A stretch of 64,000 nt of DNA from Bryobacteraceae bacterium (lineage in GTDB: Bacteria > Acidobacteriota > Terriglobia > Bryobacterales > Bryobacteraceae): the NCBI GenBank assembly GCA_026002855.1, contig BPGD01000001.1, forward strand, positions 806,001 to 870,000. Reading direction: 5' to 3'. A program made the position numbers and the translations under genes. Within the stretch, counting starts at the first letter, position 1; each line of letters begins with the position of its first letter. The notes beneath the pieces are model-generated. The model was not told the DNA's origin and did not search any database. It worked only from the letters and a program-made list of their open reading frames with translations. Below are positions 1-64,000 of this stretch, one piece after another.

Positions 1-873
1 CGCACCCGCGAAAAGCTCCGCGAGCGCCTGCGTGCCGGAAGGCTCGATGACAAGCTCGTCGAGATCGAAGTCAAGGAGCGCGGCCCGACGTTCGAAATCT
101 TCGGCAACACCGGCAGCGAAGAGATGGACATGAACCTCCGCGAGTTCCTGCCCCAGCTGTTCGGGCCCCGCACCACCCGCCGCACCATGCGCGTCTATGA
201 GGCCTTCGACTACCTGGTCCAGGAGGAGGAGAACAAGCTGATCGACATGGACCAGGTGACGCGCATCGCCATCGAGCGCGTCGAACGCAGCGGCATCATC
301 TTCCTCGACGAGATCGACAAGATCGCCGGCCGCGAATCCGGCCACGGCCCCGATGTCAGCCGCGAGGGCGTGCAGCGTGACATCCTCCCCATCGTCGAAG
401 GCACCACCGTCAATACCCGCTACGGATTCGTCCGCACGGACCACATCCTCTTCATCGCCGCCGGCGCCTTCCACGTCTCCAGGCCCAGCGACCTGATCCC
501 GGAGCTCCAGGGCCGATTCCCGATCCGCGTCGAACTGAAATCGCTCACTGAGGACGACTTCGTCCGCATCCTCACCGAGCCGAAGAACGCGCTCACCCGC
601 CAGTACGCCGCGCTGCTCGAGACCGAGGGCATCAAGCTCTCCTTCACCCCGGACGCCATCCGCGAGATGGCACGCTTCGCCCGCATCGTCAACGAAACCA
701 GCGAGAACATCGGCGCCCGCCGCCTCCATACGATCATGGAAAAGGTGCTCGAGGAAATCAGCTTCGAGGGGCCGGATCTTCGAAAGAAAAAGGTGGTCAT
801 CGACGCCGAATATGTCCGCAAACAGTTGAAAGACATTGTCGAAGACCAGGATCTCAGCCGTTATATCCTGTGA
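1..873 (+). CDS. hslU: ATP-dependent protease ATPase subunit HslU (3' part)
   Basis: The reading frame is open from the first base, so the start lies upstream; 290 residues remain of a family that is usually about 440. HslU is the AAA+ unfoldase ring that feeds substrates to the HslV peptidase in the cytosol. Seen: Walker B with sensor context (FLDEIDKIA, about residues 101-109 of the visible part), a conserved [19 protein letters not shown] block containing the arginine-finger region, and the C-terminal tail DLSRYIL. In the family that tail inserts into HslV and activates it, so the 3' end is intact. The lost part would hold Walker A. The stop overlaps the GTG of the next gene by three bases, which suggests co-transcription. 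HslV is expected upstream, outside the window. Confidence 0.97.
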
Positions 874-1850
874 AAACTGCGCTGAAACAGGCCTCCATTT
901 TCCTGCTGCTGATGCTCGCGCGCTGTGGCTATACCGGCGATCCGCTGCCGCCAGCGCTGATGATCCCCCAGCCGGTGCGCGATCTGGAGGGCTTCCAGCA
1001 GGGCGGCTCCGTCCTGCTCCGGTTTACCGTTCCCGCAAAGACCACCGAAGACCTGCTGCTGAAAACACCGCCGGAAATCGAGCTTCGCGCGGCGCCCAAT
1101 CCCGAGGGCGGCTTCGAAATCCACCGCTGGTTTTCGGCGAGCACGCGCATCGAAAACGGCCAGGTGCGCGATGGCCGGGCGGAATTCCGCGCGCCGGCGC
1201 AACCCTGGATCGGCCGGGAAATGGTCTTCGCCGTCCGCACCATCGGCCCGAAACGGCGGCCGTCGGAGTGGTCCAACCTGCTCGTCCTTCGCATCGTGCC
1301 GCCGCCTCAGCCGCCGCGGGTCGTGCGCGCCGAGGGCACGCCGCAGGGCGTGCTGCTCGTCTGGGAGGGCGAGGGAAGCCGGTGGCGCGTCTTCCGCGTG
1401 CAGGGCAACGAGCGCACGCAGGCCGCCGAGGTGAGCGAAAGGCGCTGGCTGGACGAAGCGGCGCAGTACGGCGCCGCCTGCGAATACGCCGTGCAGCAGG
1501 TGGTCGAGACGGGCGCCGCGCCCGCCGTGAGCGAGCTCTCCGCGCCCGTCCGCATCGAATTCGAGGACCGCTTCCCGCCCGCCCCGCCCGCGGGATTGCG
1601 CGCCATCGCCGGCCCCGGCGCCATTGAGCTGAGCTGGGAGCGCAACACCGAACCGGACTGGAAGGCATACCAGGTTTGGCGCGCCGAACAGGGCGGCGAG
1701 CTCGTCCGGCTCGGCCCGCCCATCACCGCGTCTTCCCTCAGCGACACGAACATCGTTTCCGGCAGGCGCTACCGTTACGCGGTTTCCGCCCTCGACGAAC
1801 GTGGCAACGAAAGCCGCCCGTGCGAACCGGTGGAAATCGTCGCACCATAA
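870..1850 (+). CDS. Fibronectin type III repeat protein, exported or lipoprotein-like
   Basis: 326 residues. A short hydrophobic N-terminus ends in [10 protein letters not shown], like a lipoprotein signal, but Arg precedes the Cys where Gly, Ala or Ser is usual, so lipidation is doubtful. The rest reads as about three beta-sandwich FN3-like modules (roughly residues 35-150, 155-240 and 240-326). The last is the clearest, with [17 protein letters not shown] followed by [15 protein letters not shown]. Such modules bind proteins or glycans in the envelope; no catalytic motif is visible. The GTG start overlaps the hslU stop, so translational coupling is likely. That coupling is positional only and implies no shared function. 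The FN3 assignment is good; the cellular role is unknown. Confidence 0.85.
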
Positions 1851-1855
1851 AAGAG

Positions 1856-2632
1856 ATGCCCGCTTACGCCAGAATCGCCCGTGACAGCGCCGTGCCGATG
1901 GATGCCCCCGACCATCACCCGGGCGTCCTCTGCGGCCGCATCGAAGGCGGCCTCTTCGTCACCGCCACCGGTGCCGCCATGCCGCTCGACCGTGTGCGCT
2001 TCCTCCCGCCGGTCTGTCCCTCCAGGATCGTCTGCGTGGGCCGCAACTACGCCGAACACGCGCGCGAGCTTGGCAACGAGGTCCCCTCCGAGCCGCTCGT
2101 CTTCCTCAAGCCGCCTTCGTCGTTAAACGCGCACCGCGCGCCCGTCGTCTTTCCCCGCGGCGCGCAGACGCTTTCCTACGAAGGCGAACTCGCGCTCGTC
2201 ATCGGCTGCCGCGCCCGCCGCGTCCCTGCCTCGGCCGCCTGGAACGTCGTCGCCGGCTTCACCGTACTCAACGACATCACCGCGCGGGACTGGCAGAAGA
2301 AAGACGGCCAGTGGACCCGCGCCAAGGGCAGCGACACCTTCTGCCCCGTCGGCCCATGCTGGGTGCCGAAAGACGCACTGCGTTTCGAAGACCTCCGCAT
2401 CGTCACCCGCGTCAATGGCCAGGTCCGCCAGGATGCGCCGGTCACCGGCATGATCTTCCCCGTCCCGCAACTCGTCGAATTCATCACCTCGTTCATGACG
2501 CTCATGCCTGGCGACCTGATCGCCACCGGCACGCCCTCCGGCGTCGGCCCGCTCGAGCCGGGCGACGTCGTCTCGGTCGAGATCGCAGGCATCGGAACGC
2601 TGGAAAACCACATCGTCCCGGAGACGCCGTGA
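1856..2632 (+). CDS. Fumarylacetoacetate hydrolase family protein
   Basis: 258 residues from the ATG six bases after the upstream stop; a longer in-frame extension runs back through the FN3 gene and is rejected. FAH-family enzymes are Mg-dependent hydrolases or decarboxylases that cleave C-C bonds in beta-diketo acids from aromatic catabolism. Seen: the family opening RIVCVGRNYAEHARELG, the metal-binding E-x-E in SYEGELALVIG, a downstream Asp in LNDITARDWQ, the lysine in WTRAKGSDTFCPVGP, and the C-terminal GDLIATGTPSGVGPLEPGD block. All are conserved, so an active enzyme is expected. The exact substrate (for example acylpyruvate or a hydroxyheptenedioate-type compound) cannot be read from the sequence. 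It sits in a tight same-strand run with its neighbours. Confidence 0.93.
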   Translation: MPAYARIARDSAVPMDAPDHHPGVLCGRIEGGLFVTATGAAMPLDRVRFLPPVCPSRIVCVGRNYAEHARELGNEVPSEPLVFLKPPSSLNAHRAPVVFPRGAQTLSYEGELALVIGCRARRVPASAAWNVVAGFTVLNDITARDWQKKDGQWTRAKGSDTFCPVGPCWVPKDALRFEDLRIVTRVNGQVRQDAPVTGMIFPVPQLVEFITSFMTLMPGDLIATGTPSGVGPLEPGDVVSVEIAGIGTLENHIVPETP

Positions 2633-2657
2633 GGCGTCCGGTATAAAACATTTCTGT

Positions 2658-3143
2658 ATGGAAGTGGTTTGGTTCGATCCCCGCCTCGCCGCCGGCGCCG
2701 CCCTCTCGGCCCTGCTGATGGCGGCGCTCGTCTGGATCATCTGCCGGCGACGGCTGACTCCCGCGGAGAAGGAACGCCGCCGCCGCATGGCCCTGAATCG
2801 CTGGCAGCGCACCGCCGAAGGCCTCGTGCTCGATGCGGGCCCGGACCTCATCCACTATCAGTACGAACTGCGCGGCGTCGCCTACTCCGCCTCTCAGGAC
2901 GTCACCGCGCTGCGGCACCTGCTGCCGCCGGACCCGGCCCGCCTCATCGGGCCCGTCCACGTGAAGTATGATCCCAGAAACCCGGCCAACTCCATCATCC
3001 TTTGCGAGGAGTGGTCGGGACTGCCCGCCATCATCGTCACGAAGGAGCCGAAGGATGCAGATCACACCGAACCGCTGGAAAAACTGGGCCGCGGCTGCAC
3101 TGCTGCTGGCGCTGGGCGCCGCCCTGGGAGCGGCGGCGAATAA
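2658..3143 (+). CDS. Small membrane-anchored protein, DUF3592-like
   Basis: 161 residues. One N-terminal membrane segment (about residues 10-28, AGAALSALLMAALVWIICRR) is followed by a basic stretch. A small beta-rich region then has the pattern of DUF3592-type domains (YQYELRGVAYSASQDV, then VHVKYDPRNPANSII). The protein would be inner-membrane anchored with a soluble domain of about 100 residues. The last 29 codons overlap the next gene and look like read-through of the overlapping frame (Gly/Arg/Ala-rich), so the functional part may end near residue 130. No function can be assigned; the DUF3592 likeness is by eye. Confidence 0.65.
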   Translation: MEVVWFDPRLAAGAALSALLMAALVWIICRRRLTPAEKERRRRMALNRWQRTAEGLVLDAGPDLIHYQYELRGVAYSASQDVTALRHLLPPDPARLIGPVHVKYDPRNPANSIILCEEWSGLPAIIVTKEPKDADHTEPLEKLGRGCTAAGAGRRPGSGGE

Positions 3144-3489
3144 GTACTCGAGGCCGAAGACCGTCCTCCACGTCGTCACCCTCTATTACAGGGACGGAAC
3201 GACCGAGGAACAGAAGCAGGCCGTGCTCGAAGGCGTCGAAAAGATGGCCGCGGAAATCCCCGGCATCCGCAACATCTGGCTCAGGCCCCTGAAGGTGCAG
3301 GGCACGCGCGCCGAACGCCAGCCCGACGGCAGCTACCGCATGCGCGCCATGACGGACGCCTTCGTCATCGAGTTCGAAAGCGAGGCCGCCTTCAAGGCCT
3401 ACGAAGACCATCCCGCCCACCGCGCCTGGGCCGACAACATCTATCTGCCCGTGCGCGGCTATTCCTACACGCACGACATTACGAACTGA
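3055..3489 (+). CDS. Membrane-anchored stress-responsive A/B barrel (Dabb) protein
   Basis: 144 residues from the ATG preceded by AAGGAGCCGAAGG. The N-terminal segment (about residues 9-25, WAAAALLLALGAALGAA) is a signal anchor or signal peptide. The rest matches the Dabb ferredoxin-like fold: LHVVTLYYRDGTTEEQKQAV at the start, an IPGIRNIWL strand, FVIEFESEAAFKAYEDHPAH in the middle and a conserved C-terminal strand. Dabb domains are often dimeric with varied or unknown function; an exported or anchored form is less usual. Its start lies 89 bp inside the preceding gene in another frame. The domain call is secure; function is unknown. Confidence 0.85.
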   Translation: MQITPNRWKNWAAAALLLALGAALGAAANKYSRPKTVLHVVTLYYRDGTTEEQKQAVLEGVEKMAAEIPGIRNIWLRPLKVQGTRAERQPDGSYRMRAMTDAFVIEFESEAAFKAYEDHPAHRAWADNIYLPVRGYSYTHDITN

Positions 3490-3533
3490 TCCGGGCGCCA
3501 GCCGGTCGGCGGCGGACGTGTATTCTGAAAACT

Positions 3534-6302
3534 ATGCGTCGCTGTCTCCTCCTGCTGGCCGCCGCTGCGGCCGCCGTCTCTGCACAACAGAAATTTGAAT
3601 TCTGGCCGGGCGCACAGTACGATCCGGCCATCCCGACCGTCGAGAAAGTCCTCGGCTTCGAGCCGGGAACGCGGCACGCCACGCACGCCGACATCGTGCG
3701 CTACTTTGAGGCGCTGGCCGCGGCCGCGCCCTCCCGCATCCGCCTGTTCGATTACGGCAAAACTTGGGAAGGAAGGCGCCTCTTCTATGCCGCCATCTCC
3801 GGCGAAGACAACATCCGCCGCCTGAACGAAATCAGGGCCGCACAGCAGCGGCTGGCAGATCCGAGAAAGACCACTGCCAACGAGGCGGCGAAACTCATCG
3901 CCTCGTCGCCCTCCGTGCTGGCGCTGATGTACGGCGTCCACGGCAACGAGATTTCCTCTCCGGACGCGGCGCTCGTCACCGCCTACCACCTGCTGGCCGC
4001 GCGCAACGACCCGATGATGGACCAGGTGCGGCGCCACGTCGTTGTTCTGCTCGACCCGCTCCAGAACCCCGACGGCCGCGAACGCTTCATCCACAACTTC
4101 GTCACCAATGTCGGCCTCGAGCCAGACCCGCACCCCGCCGCCGCCGAGCGCGCCGAGCCCTGGCCCGGCGGCCGCGCCAATCACTACCTGTTCGACATGA
4201 ACCGCGACTGGTTCGCCCTCACCCAGCCGGAGACCCTGGGCCGCGTCCGTTACCTCCGCGAATGGCTCCCGCACGTCGTCGTCGATCTCCATGAAATGGG
4301 ATCGAATTCTACGTATTTTTTCACTCCAGGCGCGCCTCCTTACAACCCGAATATCACCGCCGGCCAGAAAAAACAGATGCAGTGGTTCGGCCAGAATAAC
4401 GCGAAATATTTCGACCGTTTCGGCTGGCCCTATTTCACCCGCGAAGTCTTCGACGAATTCTACCCCGGCTACGGCGCCTCCTGGCCCTGGTTTTACGGCG
4501 GCATGGGCATGACCTACGAGAACGCCAGCGTGCGCGGACTCGTCGTGCGCCGCTCCGACGATACGCTCTACCGCTATCAGGAGAGCGTCCAGAAACACTT
4601 CATCGCTTCCATTGCCACCTGCGAAACCGCCGCGCGCCAGCGCGAACAGCTCCTGTCGAGCTTCTGGCGCTATCAGGTCACCGCGGTGGAGGAGGGCCAG
4701 AAGGAACCCATCAAGGAGTATGTGCTCCCGCGGCGTGGGGACACAAGCGCTGTCGACAAGCTCGCCTCTCTTCTGGCCGAGCACGGCATCGAAGTGCGCC
4801 GCGCCAGCGCCGAATTCGAGGCCGGCGGGAAAAAATACCCCGCCGGATCCTACCTGATCAGCGCCGCCCAGCCCCGCAAGCGGTTTATCCGCGCGCTGCT
4901 CGAGCGCAACGTGCCTCTGGACGAGGCCTTCGTGAAGGAGCAGGAACGCCGCCGGAAAAAGGGGCTGCCGGACGAGATCTATGACGTCACCGGCTGGAGC
5001 CTGCCGCTGATGTACAACGTCGAATGCGACCCGCTCGAAGCGCCCGTCAATGTGGCTTCGACGCCCATCACCGCGCCCTACCAGCCCAAAGGTTCGGTCA
5101 GCGGGCGCGCTCAGGTCGCCTATCTGGTTCCCTGGGGCACTCAGGCGGCGGGGCGCTTCCTCACCGCCGCGCTGCGCGACGGCCTGCGCGTGCTCAGCGC
5201 CAACAAGCCGTTCACGCAAAACGGGCGCAATTATCCTTCGGGCACGCTGATCGTGCTCGTGAAGCAGAATGGAAGCGACATTCACGACAAAGTCGCCCGC
5301 CTGGCGGCCTCCAGCGGCGCCGAAGTGATCGCGACAGACTCCAGTTGGGTGGACGACGGAATCAACTTCGGCAGCAATAACGTGAGCACGCTCCGCCGGC
5401 CCGGCATCGCTCTGGTCTGGGATTCGCCCACTTCGTCGCTCTCCGCTGGCGCCACCCGGTTCGTGCTTGAGCGCCAGTACGGCTATCCCGTCACCGTGCT
5501 TCGCGCTTCCAGCCTCGCCACGGCTGACCTGAGCCGCTTCCACGTGCTGATCCTTCCCGACGCGGGCGGCTTCGGCGGCGGCTACGCCGCCGCACTGAAT
5601 GCCGCAACGGCGCGCATCCAGCAGTGGGTGCGCGAAGGCGGCGTGCTCGTCGGCATCGGCGGAGCGCTTGCGTGGCTCTCGAGCCCTCAGGTGAATCTGC
5701 TCGCCATCCAGCAGGAGCAGCTTGCCCGCGAAGGTGCCTCCGCCACGGCCGCGCGCCAGCCGGAGACAGCCAAACCGGCGGCCGCCCAACAGCCAGCGGC
5801 CGCCGCGCCCGGGCAACAGACCGCCGCGGCTCCAGCCGCGGCGGGCCCCGTGCCCGGCAAACTGCTGGTCAAGGAAGAGGACTTCGAGAAAGCCATCGAA
5901 CCGGACACCCGGCTGCCAGACGCCGTGGCGGGCGTCATCGTGCGCGCGCGTGTCGATCCCGAAACCTGGGTCACCGCCGGCCTGCCGGACACGCTCAACG
6001 TCCTCGTCAACGGCCGCGCCATCTACACGCCCATCAAGCGCGACCGCGGCGTCAACGCCGTCATCTTCGACGCCCCGGACAGGCTGCTGCAATCCGGCTA
6101 CCTCTGGGAAGAGAACCGCAGGCAGCTCGCCTTCAAACCCTTCGTCGTGATCTCCAGTCAGGGCCGCGGCGCCGTGGTCGGCTTCACTGCCGACCCCAAT
6201 TTCCGAGCCTTCCACGATGGACTGAATGTGCTCTTCCTGAACGCCGTCTTCCGCTTCCCCGGACCCACCGTGCGCGGCGGCGCCGCTGACCAGGAGCAGT
6301 AG
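3534..6302 (+). CDS. M14-family zinc carboxypeptidase, secreted
   Basis: 922 residues with a signal peptide (cleavage near AVSAQQK). M14 peptidases remove C-terminal residues using one zinc. Seen: the HxxE zinc pair in GVHGNEIS (H136, E139), the third ligand in VVVDLHEMGSN (H253), and the substrate-binding FDMNRDWFALTQPE block. The length is far above a single M14 domain. After about residue 390 comes a long C-terminal region whose later part (ILPDAGGFGGGYAAAL, then WVREGGVLVGIGGAL) resembles a class I glutamine-amidotransferase-like fold. It is interrupted by an Ala/Pro/Gln-rich linker (about residues 732-775). This architecture is common in secreted acidobacterial and Bacteroidetes peptidases. 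It probably degrades peptides in the periplasm or outside the cell. Confidence 0.93.
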   Translation: MRRCLLLLAAAAAAVSAQQKFEFWPGAQYDPAIPTVEKVLGFEPGTRHATHADIVRYFEALAAAAPSRIRLFDYGKTWEGRRLFYAAISGEDNIRRLNEIRAAQQRLADPRKTTANEAAKLIASSPSVLALMYGVHGNEISSPDAALVTAYHLLAARNDPMMDQVRRHVVVLLDPLQNPDGRERFIHNFVTNVGLEPDPHPAAAERAEPWPGGRANHYLFDMNRDWFALTQPETLGRVRYLREWLPHVVVDLHEMGSNSTYFFTPGAPPYNPNITAGQKKQMQWFGQNNAKYFDRFGWPYFTREVFDEFYPGYGASWPWFYGGMGMTYENASVRGLVVRRSDDTLYRYQESVQKHFIASIATCETAARQREQLLSSFWRYQVTAVEEGQKEPIKEYVLPRRGDTSAVDKLASLLAEHGIEVRRASAEFEAGGKKYPAGSYLISAAQPRKRFIRALLERNVPLDEAFVKEQERRRKKGLPDEIYDVTGWSLPLMYNVECDPLEAPVNVASTPITAPYQPKGSVSGRAQVAYLVPWGTQAAGRFLTAALRDGLRVLSANKPFTQNGRNYPSGTLIVLVKQNGSDIHDKVARLAASSGAEVIATDSSWVDDGINFGSNNVSTLRRPGIALVWDSPTSSLSAGATRFVLERQYGYPVTVLRASSLATADLSRFHVLILPDAGGFGGGYAAALNAATARIQQWVREGGVLVGIGGALAWLSSPQVNLLAIQQEQLAREGASATAARQPETAKPAAAQQPAAAAPGQQTAAAPAAAGPVPGKLLVKEEDFEKAIEPDTRLPDAVAGVIVRARVDPETWVTAGLPDTLNVLVNGRAIYTPIKRDRGVNAVIFDAPDRLLQSGYLWEENRRQLAFKPFVVISSQGRGAVVGFTADPNFRAFHDGLNVLFLNAVFRFPGPTVRGGAADQEQ

Positions 6303-6332
6303 ACGCCACTCGCGGCTCCGCGAGGGGGGCGA

Positions 6333-7247
6333 TCAATGCCAGCGCCACCCCTCGCGGACTCTCACCGTGTACTTCTTCTGGGGGTTCTGTGGATCCCACG
6401 CCTCCAGCTTCAGCCGGTGGAAACGGTTGTCCGGCCTCGCGCGGGACTCGTACAGGATCCGGTACTGGCAGCTCAGCATCGTGAAAATTGTCTGCGCGAT
6501 GTCCCGGTAGGCGGTCTCAAAGCGCGGAAAAAACGCCTGCCCGCCCGTCTTCTTCGCCAGCATGTTCAGGAACGCTTCCGACTGAAGCAGCGTCATCCGC
6601 GACATGGAATCCAGGTAAACATCATATTGCCCCCGCAGCAGCGTCCCGGCGCCCATGACGAAGATGTTCAGACGGGCGGCCTCCGCTTTCTTCTCGACAT
6701 CCCCCATCGTGTGCCGGCTCAGCGTGTTCAGGCCCGAACCAATCAGCACGATCACCTTCCGGCGGTCCAGAAATTCGAGCTTCTCCAGAATCTCGTACAC
6801 GGCGTCATAGGTGTTCACCTCGCCCCAGAACGGCTGCCCGAGCCCGTCAAAAGCGGACCGCACCTCGCCTTTCAGCCGTGTGAAATCCTGGTGGATCTGA
6901 ATCTCCTGCGAATAGGTCGCCAGCGAATACCAGTTGCCTTCAGGCGCGGCGTCGATCAGTTCCCGGAACGCCGTCACAATGTCGTTCAGATACAGGCCCG
7001 ACGCCTGACTGTATTCCACAAGAATGGTCACCGCCACCGGCGTTTCCGGCTCCGCCAGCCGGAATGAAACCGGCTGGCCGTCTTCATAAAGGCGGAAATT
7101 CTGTTCCTTCAGCCCCGTGATCAGCTTTTCGCCGTCCTCGACGGTGAAATACAGCGAACGCTGCCCCAGCCCCTGGCCGGGCGCCCCGGCCGCCGCGAGC
7201 AGTGCGCCTAGCGCGCACCGGATGAAGACTCTCCGGGTTCGGGACAT
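6333..7247 (-). CDS. VWFA-related domain protein, exported, MIDAS degenerate
   Basis: 304 residues with a signal peptide (AGAPGQ region). It fits the acidobacterial VWFA-related family: an N-terminal strand GLKEQNFRLYEDGQPVSF, then a von Willebrand A fold from VAVTILVEYSQAS to NIFVMGAGTLL. The metal-binding motif, normally D-x-S-x-S, reads E-Y-S-Q-A-S, and the later T-D-G is replaced by GSG, so metal-dependent ligand binding may be weakened. A C-terminal block (FETAYRDIAQTIFTMLSCQYRILYE) is typical of the family. The first 40 bases lie inside the 3' end of the upstream M48 gene on the same strand, so the two are probably co-transcribed. Likely periplasmic or surface protein-protein contact; the partner is unknown. 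Confidence 0.88.
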   Translation of the reverse strand: MSRTRRVFIRCALGALLAAAGAPGQGLGQRSLYFTVEDGEKLITGLKEQNFRLYEDGQPVSFRLAEPETPVAVTILVEYSQASGLYLNDIVTAFRELIDAAPEGNWYSLATYSQEIQIHQDFTRLKGEVRSAFDGLGQPFWGEVNTYDAVYEILEKLEFLDRRKVIVLIGSGLNTLSRHTMGDVEKKAEAARLNIFVMGAGTLLRGQYDVYLDSMSRMTLLQSEAFLNMLAKKTGGQAFFPRFETAYRDIAQTIFTMLSCQYRILYESRARPDNRFHRLKLEAWDPQNPQKKYTVRVREGWRWH

Positions 7248-8695
7248 AGCTTTTCAATCGGCTCCCCAGGTTTGTACTCGATCTTCTCCGGCGCCGGGCA
7301 GCCCTGCACGGGGGCGAGCAGACTCGGCCGGTCCTTCTCTTCTTCCTCGGCCTGCGCGGCTACCTTCTTCAGTTCGGCCTTCATCCGGTCGAATTCCGCG
7401 CTGTTGACCACCAGCCCTTCCTTTGGCGGCAGAAACAGGATTTCCCGCCTGCTCTGCACCATCCGCTCAAAAAAAGGCGGGTGCGTGCGGAACCAGCTCA
7501 GCCCGTTCACGTAGCCTTCCCGCGTGGCCATTTTGTCAAAAAAGTGGATGAATCCGTTTGGATCAAAACCGGCATTCCAGGCGTATTGCACGCCTAATTG
7601 ATCCGCCTCCAGTTCGAAATCACGGCTGACGCCGAGCAGGTCCAGGCTGAGCACCAGGCCCAGTCCGTAGAAGCCGTATTGCAGCGCATAATACGTGCCG
7701 ATCGTGGCCGCTCCGCCGGTAAGGATGAGCGCGGCCACCTGCGCCGCCTGGTAAATGATGGATGAAATCGTCGACCGCTTCATCAGCCGGTTCCCGTGCC
7801 GCGCGGTGACATGCGCAATTTCGTGGGCCAGCACGCCCGCCAGTTGCGACTCGTTCTCCGCCGCCTCCAGCAGCCCGCGCTGCACGAACAGGAACCCGCC
7901 CGGCAGCGCAAACGCGTTCACCTCCTTCGAATTCAGCACCGTCACGTGCAGCGGCACCCTCAGGTCGCTGTGCCTGCCCACACGCTGTGCCAGATCGGCG
8001 ACGTACTTTTTCACCACCGGATTTTCCACCTCCGGCGGCATCAACCCGGCCAGTTTCATCTCGCGCACCGCGTCCTGGCCCGTCTTGATGTCCTTCTCCT
8101 GCCCGGGAATCAGCTCGCGGAATCCGATGTCCCTGACGTCCCCCCATTTGCGCCGCACGTGCGCCCCGGAGGCAATTTCCGCCTGAATCTGCTTCAGTTC
8201 CGCCGGCCACTTCTCAATCAGGTCGAGCTTCGCCCTGCGGTTCTCGTAGGCCACCGGAATGGCGTGCTCCGCCAGCACGCGCGCCTGCGACTCCAGCGCG
8301 CGCAGGTTCTGAATCGCGCAGTGCCGCTTCTTTCGCTCCGTATCGTCAATCCGCGCCGTGTCGGCCCGCAGCCGGTTCTGTTCGTCCCGGAGCTGGCGGC
8401 CGAGATCGTCGGCCCGCTTGCGGAAATTCGCGGTGCAATTCTTCTGCGCTTCTTCCAGAATTTTCCGCATGGCCGCGATCTGCGCCGCCGTAAATTCCAG
8501 CTTCGGCGCCTCGTCAAACAGTTCCGCGTAAGACCTCAGCAGCGCCTGCCGCAGCGCCTGGCGCACGGCCGGTTCCAGCTGCGCGCGCTGGCTCTGCGCG
8601 GCGGCCGGCGCGAGCATCACCGCAACGGCCGTCACTACGGACACCACGCCCCGCCACACACATGGGGAACTTTTCGAAAGAGAGGAACGCGCCAT
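7208..8695 (-). CDS. M48-family zinc metalloprotease, exported
   Basis: 495 residues from the ATG with GAGG six bases upstream; an ATG seven codons earlier is the alternative start. The signal peptide ends near AAAQS. Seen: the gluzincin motif HEIAH in GVLAHEIAHVTARHGN (about residues 291-295), a third zinc ligand in FELEADQLG, and LPGGFLFVQRGLL just before the active site, all typical of M48 (BepA/LoiP-like periplasmic peptidases). A coiled-coil-rich N-terminal half (about residues 40-180, many E/K/R/Q) precedes the peptidase. A hydrophobic stretch after the motif is usual for the family. Likely periplasmic protein quality control. The tandem VWFA gene starts inside its 3' end. Confidence 0.93.
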   Translation of the reverse strand: MARSSLSKSSPCVWRGVVSVVTAVAVMLAPAAAQSQRAQLEPAVRQALRQALLRSYAELFDEAPKLEFTAAQIAAMRKILEEAQKNCTANFRKRADDLGRQLRDEQNRLRADTARIDDTERKKRHCAIQNLRALESQARVLAEHAIPVAYENRRAKLDLIEKWPAELKQIQAEIASGAHVRRKWGDVRDIGFRELIPGQEKDIKTGQDAVREMKLAGLMPPEVENPVVKKYVADLAQRVGRHSDLRVPLHVTVLNSKEVNAFALPGGFLFVQRGLLEAAENESQLAGVLAHEIAHVTARHGNRLMKRSTISSIIYQAAQVAALILTGGAATIGTYYALQYGFYGLGLVLSLDLLGVSRDFELEADQLGVQYAWNAGFDPNGFIHFFDKMATREGYVNGLSWFRTHPPFFERMVQSRREILFLPPKEGLVVNSAEFDRMKAELKKVAAQAEEEEKDRPSLLAPVQGCPAPEKIEYKPGEPIEKLCPEPGESSSGAR

Positions 8696-8778
8696 GGCTG
8701 CCTCGTGCTCACTCATTCTAGCATCGGCCCGGTCCGGTCTCCACCGTCCTCGTCAGGCTAACCTGTGGAGAGACCCCC

Positions 8779-10062
8779 ATGAGACCCGCATTTGCCCTTG
8801 CCTGTCTCTGTTTTCTCTCCCCCGTTCAGGCCGGAGAGCGCGTCCTCACATTGCGCGAGGCCGTCGAACTGGCCGCCCGGCAGAATCCGGACGTCGTGCT
8901 GGCCCGGCTGGACGAGCAGCGCGCCGCGCTGGGCATCCAGGCCGTGCGCGAGCCCGCGCTGCCTCGCCTCGTCGTTGGCAGCGGGCTGGCTTACACGAGC
9001 GGCATGCCGATGTCCATTGAAGGCGCAACTCCCGCGGTGATCCAGGCAAAAGCGGTGCGCACGCTCTGGAACCGTCCGCAGGGCTACCAGGTGGCCCAGG
9101 CGCGCGAAAGCGCCCGCGGCGCTTCGGCCACCGCCGCCGTGGCCCGCGAAGACGCGGTCCTCCGCGTGGCTTCGCTCTTCCTCGATCTCGAACGCGTGTT
9201 TCGCCAGGCCGAAGCCGTCGGGCGCCAGCTCGAGCACGTCCAGAAGATCGAGGCGGCCATCCGCCTGCGCGCGGAAGAAGGCCGCGACGCCCCCATCGAG
9301 GCCCGCCGCGCCGCCCTCGAAACCGCGCGCGCCCGGCTGCGCCTCCAGCAACTCACCTCCCAGCGAAGAACCACCGCCATGGCCCTGGCGGCCGCCCTCG
9401 GACTCGATCCCGCCGAGGACATCATCCCCGCCCGCGAAGAACGGCCCTCCCCTCCTCTGCCCGTCGAAGAGGACGCCTCCGTGGCCGAGGCGCTGCGCGA
9501 CGACCCTGAAATCCGGCGCCTGGAGGCCGAGCTGGCCGCCAAACACCTCGAGGCCCGCTCCTGGCGCGCCATGCGGCTGCCGCGCATCGACCTGGTCGCA
9601 CAGTACGGCCTGCTCGCCAGGTTCAACAACTACGAACAGTTCTTCAACCGCTTCGAGCGCCACAACGGACAGCTCGGTGCCTCCATCCAGATCCCGCTCT
9701 TCTCCAACAGCCAGGACGAGGCGCGCGCCTCGCAGGCCGAAATCGAGGCCCGCCGCCTCCGCACCCAGTTGCAGGACCTGCGCCGCCGCATCGAAAGCGA
9801 TACCCGCGCCGCCTGGCAGAAAGTGCGCGACGCCGAGGCCGCCCGCGAGCTGGCGCGCATGGATCTCGACCTCGCCCGCGAGCAGGTCTCCAACATTCTC
9901 GCCCAGGTCGAAGAAGGCCGCGCCTCGCTGAGCCAGCTCGAACAGGCCCGCTTCCAGGAACAGGAACGCTGGATTTTGTACTACGACGCCGTCCACGATC
10001 TTGAGCTGGCGCGCGTCGAACTCATGCGCCGCACGCACTCGCTGCTCGCCTCGCTCCGGTGA
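8779..10062 (+). CDS. TolC-family outer-membrane efflux protein
   Basis: 427 residues with a signal peptide ending near PVQAG. TolC-family proteins form outer-membrane trimers with a long periplasmic helical barrel, the exit duct of tripartite efflux and type I secretion systems. Seen: the opening LTLREAVELAARQNPDVVLARL typical of OEP repeats, two Ala/Glu/Arg-rich helical repeats (about residues 100-200 and 310-425), and a duplicated layout with short hydrophobic strands such as RIDLVAQYGLLARFN and LGASIQIPLFSN. No membrane-fusion or inner-membrane pump gene lies next to it, so the pump partner must be encoded elsewhere. It diverges from the M48 gene across an 83-bp gap. Confidence 0.93.
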   Translation: MRPAFALACLCFLSPVQAGERVLTLREAVELAARQNPDVVLARLDEQRAALGIQAVREPALPRLVVGSGLAYTSGMPMSIEGATPAVIQAKAVRTLWNRPQGYQVAQARESARGASATAAVAREDAVLRVASLFLDLERVFRQAEAVGRQLEHVQKIEAAIRLRAEEGRDAPIEARRAALETARARLRLQQLTSQRRTTAMALAAALGLDPAEDIIPAREERPSPPLPVEEDASVAEALRDDPEIRRLEAELAAKHLEARSWRAMRLPRIDLVAQYGLLARFNNYEQFFNRFERHNGQLGASIQIPLFSNSQDEARASQAEIEARRLRTQLQDLRRRIESDTRAAWQKVRDAEAARELARMDLDLAREQVSNILAQVEEGRASLSQLEQARFQEQERWILYYDAVHDLELARVELMRRTHSLLASLR

Positions 10063-10109
10063 ACGCCCCCGGCCGGGCGTGCGTTATGGTCAACTGAAGA
10101 ATACCCGGG

Positions 10110-10694
10110 ATGGATTCGCCGCTCATCTTCCACGCCATCCAGTTCGCCGCCGCCGCCCACGCCGGCCAGTATCGCAAGGGCACGCGCATCCCTTACCTGA
10201 TCCATCCCCTCCGCGTCGCCGCCATCCTGCTCGAGTCCGGCTGCCAGGAGGACCTCGCCGTCGCCGCCGTCCTTCACGATACGGTGGAGGACTGCTTCGT
10301 CACGCTCGAACAGATCCGCCGCCTCTTCGGCCCGCGCATCGCCGAACTCGTCGCCGGCGCCAGCGAGCCCGACAAAAGCCAGCCCTGGGAGGCGCGCAAA
10401 CAGCACACCATCGAATATCTGCGCACCGCCGGCGAGGATCAGCTCCTCGTCTGCCTCGCCGACAAGCTCGACAACATCCGCTCCATTCGCGAGGACCTTG
10501 CCATCAACGGCGAGGTCGCCTGGCTCCGCTTCCGCCGCGGACGCGACAAGCAGCGCTGGTACTACGAAAGCCTCGCCGCCGTCTTCTCTACCCGATGCAC
10601 ACAGGGCATCGGCGCGCGCCTGGCCTCCATCTTCGCCGCTGAGGTGCGCTCCGTCTTCGACCATCCACCCACAGGGTCCGGCGCGCCGGCCTGA
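10110..10694 (+). CDS. Single-domain HD hydrolase, MESH1/SpoT-hydrolase-like
   Basis: 194 residues. The pattern matches the Mn-dependent (p)ppGpp hydrolase domain of RelA/SpoT enzymes: HAGQYRKGTRIPYLIHPLRVA (H32), AAVLHDTVED (H56, D57) and LVCLADKLDNIRSI. No synthetase, TGS or ACT domain follows, so it resembles small alarmone hydrolases (MESH1/SAH). It would hydrolyse (p)ppGpp or a related nucleotide in the cytosol, but substrate choice within this family is broad (MESH1 also acts on NADPH in animals). The C-terminal 60 residues are less conserved. It stands alone between tolC and a gene-poor gap. Confidence 0.88.
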   Translation: MDSPLIFHAIQFAAAAHAGQYRKGTRIPYLIHPLRVAAILLESGCQEDLAVAAVLHDTVEDCFVTLEQIRRLFGPRIAELVAGASEPDKSQPWEARKQHTIEYLRTAGEDQLLVCLADKLDNIRSIREDLAINGEVAWLRFRRGRDKQRWYYESLAAVFSTRCTQGIGARLASIFAAEVRSVFDHPPTGSGAPA

Positions 10695-11066
10695 TCCACG
10701 CCCCGCCCCGGCTCACCGGTGTCTGACCCACTCATCCCCTGCTCACGCCAGGGGCGGTTCAGGACTCCCGCTCTGCGGCGCCCGTCCCAGCAATGCCCTG
10801 TGTCGAAACGACGCAGGCCTGCCCCCGAAAAGACTCAGCCATTCCGCCGCGGCGACGACCCCAGCATCGAGAAAAACAGCCCCAAAATCAGCAGCCCGGT
10901 AATGATCGCTCCGATCACCATCGCAACCCCCACTTCCTTATCGGCTCTACCAGCACTCGACGTGCCACAATCGGCGCCAGGTTCCCGCTTCCTGCCAGCG
11001 CAAGAAGATTCCCGTGCCCCGCCTTCCTCTGCACCCCAGCCCTGAATTCGTACACTTCGGATAGAC
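10695..11066. other. Gene-poor interval between the HD gene and chrA
   Basis: About 370 bases with no gene I can support firmly. The only candidate is a 28-codon membrane peptide on the minus strand, listed separately. Plus-strand open frames here are proline- and serine-rich and have no start-site signal. No tRNA, clear terminator or insertion element was seen. Confidence 0.6.
10835..10921 (-). CDS. Possible 28-residue single-span membrane peptide
   Basis: A very short frame starting ATG GTG ATC, read away from chrA. The product begins MVIGAIITGLLILGLFFSML and ends SSPRRNG: one hydrophobic span of about 18 residues and a short basic tail, the shape of many small bacterial membrane proteins. 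A GGGGG run lies five bases upstream and AAGGAAG slightly further up, either of which could serve as a ribosome site. An upstream in-frame extension of 49 codons is Arg/Gly-rich and unconvincing. With 28 codons, chance is a real alternative; no family is recognised. Confidence 0.3.
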   Translation of the reverse strand: MVIGAIITGLLILGLFFSMLGSSPRRNG

Positions 11067-12239
11067 ATGAATGATTCACGCCAGGCACCCCATGCAGTCC
11101 CGCCAATCCGCCTGCATCATCTGGCAGCGCTGTTCGCCCGCATCGGCGCCACCGGCTTCGGCGGCGGCATGGCCGTGGTCGCCCTCATGGAGCGCGAGCT
11201 GATCCGCAGGCGGAGGCTGCTGCCGCTGGACGAATTCCTTCACGGCGTCGGGCTCGGCCAGGTGCTCGGATCCTTCGCTGTCAATGCGTCGCTGTTCTGC
11301 GGCTACCGGCTGGCCGGCTGGATGGGAGCGCTCGTCTCTGCCGTCTCGTTCCTCGCCCCCTCGGTGGCGCTGGTGATTCTGCTTTCCGCGCTGTACTTCC
11401 GCTACCACGCCGTGCCCGCCTTGCAGCATGCCGTCGCCGGGCTCACCCCTGTCGTTGTCGCGCTCATCCTGGCCGCGGCCTGCAACATCGGCCGACGCGT
11501 GCTTTCGTCCTGGCCGGCGTCGCTTGTGTTTCTTGCCGCTCTGGCGGCCTCGTTATGGAAAGCGAACCCGGTGTGGATCCTCCTGGCGGCGGGCGCCGTG
11601 GGCTTTTTCTTCTCCTCCCCGCCCGGCGGCCAGGGCCGTCCGGCCGGCTCCCCGGAAGATCAACCCAAAAGTCCCCAGCCGCTGCTTCTGCTGGCGCCCG
11701 CAGGCGCGCTCGCCGGCTGGGGTCTGCTCCGTCTGGCCGCCGTCTTCTTCCACATCGGACTCGTGTTCTTCGGCGGCGGATTCGTGCTTTTGCCGGTACT
11801 GCACACCCATCTGGTGACGCGGCTCGGGTGGTTGACGCCCCGCGAATTCCTCGACGGAGTCGCCATCAGCCAGTTGACGCCCGGCCCCATCGCCGTGCTG
11901 GCCACCTTCGCCGGCTATCACCTCGGCGGCGTCGCCGGGGCCCTGGTGGCCACGGCCGCGCTGTTTGCGCCTGGCATCGCCTTCATGCTCTTCCTGAGCA
12001 GCCAGTACGAACGCCACCGGGACCAGCTCTGGGCGCGCCGCTTTCTGGCGGGCGTGAACCCGGCCGTGGCCGGCATGATCCTCAGCGCCGCTTTTGTCCT
12101 GGGCAGGGGCCAAATGGACTCATGGCGTTCCCTCGCCGCGGCCGCAGCCGCGTTTCTCCTGTTGACGGCCGCGCGCCTCCATCCCGCCATCCTGCTCGCC
12201 GCCGGCGCCTTCGCCGGCTGGCGCGGCTGGCTCCCGTGA
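11067..12239 (+). CDS. chrA: Chromate efflux transporter ChrA, two-domain form
   Basis: 390 residues, the usual length of long-chain CHR proteins built from two tandem homologous halves. Seen: the first-half signature FARIGATGFGGGMAVVALME with FLHGVGLGQVLGSFAVNAS; the second-half signature FFHIGLVFFGGGFVLLPVLH with FLDGVAISQLTPGPIAVLAT. Each half carries about five to six hydrophobic segments, separated by a hydrophilic loop near residues 190-210. The family exports chromate from the cytosol, probably by proton- or sulfate-coupled exchange, across the inner membrane. No chrB regulator or other resistance gene is adjacent, so it may serve general oxyanion transport. Confidence 0.94.
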   Translation: MNDSRQAPHAVPPIRLHHLAALFARIGATGFGGGMAVVALMERELIRRRRLLPLDEFLHGVGLGQVLGSFAVNASLFCGYRLAGWMGALVSAVSFLAPSVALVILLSALYFRYHAVPALQHAVAGLTPVVVALILAAACNIGRRVLSSWPASLVFLAALAASLWKANPVWILLAAGAVGFFFSSPPGGQGRPAGSPEDQPKSPQPLLLLAPAGALAGWGLLRLAAVFFHIGLVFFGGGFVLLPVLHTHLVTRLGWLTPREFLDGVAISQLTPGPIAVLATFAGYHLGGVAGALVATAALFAPGIAFMLFLSSQYERHRDQLWARRFLAGVNPAVAGMILSAAFVLGRGQMDSWRSLAAAAAAFLLLTAARLHPAILLAAGAFAGWRGWLP

Positions 12240-12286
12240 ACCCGTCCGCTCCCGACATGCCCCTGGTTCGTGATATGGCTGACACC

Positions 12287-13546
12287 ATGATGCGATTCCT
12301 CCTCGCCGGATTCCTCGCCGCCGCAGCGGCCCGGGCAGCCGGAGATCCACCCATCGAGTGGGTCGATCCCGATACGGGCCATCTCGTCCGGCGCCTCACC
12401 GACGAGCCCGGCAGCGCCAGCCTCTACTTCAACCAGAACGGCTATCTCCCTGGCGGTCGCCGCCTCGTCTACACGACGCCCTCGGGCATCTCCGTCGTCG
12501 ACTGGGAAACCCGCCAGGCCCGTCGCATCGTCGAAGGGCGCGTGCGCCTCATCGAGGCCGGTCGGAAACAGCCCCGCGTCTACTACGTCCGGGATGGCGC
12601 CCTCTACTGGACTCATGTGGACTCGGGCGAAACGCACCGCGTCGGCACACTGCCTCCTCGCGCCTCCATCGCCACCATCAACGCCGACGAGTCCCTCGCC
12701 GCGGGCACATTCATCGAGGGCGACGCTCAGGTCCCCATCGCCCAGCCCCCTCCCGCCGCCCAGGGCCACACGCTGGAAATGCCGCGCAACCGCGGCCAGA
12801 TGATCGAACAGCGCTGGGCCGCGCGTCTCCCCATGGCCATTTTCATCATGCGCATCGACTCGGGCCAGGTGCGCGTCATCCACCGCGGCAACGACTGGTT
12901 CAACCACCTGCTCTTTTCCCCGTCCGACCCCTCGCTGCTCATGTTCTGTCACGAAGGCCCCTGGCACAAGGTCGATCGCATCTGGCTCATCCGCACCGAC
13001 GGCTCCGGCCTTCGCAGGGTCCACACCCGCACCATGGAGATGGAGATCTTCGGCCACGAATTCTGGAGCGCCGACGGCCGCACCGTCTGGTACGACCTCC
13101 AGACGCCGCGCGGCGAAGTCTTCTGGCTGGCCGGTTTCGAACCGGCCACCGGCGTCCGCACCTGGTATCACCTCCAGCGCAACCACTGGTCCATCCACTT
13201 CAACGTCTCGCGCGACGGTACGCTGTTCTGCGGCGACGGCGGCGATCCCGGCCAGGTGGCGCGCGCCCCCGACGGACGCTGGATCTATCTCTTCCGCCCG
13301 GAACGCATCCTCAACCGCGGCATCGAGGACCCCTCCTTCATCCGTCCGGGCGTGCTCCGCGCCGAAAAGCTCGTCAACATGGCGAAGCACGACTACCGTC
13401 TCGAGCCGAACGTCAGCTTCACGCCGGACGCAAAATGGGTCGTCTTCCGCTCCAACATGCTCGGCCCGGCGTTTGTCTTCGCCGTGAGCGTGACGCCCGC
13501 ACGGGCCGCCTCAGTTTCCTCTCATCCAGCCGAACAGATCCCGTAG
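12287..13546 (+). CDS. Oligogalacturonate lyase family protein, secreted
   Basis: 419 residues from the first of two adjacent ATGs that begins a clean signal peptide (MMRFLLAGFLAAAAARAAGD); an ATG ten codons upstream also fits. The body is a seven-bladed beta-propeller type (pectate lyase 22/OGL family). These Mn-dependent enzymes cleave short unsaturated oligogalacturonates from pectin by beta-elimination. Seen: WVDPDTGHLVRRLTDEPGSA at the start, MFCHEGPWHKVDRIWLI, IFGHEFWSADGRTVWYD and a His-containing SIHFNVSRDGTLFCGDGG; the last three hold the His residues expected for metal binding. No other pectin gene is adjacent. The 3' end overlaps the convergent DUF2490 gene by 36 bp. Confidence 0.88.
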   Translation: MMRFLLAGFLAAAAARAAGDPPIEWVDPDTGHLVRRLTDEPGSASLYFNQNGYLPGGRRLVYTTPSGISVVDWETRQARRIVEGRVRLIEAGRKQPRVYYVRDGALYWTHVDSGETHRVGTLPPRASIATINADESLAAGTFIEGDAQVPIAQPPPAAQGHTLEMPRNRGQMIEQRWAARLPMAIFIMRIDSGQVRVIHRGNDWFNHLLFSPSDPSLLMFCHEGPWHKVDRIWLIRTDGSGLRRVHTRTMEMEIFGHEFWSADGRTVWYDLQTPRGEVFWLAGFEPATGVRTWYHLQRNHWSIHFNVSRDGTLFCGDGGDPGQVARAPDGRWIYLFRPERILNRGIEDPSFIRPGVLRAEKLVNMAKHDYRLEPNVSFTPDAKWVVFRSNMLGPAFVFAVSVTPARAASVSSHPAEQIP

Positions 13547-14302
13547 CGGCGCGTTGTTGCGCAGGGTGAGCTGGATGATCACGTTGTGGCGGAACGGCCC
13601 CGCCGTGCTCTTCACCGCCTGGTGCATCACGCCCGTCTCCACCGAAAATCGCTGAGCCAGCCTCCAGGTGATGCCCGTATACCCGCGGTGCTGCTCAAAG
13701 GCGGAGGCGGCCGGCGAGGCGAAGCTGAACAGCACCTCGCCGTAGGCCGTGAACACCGGCCTCGCGCTTTTGCCGCCGAACGGCAGGGGCCGATCCAGGC
13801 GAAGCATGTAGCGCGGCCGGTCCTGCCAGCGCCACGAATCGCGCATCCCCTCCCGATGCGGCGATGACAGCCACCGCTCTTCCATGCGGAAGCGGTGCCG
13901 GATCACGTTCCTCCGCCACGGTATCGAATGCTCCACCTGCTGGTGCAGCCGGTGCTCCCGTGTCTGGCCCTCCTCAGCGCCCATCCCGTTCGGATGCGTG
14001 TTGAAGTAGCTGTAAGCGAGTGACAGCCGCAGCCGGTCCGACAGCCGCACGTTCACCCCGGGCCGGACCATCCATTGCCGCGCCGGACTGCCCAGCGTGG
14101 GCCGGTAGCTGCCGTCGAAATGCAGCTCCCAACGGCCGGAAAGCGGATGATCGGCGTTGTATGTGTACCAGATGACCCGCGTCCACTGCGGGGCTGACTG
14201 TCCCCGCAACACCGGCGCGCCCGTCAGCACCACAAGCCACGCGAGCGCGGGCACAACACCGGCCCTCCGCCCCCGAAAACGAAAATCTCTCCGCAACGGC
14301 AC
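13511..14302 (-). CDS. DUF2490 outer-membrane-like protein
   Basis: 263 residues with a signal peptide ending near VLRGQS. Many short amphipathic strands alternate aromatic and polar residues (TRVIWYTYNADHPLSGRWELH, RLRLSLAYSYFNTH, RHRFRMEERW, ARPVFTAYGEVLFSF), as in DUF2490 proteins predicted to form small outer-membrane barrels. The final residues (IQLTLRNNAPLRDLFGWMRGN) are not a textbook barrel end, so insertion is not certain. It is transcribed convergently with the oligogalacturonate lyase and their 3' ends overlap. Function is unknown in the family. Confidence 0.85.
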   Translation of the reverse strand: MPLRRDFRFRGRRAGVVPALAWLVVLTGAPVLRGQSAPQWTRVIWYTYNADHPLSGRWELHFDGSYRPTLGSPARQWMVRPGVNVRLSDRLRLSLAYSYFNTHPNGMGAEEGQTREHRLHQQVEHSIPWRRNVIRHRFRMEERWLSSPHREGMRDSWRWQDRPRYMLRLDRPLPFGGKSARPVFTAYGEVLFSFASPAASAFEQHRGYTGITWRLAQRFSVETGVMHQAVKSTAGPFRHNVIIQLTLRNNAPLRDLFGWMRGN

Positions 14303-14324
14303 CGAGGCCCCCGCCCCGAACCAC

Positions 14325-15059
14325 TTACATGTACATCCCGCCGTTGACCCGCAACACCGCGCCCGTGATGTAGCCCGCCTCCTCGCTGGCCAGAAACTTC
14401 ACCGCGTGCGCAATGTCCTTCGGCTGGCCGAAGCGCTTTAGCGGGATCATCGCCAGCATCCGGTCCTTTACCTCCTGCGGCAGCACTGCCGTCATGTCAG
14501 TCTCAATGTATCCCGGCGCAATCGCGTTGACGGTGATGTTGCGCGGCGCCAGTTCCAGCGCCAGGCACTTCGTCAGGCCAATCAGCCCCGCCTTGGAGGA
14601 AACGTAGTTGGCCTGCCCCGCGTTGCCCATCTCCCCGACCACGCTCGCGATGTTGATGATGCGTCCCCAGCGCTCCTTCATCATCGCCGGAATTACCGCC
14701 TGCGCCATGTAGAAGGCGCCGGTCAGGTTGATCTGAAGCACCCGCTCCCAGTCTTCGGGCTTCATCCGCACCGCCAGCCCGTCGCGCGTGATCCCGGCGT
14801 TGTTCACGAGCACGTCGACCCGGCCCATCTCTTTCAGCACCGCCTCCACGCCCTGCTTCACCGATTCGCGGCTGGAAACGTCCAGGTCCAGCGTCATCGT
14901 CGTCCCGCCGCACTGGCGGATCGCTTCGGCCACCTCCTCGTTCTTTTCCACCTCCGGCGAGGCCACAACAACATCAAAATTATTGCGGCAGAGCGTCAGC
15001 GCAATCTCGCGCCCGATGCCTCGGCTGGCGCCGGTCACCAGCGCCACTCGATGAAACAT
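14325..15059 (-). CDS. fabG: 3-oxoacyl-[acyl-carrier-protein] reductase FabG
   Basis: 244 residues from the ATG with AAGGAG six bases upstream; a further six upstream codons are open but not needed. FabG reduces 3-oxoacyl-ACP with NADPH in fatty acid elongation. Seen: the Rossmann motif TGASRGIG (residues 9-16), NNAG (86-89), and the catalytic Ser139, Tyr152 and Lys156 in INIASV, NYVSSK. The C-terminus GYITGAVLRVNGGMYM is typical of FabG. Other short-chain reductases share these motifs, but the overall identity to FabG, including IARDG-like ITRDGLAVRM, favours this call. It diverges from the ubiD-family gene with a 74-bp gap. Confidence 0.92.
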   Translation of the reverse strand: MFHRVALVTGASRGIGREIALTLCRNNFDVVVASPEVEKNEEVAEAIRQCGGTTMTLDLDVSSRESVKQGVEAVLKEMGRVDVLVNNAGITRDGLAVRMKPEDWERVLQINLTGAFYMAQAVIPAMMKERWGRIINIASVVGEMGNAGQANYVSSKAGLIGLTKCLALELAPRNITVNAIAPGYIETDMTAVLPQEVKDRMLAMIPLKRFGQPKDIAHAVKFLASEEAGYITGAVLRVNGGMYM

Positions 15060-15133
15060 GAGGGACTCCTTGAGCAAAAAGCGTTTCGTCTCTCATGATA
15101 GTAAATGCCGCCCCGGCGGCAGGTTTCCCTCCC

Positions 15134-16582
15134 ATGGCCTACACAGATCTCCGCGATTTTGTTCGCGCCCTCGAACAGGCGGGCGAACTCAGGCGCATCC
15201 CCTTCGAGGTCGATCCGCGCCTCGAAATCACCGAGTTCGCTGACCGCGCCGTCAAACGCGGCGGCCCCGCCCTGCTGTTCGAAAAGCCGAAGGGTTCTTC
15301 CATGCCCGTGCTCATCAACGCCTTCGCCAGCATGCGCCGCATGGAGATCGCCCTCGGCGTCAGCTCCGTCGAAGAGCACGCCGCCCGCATCTCGGAGATG
15401 CTCGAAATGCGCATGCCGCAGGGGCTCATCAATAAACTGAAAATGCTCCCAAAGCTCGCCGATATGGCCGGCTTCTTCCCCAAAACCGTCTCCACCGGCC
15501 CCTGCAAGGAGGTCATCCGCCGCGACGGCTTCTCGCTGAGAGAACTGCCCGTGCTCACCTGCTGGCCCGGCGACGCCGGCCCCTTCATCACCCTCCCCAT
15601 GGTCTTCACCCGCAACCCCGAGACCGGCAAACGCAACTGCGGCATGTACCGCATGCAGGTCTATGACGACCGCACCACCGGCATGCACTGGCAGACCCAC
15701 AAGCAGGGCGCCGAACACTACCGCCGCCTCCGCCGCCACGGCGTCACTCGCATGCCCGTCGCCGTCGCCATCGGCGCCGACCCCGCCACCATGTATTCCG
15801 CCATCCTCCCCCTGCCGCCCGACCTCGACGAGATGATGGTGGCCGGCTTCCTGCGCAACCGGCCTGTCGAAATGGTCCGGTGCGAGACCAGCGATCTCGA
15901 GGTCCCCGCCAATGCCGAAATCGTCCTCGAAGGATACGTCGAAATCGGCGAAACGCGCCGCGAAGGCCCCTTCGGCGACCACACCGGCTTCTACTCGCTC
16001 GACGACCACTACCCCGTCTTCCACGTCGAATGCATCACCCACCGCCGCGACCCCATCTACGCCACCACCATCGTCGGCCCGCCCCCAATGGAAGACTACT
16101 TCATGGGCAAGGCCATCGAGCGCATCTTCCTCCCCCTCATGCGCCTCCAGTTGCCGGAGATCCGCGACGTCTGCATGCCCGCCGAAGGCGTCTTCCACAA
16201 CCTGATGCTCGTCTCCATCCGCAAGTCCTACCCAGGCCACGCCCGCAAGGTCATGCACGCCATCTGGGGTCTCGGCCAGGCCATGTTCACCAAGGTCATC
16301 GTCGTCTTTGACGAAGACGTCGACGTGCAGAACCTGAGCGAGGCCGCCTGGATCGCCCTGAACAACATCGACCCCGAGCGCGACATCGAGTTCGTCCACG
16401 GTCCCGTCGATTCGCTCGATCACGCAAGCCGCCTGCCCGACTACGGCTCCAAAATGGGCATCGACGCCACGCGGAAATGGCCCGAAGAAGGCTTCACCCG
16501 CCGCTGGCCCGACCGCATCGTCATGTCGCCCGAGGTAAAAGCGCGCGTCGACGAGCTCTGGAAGCGCGCCGGGCTGCCCTGA
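15134..16582 (+). CDS. ubiD: UbiD-family (prenylated-FMN) decarboxylase
   Basis: 482 residues from MAYTDLRDF; a start 13 codons earlier is possible. UbiD enzymes use prenylated FMN to decarboxylate aromatic or unsaturated acids, for example in ubiquinone or menaquinone synthesis. Seen: YTDLRDFVRALEQAGELRRI at the N-terminus, the cofactor and metal region around YRMQVYDDRTTGMHWQ, and ETRREGPFGDHTGFYS, which holds the catalytic Glu-Arg-Glu region. The C-terminal YGSKMGIDATRKWPEEGF block is also family-typical. As acidobacteria use menaquinone, a role in quinone synthesis is plausible but inferred. The flavin prenyltransferase (UbiX) is not in the window. Confidence 0.9.
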   Translation: MAYTDLRDFVRALEQAGELRRIPFEVDPRLEITEFADRAVKRGGPALLFEKPKGSSMPVLINAFASMRRMEIALGVSSVEEHAARISEMLEMRMPQGLINKLKMLPKLADMAGFFPKTVSTGPCKEVIRRDGFSLRELPVLTCWPGDAGPFITLPMVFTRNPETGKRNCGMYRMQVYDDRTTGMHWQTHKQGAEHYRRLRRHGVTRMPVAVAIGADPATMYSAILPLPPDLDEMMVAGFLRNRPVEMVRCETSDLEVPANAEIVLEGYVEIGETRREGPFGDHTGFYSLDDHYPVFHVECITHRRDPIYATTIVGPPPMEDYFMGKAIERIFLPLMRLQLPEIRDVCMPAEGVFHNLMLVSIRKSYPGHARKVMHAIWGLGQAMFTKVIVVFDEDVDVQNLSEAAWIALNNIDPERDIEFVHGPVDSLDHASRLPDYGSKMGIDATRKWPEEGFTRRWPDRIVMSPEVKARVDELWKRAGLP

Positions 16583-16596
16583 CCGACCCGCAACCG

Positions 16597-16626
16597 TGGA
16601 ACCGCTCCGCGGCCCTCTGCTACAAT
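16597..16626 (+). promoter_or_regulatory. Putative promoter of tRNA-His
   Basis: A TACAAT hexamer sits 12 bases before the mature tRNA end, with TGGAAC (three of six matches to TTGACA) 18 bases further upstream. Position and the good -10 support it; the -35 is weak. Confidence 0.5.
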
Positions 16627-16638
16627 CAGATCAGTGCG

Positions 16639-16715
16639 GCGCGTGTAGCTCAGCTGGTAGTAGCGCCAGATTGTGGTTCTGGATGTCGTGGGTTCGAATC
16701 CCACCACGCGCCCCA
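16639..16715 (+). tRNA. tRNA-His (GTG)
   Basis: A cloverleaf can be drawn by eye. The acceptor GCGCGTG pairs with CACGCGC, the T arm is GTGGG-TTCGAAT-CCCAC, and the anticodon stem CCAGA/TCTGG surrounds loop TTGTGGT with anticodon GTG. The discriminator base is C and CCA is encoded. A G lies at position -1 opposite the C discriminator, the known identity element of tRNA-His. The D arm reads GCTC-AGCTGGTAGT-AGC, so only three D-stem pairs form and the loop is one base longer than in the common form GCTC...GAGC. Confidence 0.95.
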
Positions 16716-16844
16716 CTCCGGTTCCTTCTCGTCCCTCGCTGCCTCGCCAATCACGCTCTTTCGCCCTCGGACCCGCCGCCGGAGCCCGTCCGGCAGCGGG
16801 CGAAAGCAGCACCCCATCACCCCGCGGCACATTCGCAGGAATGG

Positions 16845-16881
16845 AAAACGCCGCCCGCGGCGCGGTTGCGCCGCAGGCGGC
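16845..16881 (-). terminator. Rho-independent terminator downstream of cysK
   Basis: Read on the minus strand, a 14-bp stem (GCCGCCTGCGGCGC with GCGCCGCGGGCGGC, one G-T wobble) closes a 4-base AACC loop and is followed by GTTTTCC. It lies about 65 bases after the cysK stop, in the right orientation. The T run is short. Confidence 0.6.
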
Positions 16882-16945
16882 TCGTTTCGCGGCCTTCAGC
16901 GGCCTCCCTCAGCCTGCAAAGAGCCCCGCCGAACGGCGCCCGGCC

Positions 16946-17902
16946 TCAGTCGAACATCCCCTCAAACAGCGCCGAGGAAAGATACCGCTCGCCGGAGTCC
17001 GGCAGAATCACCACGATCGTCTTGCCCTCCATCTCGGGCTCTTTCGCCACGCGCACCGCCACCGCCGCCGCCGCGCCACACGAGATGCCGGAAAGGATCC
17101 CCTCTTCGCGCGCCAGCCGCCGCGCCATTTCCATCGCTTCTTCGTTGGTCACCGTCTCCACCCGGTCCACAATCGACAGGTCCAGCGTGCCGGGAATGAA
17201 CCCTGCGCCAATGCCCTGGATCTTGTGCGGCCCCGGCTGCACCGGCTCGCCCCGCAGCGTCTGCGTAATCACCGGACTCGCCGCCGGCTCCACCGCAATC
17301 GAAACGATCGGCTTGCCCTTCACGTGCTTGATGTACCTCGATACGCCCGTAATCGTCCCGCCCGTGCCCACGCCGGAAACCAGCACGTCAATGGTCCCTT
17401 CGGTGTCTTCCCAGATCTCCGGCCCGGTCGTCTCGAAATGAATCTTCGGATTCGCCGGATTCTCAAACTGCTGGAGAAGAACATAGCGGTCCGGGTCCGA
17501 AGCGGCGATCTCCTCCGCCTTGGCCACCGCGCCCTTCATGCCCTTGGCGCCTTCGGTCAAAACCAGCTTCGCCCCAAAGATCTTCAGGATCTTCCGCCGC
17601 TCCAGCGACATCGTCTCCGGCATCGTCAGCGTAATCGGATAACCGCGCGCCGCCGCCACAAAAGCCAGGGCAATGCCCGTGTTGCCCGACGTCGGCTCCA
17701 CCAGCTCCTTGCCCGGCTTCAGAATGCCCCGCTGCTCGGCGTCCCAGATCATCGACGCTCCTATCCGGCATTTCACCGAATAGGCCGGATTGCGCCCTTC
17801 GATCTTCGCCAGCACGGTCGCCCTGGCCCCGTCGGTCACCCGGTTCAGCTTCACCAGCGGCGTCCGCCCAATGCTCAGTGAGTTGTCTGCGTATACCCTC
17901 AT
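16946..17902 (-). CDS. cysK: Cysteine synthase A
   Basis: 318 residues. CysK joins O-acetylserine and sulfide to cysteine in the cytosol with PLP. Seen: the PLP lysine in [14 protein letters not shown] (K44), the substrate loop [12 protein letters not shown], the phosphate-binding [10 protein letters not shown], and the C-terminal [12 protein letters not shown] block. The family more often has NPxxSVKDR; here Cys replaces the Asp, which is unusual next to the catalytic Lys but need not abolish activity. It lies directly behind an Rrf2 regulator with a 12-base gap, an arrangement that matches CymR-type control of cysteine synthesis. A strong hairpin terminator follows. Confidence 0.95.
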
Positions 17903-17914
17903 CGTCGTCGTCTC

Positions 17915-18352
17915 CTAAATCTCCCAGTTCGGTACAAACTGCGCCTGCCGCTCGCGCCACTCCCGCACGAGATCGGCAAAACTGGTCCGGTCGATGATCT
18001 CCGCCACCGCCGCGTCCACGCGCTCCCAGAAAAAGTCCAGCGACCCGCCCCCCTCAAGCGTCGCTCGCCCCGTCCGGCCCCCCTCCACGCTCCGCAGCAC
18101 CTGGCCCACCGTGATCAGCTCGGCCGGCCGCGCCAGCATATAGCCGCCCTCGGCGCCACGCTTCGACTCAAGAAATCCGCTCTTCTTCAGCTCCGCAAGG
18201 ATCGTTTCCAGAAATTTCTGCGGAATGTTCTGCCGCTGCGCAATCTCGGCAATCCGCGTCGGCTCGCTGCCGGCTCGCAGCGCCAGCTCAAACACCGCCC
18301 GCAGCGCGTATTCGCACTTCACGGACACATTCATCAGCGTCGTCGAGGCCAT
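17915..18352 (-). CDS. Rrf2-family transcriptional regulator of cysK
   Basis: 145 residues (139 if the ATG six codons in, at MNVSVKCEYAL, is used; the family favours the short form). A winged helix-turn-helix spans residues 7-90: VKCEYALRAVFELAL, then TRIAEIAQRQNIPQKFLETIL and the wing GFLESKRGAEGGYMLARPA. The three clustered cysteines that hold Fe-S in IscR or NsrR are absent, so it is more like CymR or another cluster-free regulator. First in an apparent two-gene operon with cysK. A strong promoter with an 8-bp inverted repeat overlaps its -10, as expected for autoregulation. Its effector (cysteine precursor or CysK itself) is inferred from CymR only. Confidence 0.9.
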   Translation of the reverse strand: MASTTLMNVSVKCEYALRAVFELALRAGSEPTRIAEIAQRQNIPQKFLETILAELKKSGFLESKRGAEGGYMLARPAELITVGQVLRSVEGGRTGRATLEGGGSLDFFWERVDAAVAEIIDRTSFADLVREWRERQAQFVPNWEI

Positions 18353-18356
18353 GTCC

Positions 18357-18376
18357 CTATTCTCTCTAGAGAATAG
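18357..18376. promoter_or_regulatory. 8-bp inverted repeat, likely Rrf2 operator
   Basis: CTATTCTC and GAGAATAG are perfect inverted copies around TCTA. The repeat covers the -10 of the Rrf2-cysK promoter and ends four bases before the first ATG. Binding here would block RNA polymerase. Assignment to the adjacent regulator is inference from position. Confidence 0.6.
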
Positions 18377-18398
18377 TAAGTTCAGCCCCCGTTGTCAA
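18370..18398 (-). promoter_or_regulatory. Sigma-70-type promoter of the Rrf2-cysK operon
   Basis: On the minus strand TTGACA (perfect -35) is followed after exactly 17 bases by TATTCT (-10, four of six). Predicted start of transcription is about 11 bases before the first ATG, or 29 before the second. This is the best promoter match I saw in the window. Confidence 0.75.
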
Positions 18399-18715
18399 CT
18401 GCGCACGCAAAACCCTGCCCCAGCAAAAGGACTCATCCCCCTTCCCGCGGAAAATCTCGACTCGGCAGAACCCAGGTGCCGATGCCGGGAATCGCCAGCC
18501 GTCTCCGGCTTGCGGGGAAGCCAGCTCCTCCGCCCGCCGGCGGCCTGGCCTCACGCGGGCACGCCCCCTCGAAGCCCGCTTGCTTCTTGGCCACGCGAAT
18601 ACGCAGCCCCGGCGCCGCCAGCCGCCTGCGGCGGTTTTCAGCCTCGCAGGGTCTTCGGGACTTGTTCAGGAGGCAGGCTCACCCGGGCCTTGCCATCGGC
18701 GGGAAAACGTCCGCC
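18399..18715. other. Gene-free interval upstream of the Rrf2 promoter
   Basis: About 320 GC-rich bases with no supported gene. A short hairpin CCGCC-TGC-GGCGG followed by TTTT lies near 18625 in plus orientation, but no plus-strand gene precedes it. Otherwise nothing recognisable. Confidence 0.5.
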
Positions 18716-19576
18716 TCAGGCCAGGCTGCGCAGATAGCGGATGCTCTGCTTCAGGCTCTCCAGCGGGTCCCCGGGCCACCAGTCCTGCTCGACAAGGTAG
18801 TGCTTCACGCCGGCTTCTTCGCAGGCCTTCAGGATCTCCGGCCAGTCAAGCTCGCCGTTGCCGATTTCCTTGAACGCCTCGCGCGGCACCTTGCCCTCGT
18901 TGTATTCGACTGCGGCGCCGCGGGCCGCGTCCTTCAGATGCACCAGCGAGACCCGCCCCTTCAGCCGCCGCAGCATCCGCGCCGGATCCTCGCCCCCGAT
19001 CTTCAGCCAGAAGGTGTCCACCTCAAACTGCACCACCTTTGGATCGAACTTCTCCACCAGCACATCAAAGGGGCGCCTGCCTGTCGCCGGGTCGAACTCG
19101 AACGAGTGATGGTGGTAGCAGAGCTGCACGCCCAGACGGCGGCACTCTTCGCCGGCCCGGTTCATCTGTTCGGTGAAGCGGTCGTAAAAGCCCGGCTCAT
19201 CGCGCTGCGGCTTGCCGACGTAGGAGATGACGGCGAACCGCACTCCCATTTCCGGCAGCGGTCCCACGGCCTCGGCCAGCGTCTTTGGCGCGTTGCCGGG
19301 CATGGGTGCCCCCGTCACCAGCGGCAGCTCCAGTCCCACGCTCGGCGTGGCCAGTTTCAGTTCCTTGAGCACCGGCCCCAGTTGCGCCAGTTGCCCCCGG
19401 CCCGCCTCCACAAATTCGTAACCCATGCCGGCGATGGCCGCCAGCGTGCCGCGCGGATCCTTCGGCATCAGCGTGCGGACGGTGTAGAGCTGTACGCCCA
19501 GCGGGCGCGTGAATTTCCTGGCAAACAGGGGCAGCGCAGAGGCTGCCAGCAGGCTGCGGCGCGTTGTCCGGATCAT
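18716..19576 (-). CDS. Sugar phosphate isomerase/epimerase family protein (TIM barrel), exported
   Basis: 286 residues. The N-terminus RTTRRSLLAASALPLFA looks like a twin-arginine signal (R-R-S-L-L). The rest is an AP-endonuclease-2-type TIM barrel: GVQLYTVRTLMPKDPRGTL, YEFVEAG, LCYHHHSFEFD, VQFEVDTFW, VSLVHLKD and YLVEQDWW. The Glu, His and Asp at these strand ends are the usual divalent-metal ligands. Members isomerise or epimerise keto-sugars; acidobacteria carry many secreted copies with unknown substrates. Single gene, convergent with nothing; the next upstream gene on the strand is a DUF1326-like protein. Confidence 0.9.
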   Translation of the reverse strand: MIRTTRRSLLAASALPLFARKFTRPLGVQLYTVRTLMPKDPRGTLAAIAGMGYEFVEAGRGQLAQLGPVLKELKLATPSVGLELPLVTGAPMPGNAPKTLAEAVGPLPEMGVRFAVISYVGKPQRDEPGFYDRFTEQMNRAGEECRRLGVQLCYHHHSFEFDPATGRRPFDVLVEKFDPKVVQFEVDTFWLKIGGEDPARMLRRLKGRVSLVHLKDAARGAAVEYNEGKVPREAFKEIGNGELDWPEILKACEEAGVKHYLVEQDWWPGDPLESLKQSIRYLRSLA

Positions 19577-19588
19577 GCTGTGATCCTA

Positions 19589-20215
19589 TCACCTCGGATA
19601 GAGGACGAAACGGCCAAAATAGCCGGAGGTGGCCGGTTCGTGGTCATTCCAGACGTAGCCGAAGTCGGGCGCCGTGAAGCGGCTGAGCACGCGCGTCCCC
19701 AGCTCGGCCTCCTGGAGCGGCACGAACGGGTCGTACCAGCGGGTGGCGCCGGGCAGGGCGTCATCCGGCAGGATCGCCTTGCGGACCTCCAGCGCAAGCG
19801 CCCCGGGGATCCGCACGCGCCCTCCATTGCCATGGACTTCCATCTCGATCTGCGTGTGCGCCACGCGGAGCAGCCGTCCGAAGAAATAACCGTACTTGTC
19901 GCGCAGCATCGCCTCCACGGCGCGCCGCTGCTCCGGCGTGGAAGCGTCAATGAACAGCACGCTGGAACGCGTCGCCTGGCCCATCGAGAGCGTCGCTTCG
20001 CCCCGGACCACTGCGGCGGCCCTGGCGCCGGCGAGATCCACGCCGCCATAAGCGCCGCCGAGGAAGTGCCATGCAAGCACCGCTTCGCGCCCGCCCGTCT
20101 GGCTCTCGCCAGACCACTCGCAGTAGCAGCCGTGGACGTGGTTGGAACGGTCTTCAAGGTACAGACCGTGGATCATCCCGGTCTGGAGCAGCAGGGCAAG
20201 CAGGATCCCAGACAT
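19589..20215 (-). CDS. DUF1326-like protein with signal peptide
   Basis: 208 residues from the ATG preceded by GGAGG-type sequence (ACAGGAGGGTCTG). A hydrophobic N-terminus (SGILLALLLQTG) is a signal or anchor. The layout fits DUF1326: GLYLEDRSNHVHGCYCEW at the start with a Cys-x-Cys, AVLAWHFLGGAYGGVDLAG, FIDASTPEQRRAVEAML in the middle, and a C-terminal PDFGYVWNDHEPATSGYFG motif. The family has no proven function. The recognition is by pattern and moderately sure. It diverges from gluQRS with a 60-bp gap. Confidence 0.7.
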   Translation of the reverse strand: MSGILLALLLQTGMIHGLYLEDRSNHVHGCYCEWSGESQTGGREAVLAWHFLGGAYGGVDLAGARAAAVVRGEATLSMGQATRSSVLFIDASTPEQRRAVEAMLRDKYGYFFGRLLRVAHTQIEMEVHGNGGRVRIPGALALEVRKAILPDDALPGATRWYDPFVPLQEAELGTRVLSRFTAPDFGYVWNDHEPATSGYFGRFVLYPR

Positions 20216-20275
20216 CAGACCCTCCTGTCCGATTCTTGTTGCGCAAACCGCAGCCGGTGTCAAGCCCGGGGCACA

Positions 20276-21184
20276 ATGGCAGGCAGGATGTATTGCGGCC
20301 GCTTCGCCCCATCGCCCACCGGCCCGCTGCACTTCGGCTCCCTCATCGCCGCCGTGGCCTCATGGCTCGATGCCCGTGCCCACGGCGGACGCTGGCTTGT
20401 ACGCATCGAGGACATCGACGAGCCACGCTGCCGCCCGGAGTGGACCGATCTCATCCTGCGCACGCTCGAACGCTTCACACTTCACTGGGACGGCCCCGTC
20501 GTCCGCCAGAGCCAGCGGAAAGAACTCTACCACGACGCGCTCGAGCGGCTCCGCCGCGCCGGGCTCGCCTATCCCTGCGCCTGCACCCGCCGTGAGAGCG
20601 CCGGCCGCTACCCGGGCCGCTGCCGCAATGGGCTGCCGCCCGGCCGCGCGGCGCGCGCCTGGCGCTTCCGCGTGGCCGCCGGTCGCATCGGATTTCGGGA
20701 CCGTTGGCAGGGCTGGTTTGAACAGGACGTCGAGGCTGAAACAGGCGACTTCATCCTGCTGCGCGCCGACGGCTTCTTCGCCTACCAGCTCGCCGTTGTC
20801 GTCGATGACGCCGCCCAGGGGGTCACCCACGTGGTGCGCGGCGCCGACCTGCTCGACTCGACGCCGCGTCAGATCCTCTTGCAGCGCGCCCTCGGCCAGC
20901 CGCAGCCGGCCTACCTTCACCACCCCGTCGCCACCGACGGCGCCGGCCGCAAGCTCAGCAAACAGAACCGCGCCCCGGCGCTCGACCCCGCGCGCGACCG
21001 TGAAAACCTTCGTGCGGCCCTGTCTTTTCTCGGTCTCGAACCGCCGCCGGACGCGGCCGCTCCTGATCTGCTCCGGTGGGCCGCCGCCCGTTGGCGCCTC
21101 AGATTCCCGCTCGAGCGGCCCGCCGCCGGCTACTCGCCGCCCTGCTTCGGCTCGCCCTCGCCGAACGATTGCAGCGCCAGATAG
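20276..21184 (+). CDS. gluQRS: Glutamyl-Q tRNA(Asp) synthetase
   Basis: 302 residues; a second ATG four codons in is also possible. GluQRS is a shortened glutamyl-tRNA synthetase without anticodon-binding domain that attaches glutamate to queuosine of tRNA-Asp. Seen: the class I HIGH-like motif in APSPTGPLHFGSL, the KMSKS-like KLSKQN, RIEDIDEPR in the substrate pocket, and the zinc-type YPCACTRRESAGRYPGRC segment typical of GluQRS. The length matches the family (about 300). The last 55 bases overlap the convergent bacterioferritin gene, and the C-terminal tail there (PPCFGSPSPNDCSAR) looks unconserved. Confidence 0.93.
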   Translation: MAGRMYCGRFAPSPTGPLHFGSLIAAVASWLDARAHGGRWLVRIEDIDEPRCRPEWTDLILRTLERFTLHWDGPVVRQSQRKELYHDALERLRRAGLAYPCACTRRESAGRYPGRCRNGLPPGRAARAWRFRVAAGRIGFRDRWQGWFEQDVEAETGDFILLRADGFFAYQLAVVVDDAAQGVTHVVRGADLLDSTPRQILLQRALGQPQPAYLHHPVATDGAGRKLSKQNRAPALDPARDRENLRAALSFLGLEPPPDAAAPDLLRWAAARWRLRFPLERPAAGYSPPCFGSPSPNDCSAR

Positions 21185-21627
21185 GCCGGCCCGTATCGCC
21201 GGATGTGCTCAAGCTGCTTCTCGAACAGGTCGAAGTGCGTCTCCTCGTCGTTGACCAGCGATTCGAAGATCTGCTTCGAGGCCGCGTCGGCGTTGGCCGA
21301 ACACTCAAGCGCCGCCTTGTTGTAGGATGCCGCGCTCTCCGCCTCCATCTGCATCGCCCGGGCGAGCATCGCCTCCGGCTCGGTGATCCTCTCCACCGGC
21401 CCGGCCAGCTTCATCTCCACGTCGCCTTTCAGAAACAGTACGCGCTCGGCGAGCCGCTCCACATGGCCCATCTCCATGATGGCGATGCGTTTGAACAGCA
21501 TCGACAGCGGCCCGAAACCCTGATCGGCCAGATGAAAGTGAAAATACATGTACTGATGAACGGCCTGCAGTTCGTCAGCGACTGCCTGATTGAGCAGCCG
21601 GATGCTGGTCTCGCGATTCATACTCAT
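21130..21627 (-). CDS. bfr: Bacterioferritin
   Basis: 165 residues, the usual length. Bacterioferritin is a 24-subunit iron-storage shell that oxidises Fe(II) at a di-iron site and binds haem between subunits. Seen: NQAVADELQAVHQYMYFH (first helix with a ferroxidase Glu), IMEMGHVERLAERVLFL with Glu, Met (candidate haem ligand) and His ligands, and the later helices AMQMEAESAASYNKA and SLVNDEETHFDLFEKQL. All expected ligand positions are present. AAAGAGAG lies just upstream of the ATG. No ferredoxin (bfd) gene is adjacent. The 3' end overlaps gluQRS tail to tail. Confidence 0.93.
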   Translation of the reverse strand: MSMNRETSIRLLNQAVADELQAVHQYMYFHFHLADQGFGPLSMLFKRIAIMEMGHVERLAERVLFLKGDVEMKLAGPVERITEPEAMLARAMQMEAESAASYNKAALECSANADAASKQIFESLVNDEETHFDLFEKQLEHIRRYGPAYLALQSFGEGEPKQGGE

Positions 21628-21732
21628 GACTCTCTTTTAGCACGCCGGACTGCGCCGCCGCCCCGGCCGGTTTTCATATAATTTCAGCGTAAGCTGCCTT
21701 TTTCCCCTGCTACTGCGGCTTGGGCAGGCCTC

Positions 21733-21993
21733 ATGAAAAGATTCTTCTTCGCCGCCGCCTTCGCAGGCCTTCTCCTGCTGGCCTTCTGGGGCTGGCGGTG
21801 GCACTCTGAACGCCTCCTCCGCGAACGCGTCTGGCGCATCGGCTGGGAAGACGATCCGCCCAACATGTTCACCGGCCCGGATGGCCGCCCCAGCGGCTTC
21901 GGTCCCGAACTCGTCAACCAGGCGGCAAAGCGCCGCGGCATCCGTCTGGAGAGGAGCGCAAACCGTATGTCTATTTCTCCGCCCCGTACCTGA
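21733..21993 (+). pseudogene. N-terminal fragment of a hybrid sensor kinase, cut off by a deletion/frameshift
   Basis: 86 codons before a stop. It starts with a signal anchor (FFFAAAFAGLLLLAFWGW) and continues as the first lobe of a bacterial periplasmic solute-binding domain: VWRIGWEDDPPNMFTGPDG, then PELVNQAAKRRGIRLE. At about base 21952 the homologous reading moves to the frame of the downstream kinase, which reads ERKPYVYFSAPYLNN up to its first ATG. Compared with the usual SBP_bac_3 layout, about 25-30 residues between these points are missing, so the lesion is a deletion with a frame change and not a single-base slip. The fragment and the kinase gene were once one gene. Confidence 0.75.
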
Positions 21994-22001
21994 ACAATTA
22001 C

Positions 22002-24392
22002 ATGAAATTCGTCGTCCGCAGGAGCTCCCGCCTGCGCACCGTCGCCGACCTGCGCGGCCGGCGCATCGCCGTCAAGGACCTGCCCATCAACATCGCCAAG
22101 ACGCGGCAGTGGGCGCCGGGCGCTCAGGTGGTGCCGGTGGCAACCACAAATCTCGCCCTCTCCATGCTCTCGCGGGGCGACGTGGACGCGGTCATGGGAG
22201 ATGACCTGACCATCAACATGGCGCTCATGCTGGGCGCGCTGAAAGAAGGCGTGGAACTGGCTGAAATCGATACCGAAGTGCCCCCCTTCCAGCTCGCCAT
22301 CGGCGCACGGTTCGAGGCGCGCCAGGCCGCCGACGCCCTCCGCGCGGAAATTGAGCGCCTCGCCGTGCGCGGCGAGCTCGCTCCCATCCTCACACGCTGG
22401 GGACGCGCCACCATCCGGGACGCCAACGAAATGACCATCCTCCTGCGCGCCCTGCGCCAGGTGGACCGGCTCCGCATCACCACGTCCGTGCTGGCGGCGC
22501 TGCTTGCGCTCTCCGTCCTCCTGTTTGCCGCCTACGTGCGGCAGCGCCGCACGGCGGCCGCCAGCGATCAGGCCCGCCGCGAAGCGCAGCAGCGCCTGGA
22601 ACTCGTCGCCGACAGCCTCACCGAAATGATCCTGGCCTATGATATGTCCGGCCGCCTCATCTATTCCAACCCCGCCGCCGAGCGCCTCACCGGCCGCACC
22701 GCGGCGGAACTGGCCGCCGGCGGATTTGCCTGCTGGGCCGATCCCCGCGAGCGCGACCGCCTCCTCCGCCACTGGAAAAGCTGTTTCGAAGGCCACGAAT
22801 TCCACCTCGCGCCATACCGCCTGTTGACGAAGACCGGCCAGCCTCGGTGGATGGCCTCTTCCTGGGGGCCGCTCTGGGACGCCCACGGCCGCCAGATCGG
22901 CGTGCGCGGCAGCGAGCGCGACATCACCGAACTCGTCGAGGCCCAGGCCGAGGCGCGGCAACTGGCCGAGGCCGTGCGTCAGACCTCGGACTCCGTCGTC
23001 ATCACCGACCGCAACGGAACCATCCTCTTCGTCAACCCCGCCTTTGAACGCGTCACCGGCTACCGCCGCGAGGAGACCATCGGCCAGAACCCGCGCATCC
23101 TGAAAAGCGGCCGCCAGCCCCAGGAATTCTACCGCCAGCTCTGGGACACGATCCTCTCCGGCCGGAGCTGGGCGGGACGTTTCGAGAATAAAAGAAAAGA
23201 CGGCTCCATTTTCGTCGAACAGTGTACAATTTCCCCGGTCTTCAATCAGGCCGGAGAAATTGAATATTTCGTCGCCGTCAAGCGCGACATCACCCAGGAA
23301 CTCGCCCTCAGCGAGCAGGTCCGCCAGGCGCAGAAGATGGAGTCCATCGGCACGCTCGCCGGCGGCGTGGCCCACGACTTCAACAACCTGCTCACCGTGA
23401 TCAACGGCAACTGCCAGCTCGCCCTGATGCAGACCGCCCCGGAGCACCCCGCCCGCGGCCGGATCGAGGCCGCCCTCGCGGCCGGCGACCGCGCCGCCGA
23501 CCTCACCCGCCAGTTGCTCGCGTTCAGCCGCCGCCAGCCGAGCCAGCCCGAGCGGCTCGATCTCGGTCAGTCCCTGAAGAAGATGGAGCCCGTCCTGCGC
23601 AGCCTGCTCGGCGAGACCTGCGAGCTCCATCTCGAGCTGCCGCCCGGCCTGGCGCCGGTCCTGATGGATGCGGCCCAGTTCCAGCAGGTGATCCTGAATC
23701 TCTGCGTCAACGCCCGCGACGCGATGCAGGGCCGCGGCCGCATCGACATCCGCGCATGGGGAAATGACAGCCGGATTTTCCTCGAAGTTTCCGACACCGG
23801 ACCCGGAATTCCCCAGGAAATTATCGGCCATATTTTCGAGCCTTTTTTCACCACCAAGGCAAAGGGCCAGGGCACGGGACTCGGCCTCGCCGTCGTCTAC
23901 GGCATCGTGACCCAGAGCGGCGGCCGCATCGGCGTGCGCAGCCGCCCGGGAGAGGGCGCCCGCTTCACCATTGAACTGCCCGCCGCCGATGGCGCGGCCG
24001 CACCCCGTTCCGAACCCGCCCCCACCAGCGAGGGCCGGCTCGACATCGCCGTCCTGCTCGTGGAAGACCAGCCCGAGGTGCGCCGCTTCGTTTCCGAGAT
24101 CCTCCGCGGCGCCGGCTGCCGCGTCTTCGAAGCCGGCGACGCCCTCGAGGCGCTCCGGCTGGCCGAGACAACTCCTGACATCCACCTGCTGCTCACCGAC
24201 ATCTCCATGCCGGGCCTCGATGGAGAAGAACTCGCCCGCGAGCTCACCCGCCGCCTCCCGAATTTGCGCGTGCTGCTGATCAGCGGCTTCGCCAGGCGCG
24301 GCGAATCGCTCCGCTGGCCGGTGCTGGCCAAGCCCTTTTCGCCCGGCGCGCTCCTGGCCGAAGTCCGGCGCGTTGTCAGTCCGCTCGCCTGA
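22002..24392 (+). CDS. Hybrid sensor histidine kinase with truncated periplasmic domain
   Basis: 796 residues from the first in-frame ATG, though the coding signal begins upstream in the broken part. Order: remnant of a solute-binding sensor lobe (1-150, [20 protein letters not shown]), membrane span (about 158-178), two PAS domains (about 200-315 and 320-440), HisKA with phospho-His458 in [17 protein letters not shown], HATPase ([30 protein letters not shown]), and a receiver with Asp733 in [13 protein letters not shown]. The cytosolic half has every catalytic motif. Without its N-terminus the protein has lost signal anchor and half the ligand lobe, so ligand sensing is probably gone. Annotate as possibly non-functional. 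No response-regulator gene is adjacent. Confidence 0.85.
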
Positions 24393-24421
24393 CCGCACCC
24401 CCCGGCAGCTGGGTTATTCTG

Positions 24422-25753
24422 GTGTTTCCACTGCAAGCCGTGAACCTCAGCCAGACTCTGCGCGAAATGGGCGTCGTCGGGGCCGGCGGCGCGGGCTTCC
24501 CCACGGAAGTCAAGGCCGCCTCGAAGGCCGAGTACGTGCTTGCCAACGGCGCCGAGTGCGAGCCGCTGCTGCACAAGGATTACGAGCTGATGAAACGCTA
24601 CCCGGAGGAGATCGTCTCCGGCATGAAGCGCATGATGGAGGCCGTCTCCGCCACGGAAGGCCGCTTCTGCGTGAAGGAAAAGAACCGGGAGGCGGTGGAA
24701 GCCGTCGAGCCGGTGGCGCGCAGGGCGGGCATCGGCCTCACCCTGCTCGGCGACTTCTACCCCTCCGGCGACGAGTACGAAATCGTCTACGCCGCTACCG
24801 GGCGGCTGATCCCGCCGGCGGGCATTCCGCTTCAGGTCGGCTGCGTCGTCAACAACGTGGAGACGCTGCTCAACGTGGAGCGCGCCGCCCGCGGCGAGCC
24901 CGTCACGCAGAAGTTCGTCTCCATCAGCGGCGCGGTCAGGCGGCCGTGCGCCTTCTGGGCGCCGGTCGGCACGAGCTTCGCCGACCTGATCGCGGCGGCC
25001 GGCGGCATGACCGTCGAGCGCGCCGGCGTCTTCGTCAGCGGCATCATGATGGGCACGCTGACGTTTGACCTCTCCGGTGTCGTCACCAAAACCACCTGCG
25101 GTCTCATCGTGCTGCCCGAGGATCACATGCTCGTCGAGCGCCGCAGCCGCCCGGCGCAGGCGATGGCCCACATCGGCAAGAGCGCCTGCGACCAGTGCAG
25201 CTACTGCACCGAGTTCTGCCCCCGCTACCTGCTCGGCTATGACGTGCAGCCCCACAGGGTGATGCGGACTCTCGGCTTCACCCTCAGCGGGAAGGAGAAC
25301 TGGAGCCAGTGGGCCGAGCTCTGCTGCGCCTGCGGGCTGTGCACGCTCTACGCCTGCCCCGAAGACCTGTACCCGAAAGAGGCCTGCGACCAGGCCAAGG
25401 CCGACATGCGCGCCGCCGGCCTCCGCTACGTTCAGACCAAACCGGTGCGTGTCCATCCGATGAAGGAATACCGGCGCGTGCCGCAGACGCTGCTGCGGCA
25501 GCGCCTCCAGGTGGAATCCTACGAGACGCCCACGCCCTTCACCGGCGCCGGGCCCGAGCCGGCGCGCGTGCGGATCCTGACCAGACAGCACGCCGGCCGG
25601 CCGGCCACCCCGGTGGTGGCCGAAGGCCAGCGCGTCCAGCGAGGCCAGCTCATCGCCCGCATGAACGAGGGCGAGCTCGGCGCCTTCGTTCACTCGAGCA
25701 TCAGCGGCCGCGTCGTGCGCGTCACCGCCGAGGCCGTGGAGATCGAAGCCTGA
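24422..25753 (+). CDS. pduS: PduS-like SLBB/4Fe-4S flavoprotein (RnfC-related electron carrier)
   Basis: 443 residues from GTG (a second GTG six codons in is possible). PduS in propanediol microcompartments is an FMN/Fe-S protein that passes electrons from NADH to cobalamin. Seen: glycine-rich nucleotide motif VGAGGAGFPTEVKA (near residue 18), ANGAECEPLL, VVNNVETLLN, an SLBB region (KFVSISGAVRRPCAFW), and two 4Fe-4S motifs CDQCSYCTEFCP (from residue 256) and CCACGLCTLYACP (from 301). The C-terminal RPATPVVAEGQRVQRGQLI is a lipoyl/barrel-sandwich-like part. Twenty bases downstream is a PduT-like shell protein, the same pairing as in pdu operons, which favours PduS over RnfC. No signature enzyme is nearby. 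Confidence 0.88.
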   Translation: MFPLQAVNLSQTLREMGVVGAGGAGFPTEVKAASKAEYVLANGAECEPLLHKDYELMKRYPEEIVSGMKRMMEAVSATEGRFCVKEKNREAVEAVEPVARRAGIGLTLLGDFYPSGDEYEIVYAATGRLIPPAGIPLQVGCVVNNVETLLNVERAARGEPVTQKFVSISGAVRRPCAFWAPVGTSFADLIAAAGGMTVERAGVFVSGIMMGTLTFDLSGVVTKTTCGLIVLPEDHMLVERRSRPAQAMAHIGKSACDQCSYCTEFCPRYLLGYDVQPHRVMRTLGFTLSGKENWSQWAELCCACGLCTLYACPEDLYPKEACDQAKADMRAAGLRYVQTKPVRVHPMKEYRRVPQTLLRQRLQVESYETPTPFTGAGPEPARVRILTRQHAGRPATPVVAEGQRVQRGQLIARMNEGELGAFVHSSISGRVVRVTAEAVEIEA

Positions 25754-25773
25754 TTCAGGGAGAGAAACGCATC

Positions 25774-26325
25774 GTGACACGCAATTCCATCGGGCTCATC
25801 GAACTGTCCAGCATCGCCGCCGGCTTTGAGGTCTGCGACGCCATGCTCAAGGCGGCCGACGTCGAACTCGTGCTCGCGCGGACGATTTGCAGCGGCAAGT
25901 ACATGGTGCTGGTGCGAGGCGACGTGGCCGCCGTCCGCGCCGCCGTCGAGGCCGGCTCCCAGGCCGGCGATTTCTCGGTGATCGACACGTTCGTCATTCC
26001 CAACGTCCATGAGGACATCTTCCCGGCGATCAGCGGCACGGCCGTGACGGGCGAACTCGAGGCGCTCGGCATCGTCGAATCGTTCTCCGTGGCCAGCCTC
26101 ATCGAGGCCGCCGACGCCATGGCCAAGACGGCCAACGTGCGCCTGGTGGAAGTGCGCCTCGCCATGGCCCTCGGCGGCAAGGCCTTCGCCTCCTGCACGG
26201 GCAGCGTCGCGGCCGTGCGCGCCGCCGTCGAGGCCGGCGCCCAGACGGTCGCGCGCAAGGGCCTGCTCGTCAACAGGGTCGTCATCCCCCAGCCCCGCCC
26301 CGAACTGCTGCGCGAAATGATCTGA
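25774..26325 (+). CDS. pduT: PduT-like tandem BMC-domain shell protein (BMC-T)
   Basis: 183 residues from GTG, with AGGGAGAG eight bases upstream. Two BMC domains: residues 5-90 (SIGLIELSSIAAGFEVCDAM to SVIDTFVIPNVHEDIFPA) and 96-183 (ALGIVESFSVASLIEAADAM to LLVNRVVIPQPRPELL). Such proteins form pseudohexameric trimers in microcompartment shells. The first domain has TICSGKY with Cys39, matching the Cys of PduT that holds a 4Fe-4S cluster at the trimer pore. That makes electron transfer across a shell the likely role, with the upstream PduS-like protein as partner. No other shell gene (hexamer or pentamer) lies in the window. Confidence 0.92.
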   Translation: MTRNSIGLIELSSIAAGFEVCDAMLKAADVELVLARTICSGKYMVLVRGDVAAVRAAVEAGSQAGDFSVIDTFVIPNVHEDIFPAISGTAVTGELEALGIVESFSVASLIEAADAMAKTANVRLVEVRLAMALGGKAFASCTGSVAAVRAAVEAGAQTVARKGLLVNRVVIPQPRPELLREMI

Positions 26326-26360
26326 TTCTGCCCGGACCGCGGACGGCTTATCATGGCAGC

Positions 26361-27227
26361 ATGAGACCGCTTCGACTCCACCTGCTTCCTGCCCTGCTCT
26401 GCCTGCTGCCTGCCGCGGCTCAACAGCAGCCGGGGCCTGCTCCGTCCGACTGGATCCAGCTCTTCAATGGCAGGGACCTCGACGGCTGGATCCCGAAAAT
26501 CACCGGCTACGAATTGGGCGAGAATTTCGGCAACACTTTCCGCGTTGAAAACGGCGTTTTAAAAGTCTCTTACGACCAATATGACCAGTTCAAAAACCGC
26601 TTCGGACATTTGTTTTATAAAGAGCCTTTTTCCTATTACCGCCTCGCCGTCGAATACCGCTTCGTCGGACAGCAGTGCCCGGGCGGTCCGGCGTGGGCGC
26701 GGCGCAACAGCGGCATCATGATTCACGGCCAGCCGCCGAAGACGATGCGGAAAGACCAGGATTTTCCCATTTCCATCGAGGTGCAGCTGCTCGGCGGCCT
26801 CGGCGAAGGGCCGCGCACGACGGCAAACCTCTGCACGCCCGGCACGCATGTGGTCATGAACGACCGCCTCGAAACGCGACACTGCATCAGTTCGAAGTCG
26901 AAGACCTATGACGGCGACCAGTGGGTGCGCGTCGAGGTGGAGGTCCACGGAGACGGCACGATCAAGCACATTATCGACGGCGAGGTCGTGCTCGCCTACG
27001 AAATGCCGCAGATCGGCGGCGGCAATGTGAACAACTACGACCCGCAGGTGAAACGGGACGGCGTGCTGCTGCGCGGCGGCTCCATTTCGTTGCAGGCAGA
27101 GAGCCACCCGGTCGAGTTCCGCAAGGTCGAGCTGCTGCCGCTGGCCGGCTGCATGGACCCGAAAGCGAAAAACTACAGGCCCTGGTACATCAAGGCCGAA
27201 AACCACCTCTGCCAGTACGACCAGTAA
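26361..27227 (+). CDS. DUF1080 / 3-keto-disaccharide hydrolase family protein, secreted
   Basis: 288 residues with a signal peptide ending near PAAAQQ. DUF1080 is a concanavalin-like beta-sandwich; some members hydrolyse 3-keto-glycosides. Seen: the opening DWIQLFNGRDLDGWIPKITG, YRLAVEYRFVG, WARRNSGIMIHGQPP, DFPISIEVQLLGG, WVRVEVEVHGDG and the C-terminal GGSISLQAESHPVEFRKVEL, all standard. It ends with a short Cys-containing tail (GCMDPKAKNYRPWY...LCQYD) found in a subset of the family. Same strand as PduT with a 35-bp gap; whether they share a transcript is unknown. Confidence 0.92.
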   Translation: MRPLRLHLLPALLCLLPAAAQQQPGPAPSDWIQLFNGRDLDGWIPKITGYELGENFGNTFRVENGVLKVSYDQYDQFKNRFGHLFYKEPFSYYRLAVEYRFVGQQCPGGPAWARRNSGIMIHGQPPKTMRKDQDFPISIEVQLLGGLGEGPRTTANLCTPGTHVVMNDRLETRHCISSKSKTYDGDQWVRVEVEVHGDGTIKHIIDGEVVLAYEMPQIGGGNVNNYDPQVKRDGVLLRGGSISLQAESHPVEFRKVELLPLAGCMDPKAKNYRPWYIKAENHLCQYDQ

Positions 27228-27396
27228 AGCAGCCGGCGATGGGGCCGGAGGCCGGAGCCGTCTTCAGACGGTCGAACGCCTGTCCGGATTTTCATCACAG
27301 GCGGTGACGATCCGGCGCCAGAGCGGTCCCATCGCGCCGGAAAAGTCCGTTGGGCCGCCGATCATTCCGGGTGTTATTCTTGACAGGGTGCCGGCG
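27228..27396. other. Short non-coding gap near the GC-skew change
   Basis: About 170 bases between DUF1080 and the next kinase-like gene. A perfect 6-bp inverted repeat CCGTCT-TC-AGACGG lies near 27270; it has a two-base loop and no T run. I looked for DnaA-box-like sequences because of the strand-composition change nearby and saw none. Confidence 0.4.
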
Positions 27397-28062
27397 ATGC
27401 ACTCCGCGAGCAGTCCGTGGCAGGGAAGCACCAACCCGCTGGCCGATGCCGTGGCGCTGGTTCAGCAACTGGCGCACGACCTGCGTCAGCCGCTGTCGGG
27501 CATCGAGGCATCGGCTTATTACATCGACATGGTGGTGAGCGGGGCGCGTCCGGATCTGATTCCGCATTGCCGCCGCCTGCGGCGCATGGTTCAGCAGGCG
27601 AGCTGGCTGCTGGATGACGCGGCCCTGGCCGTGGCGTTTCAGCCCGGGCCGCTGCGGGCGTTCTCCCTGGAGCGGGTCTGCGCGCGGGTGGCCGAGCGGC
27701 TGTTCGCCGAAGAAGAGGCCGTGCTGGACCTGCACCTGAGCGCGTCCGTGCCCGCCGTGCTCGTCCCGGAGGCGCTGCCGCGCGTATTCGAACATGTGGT
27801 GGCATTCTTCCGCGATGCGGCGGGCTGCCCGGATCCGCTTCACCTGCGGCTGGGACGCGAGGGGCCGATGGCCGAGGCGCGGTGGTGGTCGGACACGTGT
27901 GAAGACCCGGAGGAAGCGGCGCGGCTGCTGACCTCGTCCGGCGCCCGCAGCTTTCTGATGCGATTTGCGCATGCGGCGGGGGGCTCGGTCACCACGGAGG
28001 CGGGATCAGCCAGGCTGGCCGTCACGCTGCGGCTGCCCGCGCTGACCGATCAAGGCGAGTAG
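27397..28062 (+). CDS. Degenerate histidine-kinase-like protein (DHp helix, weak ATPase)
   Basis: 221 residues from the ATG; a GTG three codons earlier is possible. The N-terminal helix VALVQQLAHDLRQPLSGIEASA has the H-box of histidine kinases (H27), followed by a second helix (LIPHCRRLRRMVQQASWLLDD). The C-terminal half has the rhythm of a HATPase domain (PEALPRVFEHVVAFFRDAAG where the N-box should be, then SSGARSFLMRFAHAAGGSVTTEAG), but the DxGxG and GxGLG glycine boxes are not visible. It may therefore be a phosphotransfer or dimerisation protein rather than an active kinase. No sensor or membrane segment. Its 3' end overlaps the convergent MobB-like gene by 57 bp. Confidence 0.7.
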   Translation: MHSASSPWQGSTNPLADAVALVQQLAHDLRQPLSGIEASAYYIDMVVSGARPDLIPHCRRLRRMVQQASWLLDDAALAVAFQPGPLRAFSLERVCARVAERLFAEEEAVLDLHLSASVPAVLVPEALPRVFEHVVAFFRDAAGCPDPLHLRLGREGPMAEARWWSDTCEDPEEAARLLTSSGARSFLMRFAHAAGGSVTTEAGSARLAVTLRLPALTDQGE

Positions 28063-28434
28063 TTCGTCGTCGCCGGGCGGCGCGCCGGCGCCGGCGGTGA
28101 GCACGGCGTCGCAGCGGATTCGCTTCGAGGCGCGCGTCGACTCGACGATCCAGTTTTCGGCCGTAGCGAGCAGCCGTTCGAGTTCGGGCAGGGCGGCCTC
28201 GAAGTCGCCGCGCACCCAGAAGGCGCGGGCGGCGCCGGCGGCGAGATACCGGCGCGTGTCGCCCGTCCCGCCAGGCGCGGTCTCTTCCGTGATCTCGTAT
28301 GGCGCGCCTGACTCCGGGGCGTGGTGGGAGATTTTCACTGCCGTCCAGCCGAGCCCGGGCGCCAGGCGCAGGACGCGGCACACGAGCGTCGTCTTGCCCG
28401 ATTTGCGGCCCGTGCCGGCGACGATGATCCTCAT
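28006..28434 (-). CDS. MobB-like P-loop NTPase
   Basis: 142 residues from the ATG whose ATGA overlaps the stop of lpxD, so the two are coupled. The Walker A is AGTGRKSGKTTLVCRVL at the very N-terminus, then VKISHHAP, TRRYLAAGAARAFWV and NWIVESTR, a pattern like MobB, which binds GTP and helps molybdopterin-guanine dinucleotide synthesis. MobA and other molybdenum-cofactor genes are absent here and the neighbour is a lipid A gene, so a different role is possible. The C-terminal Gly/Gln-rich tail overlaps the opposing gene. Confidence 0.65.
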   Translation of the reverse strand: MRIIVAGTGRKSGKTTLVCRVLRLAPGLGWTAVKISHHAPESGAPYEITEETAPGGTGDTRRYLAAGAARAFWVRGDFEAALPELERLLATAENWIVESTRASKRIRCDAVLTAGAGAPPGDDELLALIGQRGQPQRDGQPG

Positions 28435-29414
28435 TGCCCGCGCTCGCGTTCGAGTTCCGCAAGGCGGCGGCGCAGCTCGTCCAGTTCGCGGCGCATCTGC
28501 GGGAGGCGGGCGAGGTTGGCGAGCGTCTCCAGATATTCTTTCAGCGGCCGTGCGGGCGTGCCCCACCAGACCTCGCCGCCGCCGCGCACGACCTTCGAAC
28601 TGAGAATGCCCGCGCCCGAGCCGATGACGGCGCCGCTTTTGACGGTGACGTTGTCGCCCATGCCGACCTGGCCGCCGATGACGGCGTAGTCCTCGATGAC
28701 CGTGCCGCCGGCGAGGCCCGTCTGCGCGGCGATGACCACGTGGCGGCCGATGCGGCAGTTGTGGGCAATGTGGACGAGGTTGTCGAGCTTGGTGCCGTCG
28801 CCGATCGAGGTCACTCCAAGAGCGGCGCGGTCGATGGTCGAGTTGGCGCCGATCTCGACGTCGTTGCCGATGACAACGCGGCCCACCTGGGGGAACTTCT
28901 CATACCGGCCGTTCTCGAAGACGAACCCGAAGCCGTCGGCGCCGATGACGGCGCCGGAATGGATGATGCAGCGCTCGCCGATCTCGACGCCCGGATAGAC
29001 GTGGACGCCGGGATAGAGCACGGTGCCGGAGCCGATGCGCACGCCATCGCCGATGACGCACAGGGGGCCGATGCTGGCGTCTTCGGCGATGACGCAGTCG
29101 TCGCCGATGAGCGCGGCCGGATGAATGCCGCGGGGCGGGCGCGGAATGGGGTGCAGCCACGGGATGACGCGGGCGCAGGCGGCGCGCGGGTCCGGGCAGC
29201 GGATGACGGTGCGGCCGCCGGGATTTTCGAAGTCGAGCGGAACGAGAAGGCAGCCGGCGGCCGAAGACTGCGCCTCGCGCAGGGCGCGGCGGCTGTTGGC
29301 GAAGGCGAGCTCGCCCGAGCCGGCGCTGTCGAGCGGGGCGACGCGCAGGACCTCGCGCTCGCCGTCGCCTTCCCATGTCAGGCCGAGCCGTTCGGCAATC
29401 TCGCGGACTTTCAT
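28431..29414 (-). CDS. lpxD: UDP-3-O-acylglucosamine N-acyltransferase LpxD
   Basis: 327 residues from the ATG preceded by GGGGAGG; a 20-codon upstream extension is rejected. LpxD adds the N-linked 3-hydroxyacyl chain in lipid A synthesis in the cytosol. Seen: the N-terminal uridine-binding domain (VREIAERLGLTWEGDG to AACARVIPWLHPIP), a long left-handed beta-helix of hexapeptide repeats (IGDDCVIAEDASIGPLCVIG and onward), FGFVFENGRYEKFPQVG with the family phenylalanines, and the catalytic His in LVHIAHNCRIG. The C-terminal helix (RRELDELRRRLAELERE) is charged and longer than usual, possibly a coiled coil. It diverges from lpxA across 44 bp. Confidence 0.95.
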   Translation of the reverse strand: MKVREIAERLGLTWEGDGEREVLRVAPLDSAGSGELAFANSRRALREAQSSAAGCLLVPLDFENPGGRTVIRCPDPRAACARVIPWLHPIPRPPRGIHPAALIGDDCVIAEDASIGPLCVIGDGVRIGSGTVLYPGVHVYPGVEIGERCIIHSGAVIGADGFGFVFENGRYEKFPQVGRVVIGNDVEIGANSTIDRAALGVTSIGDGTKLDNLVHIAHNCRIGRHVVIAAQTGLAGGTVIEDYAVIGGQVGMGDNVTVKSGAVIGSGAGILSSKVVRGGGEVWWGTPARPLKEYLETLANLARLPQMRRELDELRRRLAELERERGQ

Positions 29415-29458
29415 GCGGGCCTCCCCTGGCCGGCGCGCGCCGGTATCATACCCAGTGT

Positions 29459-30280
29459 ATGCCTGTCGATCCATCGGCCTATGTGGCCCCGACGGCGAAG
29501 GTGGACCCGGAGGCGGTCGTCGGGCCGCAGACGCGCGTCGGCGAGTTCTGCGTGATCGAGCGCGACGTAGTCATCGGCGCCCGCTGCGTGCTGGAACCGT
29601 ATGTCTACATCAAGCGCTGGACCACACTGGGCGACGACAACGAGATCAGCGCCGGCGCGGCGCTCGGCACCGACCCCTTCGACAAGAGCTTCACCGGCGA
29701 GAGGAGCTACCTGGTGATCGGCTCGCGCAACCGCATCCGCGAGCACTTCACCATCAGCCGGGGCACGGCGCCGGAGAGCGTGACGCGGGTCGGCGACGAC
29801 AACTTCATCATGAGCTCGGGCCACATCGCGCACAATGCGACGGTGGGCAACCGGACGGTGATCGCCAGTTGCGCGCTGATCGCCGGCCACGTGACGGTGG
29901 AAGACCAGGCCTTTGTGAGCGGCTGCGTGGTGGTGCATCAGTACTGCCGGATCGGGCGGCTGGCGATGATCGGCGGGGGGGTTCGGGTGAACCAGGATCT
30001 GCCGCCATTCTTCCTCTATAGCGGCGTGTATGCGAGTCCGGTGGGGCTGAACCTGGTCGGGCTGCGGCGGGCGGGGTTCACGGCAGGCGAGATTGCCGAC
30101 ATCAAGCGGGCCTACCGGCTGCTGTACCGTTCGAAGCTGAAGCTGAAAGAGGCGCTGGAAAGAATCGAGCGCGAGATCGACTCGCCCCATGCGCGGCACA
30201 TCGTCGAGTTCGTGCGCGGCACGAAGCGCGGCATCGCGCATGAACACGAGGGGCGGGCACGGTTCCGGTTCGAGGGGTGA
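29459..30280 (+). CDS. lpxA: Acyl-ACP--UDP-N-acetylglucosamine O-acyltransferase LpxA
   Basis: 273 residues. LpxA catalyses the first acylation of lipid A. Seen: N-terminal PSAYVAPTAKVDPEAVVGP hexapeptide coils, the family insert YVYIKRWTTLGDDNEI, GTDPFDKSFTGERSYLVIGS, the catalytic His in SSGHIAHNATVGN, and the C-terminal helical part (GLNLVGLRRAGFTAGEIADI). In many bacteria lpxA follows lpxD-fabZ on one strand; here it is divergent from lpxD and fabZ and lpxB are absent, so lipid A genes are split in this genome. A 9-bp hairpin lies 20 bases past the stop. Confidence 0.95.
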   Translation: MPVDPSAYVAPTAKVDPEAVVGPQTRVGEFCVIERDVVIGARCVLEPYVYIKRWTTLGDDNEISAGAALGTDPFDKSFTGERSYLVIGSRNRIREHFTISRGTAPESVTRVGDDNFIMSSGHIAHNATVGNRTVIASCALIAGHVTVEDQAFVSGCVVVHQYCRIGRLAMIGGGVRVNQDLPPFFLYSGVYASPVGLNLVGLRRAGFTAGEIADIKRAYRLLYRSKLKLKEALERIEREIDSPHARHIVEFVRGTKRGIAHEHEGRARFRFEG

Positions 30281-30299
30281 GGGGCGAGGGGACGATCTG

Positions 30300-30326
30300 G
30301 CGCCCCGCAGCCAGGCCGCGGGGCGC
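30300..30326 (+). terminator. Hairpin after lpxA, possible terminator
   Basis: GCGCCCCGC and GCGGGGCGC form a perfect 9-bp stem with a nine-base loop, 20 bases after the lpxA stop. Only CATTTG follows, so the T run is poor. A strongly AT-rich stretch (about 30327-30395) lies just beyond. Confidence 0.45.
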
Positions 30327-30562
30327 ATTTGCACATATAAGTTGTTGATTGTGAAAGGCTTTTTGTTTTTTCGGTTCGTTTCGTAAATTTCGGTGCTTGC
30401 GCCGGGCCCGCCATAGGGGGTGGTCTCTGGACCGGGGCGGCGGGCGACTTCCCGGGCCGAGGGCTCTGGCGGGGACGGTGTTGAACGAATCCAGCGGCGA
30501 CGATGGCCTGGGAGCCGCGGCTGGGGGGCTGGGGCGGTTCGATGGGGGTTGGGGAAAAGGGT

Positions 30563-30640
30563 TGGCGTCCCCAGCGGGATTCGAACCCGCGTTATCGCCG
30601 TGAAAGGGCGGTGTCCTAGGCCTGACTAGACGATGGGGAC
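30563..30640 (-). tRNA. tRNA-Glu (TTC)
   Basis: Acceptor GTCCCCA pairs with TGGGGAC, discriminator G, CCA encoded. T arm GCGGG-TTCGAAT-CCCGC; anticodon stem CCGCC/GGCGG-type around loop CTTTCAC with anticodon TTC. The D region (TCGTCTAGTCAGGCCTAGGACA) is typical of tRNA-Glu. Confidence 0.95.
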
Positions 30641-30678
30641 GCTTGAGTTGGCGGCGGCCTGACAGCCGCCACGCTCTC

Positions 30679-30708
30679 ATTCTAGCCGGTGCGGGGGCCG
30701 CCGGTCAA
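30679..30708 (-). promoter_or_regulatory. Putative promoter of tRNA-Glu
   Basis: On the minus strand TTGACC, 18 bases, then TAGAAT. The predicted transcript would start about 30 bases before the tRNA and include a small 6-bp hairpin (GGCGGC/GCCGCC, 30653-30670). It lies in the gap after the cytochrome gene, on the tRNA strand. Confidence 0.55.
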
Positions 30709-30726
30709 ACGGGCCGGCCGCAGCCG

Positions 30727-31050
30727 TCAGAGGGTCTTGAGGTAGGCGAGCAGATCCGCCTTTTCTTCCTTGGTCAGCACGTCCGCGAAGGCGGGCATGG
30801 TGCCCTTGCCCTTGTCGATGATGGCGAGGACGTTGGCCTCGGTCGGCTTCTGGCCGTTGGTCATTTTGGGCTTCTTGAACAGGCCCTTGAGGGAGGGGCC
30901 GATCTTCTTCTCGTCCGTGGTGGCCGAGTGGCAGACGGCGCACTGCTCGTAGACCTCTTTGCCCTTGGCCGGGTCGCCCGGCTTCTGGGCGGCCAGCGGG
31001 GACAGGGCGGTGAGCCCGAGCGTGAGAGCCAGCAGTGGTGAACGGAACAT
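30727..31050 (-). CDS. Small c-type cytochrome, periplasmic
   Basis: 107 residues from MFRSPLLALTLG; an ATG 11 codons upstream is the alternative. The signal peptide ends near LAAQK. Seen: haem-binding CAVCH (C37, C40, H41) early in the mature protein and a candidate axial Met in KGTMPAFADVLTKEE, with the final helix EKADLLAYLKTL, the class I monohaem cytochrome c fold of about 85 residues. It would carry electrons in the periplasm, but no oxidase or dehydrogenase gene is adjacent. Confidence 0.93.
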   Translation of the reverse strand: MFRSPLLALTLGLTALSPLAAQKPGDPAKGKEVYEQCAVCHSATTDEKKIGPSLKGLFKKPKMTNGQKPTEANVLAIIDKGKGTMPAFADVLTKEEKADLLAYLKTL

Positions 31051-31426
31051 GGCGATCGGAAAGACTCCTCGGAAAATCAACATCCAGTCGGGATAGATGA
31101 TGGGCGCGGCGCGGTGGTCGCGCCTTTTCATTGTATCGGGCCGGGCAATCGGGGGGCCGGCACATGGTCTTGAGGAAGGGACCAAACTGTGCGGGGCATG
31201 CTGGCGTTGGCCGGAGTTCGCCGGGTGAGCGGGCAGGGTTGGTAACCTCGGCGCGGCGGAGCGCGCAGAGGCCGGTCGTTTTTGGGCGCTTTGCCCCTTT
31301 GCCCGCGGCTCTGGGGGCATGATTTTTCGATGGGCCGGTCGGAGGCGGGCCTGTTGGGCGGTAGAGGGAGGAGATGTGCGGGCCGGGGCCGTGGCGCGGT
31401 GATTCAAATTTCCCCGATTTGCACCG
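31051..31426. other. Divergent gap between cytochrome c and the GGDEF-like pair
   Basis: About 375 bases without a supported gene. It must hold promoters in both directions, but I found no convincing -35/-10 pair. A 6-bp hairpin GGCGCG/CGCGCC with TTTT (31108-31128) points in plus orientation where no gene ends. Confidence 0.4.
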
Positions 31427-32398
31427 ATGAGACAGAAGCGGGCCGTGAAGATCATCACCCTACGCCGATTTCTGGACCAGGCTGGCGGCACGGGAGAGTG
31501 CCCGATGCCGTGCGTGGCGTTTGCGGGGGTGCTGAGCGAGGAACTGGCTCCCGGCGGGTCGCCGGTGGAGTTTGAGACGCTGAGGGCGGACGCGGGCCAG
31601 AGGCAGGAGTTTTTCGAGGATCTGGCGGAGCGTCTTCGGGGGCGGCGGGAGGAGGAGGCGCGCCGACAGGAGGAGATGCGCCGGGAGATGCAGCGTCTGG
31701 TGGCGGCTTTTCACCAGGCGGTGATGGCGCTGGCTGACGGGGGCGAGCGCGCGGCGGGCCGGTTTGCGGCGGTTCAGGCCAAGCTTGACCGGGCGGCGCG
31801 GGCCGAGAGCCTGGCGGCGATGCGGGCGGCGGTGTATGAAGCGGCCGAGGCTCTCAAGCGGGAGAGCGAGGCGCAGCGGGCCGAGACGGCGTCGCAGGTG
31901 GAGGCGCTGGGCCGGCGGCTGGAGGAGGCGCGCGAGCGCCGCGCGGCGCGCGTCGAAGGCCGGATGGCGGGGCGCGAAGCGGGCGTGCGTGCGTTGCGCG
32001 AGGCGGTGGCGCGGGGCAGCGGGCTGGCGGTGGCGGGCGTCGTCTTTGACCGGCTGCCGATGGTCGAAAACCGCTTTGGACGGGTGGTGGCGCAGGAGGC
32101 GCTGGAGGCGTTCGAGCAGGAGAGAGTCCTGCCGAGTGGCTGCGTGGGGCCGGTCTACGCGTGGACGCCGCAGATGCGGGTGTGGCTGGTGGAAGCCGGG
32201 GGCGACGGCGAGGCGGTGCGGGACCGGCTGAACGCCGCGCTGGGCGAGCCGTTCGAATACCGCACGGTGGTCGGCGGGCGCGTGGTGACGCTGGTGCTGG
32301 AGGGGCGGTGGATGTGGGGCCTGCTGGGGCGGACGGACGTGGAGACGCTGATCGAGGAGGTGGACCTGTTTGCGGCCGGCGCACCTTCAAGACGGTGA
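31427..32398 (+). CDS. Coiled-coil protein with possible degenerate GGDEF fold
   Basis: 323 residues from the first ATG; an ATG at 31505 with GGAGAG seven bases upstream may be the true start. The middle (about residues 60-190) is helical and Glu/Arg/Ala-rich (RREMQRLVAAFHQAVMALAD, then VYEAAEALKRESEAQR), like the helical regions preceding many GGDEF domains. The last 120 residues (AGVVFDRLPMVENRFGRVVAQEALEAF, YAWTPQMRVWLVEAGG, EYRTVVGGRVVTLVLEG) follow the order of GGDEF elements without the catalytic signature. This likeness is by eye. The stop overlaps the start of the EAL gene by 29 bp, so they are co-translated and probably act together. Confidence 0.65.
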   Translation: MRQKRAVKIITLRRFLDQAGGTGECPMPCVAFAGVLSEELAPGGSPVEFETLRADAGQRQEFFEDLAERLRGRREEEARRQEEMRREMQRLVAAFHQAVMALADGGERAAGRFAAVQAKLDRAARAESLAAMRAAVYEAAEALKRESEAQRAETASQVEALGRRLEEARERRAARVEGRMAGREAGVRALREAVARGSGLAVAGVVFDRLPMVENRFGRVVAQEALEAFEQERVLPSGCVGPVYAWTPQMRVWLVEAGGDGEAVRDRLNAALGEPFEYRTVVGGRVVTLVLEGRWMWGLLGRTDVETLIEEVDLFAAGAPSRR

Positions 32399-34160
32399 AG
32401 CGGCGGTGGACACCGGGCGGAGCGCCGTGAGGCGGGCGGATCTGCTGAAGAGCGCCTACCGTGCGATTGCGGCGCAGGCGCCGCTGGGCGAGGGTCTGGG
32501 CCTGCTGGCGGGCCTGGCGGCCGAAGCGGCGGGGGCGGAAGTGGCGGTGGTGTTCGGGCTTCGGGGCGAGGATCTGGAGACGCTGGCGGCAAGCCGGGAG
32601 CTGCCGGTCTGGCTTCAGGCGCCGGCGCATGTGCCCGCGCTGGCGGCGCCGTGGTGGCGGCTGCGGGGCCAGGCGGTGGAGATGAGCGGTTCGGCGGCGT
32701 GGGCGCCGTATGCGGGGCTGGCTGGCGGTGTGCGGTGGTGCTGGTCGAACCGGCTGAAGACGGCAGCCGGGGAGATAGTGGGATGCCTGACGCTGTTCCG
32801 GCGGGGGCCGTTCGGGGAGGGGCCGCCGGCGGAGCTCTTTGAGGAGCTGGAAGAGCTGGCGGCGCTGGCGATCGAGCGGGCGAATCTGCTGGAAGAGCTG
32901 AAATTCCGGGCCGAGCGGGATCCGGTGACGGGATTGTGGAACCGGCGTCAGCTTGAGGAGCGGATCGAGCAGATACGGCAGGCTGAGGGGGGCGCGCCGG
33001 CGGCGCTGGTGCTGGTATCGCTGGAAGGGGCGCGGCGGGTGCGGGAGATTCTGGGCGAAGAGACCGGGGACGCGTTGTTGCGGAGCGCGGCGGAGAGGGT
33101 GGTGGGGACCTGCGGGGCGGGGTTTGCGGCGCGGCTGAGCGGGGATGAGATTGCGGTGCTGACGCGCGGGTCGGGCGAAGATCCGCGGTCGTTTGGGGCG
33201 CAACTGTTGCGTCTGCTCGATGAGCCGTTTCTGGTGGGGGGCCACGAGATTCACGCCCGGCCGGCCGTTGGCGTGGCGGCGGCCGAGGGGGTTGAGGAGG
33301 CGCGGCAGTGGCTGCGGCGCGCGAGGGCGGCCGCGGCGGCGGCGCAGGCGAGGCGGAACGGCGCCCGCTGCGTGGTATTTGATCCGACGATCGCGATCGA
33401 GGCGCCGGAGCGGCTGGAGCTGGAGCGGAGGTTGCGCGGGGCAGCGGGGCGGGGCGAGCTGCTGCTGCACTATCAGCCGCAGGTACGGCTGCGGGACGGT
33501 CGCACGGCGGGCCATGAGGCGCTGATGCGGTGGCGGAATCCGGAGATCGGAACGGTGTCGCCGGCAGCGTTCATCCCGGTGGCCGAGGAGACGGGGTTGA
33601 TCGTCGAGCTGGGCCGTTGGGCGCTGGAAGAGGCCTGCCGCCAGGCGCGGCGCTGGCACAAGCGCGGGCTGCCGGCGCGGATCGGCGTCAACGTCAGCGC
33701 GCTGCAACTGGCCGACGAGAGCTTTCCGGAGGATGTCCGGCGTGCGCTGGCCGCGAGCGGCGTGGAGCCGCGGTTGGTGGAGCTGGAGATCACCGAGAGC
33801 GCGGTGATGGAGAACCTGAAGCTGGCGGCGGAGCGGATGCGGGAGCTGCGCGGGCTTGGGGTGCAGTTTGCGCTGGACGATTTCGGCACGGGGAGCAGTT
33901 CGCTGGCGTATCTGAAGGAGCTGCCGGTGGACCGGCTGAAGGTGGACCGGAGTTTTCTGGGCGAGCTGGAGCAGGGGCGGGCGCCGCTGCTCGAGTCGAT
34001 CATCCGGATGGCGCACGGGCTGGGGCTGGAAGTGATCGTCGAAGGGGTGGAGACGGACAAGCAGCGGGCGGCTCTTCAGGCGATGGGCGCCGATGAGGTG
34101 CAGGGGTACCTGACCGGGCGTCCGATGCCGGCCGAAGAGGCGGAGGCGCGGCAGGCCTGA
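32370..34160 (+). CDS. Degenerate-GGDEF / EAL domain protein (c-di-GMP phosphodiesterase)
   Basis: 596 residues from a TTG with GGAGG upstream; a GTG at 32427 is an alternative. Order: N-terminal GAF-like region (about 25-175, SRELPVWLQAPAHVPALAAP), GGDEF (180-330) with RDPVTGLWNRRQLEERI but the signature reads LSGDEIAV instead of GGDEF, so no cyclase activity is expected; then EAL (about 345-590). The EAL part has all catalytic motifs: GHEALMRW, NVSALQL, ELEITES, DDFGTGSSSLAYL, KVDRSFL, VIVEGVET and QGYLTGRPMP. It should hydrolyse c-di-GMP in the cytosol, with GGDEF perhaps binding GTP as a regulator. Translationally coupled to the upstream coiled-coil gene. Confidence 0.92.
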   Translation: MRPAHLQDGEAAVDTGRSAVRRADLLKSAYRAIAAQAPLGEGLGLLAGLAAEAAGAEVAVVFGLRGEDLETLAASRELPVWLQAPAHVPALAAPWWRLRGQAVEMSGSAAWAPYAGLAGGVRWCWSNRLKTAAGEIVGCLTLFRRGPFGEGPPAELFEELEELAALAIERANLLEELKFRAERDPVTGLWNRRQLEERIEQIRQAEGGAPAALVLVSLEGARRVREILGEETGDALLRSAAERVVGTCGAGFAARLSGDEIAVLTRGSGEDPRSFGAQLLRLLDEPFLVGGHEIHARPAVGVAAAEGVEEARQWLRRARAAAAAAQARRNGARCVVFDPTIAIEAPERLELERRLRGAAGRGELLLHYQPQVRLRDGRTAGHEALMRWRNPEIGTVSPAAFIPVAEETGLIVELGRWALEEACRQARRWHKRGLPARIGVNVSALQLADESFPEDVRRALAASGVEPRLVELEITESAVMENLKLAAERMRELRGLGVQFALDDFGTGSSSLAYLKELPVDRLKVDRSFLGELEQGRAPLLESIIRMAHGLGLEVIVEGVETDKQRAALQAMGADEVQGYLTGRPMPAEEAEARQA

Positions 34161-34228
34161 GGGAGGGGGGCGCCGACGCAGGCGGTGGCGGCGGCTGGCG
34201 CGGGGTGGTTCACGGGACAATCGGACAT

Positions 34229-34256
34229 TTGACACCGATTTTGCCGGCGTGATATC
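34229..34256 (+). promoter_or_regulatory. Putative promoter of the nuo operon
   Basis: TTGACA (perfect -35), 16 bases, then GATATC (three of six). The predicted start is about 20 bases before the nuoC ATG, which has AGGA seven bases upstream. Confidence 0.4.
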
Positions 34257-34282
34257 CCTGAAACTTCAGTCAGGAATCTGCG

Positions 34283-35023
34283 ATGCCAGACGACGCGAAG
34301 CCGGAAGGCGCTCCGGCGCCTGAGCCAAGCCGCGAGCCGGCCCAGCTGCCGGCCGCATCTTCCGGGGCCCAGCCGCCCGGCGGCGAAGCCGCCGCGCCCG
34401 CTGGAGAGGGCGGGAAGCCCGCAGCGAAGGCGGCGGCTGCGGCCGAAGGAGGCGCGGGCAAAGCGCCGGCGGTGGCCGGGGCAGCGAAGCCGGCCGCGCC
34501 GAAAGCGCCGGCGGCGATGGCGAGCACGCCCTGGGAGAGTGAGCTGACGCAGGCGCTGAGGGAAGAGTTCGGCGATCAAATTCTCGAATTCAGCTCGTAT
34601 TTGGGGCAGAATTTTCTTGTCGCCAGGCCCGAGGCGGCCATTCCAATTCTCGAGTCGCTCAAGGAAAAACACGGCTTTGATTATCTGGTGGACATCACCG
34701 CCGTGCACTGGCCGGAGCGGCCCGAGCCGTTCGACATCGTCTACATCATTTACAGCTTCGCGCGGAACGAGAGGATCCGGATGAAGATCCGGATTGCCGA
34801 GGGCTACCGGCCGCGGACGGCGGTGCCGGTGCATCTGACGGCGAACTGGCTGGAGCGCGAGGTGTATGACATGTTCGGCGTCGAGTTCGAGGGCCATCCG
34901 GACATGCGGCGCATTCTGCTGCCGGAGGAATGGGAGACCTTCCCGCTGCGGAAGGAGAACAGCATTCTGAAGATGGACCAGCACTGGGTGCAGGAGAATC
35001 TGGGCATCGAAAGCGGGCAATAG
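34283..35023 (+). CDS. nuoC: NADH-quinone oxidoreductase subunit C
   Basis: 246 residues; the conserved part starts near residue 82. NuoC is a 30-kDa-type peripheral subunit bridging NuoD and NuoB. Seen: [29 protein letters not shown] and the diagnostic [34 protein letters not shown]. The first 80 residues are Ala/Pro/Glu/Gly low-complexity sequence unlike the family; an internal ATG (at 34517) could give the standard size, but the ribosome site supports the long form. First gene of the block nuoC-D-I-J-K-L-M-N-H; not fused to nuoD. nuoA and nuoB, which normally come before it, are absent upstream. Confidence 0.94.
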
Positions 35024-35025
35024 CC

Positions 35026-36135
35026 ATGGCGGACACCTTTTTAGACGCGACCGAGCTGGTTCTGAACATGGGTCCGCAGCACCCGTCGACGCACGGGGTG
35101 CTGCGGGTGATCCTGAAGCTGGACGGCGAGCGGGTGCTTTCGACCGAGTGCGTGATCGGCTATCTGCACCGGGGCGTGGAGAAGATCGCCGAAAACCGGA
35201 CGTGGCAGATGTTTGCGCCGTACGTGGACCGGATGGACTACGTTGCGGCGGTGTCGAACGGGCTGGGCTACTGTCTGGCGGTGGAGAAGCTGCTGGGGGT
35301 GGAGGCGCCGCCGCGGGCGCAGGCGGTGCGGGTGATCCTGACGGAGCTGAACCGGATTGCGAGCCACCTGCTCTGGCTGGGCACGCATGCGCTGGACATC
35401 GGCGCGATCACGCCGCTGTTTTACTGCATGCGGGAGCGGGAGCTGATCCTGAACATCTACGAAAAGTACTGCGGGGCGCGGCTGACGACGCACGCATTCC
35501 GGATCGGCGGCCTGCAATACGAAACCTATGACGGTTTCGAAAAAGAGGTGCTGCATTTCTGCGATATTTTTGAAAAAAAGATTGACGAATACGAGGAACT
35601 GCTGACCGGCAACCGGATCTGGCAGCAGCGGCTGAAAGGGGTGGGGATCCTTACGGCGGCCGACTGCAAGGAATACGGCGTGACCGGGCCGATGCTGCGG
35701 GCGGCGGGAGTGAAATGGGACCTGCGGAAGGCGCAGCCGTATTCGGGCTACGAGAAATACGAATTTGAGATTCCGACGGGGCAGAACGGCGACACTTACG
35801 ACCGCTATCTGGTGCGGATGCAGGAGATGCGGCAGAGCGTGCGGATCGTGCGGCAGGCGGTGAGCGACATTCCGGCGGGGCCGATCATGGCGAAGGTCGG
35901 CAAGGTGATCAAGCCGCCGGTGGGTGAGGCGTATGTGTCGATCGAGGCGCCGAAGGGCGAGCTGGGCTATTACGTGGTAAGCGACGGCTCGACGCAGCCC
36001 TACCGGGTGCGGATCCGGCCGCCGTCTTTCGTGAATCTCCAGGCGCTGGACAAGATGTGCCGGGGCGCGCTGGTGGCCGACGTGGTTGCAATTATCGGCA
36101 CAACGGACATCGTGCTGGGCGAGGTGGACCGGTGA
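35026..36135 (+). CDS. nuoD: NADH-quinone oxidoreductase subunit D
   Basis: 369 residues. The 49-kDa subunit lines the quinone site. Seen: [20 protein letters not shown] with the quinone-site His, [43 protein letters not shown] and the C-terminal [36 protein letters not shown]. It starts two bases after the nuoC stop, so the two are coupled. Confidence 0.97.
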
Positions 36136-36163
36136 GGGCCGCGCGGCGGAAAGGAGGGGCGCG

Positions 36164-36619
36164 ATGAAGGAGCTTCTGCGCAGGATTTTTCTCGTCGACC
36201 TGATCGAGGGGCTGCGGGTGACGTTCCGGCATCAGCATCCGAAGCAGATTGTCACCGAGCAGTACCCGTTCGAGCGGCCGAAGATCGGCGAGCGCTACCG
36301 GGGCGCGCCGCGGCTGAACATCAATCCGGAGAACGGCGACACGCTGTGCATCTGCTGCGACCTGTGCGCGCTGGCCTGCCCCGAGCAGCTGATCGTGGTG
36401 GGCTGGGAGCGCAATCCGGAGACGAAGAAGAAGGAGCTGGTGACGTTCACCTATGACATCAGCCGGTGCATGTTCTGCGGGCTGTGCGAGGACGCCTGCC
36501 CGGTGGATGCGCTGGAACTGACGCAGGATTTCGAGATGGCCAGTTACACGCGGGAAGGGGCGATCCTGGACCGGCAGACGCTGGAGCAGGGATTGCTGCC
36601 GACGCAGTACCGCTGGTGA
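36164..36619 (+). CDS. nuoI: NADH-quinone oxidoreductase subunit I
   Basis: 151 residues with AAGGAGGGG just upstream. NuoI carries clusters N6a and N6b between the peripheral and membrane arms. Seen: two 4Fe-4S ferredoxin motifs, CICCDLCALACP and CMFCGLCEDACP, and the N-terminal amphipathic helix (LLRRIFLVDLIEGLRVTFRH). The first motif has an extra Cys at its second position (C-I-C-C). It follows nuoD directly, without the nuoE-F-G-H genes that lie between in most operons. Confidence 0.97.
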   Translation: MKELLRRIFLVDLIEGLRVTFRHQHPKQIVTEQYPFERPKIGERYRGAPRLNINPENGDTLCICCDLCALACPEQLIVVGWERNPETKKKELVTFTYDISRCMFCGLCEDACPVDALELTQDFEMASYTREGAILDRQTLEQGLLPTQYRW

Positions 36620-36651
36620 AGCGTGCGCGTGGAGGCGCGCGGGAGCGACCG

Positions 36652-37161
36652 ATGACGGAAGCGGTTTTCTTTTACAGTTTCGCGGCGCTGGCGGTGGCCG
36701 GCGCGATCCTGACGGTGACGATGCGCAATGCGGTGCACTGCGCGATTGCGCTGATTGCGTCGCTGGGCGGGGTGGCGGGGCTGTACCTGATGCTGCACGC
36801 GGAATTTCTGTTTGCGGTGCAGATCGTACTGTACATCGGCGGCATGATGGTGCTGTTCCTGTTCGTGATCATGCTGGTGAACCTGGAGCAGGCGGCGCGG
36901 GAGCGGCAGTTCCACCGGAGCTGGCCGGGAGCGCTGCTGTGCGCGGGCGGCACGGCGGGGCTGGTGGCGTGGTTCTGGCTGCGGGGCGTGGATACGCTGC
37001 GGCTGCCGCCGGGCGTGCAGCCGACGCCGCGCGAAGGCGGCAACGTGGAGAGCCTGGCGATGGTGCTGTTCCGCGAGTACCTGGTGCCGTTCGAGCTGGC
37101 GTCGCTGCTGCTGCTGGTGGCGATTGTGGGCGGCGTGATGATGGCGAAGAAGAGGATCTGA
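36652..37161 (+). CDS. nuoJ: NADH-quinone oxidoreductase subunit J
   Basis: 169 residues, five predicted membrane spans. Seen: the conserved third span region EFLFAVQIVLYIGGMMVLFLFVIML, which in complex I holds the pi-bulge, and MRNAVHCAIALIASLGGVAGLYL before it. Standard length. Proton-pumping membrane arm, next to nuoK. Confidence 0.96.
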   Translation: MTEAVFFYSFAALAVAGAILTVTMRNAVHCAIALIASLGGVAGLYLMLHAEFLFAVQIVLYIGGMMVLFLFVIMLVNLEQAARERQFHRSWPGALLCAGGTAGLVAWFWLRGVDTLRLPPGVQPTPREGGNVESLAMVLFREYLVPFELASLLLLVAIVGGVMMAKKRI

Positions 37162-37176
37162 GAGGGGGCGGCGATA

Positions 37177-37485
37177 ATGGGACCGATCACGACGGCGCAT
37201 TACCTGGTGCTGAGCGCGATCCTGCTGCTGATTGGCGTGGTGGGCATCCTCACGCGGCGCAACGTGATCGTGCTGATGATGTCGATCGAAATCATCCTGA
37301 ACGCGGTGAACGTGAACCTGATCGCGTTCTCGCGGAACCTGGACCAGCTGGACGGGCAGGTCTTCGCCATATTCGTGATCTGCGTGGCGGTGGCGGAGGC
37401 GGCGGTGGGTCTGGGCATCCTGATTGCGCTGTTCCGCAACCGGGAGACGGTGCAGGTGGACGAGATCGACCTGCTGAAGTGGTAG
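37177..37485 (+). CDS. nuoK: NADH-quinone oxidoreductase subunit K
   Basis: 102 residues with three membrane spans ([60 protein letters not shown]). The membrane glutamates needed for proton transfer are both present, in MMSIEIILN and AVAEAAVGL. Standard size. Confidence 0.97.
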
Positions 37486-37495
37486 GAGCCGGAGC

Positions 37496-39532
37496 ATGAA
37501 TTTTCTGGAAATGATCTGGCTGATTCCGCTCGTGCCGCTGGCCGGCGCGGCGGCGATGCTTTTTTTCGGGCGCAGGCTTTCGAAGGCGGCGATCAGCGTG
37601 ATCGGGCCGGGGACGGTGGGAGCAAGCCTGTTGCTGTCGCTGGGCGCGGTGGCGCAACTGGCGGGCCTTGAGAAGAAAGCGCACGAGGTGGTGCTGTTCG
37701 AGTGGCTGCCGCTGATCGGGGCGCAGTGGGGCTTTCTGCTGGATCCGCTGTCGTCGGTGATGATCCTGGTGGTGACGTTTGTGGGCTTTCTGATTCACAT
37801 TTACGCCACCGGGTACATGGGGCACGAACACGGGCCGCATCACGGCGGGTTCTACCGGTTTTTCGGCTATATGAACCTGTTCGTCTTTTTCATGCTCACG
37901 CTGGTGCTGGCGAACAATTATCCGCTGCTGTTTGTGGGCTGGGAAGGCGTGGGGCTGTGTTCGTACCTGCTGATCGGATTTTATTTCCACAAGAAGAGCG
38001 CGTCGGACGCGGCCAACAAGGCGTTCATCGTGAACCGCATTGGAGACGCGGGATTCATTCTGGGGATGTTTTTTCTCTGGACGACCGTGGGTTCGCTGCG
38101 GTTCACCGAGGTGAACGAGACGCTGGGCTCGGCGCGGTTTGCGCCGGAGACGGGCGTCTTCGGGGCGCTGAGCATGACCGCGCTGCTGCTGTTTGTGGGC
38201 GCGACGGGCAAGAGCGCGCAGATCCCGCTGTTTGTCTGGCTGCCGGACGCGATGGAGGGCCCGACGCCGGTGAGCGCGCTGATCCACGCGGCGACGATGG
38301 TGACGGCGGGCGTCTACATGTGCGCGCGGTCGAACGCGCTGTTCGTGCTGACGCCGGAGACGTCGCACATTGTTGCGGCGGTGGGGGCGGCGACGGCGAT
38401 TCTGGCGGCGTCGATCGGGCTGGTGCAGAACGACATCAAGCGGGTGCTTGCCTATTCCACGGTGTCGCAGCTCGGCTACATGTTCGTCGCGGTGGGCGTT
38501 GGCGCTTACTGGGCGGCGATCTTTCATCTGTACACGCACGCGTTTTTCAAGGCGCTGCTGTTTCTTGGGGCGGGCAGCGTGATCCACGCGATGGGCGGAG
38601 AGCAGGACATGCGGCGGATGGGCGGGCTGAAGGAGAGGATCCCGGTGACTTTCCGCACGATGTTCATCGCGTCGCTGGCGATTGCCGGCATTCCGCCGCT
38701 GGCGGGTTTTTTCTCGAAAGACGAGATCCTGTGGCAGGCCTGGAGCAGCCCGCTGGGCTCGAAGGCGCTGTGGACGGTGGGTTGGGTGACGGCGGCGATG
38801 ACGGCGTTTTACATGTGGCGGCTGATGTTCATGACGTTTTACGGCGAGGGCCGGATGGACGAGCACACGCGGCACCACATTCACGAATCGCCGCGTTCGA
38901 TGACCGTGCCGCTGACGGTGCTGGCGGCCGGGTCAGTGGCGGCGGGCTGGATCGGGATGCCGAAGGTATTTGGCGAAAACGCCCTGTTTCAGGCGTTCGA
39001 GCACTGGCTGGAGCCGGTGTTTGAAGCCGCCGGACGGCTGGCGGGCGCGGGGCACGAGGCGGCGCACCACGACGCGGCGATGGAGTGGGCGCTGATGGGG
39101 CTGTCCATTGGCGCGGCGATCGGGGGCATCCTGCTGGCACGGCACATTTATCTGGGGCTGAAGGAAGAGGAGCGGCCGACGGGCGGCGTGCTGTATCCGG
39201 TGCTGTACAACAAGTGGTACGTGGACGACGTCTATAACGCGGTGTTTGTGGAAGGGCTGGCCAAGGGCGGCGGCAGTGCGCTGGCGCGGTTTGACGCGGC
39301 GGTGGTGGACGGAGGCGTCAACGGCACGGCGTGGATGACGCGCGTCATCTCGAAGATTTCGATCTGGTACGACACGTGGATCGTGGACGGGCTGGTGAAC
39401 CTGGGGGCGTTCACGGTGCGGGCGCTGTCGTTCCCGGTGCGGTTCGTGCAGACCGGTTACATCCATTCCTATGCGCTGCTGTTTCTGGCCGGCGTGCTGG
39501 CCATCTTCGGCTATTACTGGTGGCTGCGCTAG
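37496..39532 (+). CDS. nuoL: NADH-quinone oxidoreductase subunit L
   Basis: 678 residues. An antiporter-like proton pump subunit at the far end of the membrane arm. Seen: the proton-channel Glu region (FVGWEGVGLCSYLLIGFYFH), the lysine-bearing GATGKSAQIPLFVWLPDAMEGPTPVSALIHAATMVTAGVY block, and NDIKRVLAYSTVSQLGYM. The long C-terminal part (after about residue 500) with YVDDVYNAVFVEGLAKG is the lateral helix and its anchor. Full length. Confidence 0.97.
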   Translation: MNFLEMIWLIPLVPLAGAAAMLFFGRRLSKAAISVIGPGTVGASLLLSLGAVAQLAGLEKKAHEVVLFEWLPLIGAQWGFLLDPLSSVMILVVTFVGFLIHIYATGYMGHEHGPHHGGFYRFFGYMNLFVFFMLTLVLANNYPLLFVGWEGVGLCSYLLIGFYFHKKSASDAANKAFIVNRIGDAGFILGMFFLWTTVGSLRFTEVNETLGSARFAPETGVFGALSMTALLLFVGATGKSAQIPLFVWLPDAMEGPTPVSALIHAATMVTAGVYMCARSNALFVLTPETSHIVAAVGAATAILAASIGLVQNDIKRVLAYSTVSQLGYMFVAVGVGAYWAAIFHLYTHAFFKALLFLGAGSVIHAMGGEQDMRRMGGLKERIPVTFRTMFIASLAIAGIPPLAGFFSKDEILWQAWSSPLGSKALWTVGWVTAAMTAFYMWRLMFMTFYGEGRMDEHTRHHIHESPRSMTVPLTVLAAGSVAAGWIGMPKVFGENALFQAFEHWLEPVFEAAGRLAGAGHEAAHHDAAMEWALMGLSIGAAIGGILLARHIYLGLKEEERPTGGVLYPVLYNKWYVDDVYNAVFVEGLAKGGGSALARFDAAVVDGGVNGTAWMTRVISKISIWYDTWIVDGLVNLGAFTVRALSFPVRFVQTGYIHSYALLFLAGVLAIFGYYWWLR

Positions 39533-39547
39533 AGGAGACTGCGCGCG

Positions 39548-41089
39548 ATGACATCGAACCTGCTCTCGATTGTCCTGTTCACGCCGCTGGCCGGGCTGCT
39601 GGTGCTGCTGTTCATTCCACGGGAAAACCGGACGCTGATCCGGTGGTGGGCGAACCTGACGGCGGCGGCGGGCTTTCTGGTGTCGCTGCCGCTGCTGTTG
39701 CGCTTCGACCGCCATGCGGACGGCTACCAGTTTGTCGAAAAGGCGGCGTGGATTCCGTCGCTGGGCGTGAATTATTTCATTGGGATCGACGGCATCAGCC
39801 TGCTGCTGGTGATGCTGACGACGGCGATGGGATTCATCGCGATTTTCTATTCCTGGGACGCGATTCAGACGCGGGAGAAGGAATATTACGCGATGTTTCT
39901 GCTCCAGCAGACGGGCATGATCGGTGTATTCGTCTCGCTGGATTTCCTGCTGTTTTACATCTTCTGGGAGCTGGTTCTGGTGCCGATGTATTTCATCATC
40001 GGCGTCTGGGGCGGCCCGCGGAAGCTGTATGCGGCAATCAAATTCTTTCTGTACACGCTGGCCGGCGGCGTGTTGATGCTGCTGGGCATTCTGACGCTGT
40101 ATTTCCAGTACGCGGCGCAATACGGCCGCTACACGTTTGAGATCACCGAGCTGATGAAGCTGAACCTCCCGCTGGGGCTTCAGCAGTGGGTGTTCTGGGC
40201 GTTCTTCCTGGGGTTTGCGATCAAGGTGCCGATGTTCCCCTTCCACACGTGGCTGCCGGATGCGCACACGGAGGCGCCGACGGCGGGGTCGGTGATTCTG
40301 GCGGCGGTGCTGCTGAAGATGGGGACGTACGGGTTCATCCGCTTTTCACTGCCGCTGCTGCCGAAGGCGTCGTCGGACAAGGCGATTGTGACGGCGCTGA
40401 TCGTGCTGTCGCTGATTGGCATTCTGTATGGGGCGCTGGTGAGCCTGATGCAGCAGGACTGGAAAAAGCTGGTGGCTTATTCGTCAGTGAGTCACCTGGG
40501 CTTCTGCACGCTGGGGATTTTTGCGCTGAACCAGGCGGGGCTGGCGGGTTCGGTGATCCAGCAGATCAACCACGGCATTTCGACGGGAATGCTCTTTCTG
40601 ATCGTGGGCGTGATTTACGAGCGGCGGCACACGCGGCTGATTGCCGAATACGGCGGGCTGGCGCATGTGATGCCGAATTACGCGATCGTTTTTGCGTTCG
40701 CGATGCTTTCAAGCGCCGGGCTGCCGCTGCTGAACGGATTTGTGGGCGAGTTCACGATTCTTCAGGGGGCGTTCCAGGCGAACCGCTGGTGGGCGGCGTG
40801 GGCGGCGCCGGGCGTGGTGCTGGGCGCGGGGTATCTGCTGTGGCTGTACCAGCGGACGATGCTCGGCGAGGTGACGAATGAGAAGAACCGGGGGCTGAAG
40901 GACCTGACCTGGCGCGAGTGGGCGGTTTTCGTGCCGCTGATGCTGTGGGCGCTGTCGATTGGCGTGTATCCGAAGCCCTACTTCGAGATCCTGGAGAAGC
41001 CGGTGGCGGAGATCGTGCACCGCGTGCACCAGACGGCGACGTCGGTGGCGCAGGCGCCGGAGCCGGCGCGGGAGGCGATTTCGCGATGA
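39548..41089 (+). CDS. nuoM: NADH-quinone oxidoreductase subunit M
   Basis: 513 residues. Second antiporter-like subunit. Seen: LLFYIFWELVLVPMYFIIGVWGG (key Glu), FAIKVPMFPFHTWLPDAHTEAPTAGSVILAAVLLKMG (key Lys residues) and DWKKLVAYSSVSHLGFCTLG. Full length. The stop overlaps the nuoN ATG. Confidence 0.97.
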   Translation: MTSNLLSIVLFTPLAGLLVLLFIPRENRTLIRWWANLTAAAGFLVSLPLLLRFDRHADGYQFVEKAAWIPSLGVNYFIGIDGISLLLVMLTTAMGFIAIFYSWDAIQTREKEYYAMFLLQQTGMIGVFVSLDFLLFYIFWELVLVPMYFIIGVWGGPRKLYAAIKFFLYTLAGGVLMLLGILTLYFQYAAQYGRYTFEITELMKLNLPLGLQQWVFWAFFLGFAIKVPMFPFHTWLPDAHTEAPTAGSVILAAVLLKMGTYGFIRFSLPLLPKASSDKAIVTALIVLSLIGILYGALVSLMQQDWKKLVAYSSVSHLGFCTLGIFALNQAGLAGSVIQQINHGISTGMLFLIVGVIYERRHTRLIAEYGGLAHVMPNYAIVFAFAMLSSAGLPLLNGFVGEFTILQGAFQANRWWAAWAAPGVVLGAGYLLWLYQRTMLGEVTNEKNRGLKDLTWREWAVFVPLMLWALSIGVYPKPYFEILEKPVAEIVHRVHQTATSVAQAPEPAREAISR

Positions 41090-42555
41090 GCCAGTATTAC
41101 ACGGCGACGGACCATTTTGTGCTGCTGCCGGCGCTGCTGCTGGCGCTGTTCGGCTGCGCGACGCTGCTGTTTGATTTTCTCGTATTTCCGGACGCGAGGC
41201 AGCGGCGCTGGCTGCTGATTTTTCTGGCGCTGGGCGAGGTTTTCGCGGGAGTGGCATTCTGGCGCCAGCAGCAGTTTCTGATGGAACATGGCGGATCGCT
41301 GACGGCATTTCGCGGGGCGCTGGTGATGGACCACTATGCGCTGTTTTTCCACTGGCTGTTTCTGGCGGCGACGCTGATCACGGGGCTGATCAGTTACCGG
41401 TATCTGGAAGTCCGCGACGAGCATCATGGGGAATATTACGGGCTGCTGCTGATTGCGCAGACGGGGATGTATTTTCTGGCGAGCGGGACGGAGCTGGTGA
41501 CGCTGTTCGTCGGGCTGGAGACGATGGCGATCACGTTTTACATCCTGGTGGGATTCCTGCGCGCGGACCGGCGCTCGAACGAGGCGGCGCTGAAATACCT
41601 GATTCTGGGTTCGCTGAGTTCGGGCTTCCTGGTGTACGGATTTTCGGTGCTGTACGGGATCAGCGGCTCGACGCGGCTGGGCGAGATTGCGGCGGCGGTG
41701 GCGGCGCGGGACGCCTGGGACCCGGTGCTGGTGCTGGCGATCGGGACGGCGGGCGCGGGGCTGCTGTTCAAGATCGGCGCGGCGCCGTTTCACATGTGGG
41801 CGCCGGACGCCTATGAGGGCGCGCCGACGATGATCACCGGATATCTGGCGACGGCGTCGAAGGCAGCGAGCTTTGCGCTGCTGGTGCGGCTGTTTGCCGG
41901 GCCGCTGGGGCCGGCGCGCGAAAGCTGGGAGCCGCTGCTGGCGGCGGCGGCTGTGCTTTCGATGACGGTGGGCAATCTGGCGGCGGTGACGCAGACGAAC
42001 ACGAAACGGCTGCTGGCGTACAGCTCGATCAGCCATGCGGGGTACATACTTTTGGGGCTGGTGGCGGGGTCGCCGACGGGGCTGAAGGGCGTGCTCGTGT
42101 ATCTGCTGGTGTACCTGTTCATGACGCTGGGCGCGTTCCTGGTGCTGACGTCGCTGGCGCGGCAGGGCATGGCGGGCGATGACATCAACGACCTGCGGGG
42201 GATGATGAAGCGGGCGCCGGGGCACGCGCTGTGGATGCTGGTGTTCATGGTGTCGCTGGCGGGCATTCCGCCGACGGCGGGATTTATTGGCAAGTTTTAC
42301 ATCTTCTGGGCGCTGATCGAGACTGGGCATTATCTGCTGGCGGTGATCGGCGCGGTCTATGCGGTGGTGGCGATTTATTACTATTTCCGGATCGTGAAAG
42401 CGATCTTCGTCGAGCCGGAGGAGGCGGAAGCCGGGCCGCTGACGGTGAGCTTTGGCACGCGTGTCGGGCTGGCGGTGACGGGCGCGCTGACGCTGGTGGT
42501 GGGCGTGTATCCCGAGCCGTTCCTGCGGCTGGCGCAGATGAGCATTTCGCGGTAA
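41086..42555 (+). CDS. nuoN: NADH-quinone oxidoreductase subunit N
   Basis: 489 residues from the ATG in the nuoM stop (ATGA). Third antiporter-like subunit. Seen: VTLFVGLETMAITFYILVGF (key Glu), LLFKIGAAPFHMWAPDAYEGAPTMITGYLATASKAASFA (key Lys), TNTKRLLAYSSISHAGYILLG and GIPPTAGFIGKFYIF. Full length. In most operons nuoN is the last gene; here nuoH follows. Confidence 0.97.
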   Translation: MSQYYTATDHFVLLPALLLALFGCATLLFDFLVFPDARQRRWLLIFLALGEVFAGVAFWRQQQFLMEHGGSLTAFRGALVMDHYALFFHWLFLAATLITGLISYRYLEVRDEHHGEYYGLLLIAQTGMYFLASGTELVTLFVGLETMAITFYILVGFLRADRRSNEAALKYLILGSLSSGFLVYGFSVLYGISGSTRLGEIAAAVAARDAWDPVLVLAIGTAGAGLLFKIGAAPFHMWAPDAYEGAPTMITGYLATASKAASFALLVRLFAGPLGPARESWEPLLAAAAVLSMTVGNLAAVTQTNTKRLLAYSSISHAGYILLGLVAGSPTGLKGVLVYLLVYLFMTLGAFLVLTSLARQGMAGDDINDLRGMMKRAPGHALWMLVFMVSLAGIPPTAGFIGKFYIFWALIETGHYLLAVIGAVYAVVAIYYYFRIVKAIFVEPEEAEAGPLTVSFGTRVGLAVTGALTLVVGVYPEPFLRLAQMSISR

Positions 42556-42567
42556 GGACGGACGGCA

Positions 42568-43752
42568 ATGAGCGACTTTTTTTCACAGCCCTGGCTGATT
42601 CCCCTGGTGGTGGGGGCGTGCATCCTGCTGCTGGCGCCGCTGGCGGTGGCCTTCACGGTGCTGCTGGAACGGAAGCTGCTGGCCGACATGCAGGCGCGGC
42701 TGGGGCCGATGCGGGTGGGGCCGCACGGGCTGTTGCAGACGATCGCCGACGCGGTGAAGCTGCTGATGAAGGAAGACGTGGTGCCGGCCGAGGCCAACCG
42801 GATCATGTTCCGGCTGGCGCCGGTGGTGACGTTTTTCACGGCGGCGACGACGCTGACGGTGATTCCGTTTTCGCCGCGGTTCCAGGTGACGGACACGAAC
42901 GTGGGGCTGCTGGTGATCACGGCGATGTCGTCGGTGGGCATCCTGGGAATCATTCTGGGAGGGTGGTCGTCGAACTCGCATTATTCGCTGCTGGGCGGAC
43001 TGCGCTCGGGCGCGCAACTGATCAGCTATGAGGTGGCGCTGGGGCTGGCGCTGGTGTGTGGGGTGATGATGGCGAACACGCTGTCGATGCAGGGCATCGT
43101 ACGGGCGCAGATGGAACGCGGGGTGTGGTTTGCGTTTGACAATTTCGGGCTGATGCTGATCCCGACGATGATTTTTCTGATCGCGTCCGTGGCGGAGACC
43201 AACCGCGCGCCGTTCGATCTGCCGGAGGCGGAAAGCGAGCTGGTGGCCGGGTTCCACACCGAATACAGCGGCTTCCGCTGGGGCGTGTACATGCTGTCGG
43301 AATACATCAGCATGTTCGCTATCGGCAGCGTGCTGGTGACGCTGTTTTTCGGCGGATGGCTGCGGCCGTTTCCGAATGTGGCGTGGCTGGAAATTCCGTT
43401 CAACTACGGGATGCCACTGGCGGTGTTTGGCGGCTTCGGGCTGCTGTGTTTTTCCCTGATGCGGAAGCAGCCGACGCGCGGCTACGCGGCGGGGCTTGCG
43501 GGTGTGGGCGCGCTGTTGTGGCTGGTAGCGATTGCCTTTCTGATACCGGGCTTCAACCGCGAGGCGGCCCCCGTGTTCTGGTGGATGCTGAAGCTGGTGG
43601 TGGTGCTTTACATTTTCATCTGGCTGCGCGGCACGTTCCCACGTTACCGGTACGACCAGTTGATGAACATCGGGTGGAAGGTGCTGATTCCGACGGGGCT
43701 GGGCGCGATTCTGGTGAACGCGGTGGTGGGCATGGCGCGGGCGGCCAGGTAA
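42568..43752 (+). CDS. nuoH: NADH-quinone oxidoreductase subunit H
   Basis: 394 residues, eight or more membrane spans. NuoH forms the quinone tunnel with NuoB and NuoD. Seen: LLERKLLADMQARLGPMRVGPHGLLQTIADAVKLL and the diagnostic ETNRAPFDLPEAESELVAGFHTEYSGF, plus LFFGGW. It is displaced to the 3' end of the operon (normally between nuoG and nuoI), and the longer extra region near residues 290-340 fits a slightly long variant. Convergent with the DinB-like gene. Confidence 0.97.
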   Translation: MSDFFSQPWLIPLVVGACILLLAPLAVAFTVLLERKLLADMQARLGPMRVGPHGLLQTIADAVKLLMKEDVVPAEANRIMFRLAPVVTFFTAATTLTVIPFSPRFQVTDTNVGLLVITAMSSVGILGIILGGWSSNSHYSLLGGLRSGAQLISYEVALGLALVCGVMMANTLSMQGIVRAQMERGVWFAFDNFGLMLIPTMIFLIASVAETNRAPFDLPEAESELVAGFHTEYSGFRWGVYMLSEYISMFAIGSVLVTLFFGGWLRPFPNVAWLEIPFNYGMPLAVFGGFGLLCFSLMRKQPTRGYAAGLAGVGALLWLVAIAFLIPGFNREAAPVFWWMLKLVVVLYIFIWLRGTFPRYRYDQLMNIGWKVLIPTGLGAILVNAVVGMARAAR

Positions 43753-43795
43753 GAGGTGCCGCCGCGCGCCGCCTGGATGGGGGAGTTGCGGGGAC

Positions 43796-44257
43796 TCAGC
43801 CCTGGGCGAGGCCGGCGCGGATGTGATTGAGGTGCTTCTCGCCGTGGGCGGCGTAGGTTTCGAGCAGCCGCTCGAGCGTGACGGGGCCGTACTCGGGATG
43901 GTAGCCCTTGCGTGACCAGGCGTCGTCGGGGACGGCGCGGAAGAAGGCGGCCCAGCGGGCGTGGAGGCCGTCGAGGATCTGAAGCGAGGGCTCGATGGGT
44001 CCTTCGGCGGCGTCTGGCAGGAGCGCCCAGGCGTTCTGGTCGTAGGGCTTCAGCGGGGGGTCGTTTTCGAGCAGGATGAAGCGGCAGCGGATGTAGGCGT
44101 GCATGTGGGAGTCGGCCAGGTGGTGGATGACCTGGCGCGAGGTCCAGCCGCCGGGGCGGTAGGGGCGGTTGAGCTGCTCGGGCGAGGCGCCGGTGATGAG
44201 GCGGCGGAGCTCGGCGGGAAGCGCTTCGATTTTTGCGATCAGTTCTGCGCGGGTCAT
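43796..44257 (-). CDS. DinB/YfiT-like metal-dependent protein (bacillithiol-transferase type)
   Basis: 153 residues. DinB-like four-helix bundle. Seen: GASPEQLNRPYRPGGWTSRQVIHHLADSHMHAYIR with the first metal His, and AHGEKHLNHIRAGL with the two C-terminal His ligands. The GGWT..Q..HH.ADSH pattern is closest to YfiT/BstA, which attach bacillithiol to toxic molecules in Firmicutes; here the thiol co-substrate is unknown. Metal ligands look complete. Single gene, facing nuoH. Confidence 0.88.
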   Translation of the reverse strand: MTRAELIAKIEALPAELRRLITGASPEQLNRPYRPGGWTSRQVIHHLADSHMHAYIRCRFILLENDPPLKPYDQNAWALLPDAAEGPIEPSLQILDGLHARWAAFFRAVPDDAWSRKGYHPEYGPVTLERLLETYAAHGEKHLNHIRAGLAQG

Positions 44258-44361
44258 GGTCCCTCCTACTGTCAGGTCCGGCCATTCATTGTGACAGATC
44301 GCGGCAGGGCGCGGTGACCAGAGTCACGGAAGACCGTGGAGGGGCGCGCGAGGATGGAATC

Positions 44362-45408
44362 ATGATGGCCGCGCCTGCGCGGGTCCGCCGCGAAAAGAAG
44401 GCATACCGGAAGCGGGAGGGAAAGGACCGTTCCCAGGCGATCCGCTTCGGGGTTCAGGCGGCGTTTCTGCTGCTGAACGTGTGGATCGGGGTGGAGTTTT
44501 ATCTGTGGGTGAGGGCGTTTGAGACGGGCGGCGTGCCGCCGGTTTCCCGGCCCCCCGGAGTGGAGGGGTGGCTGCCGATCGCCGGGATGATGAACTCGAA
44601 GTATTTTTTCACCACGGGTCAGATTCCGGCCATTCATCCCGCGGCGATGGTGCTGTTTCTGACGTTTGTTGGGCTCTCGCTGCTGCTGCGGAAGGCGTTC
44701 TGCGGGTGGCTCTGTCCGGTGGGGACGCTTTCCGAGTATTTGTGGAAACTGGGCCGGGAGACTTTCCGGAGGAATTTCTCTCCGCCGCGGTGGCTGGATA
44801 TCGGGCTGCGGAGTCTGAAATACGTGCTGCTGGGGCTGTTTGTGTATGCGGTGGGATCAATGCCGGCCGAAGGGTTGCATCAGTTTCTGACATCGCCATT
44901 CGGGATTGTGGCGGATGTAAAGATGCTGAATTTCTTCCGGTATCTGAGCGTTACAGCGGCAATCGTGATCGGAATTCTGGTGATATTGTCCATCTTTATC
45001 CAGAATTTCTGGTGCCGGTATCTCTGTCCATACGGGGCGCTGATGGGGCTGGCGGCGCTTGTGAGCCCGCTGAGGATCCGGAGGAGGGTGGAGACCTGCA
45101 TCGACTGCGGCAAGTGCGCGAAGGCCTGTCCGGCGCGGCTGCCGGTGGACCGGCTGGTGCAGATCCGTTCGGCGGAGTGCATCGGGTGCCTGGAGTGCGT
45201 GGCCGCCTGTCCGGTAGCGGACACGCTGGAGATGCGGGCGACGGGAGTGAAGCGGCGCGTGCCGGCGTGGGCGATGGCGGCGGCGATCGTGCTGATCTTC
45301 TGCGGAGCGACGGGGTGGGCGATGTGGGCGGGGCACTGGCAGACGCACGTGCCGGATGAGGCGTACCGCGAGCTGATCCCGCGGGCGCACGAGTTCAGCC
45401 ATCCGTAG
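44362..45408 (+). CDS. Membrane polyferredoxin (NapH/CcoG-like 4Fe-4S protein)
   Basis: 348 residues from the first of two adjacent ATGs with AGG upstream. Several membrane spans (FGVQAAFLLLNVWIGVEFYLWV, MVLFLTFVGLSLLLR, YVLLGLFVYAVGSM, IVIGILVILSIFI) and two cytoplasmic-type motifs CGWLCPVGTLSEYLW and CRYLCPYGALMGLAA, which are CxxxCP elements of NapH/CcoG/NosR proteins, then two 4Fe-4S motifs CIDCGKCAKACP and CIGCLECVAACP. A last span and short tail follow. It likely moves electrons between the quinone pool and a periplasmic or membrane reductase that is not encoded nearby. The next gene is convergent with only one base between stops. Confidence 0.88.
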   Translation: MMAAPARVRREKKAYRKREGKDRSQAIRFGVQAAFLLLNVWIGVEFYLWVRAFETGGVPPVSRPPGVEGWLPIAGMMNSKYFFTTGQIPAIHPAAMVLFLTFVGLSLLLRKAFCGWLCPVGTLSEYLWKLGRETFRRNFSPPRWLDIGLRSLKYVLLGLFVYAVGSMPAEGLHQFLTSPFGIVADVKMLNFFRYLSVTAAIVIGILVILSIFIQNFWCRYLCPYGALMGLAALVSPLRIRRRVETCIDCGKCAKACPARLPVDRLVQIRSAECIGCLECVAACPVADTLEMRATGVKRRVPAWAMAAAIVLIFCGATGWAMWAGHWQTHVPDEAYRELIPRAHEFSHP

Positions 45409-45409
45409 G

Positions 45410-46129
45410 TCAGGCGGGTGAGGCGCCGAGGGGGAGGCGCTTTTTCCGCATGGCGAGCAGCGGTTCATTGAGAAAATCAATGACCGGTTTCATCAGGCGG
45501 AAGCGGCTGACGACTTCCGGCACGAGTCGTCGCGTGGTGGCGAGTTCGGCGGGGAGCTCTTTCCAGAAATACCAGTGTTTGAATTTCAGCCACTCGACCG
45601 CCGGGTGATTTGCCGGAAAGCCTTTGGGCGGGCGGGCGAGGCGGTCTCCGTTGAGCGGCCCCATGGCGGCCAGCAGCTTCTTTTCCCGGGCGAGGGAGTC
45701 GAAGCGCTCATGATTTTCCATGATGTGGACGCGGATGAGGCGGAGATTTTCCGGCGTAGGCATGTAGACGCCGCCGGCGATGCCGACGGCGCGGTGGGAG
45801 ATTTCGACGTAGTAGCCGCCGGCGACATGGCGGCCGAGATCGGAGCGGAAAAACGAGGCGGCGATGTGCGTTTTGTAGGGGCTCTTGTCGGCCGAGAAGC
45901 GCGTGTCGCGATAGATGCGGTAGATGGCGCGTTCGGGCAGGGTGACCGCCTCCGGGGCAAAGAGGGCGAGCGCGGCGTCGATGGCGGCGACGAACTCCTC
46001 CATGGGCGCGCGGACCATTTCGAGAAAGATGTGTTTGCGGGGTTCGAACCATTCGCGGCGGTTGTTGCGTTCGAGCTGGCGGAAGAACCTGAGCGCCTCG
46101 GGCGGAAAGCCCGCGAAGCTGGCAGCCAT
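45410..46129 (-). CDS. DUF2461 domain protein
   Basis: 239 residues from the ATG with GGGAG eight bases upstream; a long upstream extension would run into murB and is rejected. Matches the DUF2461/TIGR02453 family: FPPEALRFFRQLERNNRREWFEPRKHIF at the start, IYRIYRDTRFSADKSPYKTHIAASF, GGYYVEISHRAVGIAGGVYMP and a C-terminal helical region. The family is widespread, of unknown function. It diverges from murB across 28 bp. Confidence 0.93.
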   Translation of the reverse strand: MAASFAGFPPEALRFFRQLERNNRREWFEPRKHIFLEMVRAPMEEFVAAIDAALALFAPEAVTLPERAIYRIYRDTRFSADKSPYKTHIAASFFRSDLGRHVAGGYYVEISHRAVGIAGGVYMPTPENLRLIRVHIMENHERFDSLAREKKLLAAMGPLNGDRLARPPKGFPANHPAVEWLKFKHWYFWKELPAELATTRRLVPEVVSRFRLMKPVIDFLNEPLLAMRKKRLPLGASPA

Positions 46130-46157
46130 GACGACGTCTCCCCTACAATTGAGAGCG

Positions 46158-47150
46158 ATGGAAGGCCTCGAGGAGGCGCAGCGGCGCCTCGCCCGGATCC
46201 CACTGTTACAGGTTACTCTGGATGAACCCCTGGCGCGGCACACGCGGTTCGGGCTGGGCGGGCCGGCGGCGGTATTCGCGACCACGGAGGACGAGGGTGC
46301 ATTCCTGGAAGCCCTGCGCGCGGTGCAGGCGAGCGGTGTCGAGTGGGTGCTGATCGGAATGGGGACCAATCTGATTGTGGCCGATGCCGGGTTTCCGGGC
46401 GTGGTGCTGCGCTATGACGGCGGGCAGATCGCCGTTCAGGGGCGGCGCGTGACGGCGCAGGCGGGCGCGCCGCTCCAGAAACTGGTGGATGCGACGATCG
46501 AGGCCGGGCTCCGGGGATATGAGCCGATGACCGGAATTCCAGGCAATGTTGGGGCGGCGATCTACGGCAATGCAGGGGCCTACGGGGCGTCGATTTCCGA
46601 CCGCGTTATGAGGGTACGCTATTTCGACGGGCAGCAGGTGCGCGAGACGGACCGCGCGGGCTGTGGCTTCCGCTACCGGGAGAGCGAATTCAAGCGGCGG
46701 CGGCTGGACGGCGAGCCATGGCTGGTGCTGGAAGCGGAGTTTGAGTTTCCGGAAGGAAATGCCGCGGAAATGCGGAAGAAAGCAGAAGAGATTCTGGCCA
46801 TCCGCAACCGGAAATATCCGCCAGATATGAAGTGCGCGGGCAGCATATTCAAGAATCTTTTCTGGGACAGCCTGCCGCCGCAGGCGCAGCAGGCGGCGCC
46901 GCCGGAGATCGTCAAAGGCGGCAAGGTTCCGGCGGCGTGGTTTCTGGAGCAGGCGGGGGCCAAGGGGCTGGCGCGCGGCGGGGTGCGCGTGTCCACCGAA
47001 CACGCCAACACGCTGTACAATGCCGGTGGCGGGACGGCCGCGGATTTCTGCGCCCTGGCCGCGGAGCTGAAGCGGCGGGTGCGGGAGCGGTTCGGGATCG
47101 AGCTCGAAGAGGAAGTCCAGTACATCGGATTCCGGGAGGCGCCGAAATGA
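46158..47150 (+). CDS. murB: UDP-N-acetylenolpyruvoylglucosamine reductase
   Basis: 330 residues; a start at 46128 is also open. MurB makes UDP-MurNAc for peptidoglycan with FAD and NADPH. Seen: HTRFGLGGPAAVFATTEDE, FAD-binding GMGTNLIVADAGFPG and GIPGNVGAAIYGNAGAYGAS, catalytic-region CGFRYRESEFKRRR, RNRKYPPDMKCAGSIFKN with the Ser used as acid, and a C-terminal Glu in EEEVQYIGFRE. Its stop overlaps the next ATG, so the following beta-propeller gene is co-translated. Confidence 0.95.
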   Translation: MEGLEEAQRRLARIPLLQVTLDEPLARHTRFGLGGPAAVFATTEDEGAFLEALRAVQASGVEWVLIGMGTNLIVADAGFPGVVLRYDGGQIAVQGRRVTAQAGAPLQKLVDATIEAGLRGYEPMTGIPGNVGAAIYGNAGAYGASISDRVMRVRYFDGQQVRETDRAGCGFRYRESEFKRRRLDGEPWLVLEAEFEFPEGNAAEMRKKAEEILAIRNRKYPPDMKCAGSIFKNLFWDSLPPQAQQAAPPEIVKGGKVPAAWFLEQAGAKGLARGGVRVSTEHANTLYNAGGGTAADFCALAAELKRRVRERFGIELEEEVQYIGFREAPK

Positions 47151-48157
47151 GATGGATATTGGCCTGGATGGCCGTGGCGGCCTGCGCGTTCGGGCAGGCG
47201 CCGCTGAAACAGGGCAGCCCGCTCGAAAATCTGCCCGACGACACGGAAATTCTGACGCATTTCGGCGAGCGGGCCGATTTTTCGCCCGACAACCGGCATG
47301 TGGCTTTCATGGCGAAGAGCTTTGGCGACGCCTTTGTCATCGACCTGGAGACGCGCGTGATCCGCTGCCTGACGTGCCGTGTGCCGGGGGCGGCGTTCCT
47401 GCGGGTGATGCATCTGGCCAACGGCGACTATCTGCTGATCGGGCCGGAGCGTTTCACCGAGATCCGCACGAGCCGGCACCGGGACAATGAGCTGTGGCTG
47501 CTACGCCGCGCGTCCGGCGCCCGGCCGGTGCGGCTTGGGCAGAGGATGAGCGAGGGGGCAGCAGTGTCGAAGCGCTCGCTGCGGATCGCGTTCGCCGAGA
47601 CCGCGGCCCAGAACCCGGAGCTCGCGCCGCGGCGCTCGCGGATCTGGACCGCGGACGTTGACGTGGAAAGCGCCACGTTGCGGAACCGCCGCGTGGTGGT
47701 GGAGAGCCCGGATGACGCCTGCACGCTGGAGGCGCAGGACTTTTTCGACAACGACCGGCGGCTGACCTACACCTGCTACGAGCGGGGCGGCACGGCCTCC
47801 GTGTGGACGGTGGATCTCGAGACCGGCGAGCGCGTCAACCAGACGAAGAACATCGGCAGCTACAACGAAGTGGAGGGGATCTTTCCGGACGGGCTGCACA
47901 CGTGCGTCGAGAGCGACCGGCAGGCCGTGCTGCGCGGCCGGACACGTCTTTTCCGCGACATTGACATCTGGAAGCTGCGGCTGGACGGAAAGGGGCAGAG
48001 CTTCGAGCGGCTGACCTTTTTCAACGACTACGAAGGGTGGAAAGCGTCCAACCCGGTGGTGAGCACCGACGGGCGCTACATGGCGTTCCAGGTGGCGCGC
48101 TCGGAGGACGAGGCCGGCGTGGGCTACGGGATCCTTCTGAAGCGGCTGCGCAGGTAA
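47147..48157 (+). CDS. Exported beta-propeller (TolB/WD40-like) protein of unknown function
   Basis: 336 residues with a signal peptide ending near CAFGQ. Repeats of the type FSPDNRHVAFMAKS, SKRSLRIAFAETAAQ, NDRRLTYTCYERGG, VSTDGRYMAFQVARS, spaced about 45-60 residues, resemble TolB-like propeller blades. Three or four Cys in the body (CLTC, CTLEAQ, TCYE, CVESD) could form disulfides. ATGA overlap with murB. It is followed 11 bases later by the FGE-like gene, probably one transcript. No enzymatic motif; the family seems lineage-specific. Confidence 0.7.
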   Translation: MRWILAWMAVAACAFGQAPLKQGSPLENLPDDTEILTHFGERADFSPDNRHVAFMAKSFGDAFVIDLETRVIRCLTCRVPGAAFLRVMHLANGDYLLIGPERFTEIRTSRHRDNELWLLRRASGARPVRLGQRMSEGAAVSKRSLRIAFAETAAQNPELAPRRSRIWTADVDVESATLRNRRVVVESPDDACTLEAQDFFDNDRRLTYTCYERGGTASVWTVDLETGERVNQTKNIGSYNEVEGIFPDGLHTCVESDRQAVLRGRTRLFRDIDIWKLRLDGKGQSFERLTFFNDYEGWKASNPVVSTDGRYMAFQVARSEDEAGVGYGILLKRLRR

Positions 48158-48168
48158 CGGAGAAACGC

Positions 48169-48666
48169 GTGAGGATGGAGGGGAAGAAGGTTGTCGCCGG
48201 CATGGCGGTGGTCGTCCTTGGCGTGACGGCGGTTTTCGCCGGGCTGACGCTGGGTAACCTGGACAAGATCCGCACGGCGGTGGCGATCCGGCGTTCCGAG
48301 CGCCCGCTGCTGAAGACGCCGACAGGCGTGATGGTGATTGTTCCGGAAGGGGAATTTCAGGTTCCGGCCTGGGAAAAGCCGCCGGAATTAAAGGCCTTCT
48401 ACATTGATCAGGATCCTGTTTCGGCGGAAATCTACAGGCGCTTTTTGCAGGAAAGCGGCAGGAGGCAGGAGCCCGGGGCGGAGCCGGATGTGGAGGGTTT
48501 CTGCGCCTGGGCGGGAAAGAGGCCGGCCACTCCGGAGGAACTTGCCAAGGCGCGGCGCGGGGCGACGCTGAGCGAGGACACAAGCATATACGGGGTGCGT
48601 GGCCTTGTGCGCGGGCGGGGGTTCCGCTGCGCGCTCGATGTCAACGAGGCGCGGAAATTCCGCTGA
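48169..48666 (+). CDS. Membrane-anchored, shortened FGE/SUMF1-like protein
   Basis: 165 residues from GTG with GGAG six bases upstream; ATG two codons in is the other choice. A membrane segment (about 9-28, VVAGMAVVVLGVTAVFAGL) is followed by VMVIVPEGEFQV, FYIDQDPVSAEIYRRFLQES, VEGFCAWAGKRPATPEELAKARRG and SIYGVRGLVRGRGFRCALD. These are the ordered landmarks of sulfatase-modifying-factor domains, but the whole domain is about 125 residues instead of about 220-250, and the catalytic Cys pair region is missing. It probably keeps the fold core without formylglycine activity. The lost part is the interesting point; recognition is by eye. Confidence 0.6.
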   Translation: MRMEGKKVVAGMAVVVLGVTAVFAGLTLGNLDKIRTAVAIRRSERPLLKTPTGVMVIVPEGEFQVPAWEKPPELKAFYIDQDPVSAEIYRRFLQESGRRQEPGAEPDVEGFCAWAGKRPATPEELAKARRGATLSEDTSIYGVRGLVRGRGFRCALDVNEARKFR

Positions 48667-48674
48667 AACGGGCG

Positions 48675-49652
48675 CTATTGTGCGGCCATTTCCGGCACAT
48701 AATAACCGGCGCGATGATGCAATTCGGCGCCCGGATAACGGGCCTGCGCGGCGGGGACGAGCCCGACCGTGAGCGAGCGGAACGTGCCGGGCGGGGCAGG
48801 AGAGGGACGGATCATCAGGCTGTAGCGAAGGCGGATGCGGCTGATCAGGTCCCGGAGGCGCGGGCCGGCGTCCGAAGACTGGATGACTTCGCCTCCCGTG
48901 GCACTGGCAATGCGGAAAATGTCAGCGGGTGTGAAATCCGGGTTGACATCCGGGCCGCGAACCGGACGGGGAGGACGGACATTTTCAGGAACGATGGCGT
49001 TGACGACGGCGTTGACGCCGGAGAGGGCGCGGATGACGATCTCGTCGGGAAGGCGGTAGTGGACGCCGCCGTTATCGGTGAGGACGATGAGCACGCGGCG
49101 GCCGGAAAATGGCGGGAGTTTTTCGAGATAACGGGCAGCTTCGAGAAGCGCGTCATTGAGCGAGGTTCCTGCGCCGAGGCCGCTTTCGACCGCGGCATCC
49201 TGAAGGGCGCGGGCGGCGAGGCGCCGGTCGGTGGTGAGCTCCTGCACGAGCCGCGCGCGCCGGGCAAAGAAAAGCACGGCCACCTCGTCCTGCGGCGCGA
49301 GCTGCTCGAGGGCCTGGCGGCCGGTTTGCGCGGCCGAGCGGAGCATGCGTCCCATGCTGCCGGAGACGTCAAGCAGGAGGAGCACCTGGAGCGGCGCGGC
49401 CTCGTGCGCGAAGGCCTCAATGGAGCGCACGGCGCCCTCGTCACGAATGATGAAATCCGCGGCGGTCAGGCCGGAGACGGGCCGGCCGCGCCAGGTGACG
49501 AGCGTGTCCACGGCGACCAGCGCGGCGGTGGAACGGAAGACGGGCGGCTCGTCCGGCGGTGCGGGCGGGATTTGCGCCGCAAGCGGCGCGGCGGCGAGGA
49601 TGAAAAGCAGCGGGCCGCACGGGAGGCCACGGCGGGCCGCACGGAGTCCCAT
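48675..49652 (-). CDS. VWFA-related domain protein, exported, intact MIDAS
   Basis: 325 residues from the ATG that overlaps the selB ATG by two bases; starts at 49661 and 49685 are also open. A hydrophobic signal ends near APLAAQ. N-terminal FRSTAALVAVDTLVTWRGRPVSGLTAADFIIRDEG is the acidobacterial VWFA-related strand set, then the A domain with intact metal motif DVSGSMGR, later Thr/Asp in LNDALLEAARY and VLTDNGG. The C-terminus (SLMIRPSPAPPGTFRSLTVGL) is family-typical. Surface or periplasmic binding role. It is divergent from selB. Confidence 0.9.
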   Translation of the reverse strand: MGLRAARRGLPCGPLLFILAAAPLAAQIPPAPPDEPPVFRSTAALVAVDTLVTWRGRPVSGLTAADFIIRDEGAVRSIEAFAHEAAPLQVLLLLDVSGSMGRMLRSAAQTGRQALEQLAPQDEVAVLFFARRARLVQELTTDRRLAARALQDAAVESGLGAGTSLNDALLEAARYLEKLPPFSGRRVLIVLTDNGGVHYRLPDEIVIRALSGVNAVVNAIVPENVRPPRPVRGPDVNPDFTPADIFRIASATGGEVIQSSDAGPRLRDLISRIRLRYSLMIRPSPAPPGTFRSLTVGLVPAAQARYPGAELHHRAGYYVPEMAAQ

Positions 49653-51501
49653 GAAAGACATTATCGTCGGCACGGCCGGCCACATTGATCACGGCAAGAC
49701 GGCGCTGGTGCGGGCGCTGACGGGGATCGACACCGACCGGCTGGAAGAGGAGAAGCGCCGGGGCATCTCGATTGATCTGGGCTTCGCGCATCTGGAGACG
49801 GGCGAGGTGCGGTTCGGATTTGTCGATGTTCCCGGCCACGAGCGATTCGTGAAGAACATGCTGGCGGGGGCGGGCGGCATGGATCTGGTGGTGCTGGTGG
49901 TGGCCGCCGATGAGGGGGTGAAGCCGCAGACGCGCGAGCATTTTGCCATCTGCCGGCTGTTGGGCGTCCGGCACGGGATGATCGCGCTGACCAAGAAAGA
50001 CCTGGCCGACGGGGAGATGCTTGAGCTGGCGCGGGCGGAGACGGCCGAGCTGGTGCGCGGGTCCTTCCTGGAGGGCGCGCCGGTGGTGGCGGTGAGCGCA
50101 GTAACGGGCGAGGGGCTGGACCGGCTGCGGGAGGAACTGGTGCGGCTGGCCTGGCGCGTGCCGGCACGGGACGCGGCGGGAATCCCGAGGCTACCGATTG
50201 ACCGGTCGTTCACATTGAGGGGCTTCGGCACGGTGGTGACCGGGACGCTGGTGGAAGGCAGGCTTCGCGGGGGCGAAGAGGTGGAAGTGCAGCCGGGCGG
50301 GCGGCGGCTGCGGATCCGCGGGCTTCAGGTTTACGGGCGGCCGGTGGAGGAGGCACTGGCGGGCCAGCGCACCGCGGTGAACCTGGCGGGCGTCGAGGCG
50401 GGCGAGCTGCATCGGGGGATGACGCTGACGCGGCCGGGCGTGTGGGAGGCGACGGGCATTGTGGACGTCCGACAGGAGCTTTTGACCGGGGCGCCGCCGC
50501 TGCGTCATGGTACGCCAGTCCATTTTCACGCCTGGACGGCGGAGACCGAGGCCGAAGTGCGGCTGTTTTCTGCGGCGGCGCCTGTCGAGCCGGGTGAGAG
50601 TGGCCTGGCGCGCCTGCTACTGCGGGAGCCGGTGTTGCTGAAGCCCGGCGACCGGTTCATCGTGCGGAGGTTCTCGCCGCTGGAGACGATTGGGGGCGGG
50701 GTGGTCATCGACACGCAGCCGCCGCTGCGAATGAAGAAGGCGCTGGCGGCGGCGAGGCTGGCGGAACTGGAGGGCGCGGCGATCGAGCGGCGACTGGCGC
50801 TGTGGGCGGCGGAAGAGCCGAAAGGCGCGGTGGCGGCGCGGCTGGCGGCGCGCGCCGGGCTGGCGCCCGAACAGTTGCCGGTGCTGATGGCCGCGGCCGG
50901 ACTGATGCTGCTGCGGGGCGATCCGGTGCGCGTGACGACGCGGGAGAGAGTGCTTGAAGAAGCAATGCGGTTGCGAGAACGTGTGGAGCAGTTCCACCAT
51001 GAAAACCCGCTGCTGCCCGGGATGCCGCGGGCCTCGGCAGGGCTTGACGCAGGATGGCTGGAGGCGGTGCTGGCGGCGGACGAGGAGATGGTGGCGGAGG
51101 GCGACGTGCTACGGCTGCGCAGGTTCACGCCGGTGCGTCAGGCCGAAGAAGCAGCGGCCGAAGAGCGGATCGAGCGGGTGTTCCGGGAGGCCGGGCTGGC
51201 CGCGCCGGCGGTGCGCGAGGCGCTGGAGCGGGCGGGCGTGGATGAGACAAAGGCGCGGACGTTGTTGCAACTGATGATCAAAGACGGAAGGCTGGTGCGG
51301 GTGACGCCGGAGCTGATCTTTCACCGGGAGGCGATTGCGCGGCTTCGGCAAGAGCTGGCGCGGAGAAAGGGCCGGCGGTTCAGCGTCGGCGAGTTCAAGG
51401 AGTGGACGGGGGTTTCGCGGAAGTATGCGATCCCGCTGCTCGAATTTCTGGACCGGGAGCGGGTGACACGACGGGAGGGCGACCGGCGGGTGGTGGTGTG
51501 A
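49651..51501 (+). CDS. selB: Selenocysteine-specific translation elongation factor
   Basis: 616 residues with GGAG before the ATG. SelB carries Sec-tRNA to UGA codons that have a SECIS hairpin. Seen: G1 [31 protein letters not shown]3 [12 protein letters not shown], and TKKD as G4 (the family often has TKxD). Domains II-III run to about residue 340 ([21 protein letters not shown]), then winged-helix repeats that bind SECIS, ending in [22 protein letters not shown]. Full length. selA, selD and tRNA-Sec are not seen here, and no in-frame UGA-interrupted gene was found, so its targets lie outside. Confidence 0.95.
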
Positions 51502-51817
51502 GAAGACCGGCTCGATGAGGGCAGGAGATGGGTTCGGGGAAGGCGAATAACGGAGCGGCGCGTCCGGCTCGCGCATCCGAAGGTGCCGGGTGAAGCCGTG
51601 ATTGCCGCCCTGAGCGCATTACCGTTGATGAGCGACTGGAGGGAGTCCGCCAGGGTGAGTGAAAGGAGCGTTCATCGGCCCGATGCGCGCGTTTTGGCCG
51701 GAGGCTTTGACCGCTCGTTCTCGCAGCGCTTCGCGCCGGGTCACACGCGGCTGAGAAGAGTGTGGTTTCGTGTGTGCCGGCGGGAGAATGGAGTCACGGC
51801 TCCATTCTTGAGGGTTT
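51502..51817. other. Intergenic region after selB, no supported gene
   Basis: About 315 bases. I searched for tRNA-Sec (long variable arm, anticodon TCA) because of selB and did not see one. Apart from the hairpin described next, nothing was recognised. Confidence 0.45.
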
Positions 51818-51819
51818 TT
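51786..51819 (+). terminator. Hairpin near the end of the transglycosylase gene
   Basis: GAATGGAG and CTCCATTC make a perfect 8-bp stem with a six-base loop, followed after seven bases by TTTTT. In plus orientation it could end a selB transcript; on the minus strand it lies just past the transglycosylase stop. It may work in both directions. Confidence 0.45.
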
Positions 51820-52702
51820 ATTCCTCCTTGCGGGGCGGCTCCGTCTGGAGTCGCCTGAGGATGCCGGTGACGTAACCGAGCGTCTCTGCGATGGGCGGAA
51901 TGGTCCCATAGGCCTGGACGCGCGCCGGGCCGGCATTATAGGCGCTGAGGGCGAGCGGGAGGTCGTTTTGGAAGCGGTCGAGCAGCAGGCGGAGGAAGCG
52001 CGCGCCGCCGAAAATGTTCTGTTCGACGTCAAAGGGGTCCGTCACGCCGAGAAGCGCGGCGGTCTCCGGCATCAACTGCATGAGGCCCGCCGCTCCGGCC
52101 GGGCTGACGGCGCAGGGACGAAAGGATGACTCCTGGGCGACGACGGCGTGAAGGAGCGAGGGCGCCAACCCGTAGGTGCTGGCAGCACGCTCCAGGACAG
52201 GCGCGAGAACCGGGGGAGGAATCGGCAGGCAGTCGGGCAGCCGGGCGATTGCGGGTGGTTCGGGCCAGGCCAGGCGCGGTTGTCTGGCGATGGAGCGGGC
52301 CTGAAGTTCGATGGCAGTAGCCCAGCGCTCAGGAGCAACTTCCTCCAGCTGTGATTCTGGGGGCAGGGGCGGAGCGAAGGACCGGGCCGTTTGCAAGGGC
52401 TGAGGGAGCTGCCACACGGACGACGCCTGAGCGGCGGCCACCTGGCGCGCCACGGCAGATTTCTGGATCTTCAGGGCGGACTGTTGGTCCTGAGGATGGG
52501 GTGCTGTCGATTTCAGCAGCCTGCTGCGGAAATCCTCAGTAAAATTCTCGGGCGGACTTGCGGCGCGCGCCGTTTGTACCTGGCAAAGGATGGCTTCTTG
52601 CTGACGTGCGATGCTTTCCCGCTGACTGGCCAAGGCCGCTTCCTGCGGGGACTGCGCCCGGCAGAGGCAGGCCAGCACGGTGAGGAGCGCGGCGCGCCTC
52701 AC
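51818..52702 (-). CDS. Lytic transglycosylase (SLT-type), exported
   Basis: 294 residues with a signal peptide ending near CRAQS. The N-terminal part (20-150) is Gln/Ala/Pro-rich helix. The C-terminal part has the goose-type lysozyme-like SLT fold: YGLAPSLLHAVVAQESSFRPCAVS with catalytic Glu191, AGAAGLMQLMPETAALLGV, NIFGGARFLRLLLDRF and LALSAYNAGPARVQAYG. It cleaves peptidoglycan glycan strands to anhydro-MurNAc in the periplasm. Single gene; the next upstream region on its strand is empty. Confidence 0.94.
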   Translation of the reverse strand: MRRAALLTVLACLCRAQSPQEAALASQRESIARQQEAILCQVQTARAASPPENFTEDFRSRLLKSTAPHPQDQQSALKIQKSAVARQVAAAQASSVWQLPQPLQTARSFAPPLPPESQLEEVAPERWATAIELQARSIARQPRLAWPEPPAIARLPDCLPIPPPVLAPVLERAASTYGLAPSLLHAVVAQESSFRPCAVSPAGAAGLMQLMPETAALLGVTDPFDVEQNIFGGARFLRLLLDRFQNDLPLALSAYNAGPARVQAYGTIPPIAETLGYVTGILRRLQTEPPRKEE

Positions 52703-53233
52703 AACTCATCGATCGGCTGACCAATCTGCGGACTTTAGAGCGTTTATGAAGCCGTGGGTCCGGTGGCATGAAGAGCGTTTTCGCTGAAGAAAGGTGGTCG
52801 GAACGCGTGTCCGACTCCGAAGCGGCAACCGGAAGAATGCTGTACCAGGCGATGGGGCGAGCGATCCAGGAGAGGAGAGGGATGCGGGCGCCATTTCGGG
52901 GTGTTGGGGTGAGGGCGCCCGCACTCGTAACGGGGATTGCCTATTACGACGGAGATGAATGGCCTGTGGGTTACAGGGGCGGCGATGGAATCGCCCAGTT
53001 CAGGCGCCACCGCAGTGGAAGGCTGATTGGGGAAGACATGCTGATCGTTTCGTCACAGCCATCGAGACCAGGGTACATTCCGCCTGGGTGATGAAAAGAC
53101 CCGGCTGGGGTGCACTGTGCCCCCCGACCGCCCGTATTCCTGTGCCGGATCGTTGGCATGACGGATGTTGTCCTGCCTGATGTGCATTTGGCGGGCGTCG
53201 CCTTTGCGCGCGGCATTCTGATACAACGCCTGT
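52703..53233. other. Gene-free interval between transglycosylase and GH127
   Basis: About 530 bases with frames in several directions (for example 52768-53091 plus) but none with a recognisable product, a convincing start or the usual codon pattern. No repeat, tRNA or insertion-element end was seen. Confidence 0.5.
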
Positions 53234-55192
53234 ATGCGGTGGGCATTGCTGCTTTCTGCGGCTGTGGCTGCCCTGGGCCACGGTCAGCCGGCATGGCAGG
53301 ATGAAGGGCTGCTGCACTTGGCGCGAAGCCCGCATGCGCGCTTACATCCGGTTCCGGTGCGTGCGGTGCGGCTGGAGAGCGGCTTCTGGAAGTCCCGGCA
53401 GGAGGTCACGATAGAGCGGTCCATCCCCACGCTGTTCCAATTGCTGGAAGAGCATGGGGTGGTGGACAATTTCCGCCGGCTGGCGAGAGCGGACCGGCAA
53501 CCGCCGCGCCGCGGGCCGCTGTATACGGATTCGGACCTCTACAAGTGGATGGAGGCCGCCGCGTGGAGCCTGCAAGTGAGGCCGGATGCGAAGCTGGAAG
53601 CGAAGCTTGATGAGCTGACGGACGTCATCCTGGCGGCGCAGGAGCCCTCCGGGTATCTGAACACATGGTTTGTGGATGAACGGGTGGCGCTGCGGTGGCA
53701 ACAGCAGGTGTCGGGGCATGAGCTGTACTGTCTGGGACACCTGCTCCAGGCGGGGATCGCATATTACCGCTCGACCGGAAAGAGGAAGCTGCTGGATGGC
53801 GGAATCCGGTTTGTCGAGTATCTGCTGCGCGATTTTGGTCCGGCGCCGAAGCAGCCGCTATTGACCGGACATCCGGAGCTGGAGCTGGCGCTGGCGGAGC
53901 TGTATCGAACGACCGGGGACCGGCGGTATCTGGAGCTGGCCGCGTATCTGTTCAGCGGAGTGGAGCGGGAACGGCTGAAGCTGCGGGAGCGGGATGTGGT
54001 GTACATGTTCTCCGGCAAGCCGTTCACGGAGCGGACGCAACTGGAGGGTCACGCGGTACGGGCGCTTTATGCGTCGACCGGCGCTGCTGATTTTGTGCTG
54101 GAGACCGGCGACGAGGCGTTCCGGCGCACGGTGCTCCGGCTGTGGGAGGATTTCGCCCTGCGCAAGGTCTACGTGACCGGCGGGGCCGGGGCGCGGGCCG
54201 CGGGGGAGACGTTCGGCGAGGCCTATGAGCTCCCGAACCGGCAGGCGTATTCGGAGAGCTGTGCGGCGATTGCGGGGATGCTGTTCAGCCAGCGTCTGCT
54301 GCATCTGACCGGCGAGGCGAAGTACGCCGACCTGATGGAGCGCGCTCTGTACAACGGGATCTGCTCCGGCATGTCGTCAGACGGGACGCTTTACTGCTAC
54401 CGGAACCCGCTGGCGGCGCCGGCAAGCGACCGAATCCGCAACCCGTGGTATGACACGACCTGCTGCCCGCCGAATCTCCAACGGACCTTCACGGCGCTGG
54501 GCGGGTATTTTTTCAGCACGTCGCGCGAGGGCGTGTGGGTGCATTTTTATGAAAATGCGGAGCTGAAGTGGCGGCTCGAGTCCGGCACCGGAATGGAGCT
54601 TGCGGTGAAGACGGGGATGCCGTGGCAGGGCGAGACGGAGATCGGCGTGTCACCGCAGAAACAGGAGGAGTTTACTTTGTTTCTGCGGATTCCTGCCTGG
54701 TCTCTGGCGACGCGCGTGGAGGTGAACGGGCAGCGGGTGCGGGAACCCGTGCGACCGGGCGGGTATCTGGCGCTGCGCCGCGTCTGGAACAAGGGCGACC
54801 GGGTGCGCGTCGAGTTTGACATGACGCCGCGGCGGGTGTTTGCGAATCCGAGGGTCAGCGAAGACCACGGGAAGGCGGCGCTTCAGCGCGGGCCGTTCAT
54901 TTATTGTCTGGAAAAGCACGACAACCCGGACGTCGACGTCTTCGAAGTGTCGCTGAACGGACGTGCGGGGCTGGAGCCGGTGCGCGGAAGCGGTGCGTTG
55001 AGCGGCGCCATTCTGCTGCGGACGGAGGGCCTGGCCCATGACGGACCGCTCAGTGAAAGGCCCCTGTACGAGTTTCAGCCGGCGGCCCCGCGGCGGCGGG
55101 TCGGGCTGGTGTTTGCGCCGTATTATGCCTTTCACGACCGCGGGCCGGCGGATTTCACCGTGTGGTTGCCGTGCGTGAACTGCGGGCGGTAG
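53234..55192 (+). CDS. GH127 beta-L-arabinofuranosidase-type glycoside hydrolase
   Basis: 652 residues with a signal peptide (ALGHGQ). GH127 enzymes remove beta-L-arabinofuranose from plant glycoproteins and pectins using a zinc-bound cysteine nucleophile. Seen: PVRAVRLESGFWKSRQ, LYTDSDLYKWMEAAAW, EAYELPNRQAYSESCAAIAG with the Glu and Cys ligands, and DTTCCPPNLQRTF with the adjacent Cys pair, one of which is the nucleophile. The C-terminal beta domain (LRIPAWSLATRVEVNGQ, ALQRGPFIYCLE) is family-typical. All zinc ligands appear present. No sugar transporter or second glycosidase is adjacent. Confidence 0.93.
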   Translation: MRWALLLSAAVAALGHGQPAWQDEGLLHLARSPHARLHPVPVRAVRLESGFWKSRQEVTIERSIPTLFQLLEEHGVVDNFRRLARADRQPPRRGPLYTDSDLYKWMEAAAWSLQVRPDAKLEAKLDELTDVILAAQEPSGYLNTWFVDERVALRWQQQVSGHELYCLGHLLQAGIAYYRSTGKRKLLDGGIRFVEYLLRDFGPAPKQPLLTGHPELELALAELYRTTGDRRYLELAAYLFSGVERERLKLRERDVVYMFSGKPFTERTQLEGHAVRALYASTGAADFVLETGDEAFRRTVLRLWEDFALRKVYVTGGAGARAAGETFGEAYELPNRQAYSESCAAIAGMLFSQRLLHLTGEAKYADLMERALYNGICSGMSSDGTLYCYRNPLAAPASDRIRNPWYDTTCCPPNLQRTFTALGGYFFSTSREGVWVHFYENAELKWRLESGTGMELAVKTGMPWQGETEIGVSPQKQEEFTLFLRIPAWSLATRVEVNGQRVREPVRPGGYLALRRVWNKGDRVRVEFDMTPRRVFANPRVSEDHGKAALQRGPFIYCLEKHDNPDVDVFEVSLNGRAGLEPVRGSGALSGAILLRTEGLAHDGPLSERPLYEFQPAAPRRRVGLVFAPYYAFHDRGPADFTVWLPCVNCGR

Positions 55193-55355
55193 AAAAATCG
55201 GGAGTGACGTCGAACACACTCGCCGACGTTTGGTGTGGCTCGACAACGGGGCCTGACACCGGCGGGCACTTCCGGAGGCCCGGGCCCGCTGTTTCTGGCG
55301 TCCAGATTGGGGGCCCGGCGCAGGCGGAGCGGCGACACGGGCAATTGAGTCCACA

Positions 55356-56270
55356 TTATTTTCCGTGCTCGCGGCTGTGGCGCTCGTCGTGGTCTTCGGC
55401 CGCTTCGAGGTGGGTGGTCACCTCAATGGGGTGCGCAAAACTGCGTTCGAGTGCCTCTTCGATCAGCGTTGCCGTATGGTGTGCCGCGCCCAGGCTGGTG
55501 GCGTAAGGGAAGATGAGGTGGGCTTCGGCCAGGAACCTGCCACCGGTGGCCCGGAGGCGGAGGCCGTGATATGCGATGCCATGCTCGCGTGTCAGCCCGT
55601 CGAGCGCTTTGCGCAAGGCCTTTTCGACCTCCGGATCGGCGTAGTCCAGCAGCCCCTGCGCGCTGCGCCAGACAAGCTGCGCCCCCGACCACAGGATCTG
55701 CAAGGCGACCAGGATCGCGACGATCGGGTCAAACGGCTTCCAGCCGGTGAGGATCACCAGGCTGACGCCGCCAAAGGCAGCCACGCTGGTGATGCAATCC
55801 GTCAGCACGTGCCTGCCGTTGGCTTCGAGAATTAAGGAGTGATGACGGCGGCCCGTGCGGATGAGGTGCCAGCCCAGCGCCCCGTTGGCCAGGCCGAGCG
55901 CGAGCGTGATGCCGGCGCCGAGCGAGAGCCGCTGGAGCGGCAGCCCCTGCCGCCACTGGTAAATCGAAGTCACCAGAATGGAAACGGCCGCAGCGGCAAT
56001 GAGCGCGCCTTCGAAGCCGGCGGAGAAGAAGGCGACGCGGTCGAGTCCATAGTGATAACGGCCGCCCGCCGGCCGCCGGCTCAAGCTCAGCGCGAAGGCG
56101 GCAAAGCCGACCGCAGCCACGTGCACCACGCTTTCAATCGCATCGGAGAAAATCGACGAAGAGTTGGTCAGATACCAGGCGGCGGACTTCCCCGCGAGCA
56201 TCAGCGCCCCGAAGGCGAGCGAGAGGCGCATCGCCGACGATGTGGCCCCGGAGTGCGCCGCGTGGTTCAC
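55356..56270 (-). CDS. Cation diffusion facilitator transporter
   Basis: 304 residues from a GTG chosen because it begins 13 residues before the first membrane span; 42 further upstream codons are open but unlike the family. Spans: LSLAFGALMLAGKSAAWYL, VVHVAAVGFAAFALSL, ALIAAAAVSILVTSIY, LGAGITLALGLANGALG, VAAFGGVSLVILTG, IVAILVALQILW. Metal site: SDAIESVVHV and HVLTDCITS in spans II and V. The C-terminal cytosolic domain ends in a His/Glu/Asp-rich tail (HLEAAEDHDERHSREHGK), which may sense metal. Exports zinc, iron or manganese by proton exchange; specificity unknown. Confidence 0.9.
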   Translation of the reverse strand: MNHAAHSGATSSAMRLSLAFGALMLAGKSAAWYLTNSSSIFSDAIESVVHVAAVGFAAFALSLSRRPAGGRYHYGLDRVAFFSAGFEGALIAAAAVSILVTSIYQWRQGLPLQRLSLGAGITLALGLANGALGWHLIRTGRRHHSLILEANGRHVLTDCITSVAAFGGVSLVILTGWKPFDPIVAILVALQILWSGAQLVWRSAQGLLDYADPEVEKALRKALDGLTREHGIAYHGLRLRATGGRFLAEAHLIFPYATSLGAAHHTATLIEEALERSFAHPIEVTTHLEAAEDHDERHSREHGK

Positions 56271-56413
56271 ACCCCGGATTCTAGCGGAAATGCGGCCGGA
56301 CACCCAGGGCGTCTGTTCCGCGGGGCGGGTTCTGTGATACGGGCCTGAAATGGGCCGCTGTAGCCGCCCGAAACGCAGACACAAATACCGTGACAAGACG
56401 CATACAAGCGTTT

Positions 56414-57007
56414 TTATTTTTTCCAGGAAATGGATAATCCCTGAGGCGATTCGCGCAGGAATTCGGTTTTCACGGCCGGGTCATTCTGGATCCGTTCGAG
56501 AAAAGGCCGCAGTGTAAACGCGGCGTTGCGCGTGTTATGGGCAAGGATGGCGCCGCCGGAGCGGACCTTCGGCAGAACGAGCTCGTAGTAGCGGAGGTAG
56601 TCCGGTTTCCAGGCATCGATGAAGACGATGTCGAACGGCCCGTCGATGCGGGCGACCTCAACCAGAGCGTTGGCCAGGCGTGCGTCGACGACATCCAGAA
56701 CGCCCATGGCGGCGAAGTTCTTCAGCGCGGCTGCGTGGCGTTCCGGGTCGATCTCAAGCGTGATCAGGCGTCCGCCGGTCTTCTTGAGCGCCATGGCGAA
56801 CCAGCCGCCGCTGTAACCGGCCGAAGTGCCGATCTCGAGGACGCGTTTGGCCCTGAGTTGGAGCGTGAGCCGGTAGAAGAACAGCCCGTCTTCCGGGTCG
56901 ACGCTCATGTAGCGCCGGGCGTCTTTGCGCATGGATTCGAGCACGGCGCGGGCGTGTTCTTCCGAGTAGGGATCAGCCAGCAGACACAGGAGCAGGATCA
57001 GGGTCAT
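56414..57007 (-). CDS. Class I SAM-dependent O-methyltransferase, possibly exported
   Basis: 197 residues. The N-terminus TLILLLCLLADPYSEEHA is hydrophobic like a short signal or anchor. The rest is caffeoyl-CoA OMT-like: LRAKRVLEIGTSAGYSGGWFAMAL (SAM motif I), LITLEIDPERHAAALKNF, VVDARLANALVEVARIDGPFDIVFIDAWKPDYLRYYE (motif with metal-binding Asp), and GGAILAHNTRNAAF. The substrate is unknown. An exported SAM enzyme would be odd, so the hydrophobic start may be a misjudged N-terminus or a membrane anchor. Confidence 0.87.
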   Translation of the reverse strand: MTLILLLCLLADPYSEEHARAVLESMRKDARRYMSVDPEDGLFFYRLTLQLRAKRVLEIGTSAGYSGGWFAMALKKTGGRLITLEIDPERHAAALKNFAAMGVLDVVDARLANALVEVARIDGPFDIVFIDAWKPDYLRYYELVLPKVRSGGAILAHNTRNAAFTLRPFLERIQNDPAVKTEFLRESPQGLSISWKK

Positions 57008-57046
57008 CGTCGGGCCGGGCCGCTGCGGGCCCTGCCCTCTACCATA

Positions 57047-57376
57047 TCAACGCCAGGCGTCTATGCCACCGCGAAGGTTGTACACCTGGCGGAAGCCCAT
57101 CCGCTGAAGCAGCTCGCAGGCGGCCGCAGAGCGGACGCCGCTCTTGCAGTGCACGATCACCGGCCTGCCGGGATCGAGCCGGTGGAGATGGCGCGGCAGT
57201 TCGCCGAGCGGAACATGGATCGTGCCCGGGATATGCCGTGTCCGGCGCTCGTGGTGCTCGCGGACGTCGATGAACTGAACCCCGGGATCCTCTTCCATCA
57301 GGCGTCTGGCTTCGACCGGGGACACTTCAGGCACGCGGGAAAACAGGGATCTCAACATCTGCCTGAGAGGATGCAA
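57047..57376 (-). CDS. Single-domain rhodanese-like sulfurtransferase
   Basis: 109 residues; an ATG seven codons in is an alternative. A complete rhodanese domain: VSPVEARRLMEEDPGVQFIDVREHHERRTRHIPGTIHVPLG, then VIVHCKSGVRSAAACELLQRMGF with catalytic Cys77 and ending LRGGIDAW. The loop CKSGVRS gives a six-residue active site suited to sulfur substrates. It would carry persulfide sulfur in the cytosol. A JAMM protease lies upstream on the same strand, 255 bp away; the two types of gene occur together in sulfur-carrier clusters. Confidence 0.93.
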   Translation of the reverse strand: MHPLRQMLRSLFSRVPEVSPVEARRLMEEDPGVQFIDVREHHERRTRHIPGTIHVPLGELPRHLHRLDPGRPVIVHCKSGVRSAAACELLQRMGFRQVYNLRGGIDAWR

Positions 57377-57631
57377 TCAGGCCGCAAGAGTGACATCCGG
57401 CAGGAGAACCGGGGGCGGGCACAAGAAGCATCAGATGGCGCCCCGTCTGGGGCCGACACAGGGGACAGGGAATCAGAGGCCGCCTTCAAAAGCGGCGCAG
57501 AGAACACGAACCGCATGCCGGAATCCGCTGACGATTTTTCCGGTATCGCGCACTCTGGTCAGAAGAAGATGTGCAGGGAGCATTCCTGCCGGCGGGAAAC
57601 CGGCCTTTCCCTTCCACGTGACTGCTGACTC

Positions 57632-58048
57632 TCACGCGTGACCAACGAGGGGTTCTTCGCGGCAGTGGCCGGCCTCGAACGTCCAGGCGCGGGCCACCGG
57701 GTCCGGGCCCTCCCCGAGGCCCACGATCAGCATCAGCGCCCACGGGTGGGCCTGCTCGCGGTCTTCGGCGGAGGGCAGCGCGGTTCCCTCAGGATGCGAA
57801 TGATAGAAACCCAGGATGGCGAGCCCGCGCTCGCGGGCCTCGCGCTGGACGGCGAGGTGGCGTTCGGGATCGATCAGGAAGTGCCGCCGGCGGTCTCCAG
57901 GATATACGTTGCGGCAGGGCTCGGCATCGAGCACGAGCCGTTCCTCGCCGTTTCGCTGGCCAATGAGAATGCCGCAGGCTTCTTCCGGGGCCGAGGCAGC
58001 CGCATGGGCAGCGATCCGCTGCCAGGCCGCTGGTGTCATCCTCACCAC
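57632..58048 (-). CDS. M67-family JAMM/MPN+ metallopeptidase
   Basis: 138 residues from GTG; an ATG three codons in (58039) is equally good. JAMM zinc motif complete: Glu in APEEACGILIG (E22/E23) and FYHSHPEGTALPSAEDRE (H83, H85, S93, D96). Bacterial M67 proteins often remove the C-terminal tail of a ubiquitin-like sulfur carrier (ThiS/MoaD type) or cleave a small modifier. No carrier or E1-like gene is adjacent. Same strand as the rhodanese. Confidence 0.92.
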   Translation of the reverse strand: MVRMTPAAWQRIAAHAAASAPEEACGILIGQRNGEERLVLDAEPCRNVYPGDRRRHFLIDPERHLAVQREARERGLAILGFYHSHPEGTALPSAEDREQAHPWALMLIVGLGEGPDPVARAWTFEAGHCREEPLVGHA

Positions 58049-58525
58049 GCCCGCAATGTAGCATGGACCAGAAGCCGGACTGGAAGGTCAGAGTGCTGGA
58101 TGGAGGCGGCGAAAGGACGTCGTGCGCTGTCAACCTCCAGAAACCGGGCGTCGGAACGCGGCCAGAAACCCAATCCGGGAATGATTGACCGAAATTGCAG
58201 AGCTGGCGATAGGGCCAGACACACAAGCTCTTCTTTCTGGGCAGGCACATGAGCGAACGGGCGGCAACGGGGAGCATGAAATCGGGTCAGGCAGCGCATA
58301 AACAGGGTCAGAGGTGTCTACCCCGAATCTCTTCTGATGGGAGCTTTGAACGGGCGCGCGTCGGGATCCGTTCCCATGGCCCTGTGCCCGCGGCGGCCGG
58401 TCCGCCGACGAGTCGCACTGGCCGCACCTCGCGCTGCGTGCGCCTCCGCAGGACAAGGGCGAGCCAGCCTCGCCGTCACCGAGGGCGTTGATGTTGCGGT
58501 CCGAGGCCGGCAAGACCCGGCGCCC
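58049..58525. other. Intergenic region before an atypical secreted protein
   Basis: About 475 bases without a supported gene. Mixed composition. Contains CGGGTCAG and AGGGTCAGAGGTGT words near 58280-58320. The word GGTGTCTGACCCA near 10720 is similar, but two scattered short words are not enough to call a repeat family. Confidence 0.4.
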
Positions 58526-59455
58526 TCAATAAGGAAACTCGAAGCTCACTGTGCCCAGGCGGAGCTGAACGATCGCACTGTTCATCTTTTTGTCGCGTCT
58601 GAAATATACGAATCCGCTCACTTCCTTGCCAGGGAATACGGTAGTTTTCTTCAGGGCATCGTTTAACATTTCATTAGCCAGACGCGAGGCATTCGCCTGT
58701 ATATTTTGAGCAACCTGAATCGCCCGGGCGCGCGCTTCTTCATCCGGAATTGTGACAGTTGAATATCCCGCATAACTTCCAGAGAAAGCTCCGCTGCCAA
58801 CGGAACCGCTGTAGTAGCCGCTGACCTGGCCGGAGGAGCTCAATGTAGCTCTTTTCGTGGCCAGCGCCCCGGACATGGCGACAAGAGCCGCTCTCCATTG
58901 GGCGCTTCGGGTAATCGACCGGGCGACAGATTCCGCCGGCAGGCGTTCCATCCAGCCCAGCTTCGGAGCAATCTGAAGCAAGCGGACGTTCTCCGGAGCC
59001 ACCAACATTTCCGGCCCGTCGCTTTCTGCCGACCTCACATAGACCCAGACACGAAGCAGTTTTTCAGCCTCGACCAGGGAGACTGCCACCGCAGCCGACG
59101 GCAGGGCATACACGCGGAACCTGATTCCTTGACTAAACCATTCTTTACAGCAGGGATTACCAGAATTCCAGATCGCCGCAACGAAGGGTTCCTGCCCGGC
59201 TTTCCGGTAGTATGCAAGATGCTTCTCAAGCAGAAACTTCGTCAGATCCTGAGGGGAAACATTCTGCATTTGAGGCCAACCCCGCAACAGGAAATAGAGC
59301 TTCCCGACCAAGGGCAGGTCGCCGACCCGCGGATCTTCGAGGCTCGACGAGGGCTCAGCTTTCCTGAAAACTTTCAGAAGATCCTCACCAGCCTGCGCCG
59401 GCGCTGGCAAGAAAAGGGCGGCTAAAACCCAGACTGGCACCCATATACGCTGCAT
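58526..59455 (-). CDS. Secreted protein of unknown function, atypical composition
   Basis: 309 residues with a signal peptide ending near APAQAGE. I do not recognise a family. The middle region has NPCCKEWFSQGIRFRVY (adjacent cysteines) and VRSAESDGPEMLVAPENVRLL; then a Ser/Gly/Tyr-rich linker (SSSGQVSGYYSGSVGSGAF, about residues 205-230) and a C-terminal part with VAQNIQANASRLANEMLNDAL and VSGFVYFRRDKK. The C-terminal segment from DEEARARAIQ onward looks like a small helix-strand domain found in other secreted proteins. The coding DNA is visibly less GC-rich than its neighbours and is flanked by long empty gaps, so recent transfer is possible. Confidence 0.75.
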   Translation of the reverse strand: MQRIWVPVWVLAALFLPAPAQAGEDLLKVFRKAEPSSSLEDPRVGDLPLVGKLYFLLRGWPQMQNVSPQDLTKFLLEKHLAYYRKAGQEPFVAAIWNSGNPCCKEWFSQGIRFRVYALPSAAVAVSLVEAEKLLRVWVYVRSAESDGPEMLVAPENVRLLQIAPKLGWMERLPAESVARSITRSAQWRAALVAMSGALATKRATLSSSGQVSGYYSGSVGSGAFSGSYAGYSTVTIPDEEARARAIQVAQNIQANASRLANEMLNDALKKTTVFPGKEVSGFVYFRRDKKMNSAIVQLRLGTVSFEFPY

Positions 59456-60087
59456 CGAATTCTCCTGTGGAGTAAATCACGGTCCGTTGCAGGAGTCAAT
59501 GGGTTCCTCCGGACGCAGCCGTGAATCATTCCCAATGTCTGCCGACCGCACACATCCCTGACCAGCAACCGCTCACGCGGCTCCGCCGTTCGTGAGGCGG
59601 CAGCCTGGGGGCCGGGCGGTGATCGTCGTTTCTGTCCCTGATGTTTCCAAACCAGCGAAGAAGCCGGGCAGGACGCCCAGATCCTCAAAGTGCTGATTCC
59701 CGGTGCACGAGAGGGCGAAGAACTGCGGCCTTCATCCTGTGACTGCACAAGGCACCCGGTCGGCGCGCTCCGTTGCTTCTGGTTTCGGGGGCGTTGCGGG
59801 CACCGGTTGAGTTGAGCCAGCGCTGTACGTCCGGTCACCGCGCCCTCGATAGTCATGCTATTCAGAGCCGCGACGAAGTTCGGCGCACGCCGCGAGAACG
59901 GGATGCCAGCGGCAGGGCGAAAACCAAGCCGGGCGCAATTCCGCCAGCCGCTCCCTGCGCCCGCCGGGCGGGCGAGCTGCATTCGCGGCTCTGGAAGGAG
60001 CGCGGCACGGGCATGGACGGAGCTGGCGGACTTCCGGGGGCTTCCGGCCGTTGCCAGACGCGGGGCCAGTGAGAAAGACTGATTGCC
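59456..60087. other. Longest non-coding gap in the window
   Basis: About 630 bases. Frames here and the long frame antisense to the next gene have no recognisable product. No tRNA, inverted repeat end, or transposase remnant was identified. Possibly a decayed gene. Confidence 0.5.
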
Positions 60088-61119
60088 ATGACCCGTTTCC
60101 CGCGCCGGCAGTTTCTTTCCACGATGCCCGTTGCCGCCCTGGCTTCGCAGAAGGCGTCCGAGCTCGTCAAGCCCCGGGCGTTGCGCCCTGGCGACACGGT
60201 GGGGCTGATCACGCCTTCCACCTACGTTTCCGATCCGGACCGGTTGTGGCTGGCGCAGTGGACGATCGAGCAACTGGGGCTGCGGTGCCGGATGGGCCGG
60301 AACGTCGGCCGCCGGGAGGGCTACCTGGCGGGCACGGTGCGCGAACGAGTCGAAGACCTGCACGCAATGTTCGCCGACCCGGAAGTGAAGGCAGTCTTCT
60401 GCGTCCGCGGCGGGTACGGCGCGGCGATGCTGCTGGATTCGATCGACTACGGGCTGATCCGGCGGAATCCGAAGATCTTCGTGGGCTATTCCGACATCAC
60501 CGCGCTGCACCTGGCCATTCACCGGCTGGCGAGGCTGGTGACGTTCCACGGGCCAGTGGTGCTTTCCGGCCTGAGTGATTTCACGATAGAACATTTTCGG
60601 CGGGCCCTGTTTGAAACAAAACCGCTGGGGCGGCTCGCCAACCCGCCGGAGCCGCGTCCCATCCGGCCGCGCCACCCCTGGCGCGCGGTGCGGCCAGGCC
60701 GGGCGCGCGGGCCGCTGGTCGGGGGGAACCTGACGCTGATCTCGACCACGCTGGGAACGCCCTACGAGATCCAGACCGAGGGCGCGATCCTGTTCCTGGA
60801 GGACGTGGGCGAGGAGCCCTACAGCATCGACCGGATGCTGACGCACCTGCGGCTGGCGGGCAAGCTGCGCGGCATCCGCGGGCTGATTTTCGGCGAGTGC
60901 AGCGGCTGCCGGCCGCGGGAATTCCAGCCGGGGTTTGAGTCGACCTTCTCGACGGGCGAAGTGGTGCAAAGAATCCTGGGCGAGCTGGACGTGCCGGTGC
61001 TGAGCGGGCTGGTGATCGGGCACACCGACGACCAGCTCACGCTGCCGCTGGGGGTGATGGCGGAGCTGGATGCCGACGCGGGCACACTGACCATTGAAGA
61101 AGCGGCCGTAGTGGAATAG
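60088..61119 (+). CDS. S66-family LD-carboxypeptidase, Tat-exported
   Basis: 343 residues. The N-terminus TRFPRRQFLSTMPVAALAS is a twin-arginine signal (R-R-x-F-L). S66 peptidases remove the terminal D-Ala from muropeptide tetrapeptides, usually in the cytosol for recycling (LdcA). Seen: the nucleophile Ser135 in FVGYSDITALHL, Glu238 in LFLEDVGEEPYSIDRML, and His312 in GHTDDQLTLPLG, with GGNLTLISTTLGTPYEI between. The full triad is present. Export via Tat is unusual for the family, and suggests action on periplasmic muropeptides. Followed six bases later by an esterase gene. Confidence 0.92.
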   Translation: MTRFPRRQFLSTMPVAALASQKASELVKPRALRPGDTVGLITPSTYVSDPDRLWLAQWTIEQLGLRCRMGRNVGRREGYLAGTVRERVEDLHAMFADPEVKAVFCVRGGYGAAMLLDSIDYGLIRRNPKIFVGYSDITALHLAIHRLARLVTFHGPVVLSGLSDFTIEHFRRALFETKPLGRLANPPEPRPIRPRHPWRAVRPGRARGPLVGGNLTLISTTLGTPYEIQTEGAILFLEDVGEEPYSIDRMLTHLRLAGKLRGIRGLIFGECSGCRPREFQPGFESTFSTGEVVQRILGELDVPVLSGLVIGHTDDQLTLPLGVMAELDADAGTLTIEEAAVVE

Positions 61120-61124
61120 ACAGT

Positions 61125-61949
61125 ATGCGAACCGCCCTGTTGTTGCTCTTTGCCCTGACGGCCGCGGCGCAGTCGCCGCGGACCGAACTGCTGTGGCCCG
61201 AAGGCGCTCCTGGCGCTGCCGGCAATGAAGACGCCGACAGGCCCACACTGACGATCTATCCGGCCGCCCAGCCCAACGGGGCCGCCGTGCTGATCTGCCC
61301 CGGCGGCGGGTATGTCAACCTTGCCATGGATCACGAAGGCAAACAGGTGGCCGAATGGTTCAACTCATTCGGCGTGACGGCGTTCGTGCTGAAATACCGG
61401 CTGGCGCCGCGCTACCGGCACCCGGCGATGCTCGACGACGCGCGGCGCGCGATGAGGACGATCCGTTCCCGGGCGAGGGAGTTTGGCATTGACCCGGCGC
61501 GGGTGGGCGTGATGGGGTTCAGCGCGGGCGGGCACCTGGCGTCGACGCTTTCCACGCACTTCGGCGAGGGAGAGCGGCCGGACTTCGCCGTCCTGTGCTA
61601 TCCGGTGATCAGCCTGACGACGCGATACACGCACAGCGGATCGATGCGCGCGCTGCTGGGCGATCCACCCGACCCGTCGCTGGTCTGGGAGCTCTCGAAC
61701 GAGTGGAAAGTGACTTCGGAGACCCCACCGACGTTCCTGTTCCACACGAATGCAGACACGGGCGTGCCGCCGGAAAACAGCATCCTGTACTATATGGCGC
61801 TGCGGCGGGCGGGCGTGCCGGCCGAGCTGCACATCTACCAGGAAGGGCGGCACGGGGTGGGGCTGGCGCCCAAAGACCCGGTACTTTCGACATGGCCCGC
61901 GCGGCTGAAGGACTGGCTGGCGGTGCGCGGCATCATTCCGGCGCAGTAA
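61125..61949 (+). CDS. Alpha/beta hydrolase, secreted esterase (BD-FAE-like)
   Basis: 274 residues with a signal peptide ending near TAAAQS. Alpha/beta fold: the oxyanion motif CPGGGYVNLAMDHEG, the nucleophile elbow GFSAGGHLAS (Ser133), an Asp in TNADTGVPPENS and His in QEGRHGVGLA. This matches carbohydrate acetyl/feruloyl esterases of the BD-FAE type that deacylate plant xylan. Tight to the LD-carboxypeptidase gene (five bases), probably co-transcribed, although their roles look unrelated. Substrate is inferred. Confidence 0.9.
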   Translation: MRTALLLLFALTAAAQSPRTELLWPEGAPGAAGNEDADRPTLTIYPAAQPNGAAVLICPGGGYVNLAMDHEGKQVAEWFNSFGVTAFVLKYRLAPRYRHPAMLDDARRAMRTIRSRAREFGIDPARVGVMGFSAGGHLASTLSTHFGEGERPDFAVLCYPVISLTTRYTHSGSMRALLGDPPDPSLVWELSNEWKVTSETPPTFLFHTNADTGVPPENSILYYMALRRAGVPAELHIYQEGRHGVGLAPKDPVLSTWPARLKDWLAVRGIIPAQ

Positions 61950-61983
61950 CCGCAGCGGGGCCGCGCGCGTCAGAAAGGCGGCG

Positions 61984-63003
61984 ATGAGACTCCGGTTCTG
62001 GCTGGCAGGGATCGTGTGGCTGACGCTGGCGGCTCAGCAGACGCCGGAGCCGCCGGCCGATCCCGGCCGGCCCGCGCTGCGGCGGGGCGGTCCGGCGCAG
62101 AAACGCGAGCCGGTGGAGGCGCCGGAGGGACGGCGCACGCCCGATGGGCCGTACCGTGAAGTGGTGGTGGATGAAGAGGGGAAGACCGAAAAGGTGACCG
62201 GGGGCGGCGCGGCGGCGGAGCGCGACGATCTGCTCGACCGGGCGCGCGAGGCGGCCTTTGAGTTTAACGAGAAGCTGCCGGCGTTCATCTGCGATGAGTT
62301 CGTCCGCCGCTATGAGAGCAAAACGCTGAAGCCGGAGTGGAAGCTGCGCGACCGGGTGCAGGTGGAGCTGGCCTACACCAAAGGAAAGGAGGAGTACCGC
62401 AACATCCGGCTGAACGGGAAGCCGCTGAAAAAGGGCACGCCGGAGGACTCGGGCTCCTGGTCCACGGGAGATTTCGGCTCAACGCTGATGAGCATTTTTC
62501 TGTCAACACGGCGCGAGGATTTCCGTCTCCGGGGCGAATCGGAGGCGGCAGGAATCAAGGCGCGCGTCTACGATTTTTCCGTTCCGAAAGATCGCTCGCA
62601 GTGGACCATCCGGTATGGGTATGCGGTGAAGCCGGCGCACGAGGGTTCGCTGTGGATCGACCCGGACAGCGCGCGGGTGCTGCGGATCGAGCTGAGCAGC
62701 CGCAGGCTGCCTTCCAACTACGAGATCGACAAGGTGGAGATGACGGTGGACTACGACTGGGTGGACATCGCCGGGACGCGATATCTGCTGCCGGTCCGCA
62801 GCGAAAACCTGGCCTGTTTCCGCGGGACACTCACCTGCACGAAGAACGAAATCGAGTTCAAAAATTATCGGAAATTCGAAGTCGAATCGCAGGTACTGCA
62901 GGTGGAAAGCGAAGTGACTTTTCCTGAGGCGGACGAGGAAAAGCCGAAATCGAAAACAGTCCCGCCGTCGATCACGCCGGAGCCGGCGAAGAAAAAGAAG
63001 TAG
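61984..63003 (+). CDS. Secreted protein of unknown function
   Basis: 339 residues with a signal peptide ending near TLAAQQ. After a Pro/Gly/Glu-rich segment (20-75) a folded part begins with EAAFEFNEKLPAFICDEFVRRYES, then YRNIRLNGKPLKKGTPEDSGSW, FDVSK-like YDFSVPKDRSQWTIRYG, GSLWIDPDSARVLRIELSS, VDYDWVDIAGTRYLLPVRSE and an unusual Cys pair (CFRGTLTC). It ends with a charged tail with KPKSKT and KKKK. The central strands read like the beta-structure of periplasmic outer-membrane-lipid-binding proteins; I cannot name a family. The LPAFICDE-type opening recurs in acidobacterial secreted proteins by recollection. Confidence 0.75.
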   Translation: MRLRFWLAGIVWLTLAAQQTPEPPADPGRPALRRGGPAQKREPVEAPEGRRTPDGPYREVVVDEEGKTEKVTGGGAAAERDDLLDRAREAAFEFNEKLPAFICDEFVRRYESKTLKPEWKLRDRVQVELAYTKGKEEYRNIRLNGKPLKKGTPEDSGSWSTGDFGSTLMSIFLSTRREDFRLRGESEAAGIKARVYDFSVPKDRSQWTIRYGYAVKPAHEGSLWIDPDSARVLRIELSSRRLPSNYEIDKVEMTVDYDWVDIAGTRYLLPVRSENLACFRGTLTCTKNEIEFKNYRKFEVESQVLQVESEVTFPEADEEKPKSKTVPPSITPEPAKKKK

Positions 63004-63981
63004 TCAGGGCGCCGCCCTGACCGCAGCGATGAGGTCGGCCGCCTCGCGGCGGATGCCGGCGAAGCCGGCCTCGCGGAGCCAGGCCGAATATTCCTCCTCG
63101 GTGTAGGTGGAACCTCCGCGCGTGTTGACAAGCATGTTGACGGCGAAGAGGGCGGCCTGAGGAGGGGACGTCTTTTCGGGGTCGAGGATGAAGTCGCGAA
63201 TCAGCAGCCGCCCGCCGGGCGCGAGGGCGCGGAAGCAGCGCGCCAGCAGCGAGCGGTTTTCCTCCGGACTGAGCATGTGGCAGATGGCGGAAAGCAGCAC
63301 GAGGTCGTAGCCGGAGCCCAGATCATCCCGGGTGAGATCGCCAACGCGGGTGGTGACGCGGTCCTCGAGTCCTTCGGCGAGGATGTGGCGGCGGGCGATG
63401 CGGGTGACGGGCTCGCGGTCGAGCACCTCGGCGTGCAGCGCCGGATTCGCTCTGGCGAAGGCGATGGAGTAGACGCCAGAGCCGCCCCCGACATCCAGCA
63501 TGCGCCGGACGTCCTGGGCGCGGCCGATGCGCGCGAGTTCGGCGGCGTCTTTCTGCGCTCGCCAGTGCATGGCTTCGATGAAGCTTTCGGTCCACTGCGA
63601 ATCCTCCGCCCCGGCGCCGGCGCGGACGGCCGTGCCGGAGCGGACGCAGCGGGTGAGCGTAGCCCACGAGTCGAACAGATGAACGGTGTGCATGAGCGCG
63701 GGCCGGGCGCAGTCCGGGCTGCCGGCGACGAGATATTGGGCGGTGGCCGGGGTGTTGAAGAACGTGCCGTCCCGTTTGAGGAGCGCCCCGATAGCGGCAA
63801 GGGCGTTGAGCAGGACTTCCGTAGCGCGGGGATCCGTGCCGGCCCTGCGGGCCACCTCGGCGGCGTTGGCGCCTGTGCCGACGTGGGTGAAGAGGTCGAG
63901 TTCGACGGCGGTGAGCAGGATGCGGCTCTCCTGGAAGCCGCGCATTTTTGACTGGAGTTCATCAAATGTGAGAGGCTGCAT
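63004..63981 (-). CDS. Class I SAM-dependent methyltransferase with dimerisation domain
   Basis: 325 residues. N-terminal winged-helix dimerisation domain (SRILLTAVELDLFTHV, AEVARRAGTDPRATEVLLNAL, FFNTPATAQYLV) then a Rossmann methyltransferase: RMLDVGGGSGVYSIAFARANP (SAM motif I), FRALAPGGRLLIRDFILDPE and a C-terminal YSAWLREAGFAGIRRE. It is like hydroxyneurosporene or acetylserotonin O-methyltransferase families; the substrate is probably a small hydroxylated molecule. Convergent with the preceding gene with no gap between the stops. The upstream promoter lies in or beyond the last 19 bases. Confidence 0.92.
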   Translation of the reverse strand: MQPLTFDELQSKMRGFQESRILLTAVELDLFTHVGTGANAAEVARRAGTDPRATEVLLNALAAIGALLKRDGTFFNTPATAQYLVAGSPDCARPALMHTVHLFDSWATLTRCVRSGTAVRAGAGAEDSQWTESFIEAMHWRAQKDAAELARIGRAQDVRRMLDVGGGSGVYSIAFARANPALHAEVLDREPVTRIARRHILAEGLEDRVTTRVGDLTRDDLGSGYDLVLLSAICHMLSPEENRSLLARCFRALAPGGRLLIRDFILDPEKTSPPQAALFAVNMLVNTRGGSTYTEEEYSAWLREAGFAGIRREAADLIAAVRAAP

Positions 63982-64000
63982 GGCTGTTTCCGGGTATGTC

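Follow-up and report, generated by a model that had tools for sequence, protein, structure and literature searches.

A PduS-PduT gene pair in a Bryobacteraceae genome is most likely a detached part of a microcompartment encoded at five places

The stretch of DNA analysed here (the window; 64,000 nucleotides) spans positions 806001-870000 of a single-contig Bryobacteraceae genome, which comprises 4,437,915 bases and is rated 100% complete. It encodes, on the forward strand, a homologue of PduS (hereafter S; window positions 24422..25753, 443 amino acids, identified by its Pfam domains) and a PduT-like tandem BMC-T subunit (hereafter T; 25774..26325, + strand, 183 amino acids), which begins with GTG and carries Cys39 within the motif TICSGKY. 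The gap between the S stop codon and the GTG start of T is 20 bp, and inspection by eye places a Shine-Dalgarno-like GGGAG at 25758..25762 (+) between the two, as well as an alternative GTG start for S at 24440 (+). S exceeds the Pfam cut-offs for Complex1_51K (141.2 bits; FMN/NADH), SLBB (39.7 bits), Fer4_17 (57.1 bits; two 4Fe-4S clusters) and RnfC_N (52.6 bits), the last of which sits C-terminally in the Pfam scan. These are all four domains that a review names for PduS (PMC6325248), and S also carries the glycine-rich motif GAGGAG and two tetracysteine motifs, CxxCxxCxxxC and CxxCxxCxxxxC. T contains two BMC domains (PF00936) at window positions 25786-26295. Domains and coordinates therefore confirm the original prediction of a PduS-like gene followed after 20 bp by a PduT-like tandem-BMC protein that retains the cysteine of TICSGKY. 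The same window encodes SelB, the selenocysteine elongation factor, at 49660-51492 (+), with a TIGR00475 score over the cut-off.

The assignment of both proteins was compared with the nearest alternatives. T scores 134.6 bits against TIGR02526, the PduT equivalog, which is below the cut-off of 250.3, and for this reason we label it PduT-like. Among solved structures, 3nwg, 3pac and 3n79 match it best, the last of which is named PduT; at the position of Cys39, 3nwg and 3pac have a cysteine and 3n79 has a serine. For S, the structures that match best are RnfC chains, and RnfC itself was rejected as an identity for S because its score against TIGR01945 (227.8 bits) falls below the cut-off of 245.95. 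That S and T are chance open reading frames is contradicted by their domains, their cysteines and their dN/dS.

Cys39 of T is a cysteine in all 74 orthologues, that of our genome included, while the other cysteines of T vary (Cys21 is present in 50/74 and Cys141 in 19/74). The cysteines of S were checked in 75 genomes, again including our own, wherever the alignment covers them. Cys256, Cys259, Cys262 and Cys266 are present in 74/74 readable genomes, Cys301, Cys304 and Cys307 in 73/73, and Cys312 in 72/73, with one gap. Against the two closest relatives scored, dN/dS is 0.10 and 0.11 for S and 0.017 and 0.064 for T, and it reaches up to 0.42 (S) and 0.35 (T) in more distant pairs. Loss of the PduT cysteine in relatives, which would have spoken against electron transfer, was not seen. 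The invariant cysteine strengthens the idea of an electron conduit but does not prove it.

The original prediction described the pair as an orphan. This holds within the window, where no shell gene other than T was found and outside which the other genome-wide matches to PF00936 and PF03319 fall, but not for the genome as a whole. The genome-wide search for BMC-H and BMC-P genes that had been proposed with that prediction recovered six PF00936 domains at four places and three consecutive BMC-P genes (PF03319), so that the genome holds a BMC-H, a second BMC-H, three BMC-P and a second BMC-T. One BMC-H gene is followed by the three BMC-P genes at 2341714-2342826. The second BMC-H is followed, at 2822209-2824378, by an acylating-type aldehyde dehydrogenase of 619 residues, which is nearest to acetylating acetaldehyde dehydrogenases yet scores under the NCBIfam equivalog cut-offs shown. 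Behind this enzyme comes a protein of 161 residues (L011:10399-10884) with no Pfam or NCBIfam match at 0.001; open reading frames of 162-166 residues likewise follow the microcompartment aldehyde dehydrogenase in genomes G022, G026, G052 and G124. The second BMC-T lies on the reverse strand at 281313-282949 (L012:8313-9949) together with a DHDPS-family (PF00701) aldolase, which adjoins this BMC-T in 5/5 relatives chosen for having it. By eye, the aldolase bears an encapsulation-like C-terminal tail, and it may serve a second substrate.

A further aldehyde dehydrogenase (PF00171) and a class II aldolase (PF00596) are encoded without a shell gene at 3387637-3390494. Both have helix-like termini that, by eye, resemble encapsulation peptides, and they are 63% and 59% identical, respectively, to the enzymes of a PVM-like locus in G038. 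As the targeting peptides of all these microcompartment enzymes were judged by eye, they are putative. The class II aldolase with its targeting-like tail lies approximately 1 Mb from the BMC-H/BMC-P genes, beside which no aldolase was found. A selA gene stands beside the aldehyde dehydrogenase and class II aldolase pair (L090:7637-11762, corresponding to 3387637-3391762). PduL (PF06130) was searched for in six genomes and was absent from ours and four others, G038 being the exception; given that it was not found in five of the six, the chemistry in the lumen departs from the textbook scheme. Only one PduS was found in our genome. Since shell genes (BMC-H and three BMC-P) and enzymes whose termini look targeting-like are encoded elsewhere on the contig, this fits what the original prediction had laid down for a simple satellite, and its suggestion of a distant BMC locus that the pair belongs to is supported. 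Most likely, then, S and T are a detached part of a microcompartment encoded at five places.

To place the pair in its family, 200 genomes of the order were surveyed. T was found in 74, S in 78 and both in 74, while BMC-P was found in 125 and the microcompartment aldehyde dehydrogenase in 124. These counts rest on filtered matches. For PduT, 130 of the 200 genomes matched at 1e-10, of which 56 weak ones were dropped (best E ~3e-13 or worse) and 74 kept (4e-42 or better). For PduS, 83 matched at 1e-30, and five with 32-34% identity (G041, G082, G117, G139 and G187) were dropped to leave 78. For the aldehyde dehydrogenase, 136 matched at 1e-60, and the 12 with only AdhE-like (~40%) or ~35% matches were dropped to leave 124. 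BMC-P is present in 68/74 genomes with both S and T vs 57/126 others, a co-occurrence with a Fisher p of 6e-12 that is uncorrected for kinship among these related species. Of the 124 aldehyde dehydrogenase genomes, 118 also have BMC-P. Where S occurs without T, in four genomes, its match ends no more than 50 bp from the end of its contig. Conversely, BMC-P is present in 53/200 genomes that lack both S and T, indicating that the pair is optional.

Gene order within the pair is strongly conserved, with S immediately preceding T in the same orientation and less than 300 bp away in 70/74 genomes, and the two matches on different contigs in the remaining four. The surroundings of the pair were compared in 20 relatives and the window, over up to ~9 kb per side and with home-made gene calls based on codon position. 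In 17 of the 20, the flanks contain no relative of another microcompartment gene. In the other three (G038, G064 and G109), however, a diverged pair (43-58% identity) lies beside a complete PVM-like locus, which encodes PduL-like and (by eye) acetate-kinase-like proteins, BMC-H, BMC-P, an aldehyde dehydrogenase and an aldolase. The idea that the pair has an overlooked conserved neighbour was rejected, as no family besides S and T recurs in more than three loci. A sample of 396 genomes from the phylum, counted for PduT homologues only and then checked for BMC-P, with PduS and BMC-H outside the count, contained a PduT homologue in 55 at 1e-20, our genome included. BMC-P is present in 50 of the 54 others, and in at least 29 of the 54 no more than 10 kb separates PduT from a BMC-P gene. 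Outside the order, then, PduT often sits within a microcompartment locus, and in the family of our genome it is mostly detached.

A scan of named genomes returned 48 S loci, 38 of them with acidobacterial names, and 24 of these 38 are assigned to Bryobacteraceae, Bryobacterales or Solibacter/Solibacteraceae. The closest is L159 (Bryobacteraceae), whose S is 90% identical. No relative of the other microcompartment proteins of our genome was found in the available flanks, some of them short, of any of the 48 loci. One locus is labelled Acidimicrobiia, and nine (54-61% identity) are labelled Melioribacteraceae, Ignavibacteriales, Ignavibacteriae, Ignavibacteriaceae or Chlorobiota, or carry no group name. 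Among the non-acidobacterial records L183-L187, L191, L192, L200 and L202, PduS is 54-61% identical and T adjoins it in 7/9, with no further relative of our microcompartment proteins in the available flanks. The S-T module may thus have been transferred between phyla, mostly involving Ignavibacteria-type records.

Our preferred explanation, to which we assign a probability of about 0.78 as a whole, is that the pair forms a satellite or satellite-like locus of a scattered microcompartment and exports electrons from PduS to PduT. The export model is taken over by analogy from Citrobacter, whose PduS is described as depending on NADH, carrying FMN and two 4Fe-4S centres, and binding PduT (PMC2982820). 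The reported potentials are -150 mV for the PduS cofactors, -262 mV for the flavin and +99 mV for the PduT cluster, and the authors of that study suggest that electrons pass out of the compartment (PMC2982820). Applied to our genome, a PduT trimer would be set into the shell and hold one 4Fe-4S cluster in its pore through Cys39 of each subunit, with PduS on the inner face of the shell. PduS would oxidise NADH made by the encapsulated aldehyde dehydrogenase or dehydrogenases, passing single electrons from its FMN through its two 4Fe-4S clusters to the PduT cluster. From there they would reach a cytosolic acceptor, and NAD+ would be regenerated inside. The substrate would be an aldehyde from the class II aldolase and/or the DHDPS-family aldolase, and reoxidation of NADH by PduS could replace an alcohol dehydrogenase. 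The data themselves show the two genes and their domains, the conserved cysteines, the joint occurrence with shell and enzyme genes and, in three relatives, a position next to a complete locus. That the pair is built into the shell, which way the electrons run, that NADH donates them, what accepts them in the cytosol and which substrate is used are all points that we infer.

The direction of flow could also be the reverse, with PduS and PduT carrying cytosolic reducing power into the lumen. A review treats the role of S and T in glycyl-radical loci as open and also gives the proposal that PduS helps to reduce the activating enzyme in glycyl-radical microcompartments (PMC6325248). Neither a glycyl radical enzyme nor an activase was found among the genes scanned in our genome, however, and the Citrobacter potentials favour transfer from NADH through PduS to PduT (PMC2982820), which makes inward flow unlikely. 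PduS might instead supply reduced cobalamin to a B12-dependent signature enzyme, as in pdu operons, and Citrobacter PduS is indeed reported to be a corrin reductase (PMC2982820). We hold this to be quite improbable here, since the microcompartment-associated genes scanned are aldolases and aldehyde dehydrogenases, with no B12 signature enzyme among them.

The original prediction had raised a further option, in which PduT trimers and PduS act as a cytosolic Fe-S relay that is independent of a closed microcompartment. The survey largely speaks against this. No BMC-P match was obtained in six of the 74 genomes carrying both genes: G124 (99% complete), G164 (92%), G182 (88%), G191 (84%), G001 (81%) and G158 (79%). 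However, four of the six (G124, G158, G164 and G182) retain BMC-H and the aldehyde dehydrogenase on the same contig, and the completeness of G191, where the only BMC match apart from PduT is a fragment of 40 positions, and of G001, where PduT is the sole BMC match, is 84% and 81%. G124 appears to lack both shell vertex genes and aldolase, its sole match to a class II aldolase being weak (53.7 bits, within a 735-residue frame), and is the best candidate for shell-free use. Set against this, the shell genes span only ~1.1 kb and the class II aldolase adjoins them in G022 and G026, so that one assembly gap could remove both. In the phylum sample, the 4/54 PduT genomes without BMC-P are G257 (98% complete), G303 (91%), G290 (88%) and G335 (67%). 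Same-genus relatives of the last three have BMC-P, and the sample contains no genome of the same genus with which G257 could be compared. The flanks free of other microcompartment relatives at 17/20 and 48/48 loci would also suit a free relay, but our own genome has the full set of shell gene kinds. Taken together, shell-free use has little support, and as an account of this pair it is very improbable. We consider it just as improbable that in some lineages, with G124 and G257 as candidates, S-T outlived the closed shell through gene dispersal and persists as a free or BMC-H-associated relay. That the pair is a decaying, functionless remnant of an old operon, a thought prompted by its detachment from the other microcompartment genes, can practically be dismissed. 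Neither frame is broken, the cysteines of the clusters are conserved, dN/dS ranges from 0.017 to 0.11 in comparison with the two closest relatives, and the two genes have remained side by side in 70/74 genomes; these results already contradict it.

The pair and its genome can be compared with several known systems. The pdu pair of Citrobacter freundii is alike in the domain set of PduS, in its glycine-rich and tetracysteine motifs and their spacing, and in a tandem-BMC PduT with an aligned cysteine (PMC2982820); our pair differs in standing alone and in a T score of 134.6 of the 250.3 bits required. In the GRM1/3/5 loci, S and T are likewise encoded together and B12 enzymes are absent, and GRM5 also has a class II aldolase (PMC6325248, PMC4207490), whereas our genome is dispersed and shows no glycyl radical enzyme among the genes scanned. 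In contrast to PVM and PVM-like loci, shell, core enzymes and electron pair are here encoded at separate places and PduL was not found. Candidatus Solibacter usitatus is described as having two PVM-like loci, one without BMC-P, that may together make one organelle (PMC4207490). The ACI type of the Acidobacteria (Sutter et al. 2021) is the closest in composition. It has a BMC-P triplet, BMC-H, a satellite-encoded aldehyde dehydrogenase and a class II aldolase with a C-terminal encapsulation peptide (PMC8217296), and its criteria include a hydroxyacid dehydrogenase (PF00389/PF02826); PduS receives no mention in the main text of that paper (PMC8217296). Our genome shares the BMC-P triplet, the BMC-H and the satellite aldehyde dehydrogenase, but its BMC-H/BMC-P locus lacks the class II aldolase that is found there in G022 and G026, and we therefore do not file its microcompartment as ACI. 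Satellite BMC loci are a defined class (Axen et al., PMC4207490), in the terms of which the S-T locus is perhaps better called satellite-like because it includes PduS. A stand-alone S-T satellite is undescribed in the titles and abstract openings of the literature searched and may stand in supplementary tables. What appears to be new here is the detached electron module and the dispersal over five places, not a new device.

A separate observation concerns the microcompartment aldehyde dehydrogenase itself (L011:8519-10378), 19/124 orthologues of which (L070-L079, L085, L086 and L135-L141) contain an in-frame TGA, always at one position within the linker that leads to a conserved C-terminal domain. 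The enzyme of our own genome has no such stop. The hexamer TGACTG occurs in 19/19 of these orthologues, GG(Y/F)(S/G/T) precedes the TGA in 12/19, and the C-terminal domain follows after 22 to 40 residues with the frame unbroken. For the domain behind the TGA, pN/pS is 0.28 over 36 codons and all pairs, a value not corrected for the tree, by which its codons look constrained. The folds predicted downstream of the TGA differ among the 12 looked at. Several of these orthologues carry CxC-type cysteines upstream of the TGA. In 21 homologues without TGA, the linkers are not reliably alignable at this place and many contain CxC-type cysteines. Other stops were also seen, with an additional TAA near the frame start in G169 and, in G152, a TAG after GGYG with no tail found. 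SelB was tried as a marker of recoding and rejected, since it is over the cut-off in 39/40 genomes (19/19 with TGA and 20/21 without), and at a looser E-value the family matches all 14 control genomes too. The TGA is a candidate for programmed readthrough or selenocysteine insertion that would give two enzyme forms; if real, a short form would exist beside a long form with a microcompartment-type domain.

Where microcompartment genes are spread over several loci, our analysis suggests, the machinery for electron export can behave as a module of its own that a lineage retains or loses irrespective of the shell. Such parts may escape surveys in which a microcompartment is defined by its locus. 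Relatives that have the shell and the aldehyde dehydrogenase, some with and others without the S-T pair, offer a natural contrast for the study of electron export.
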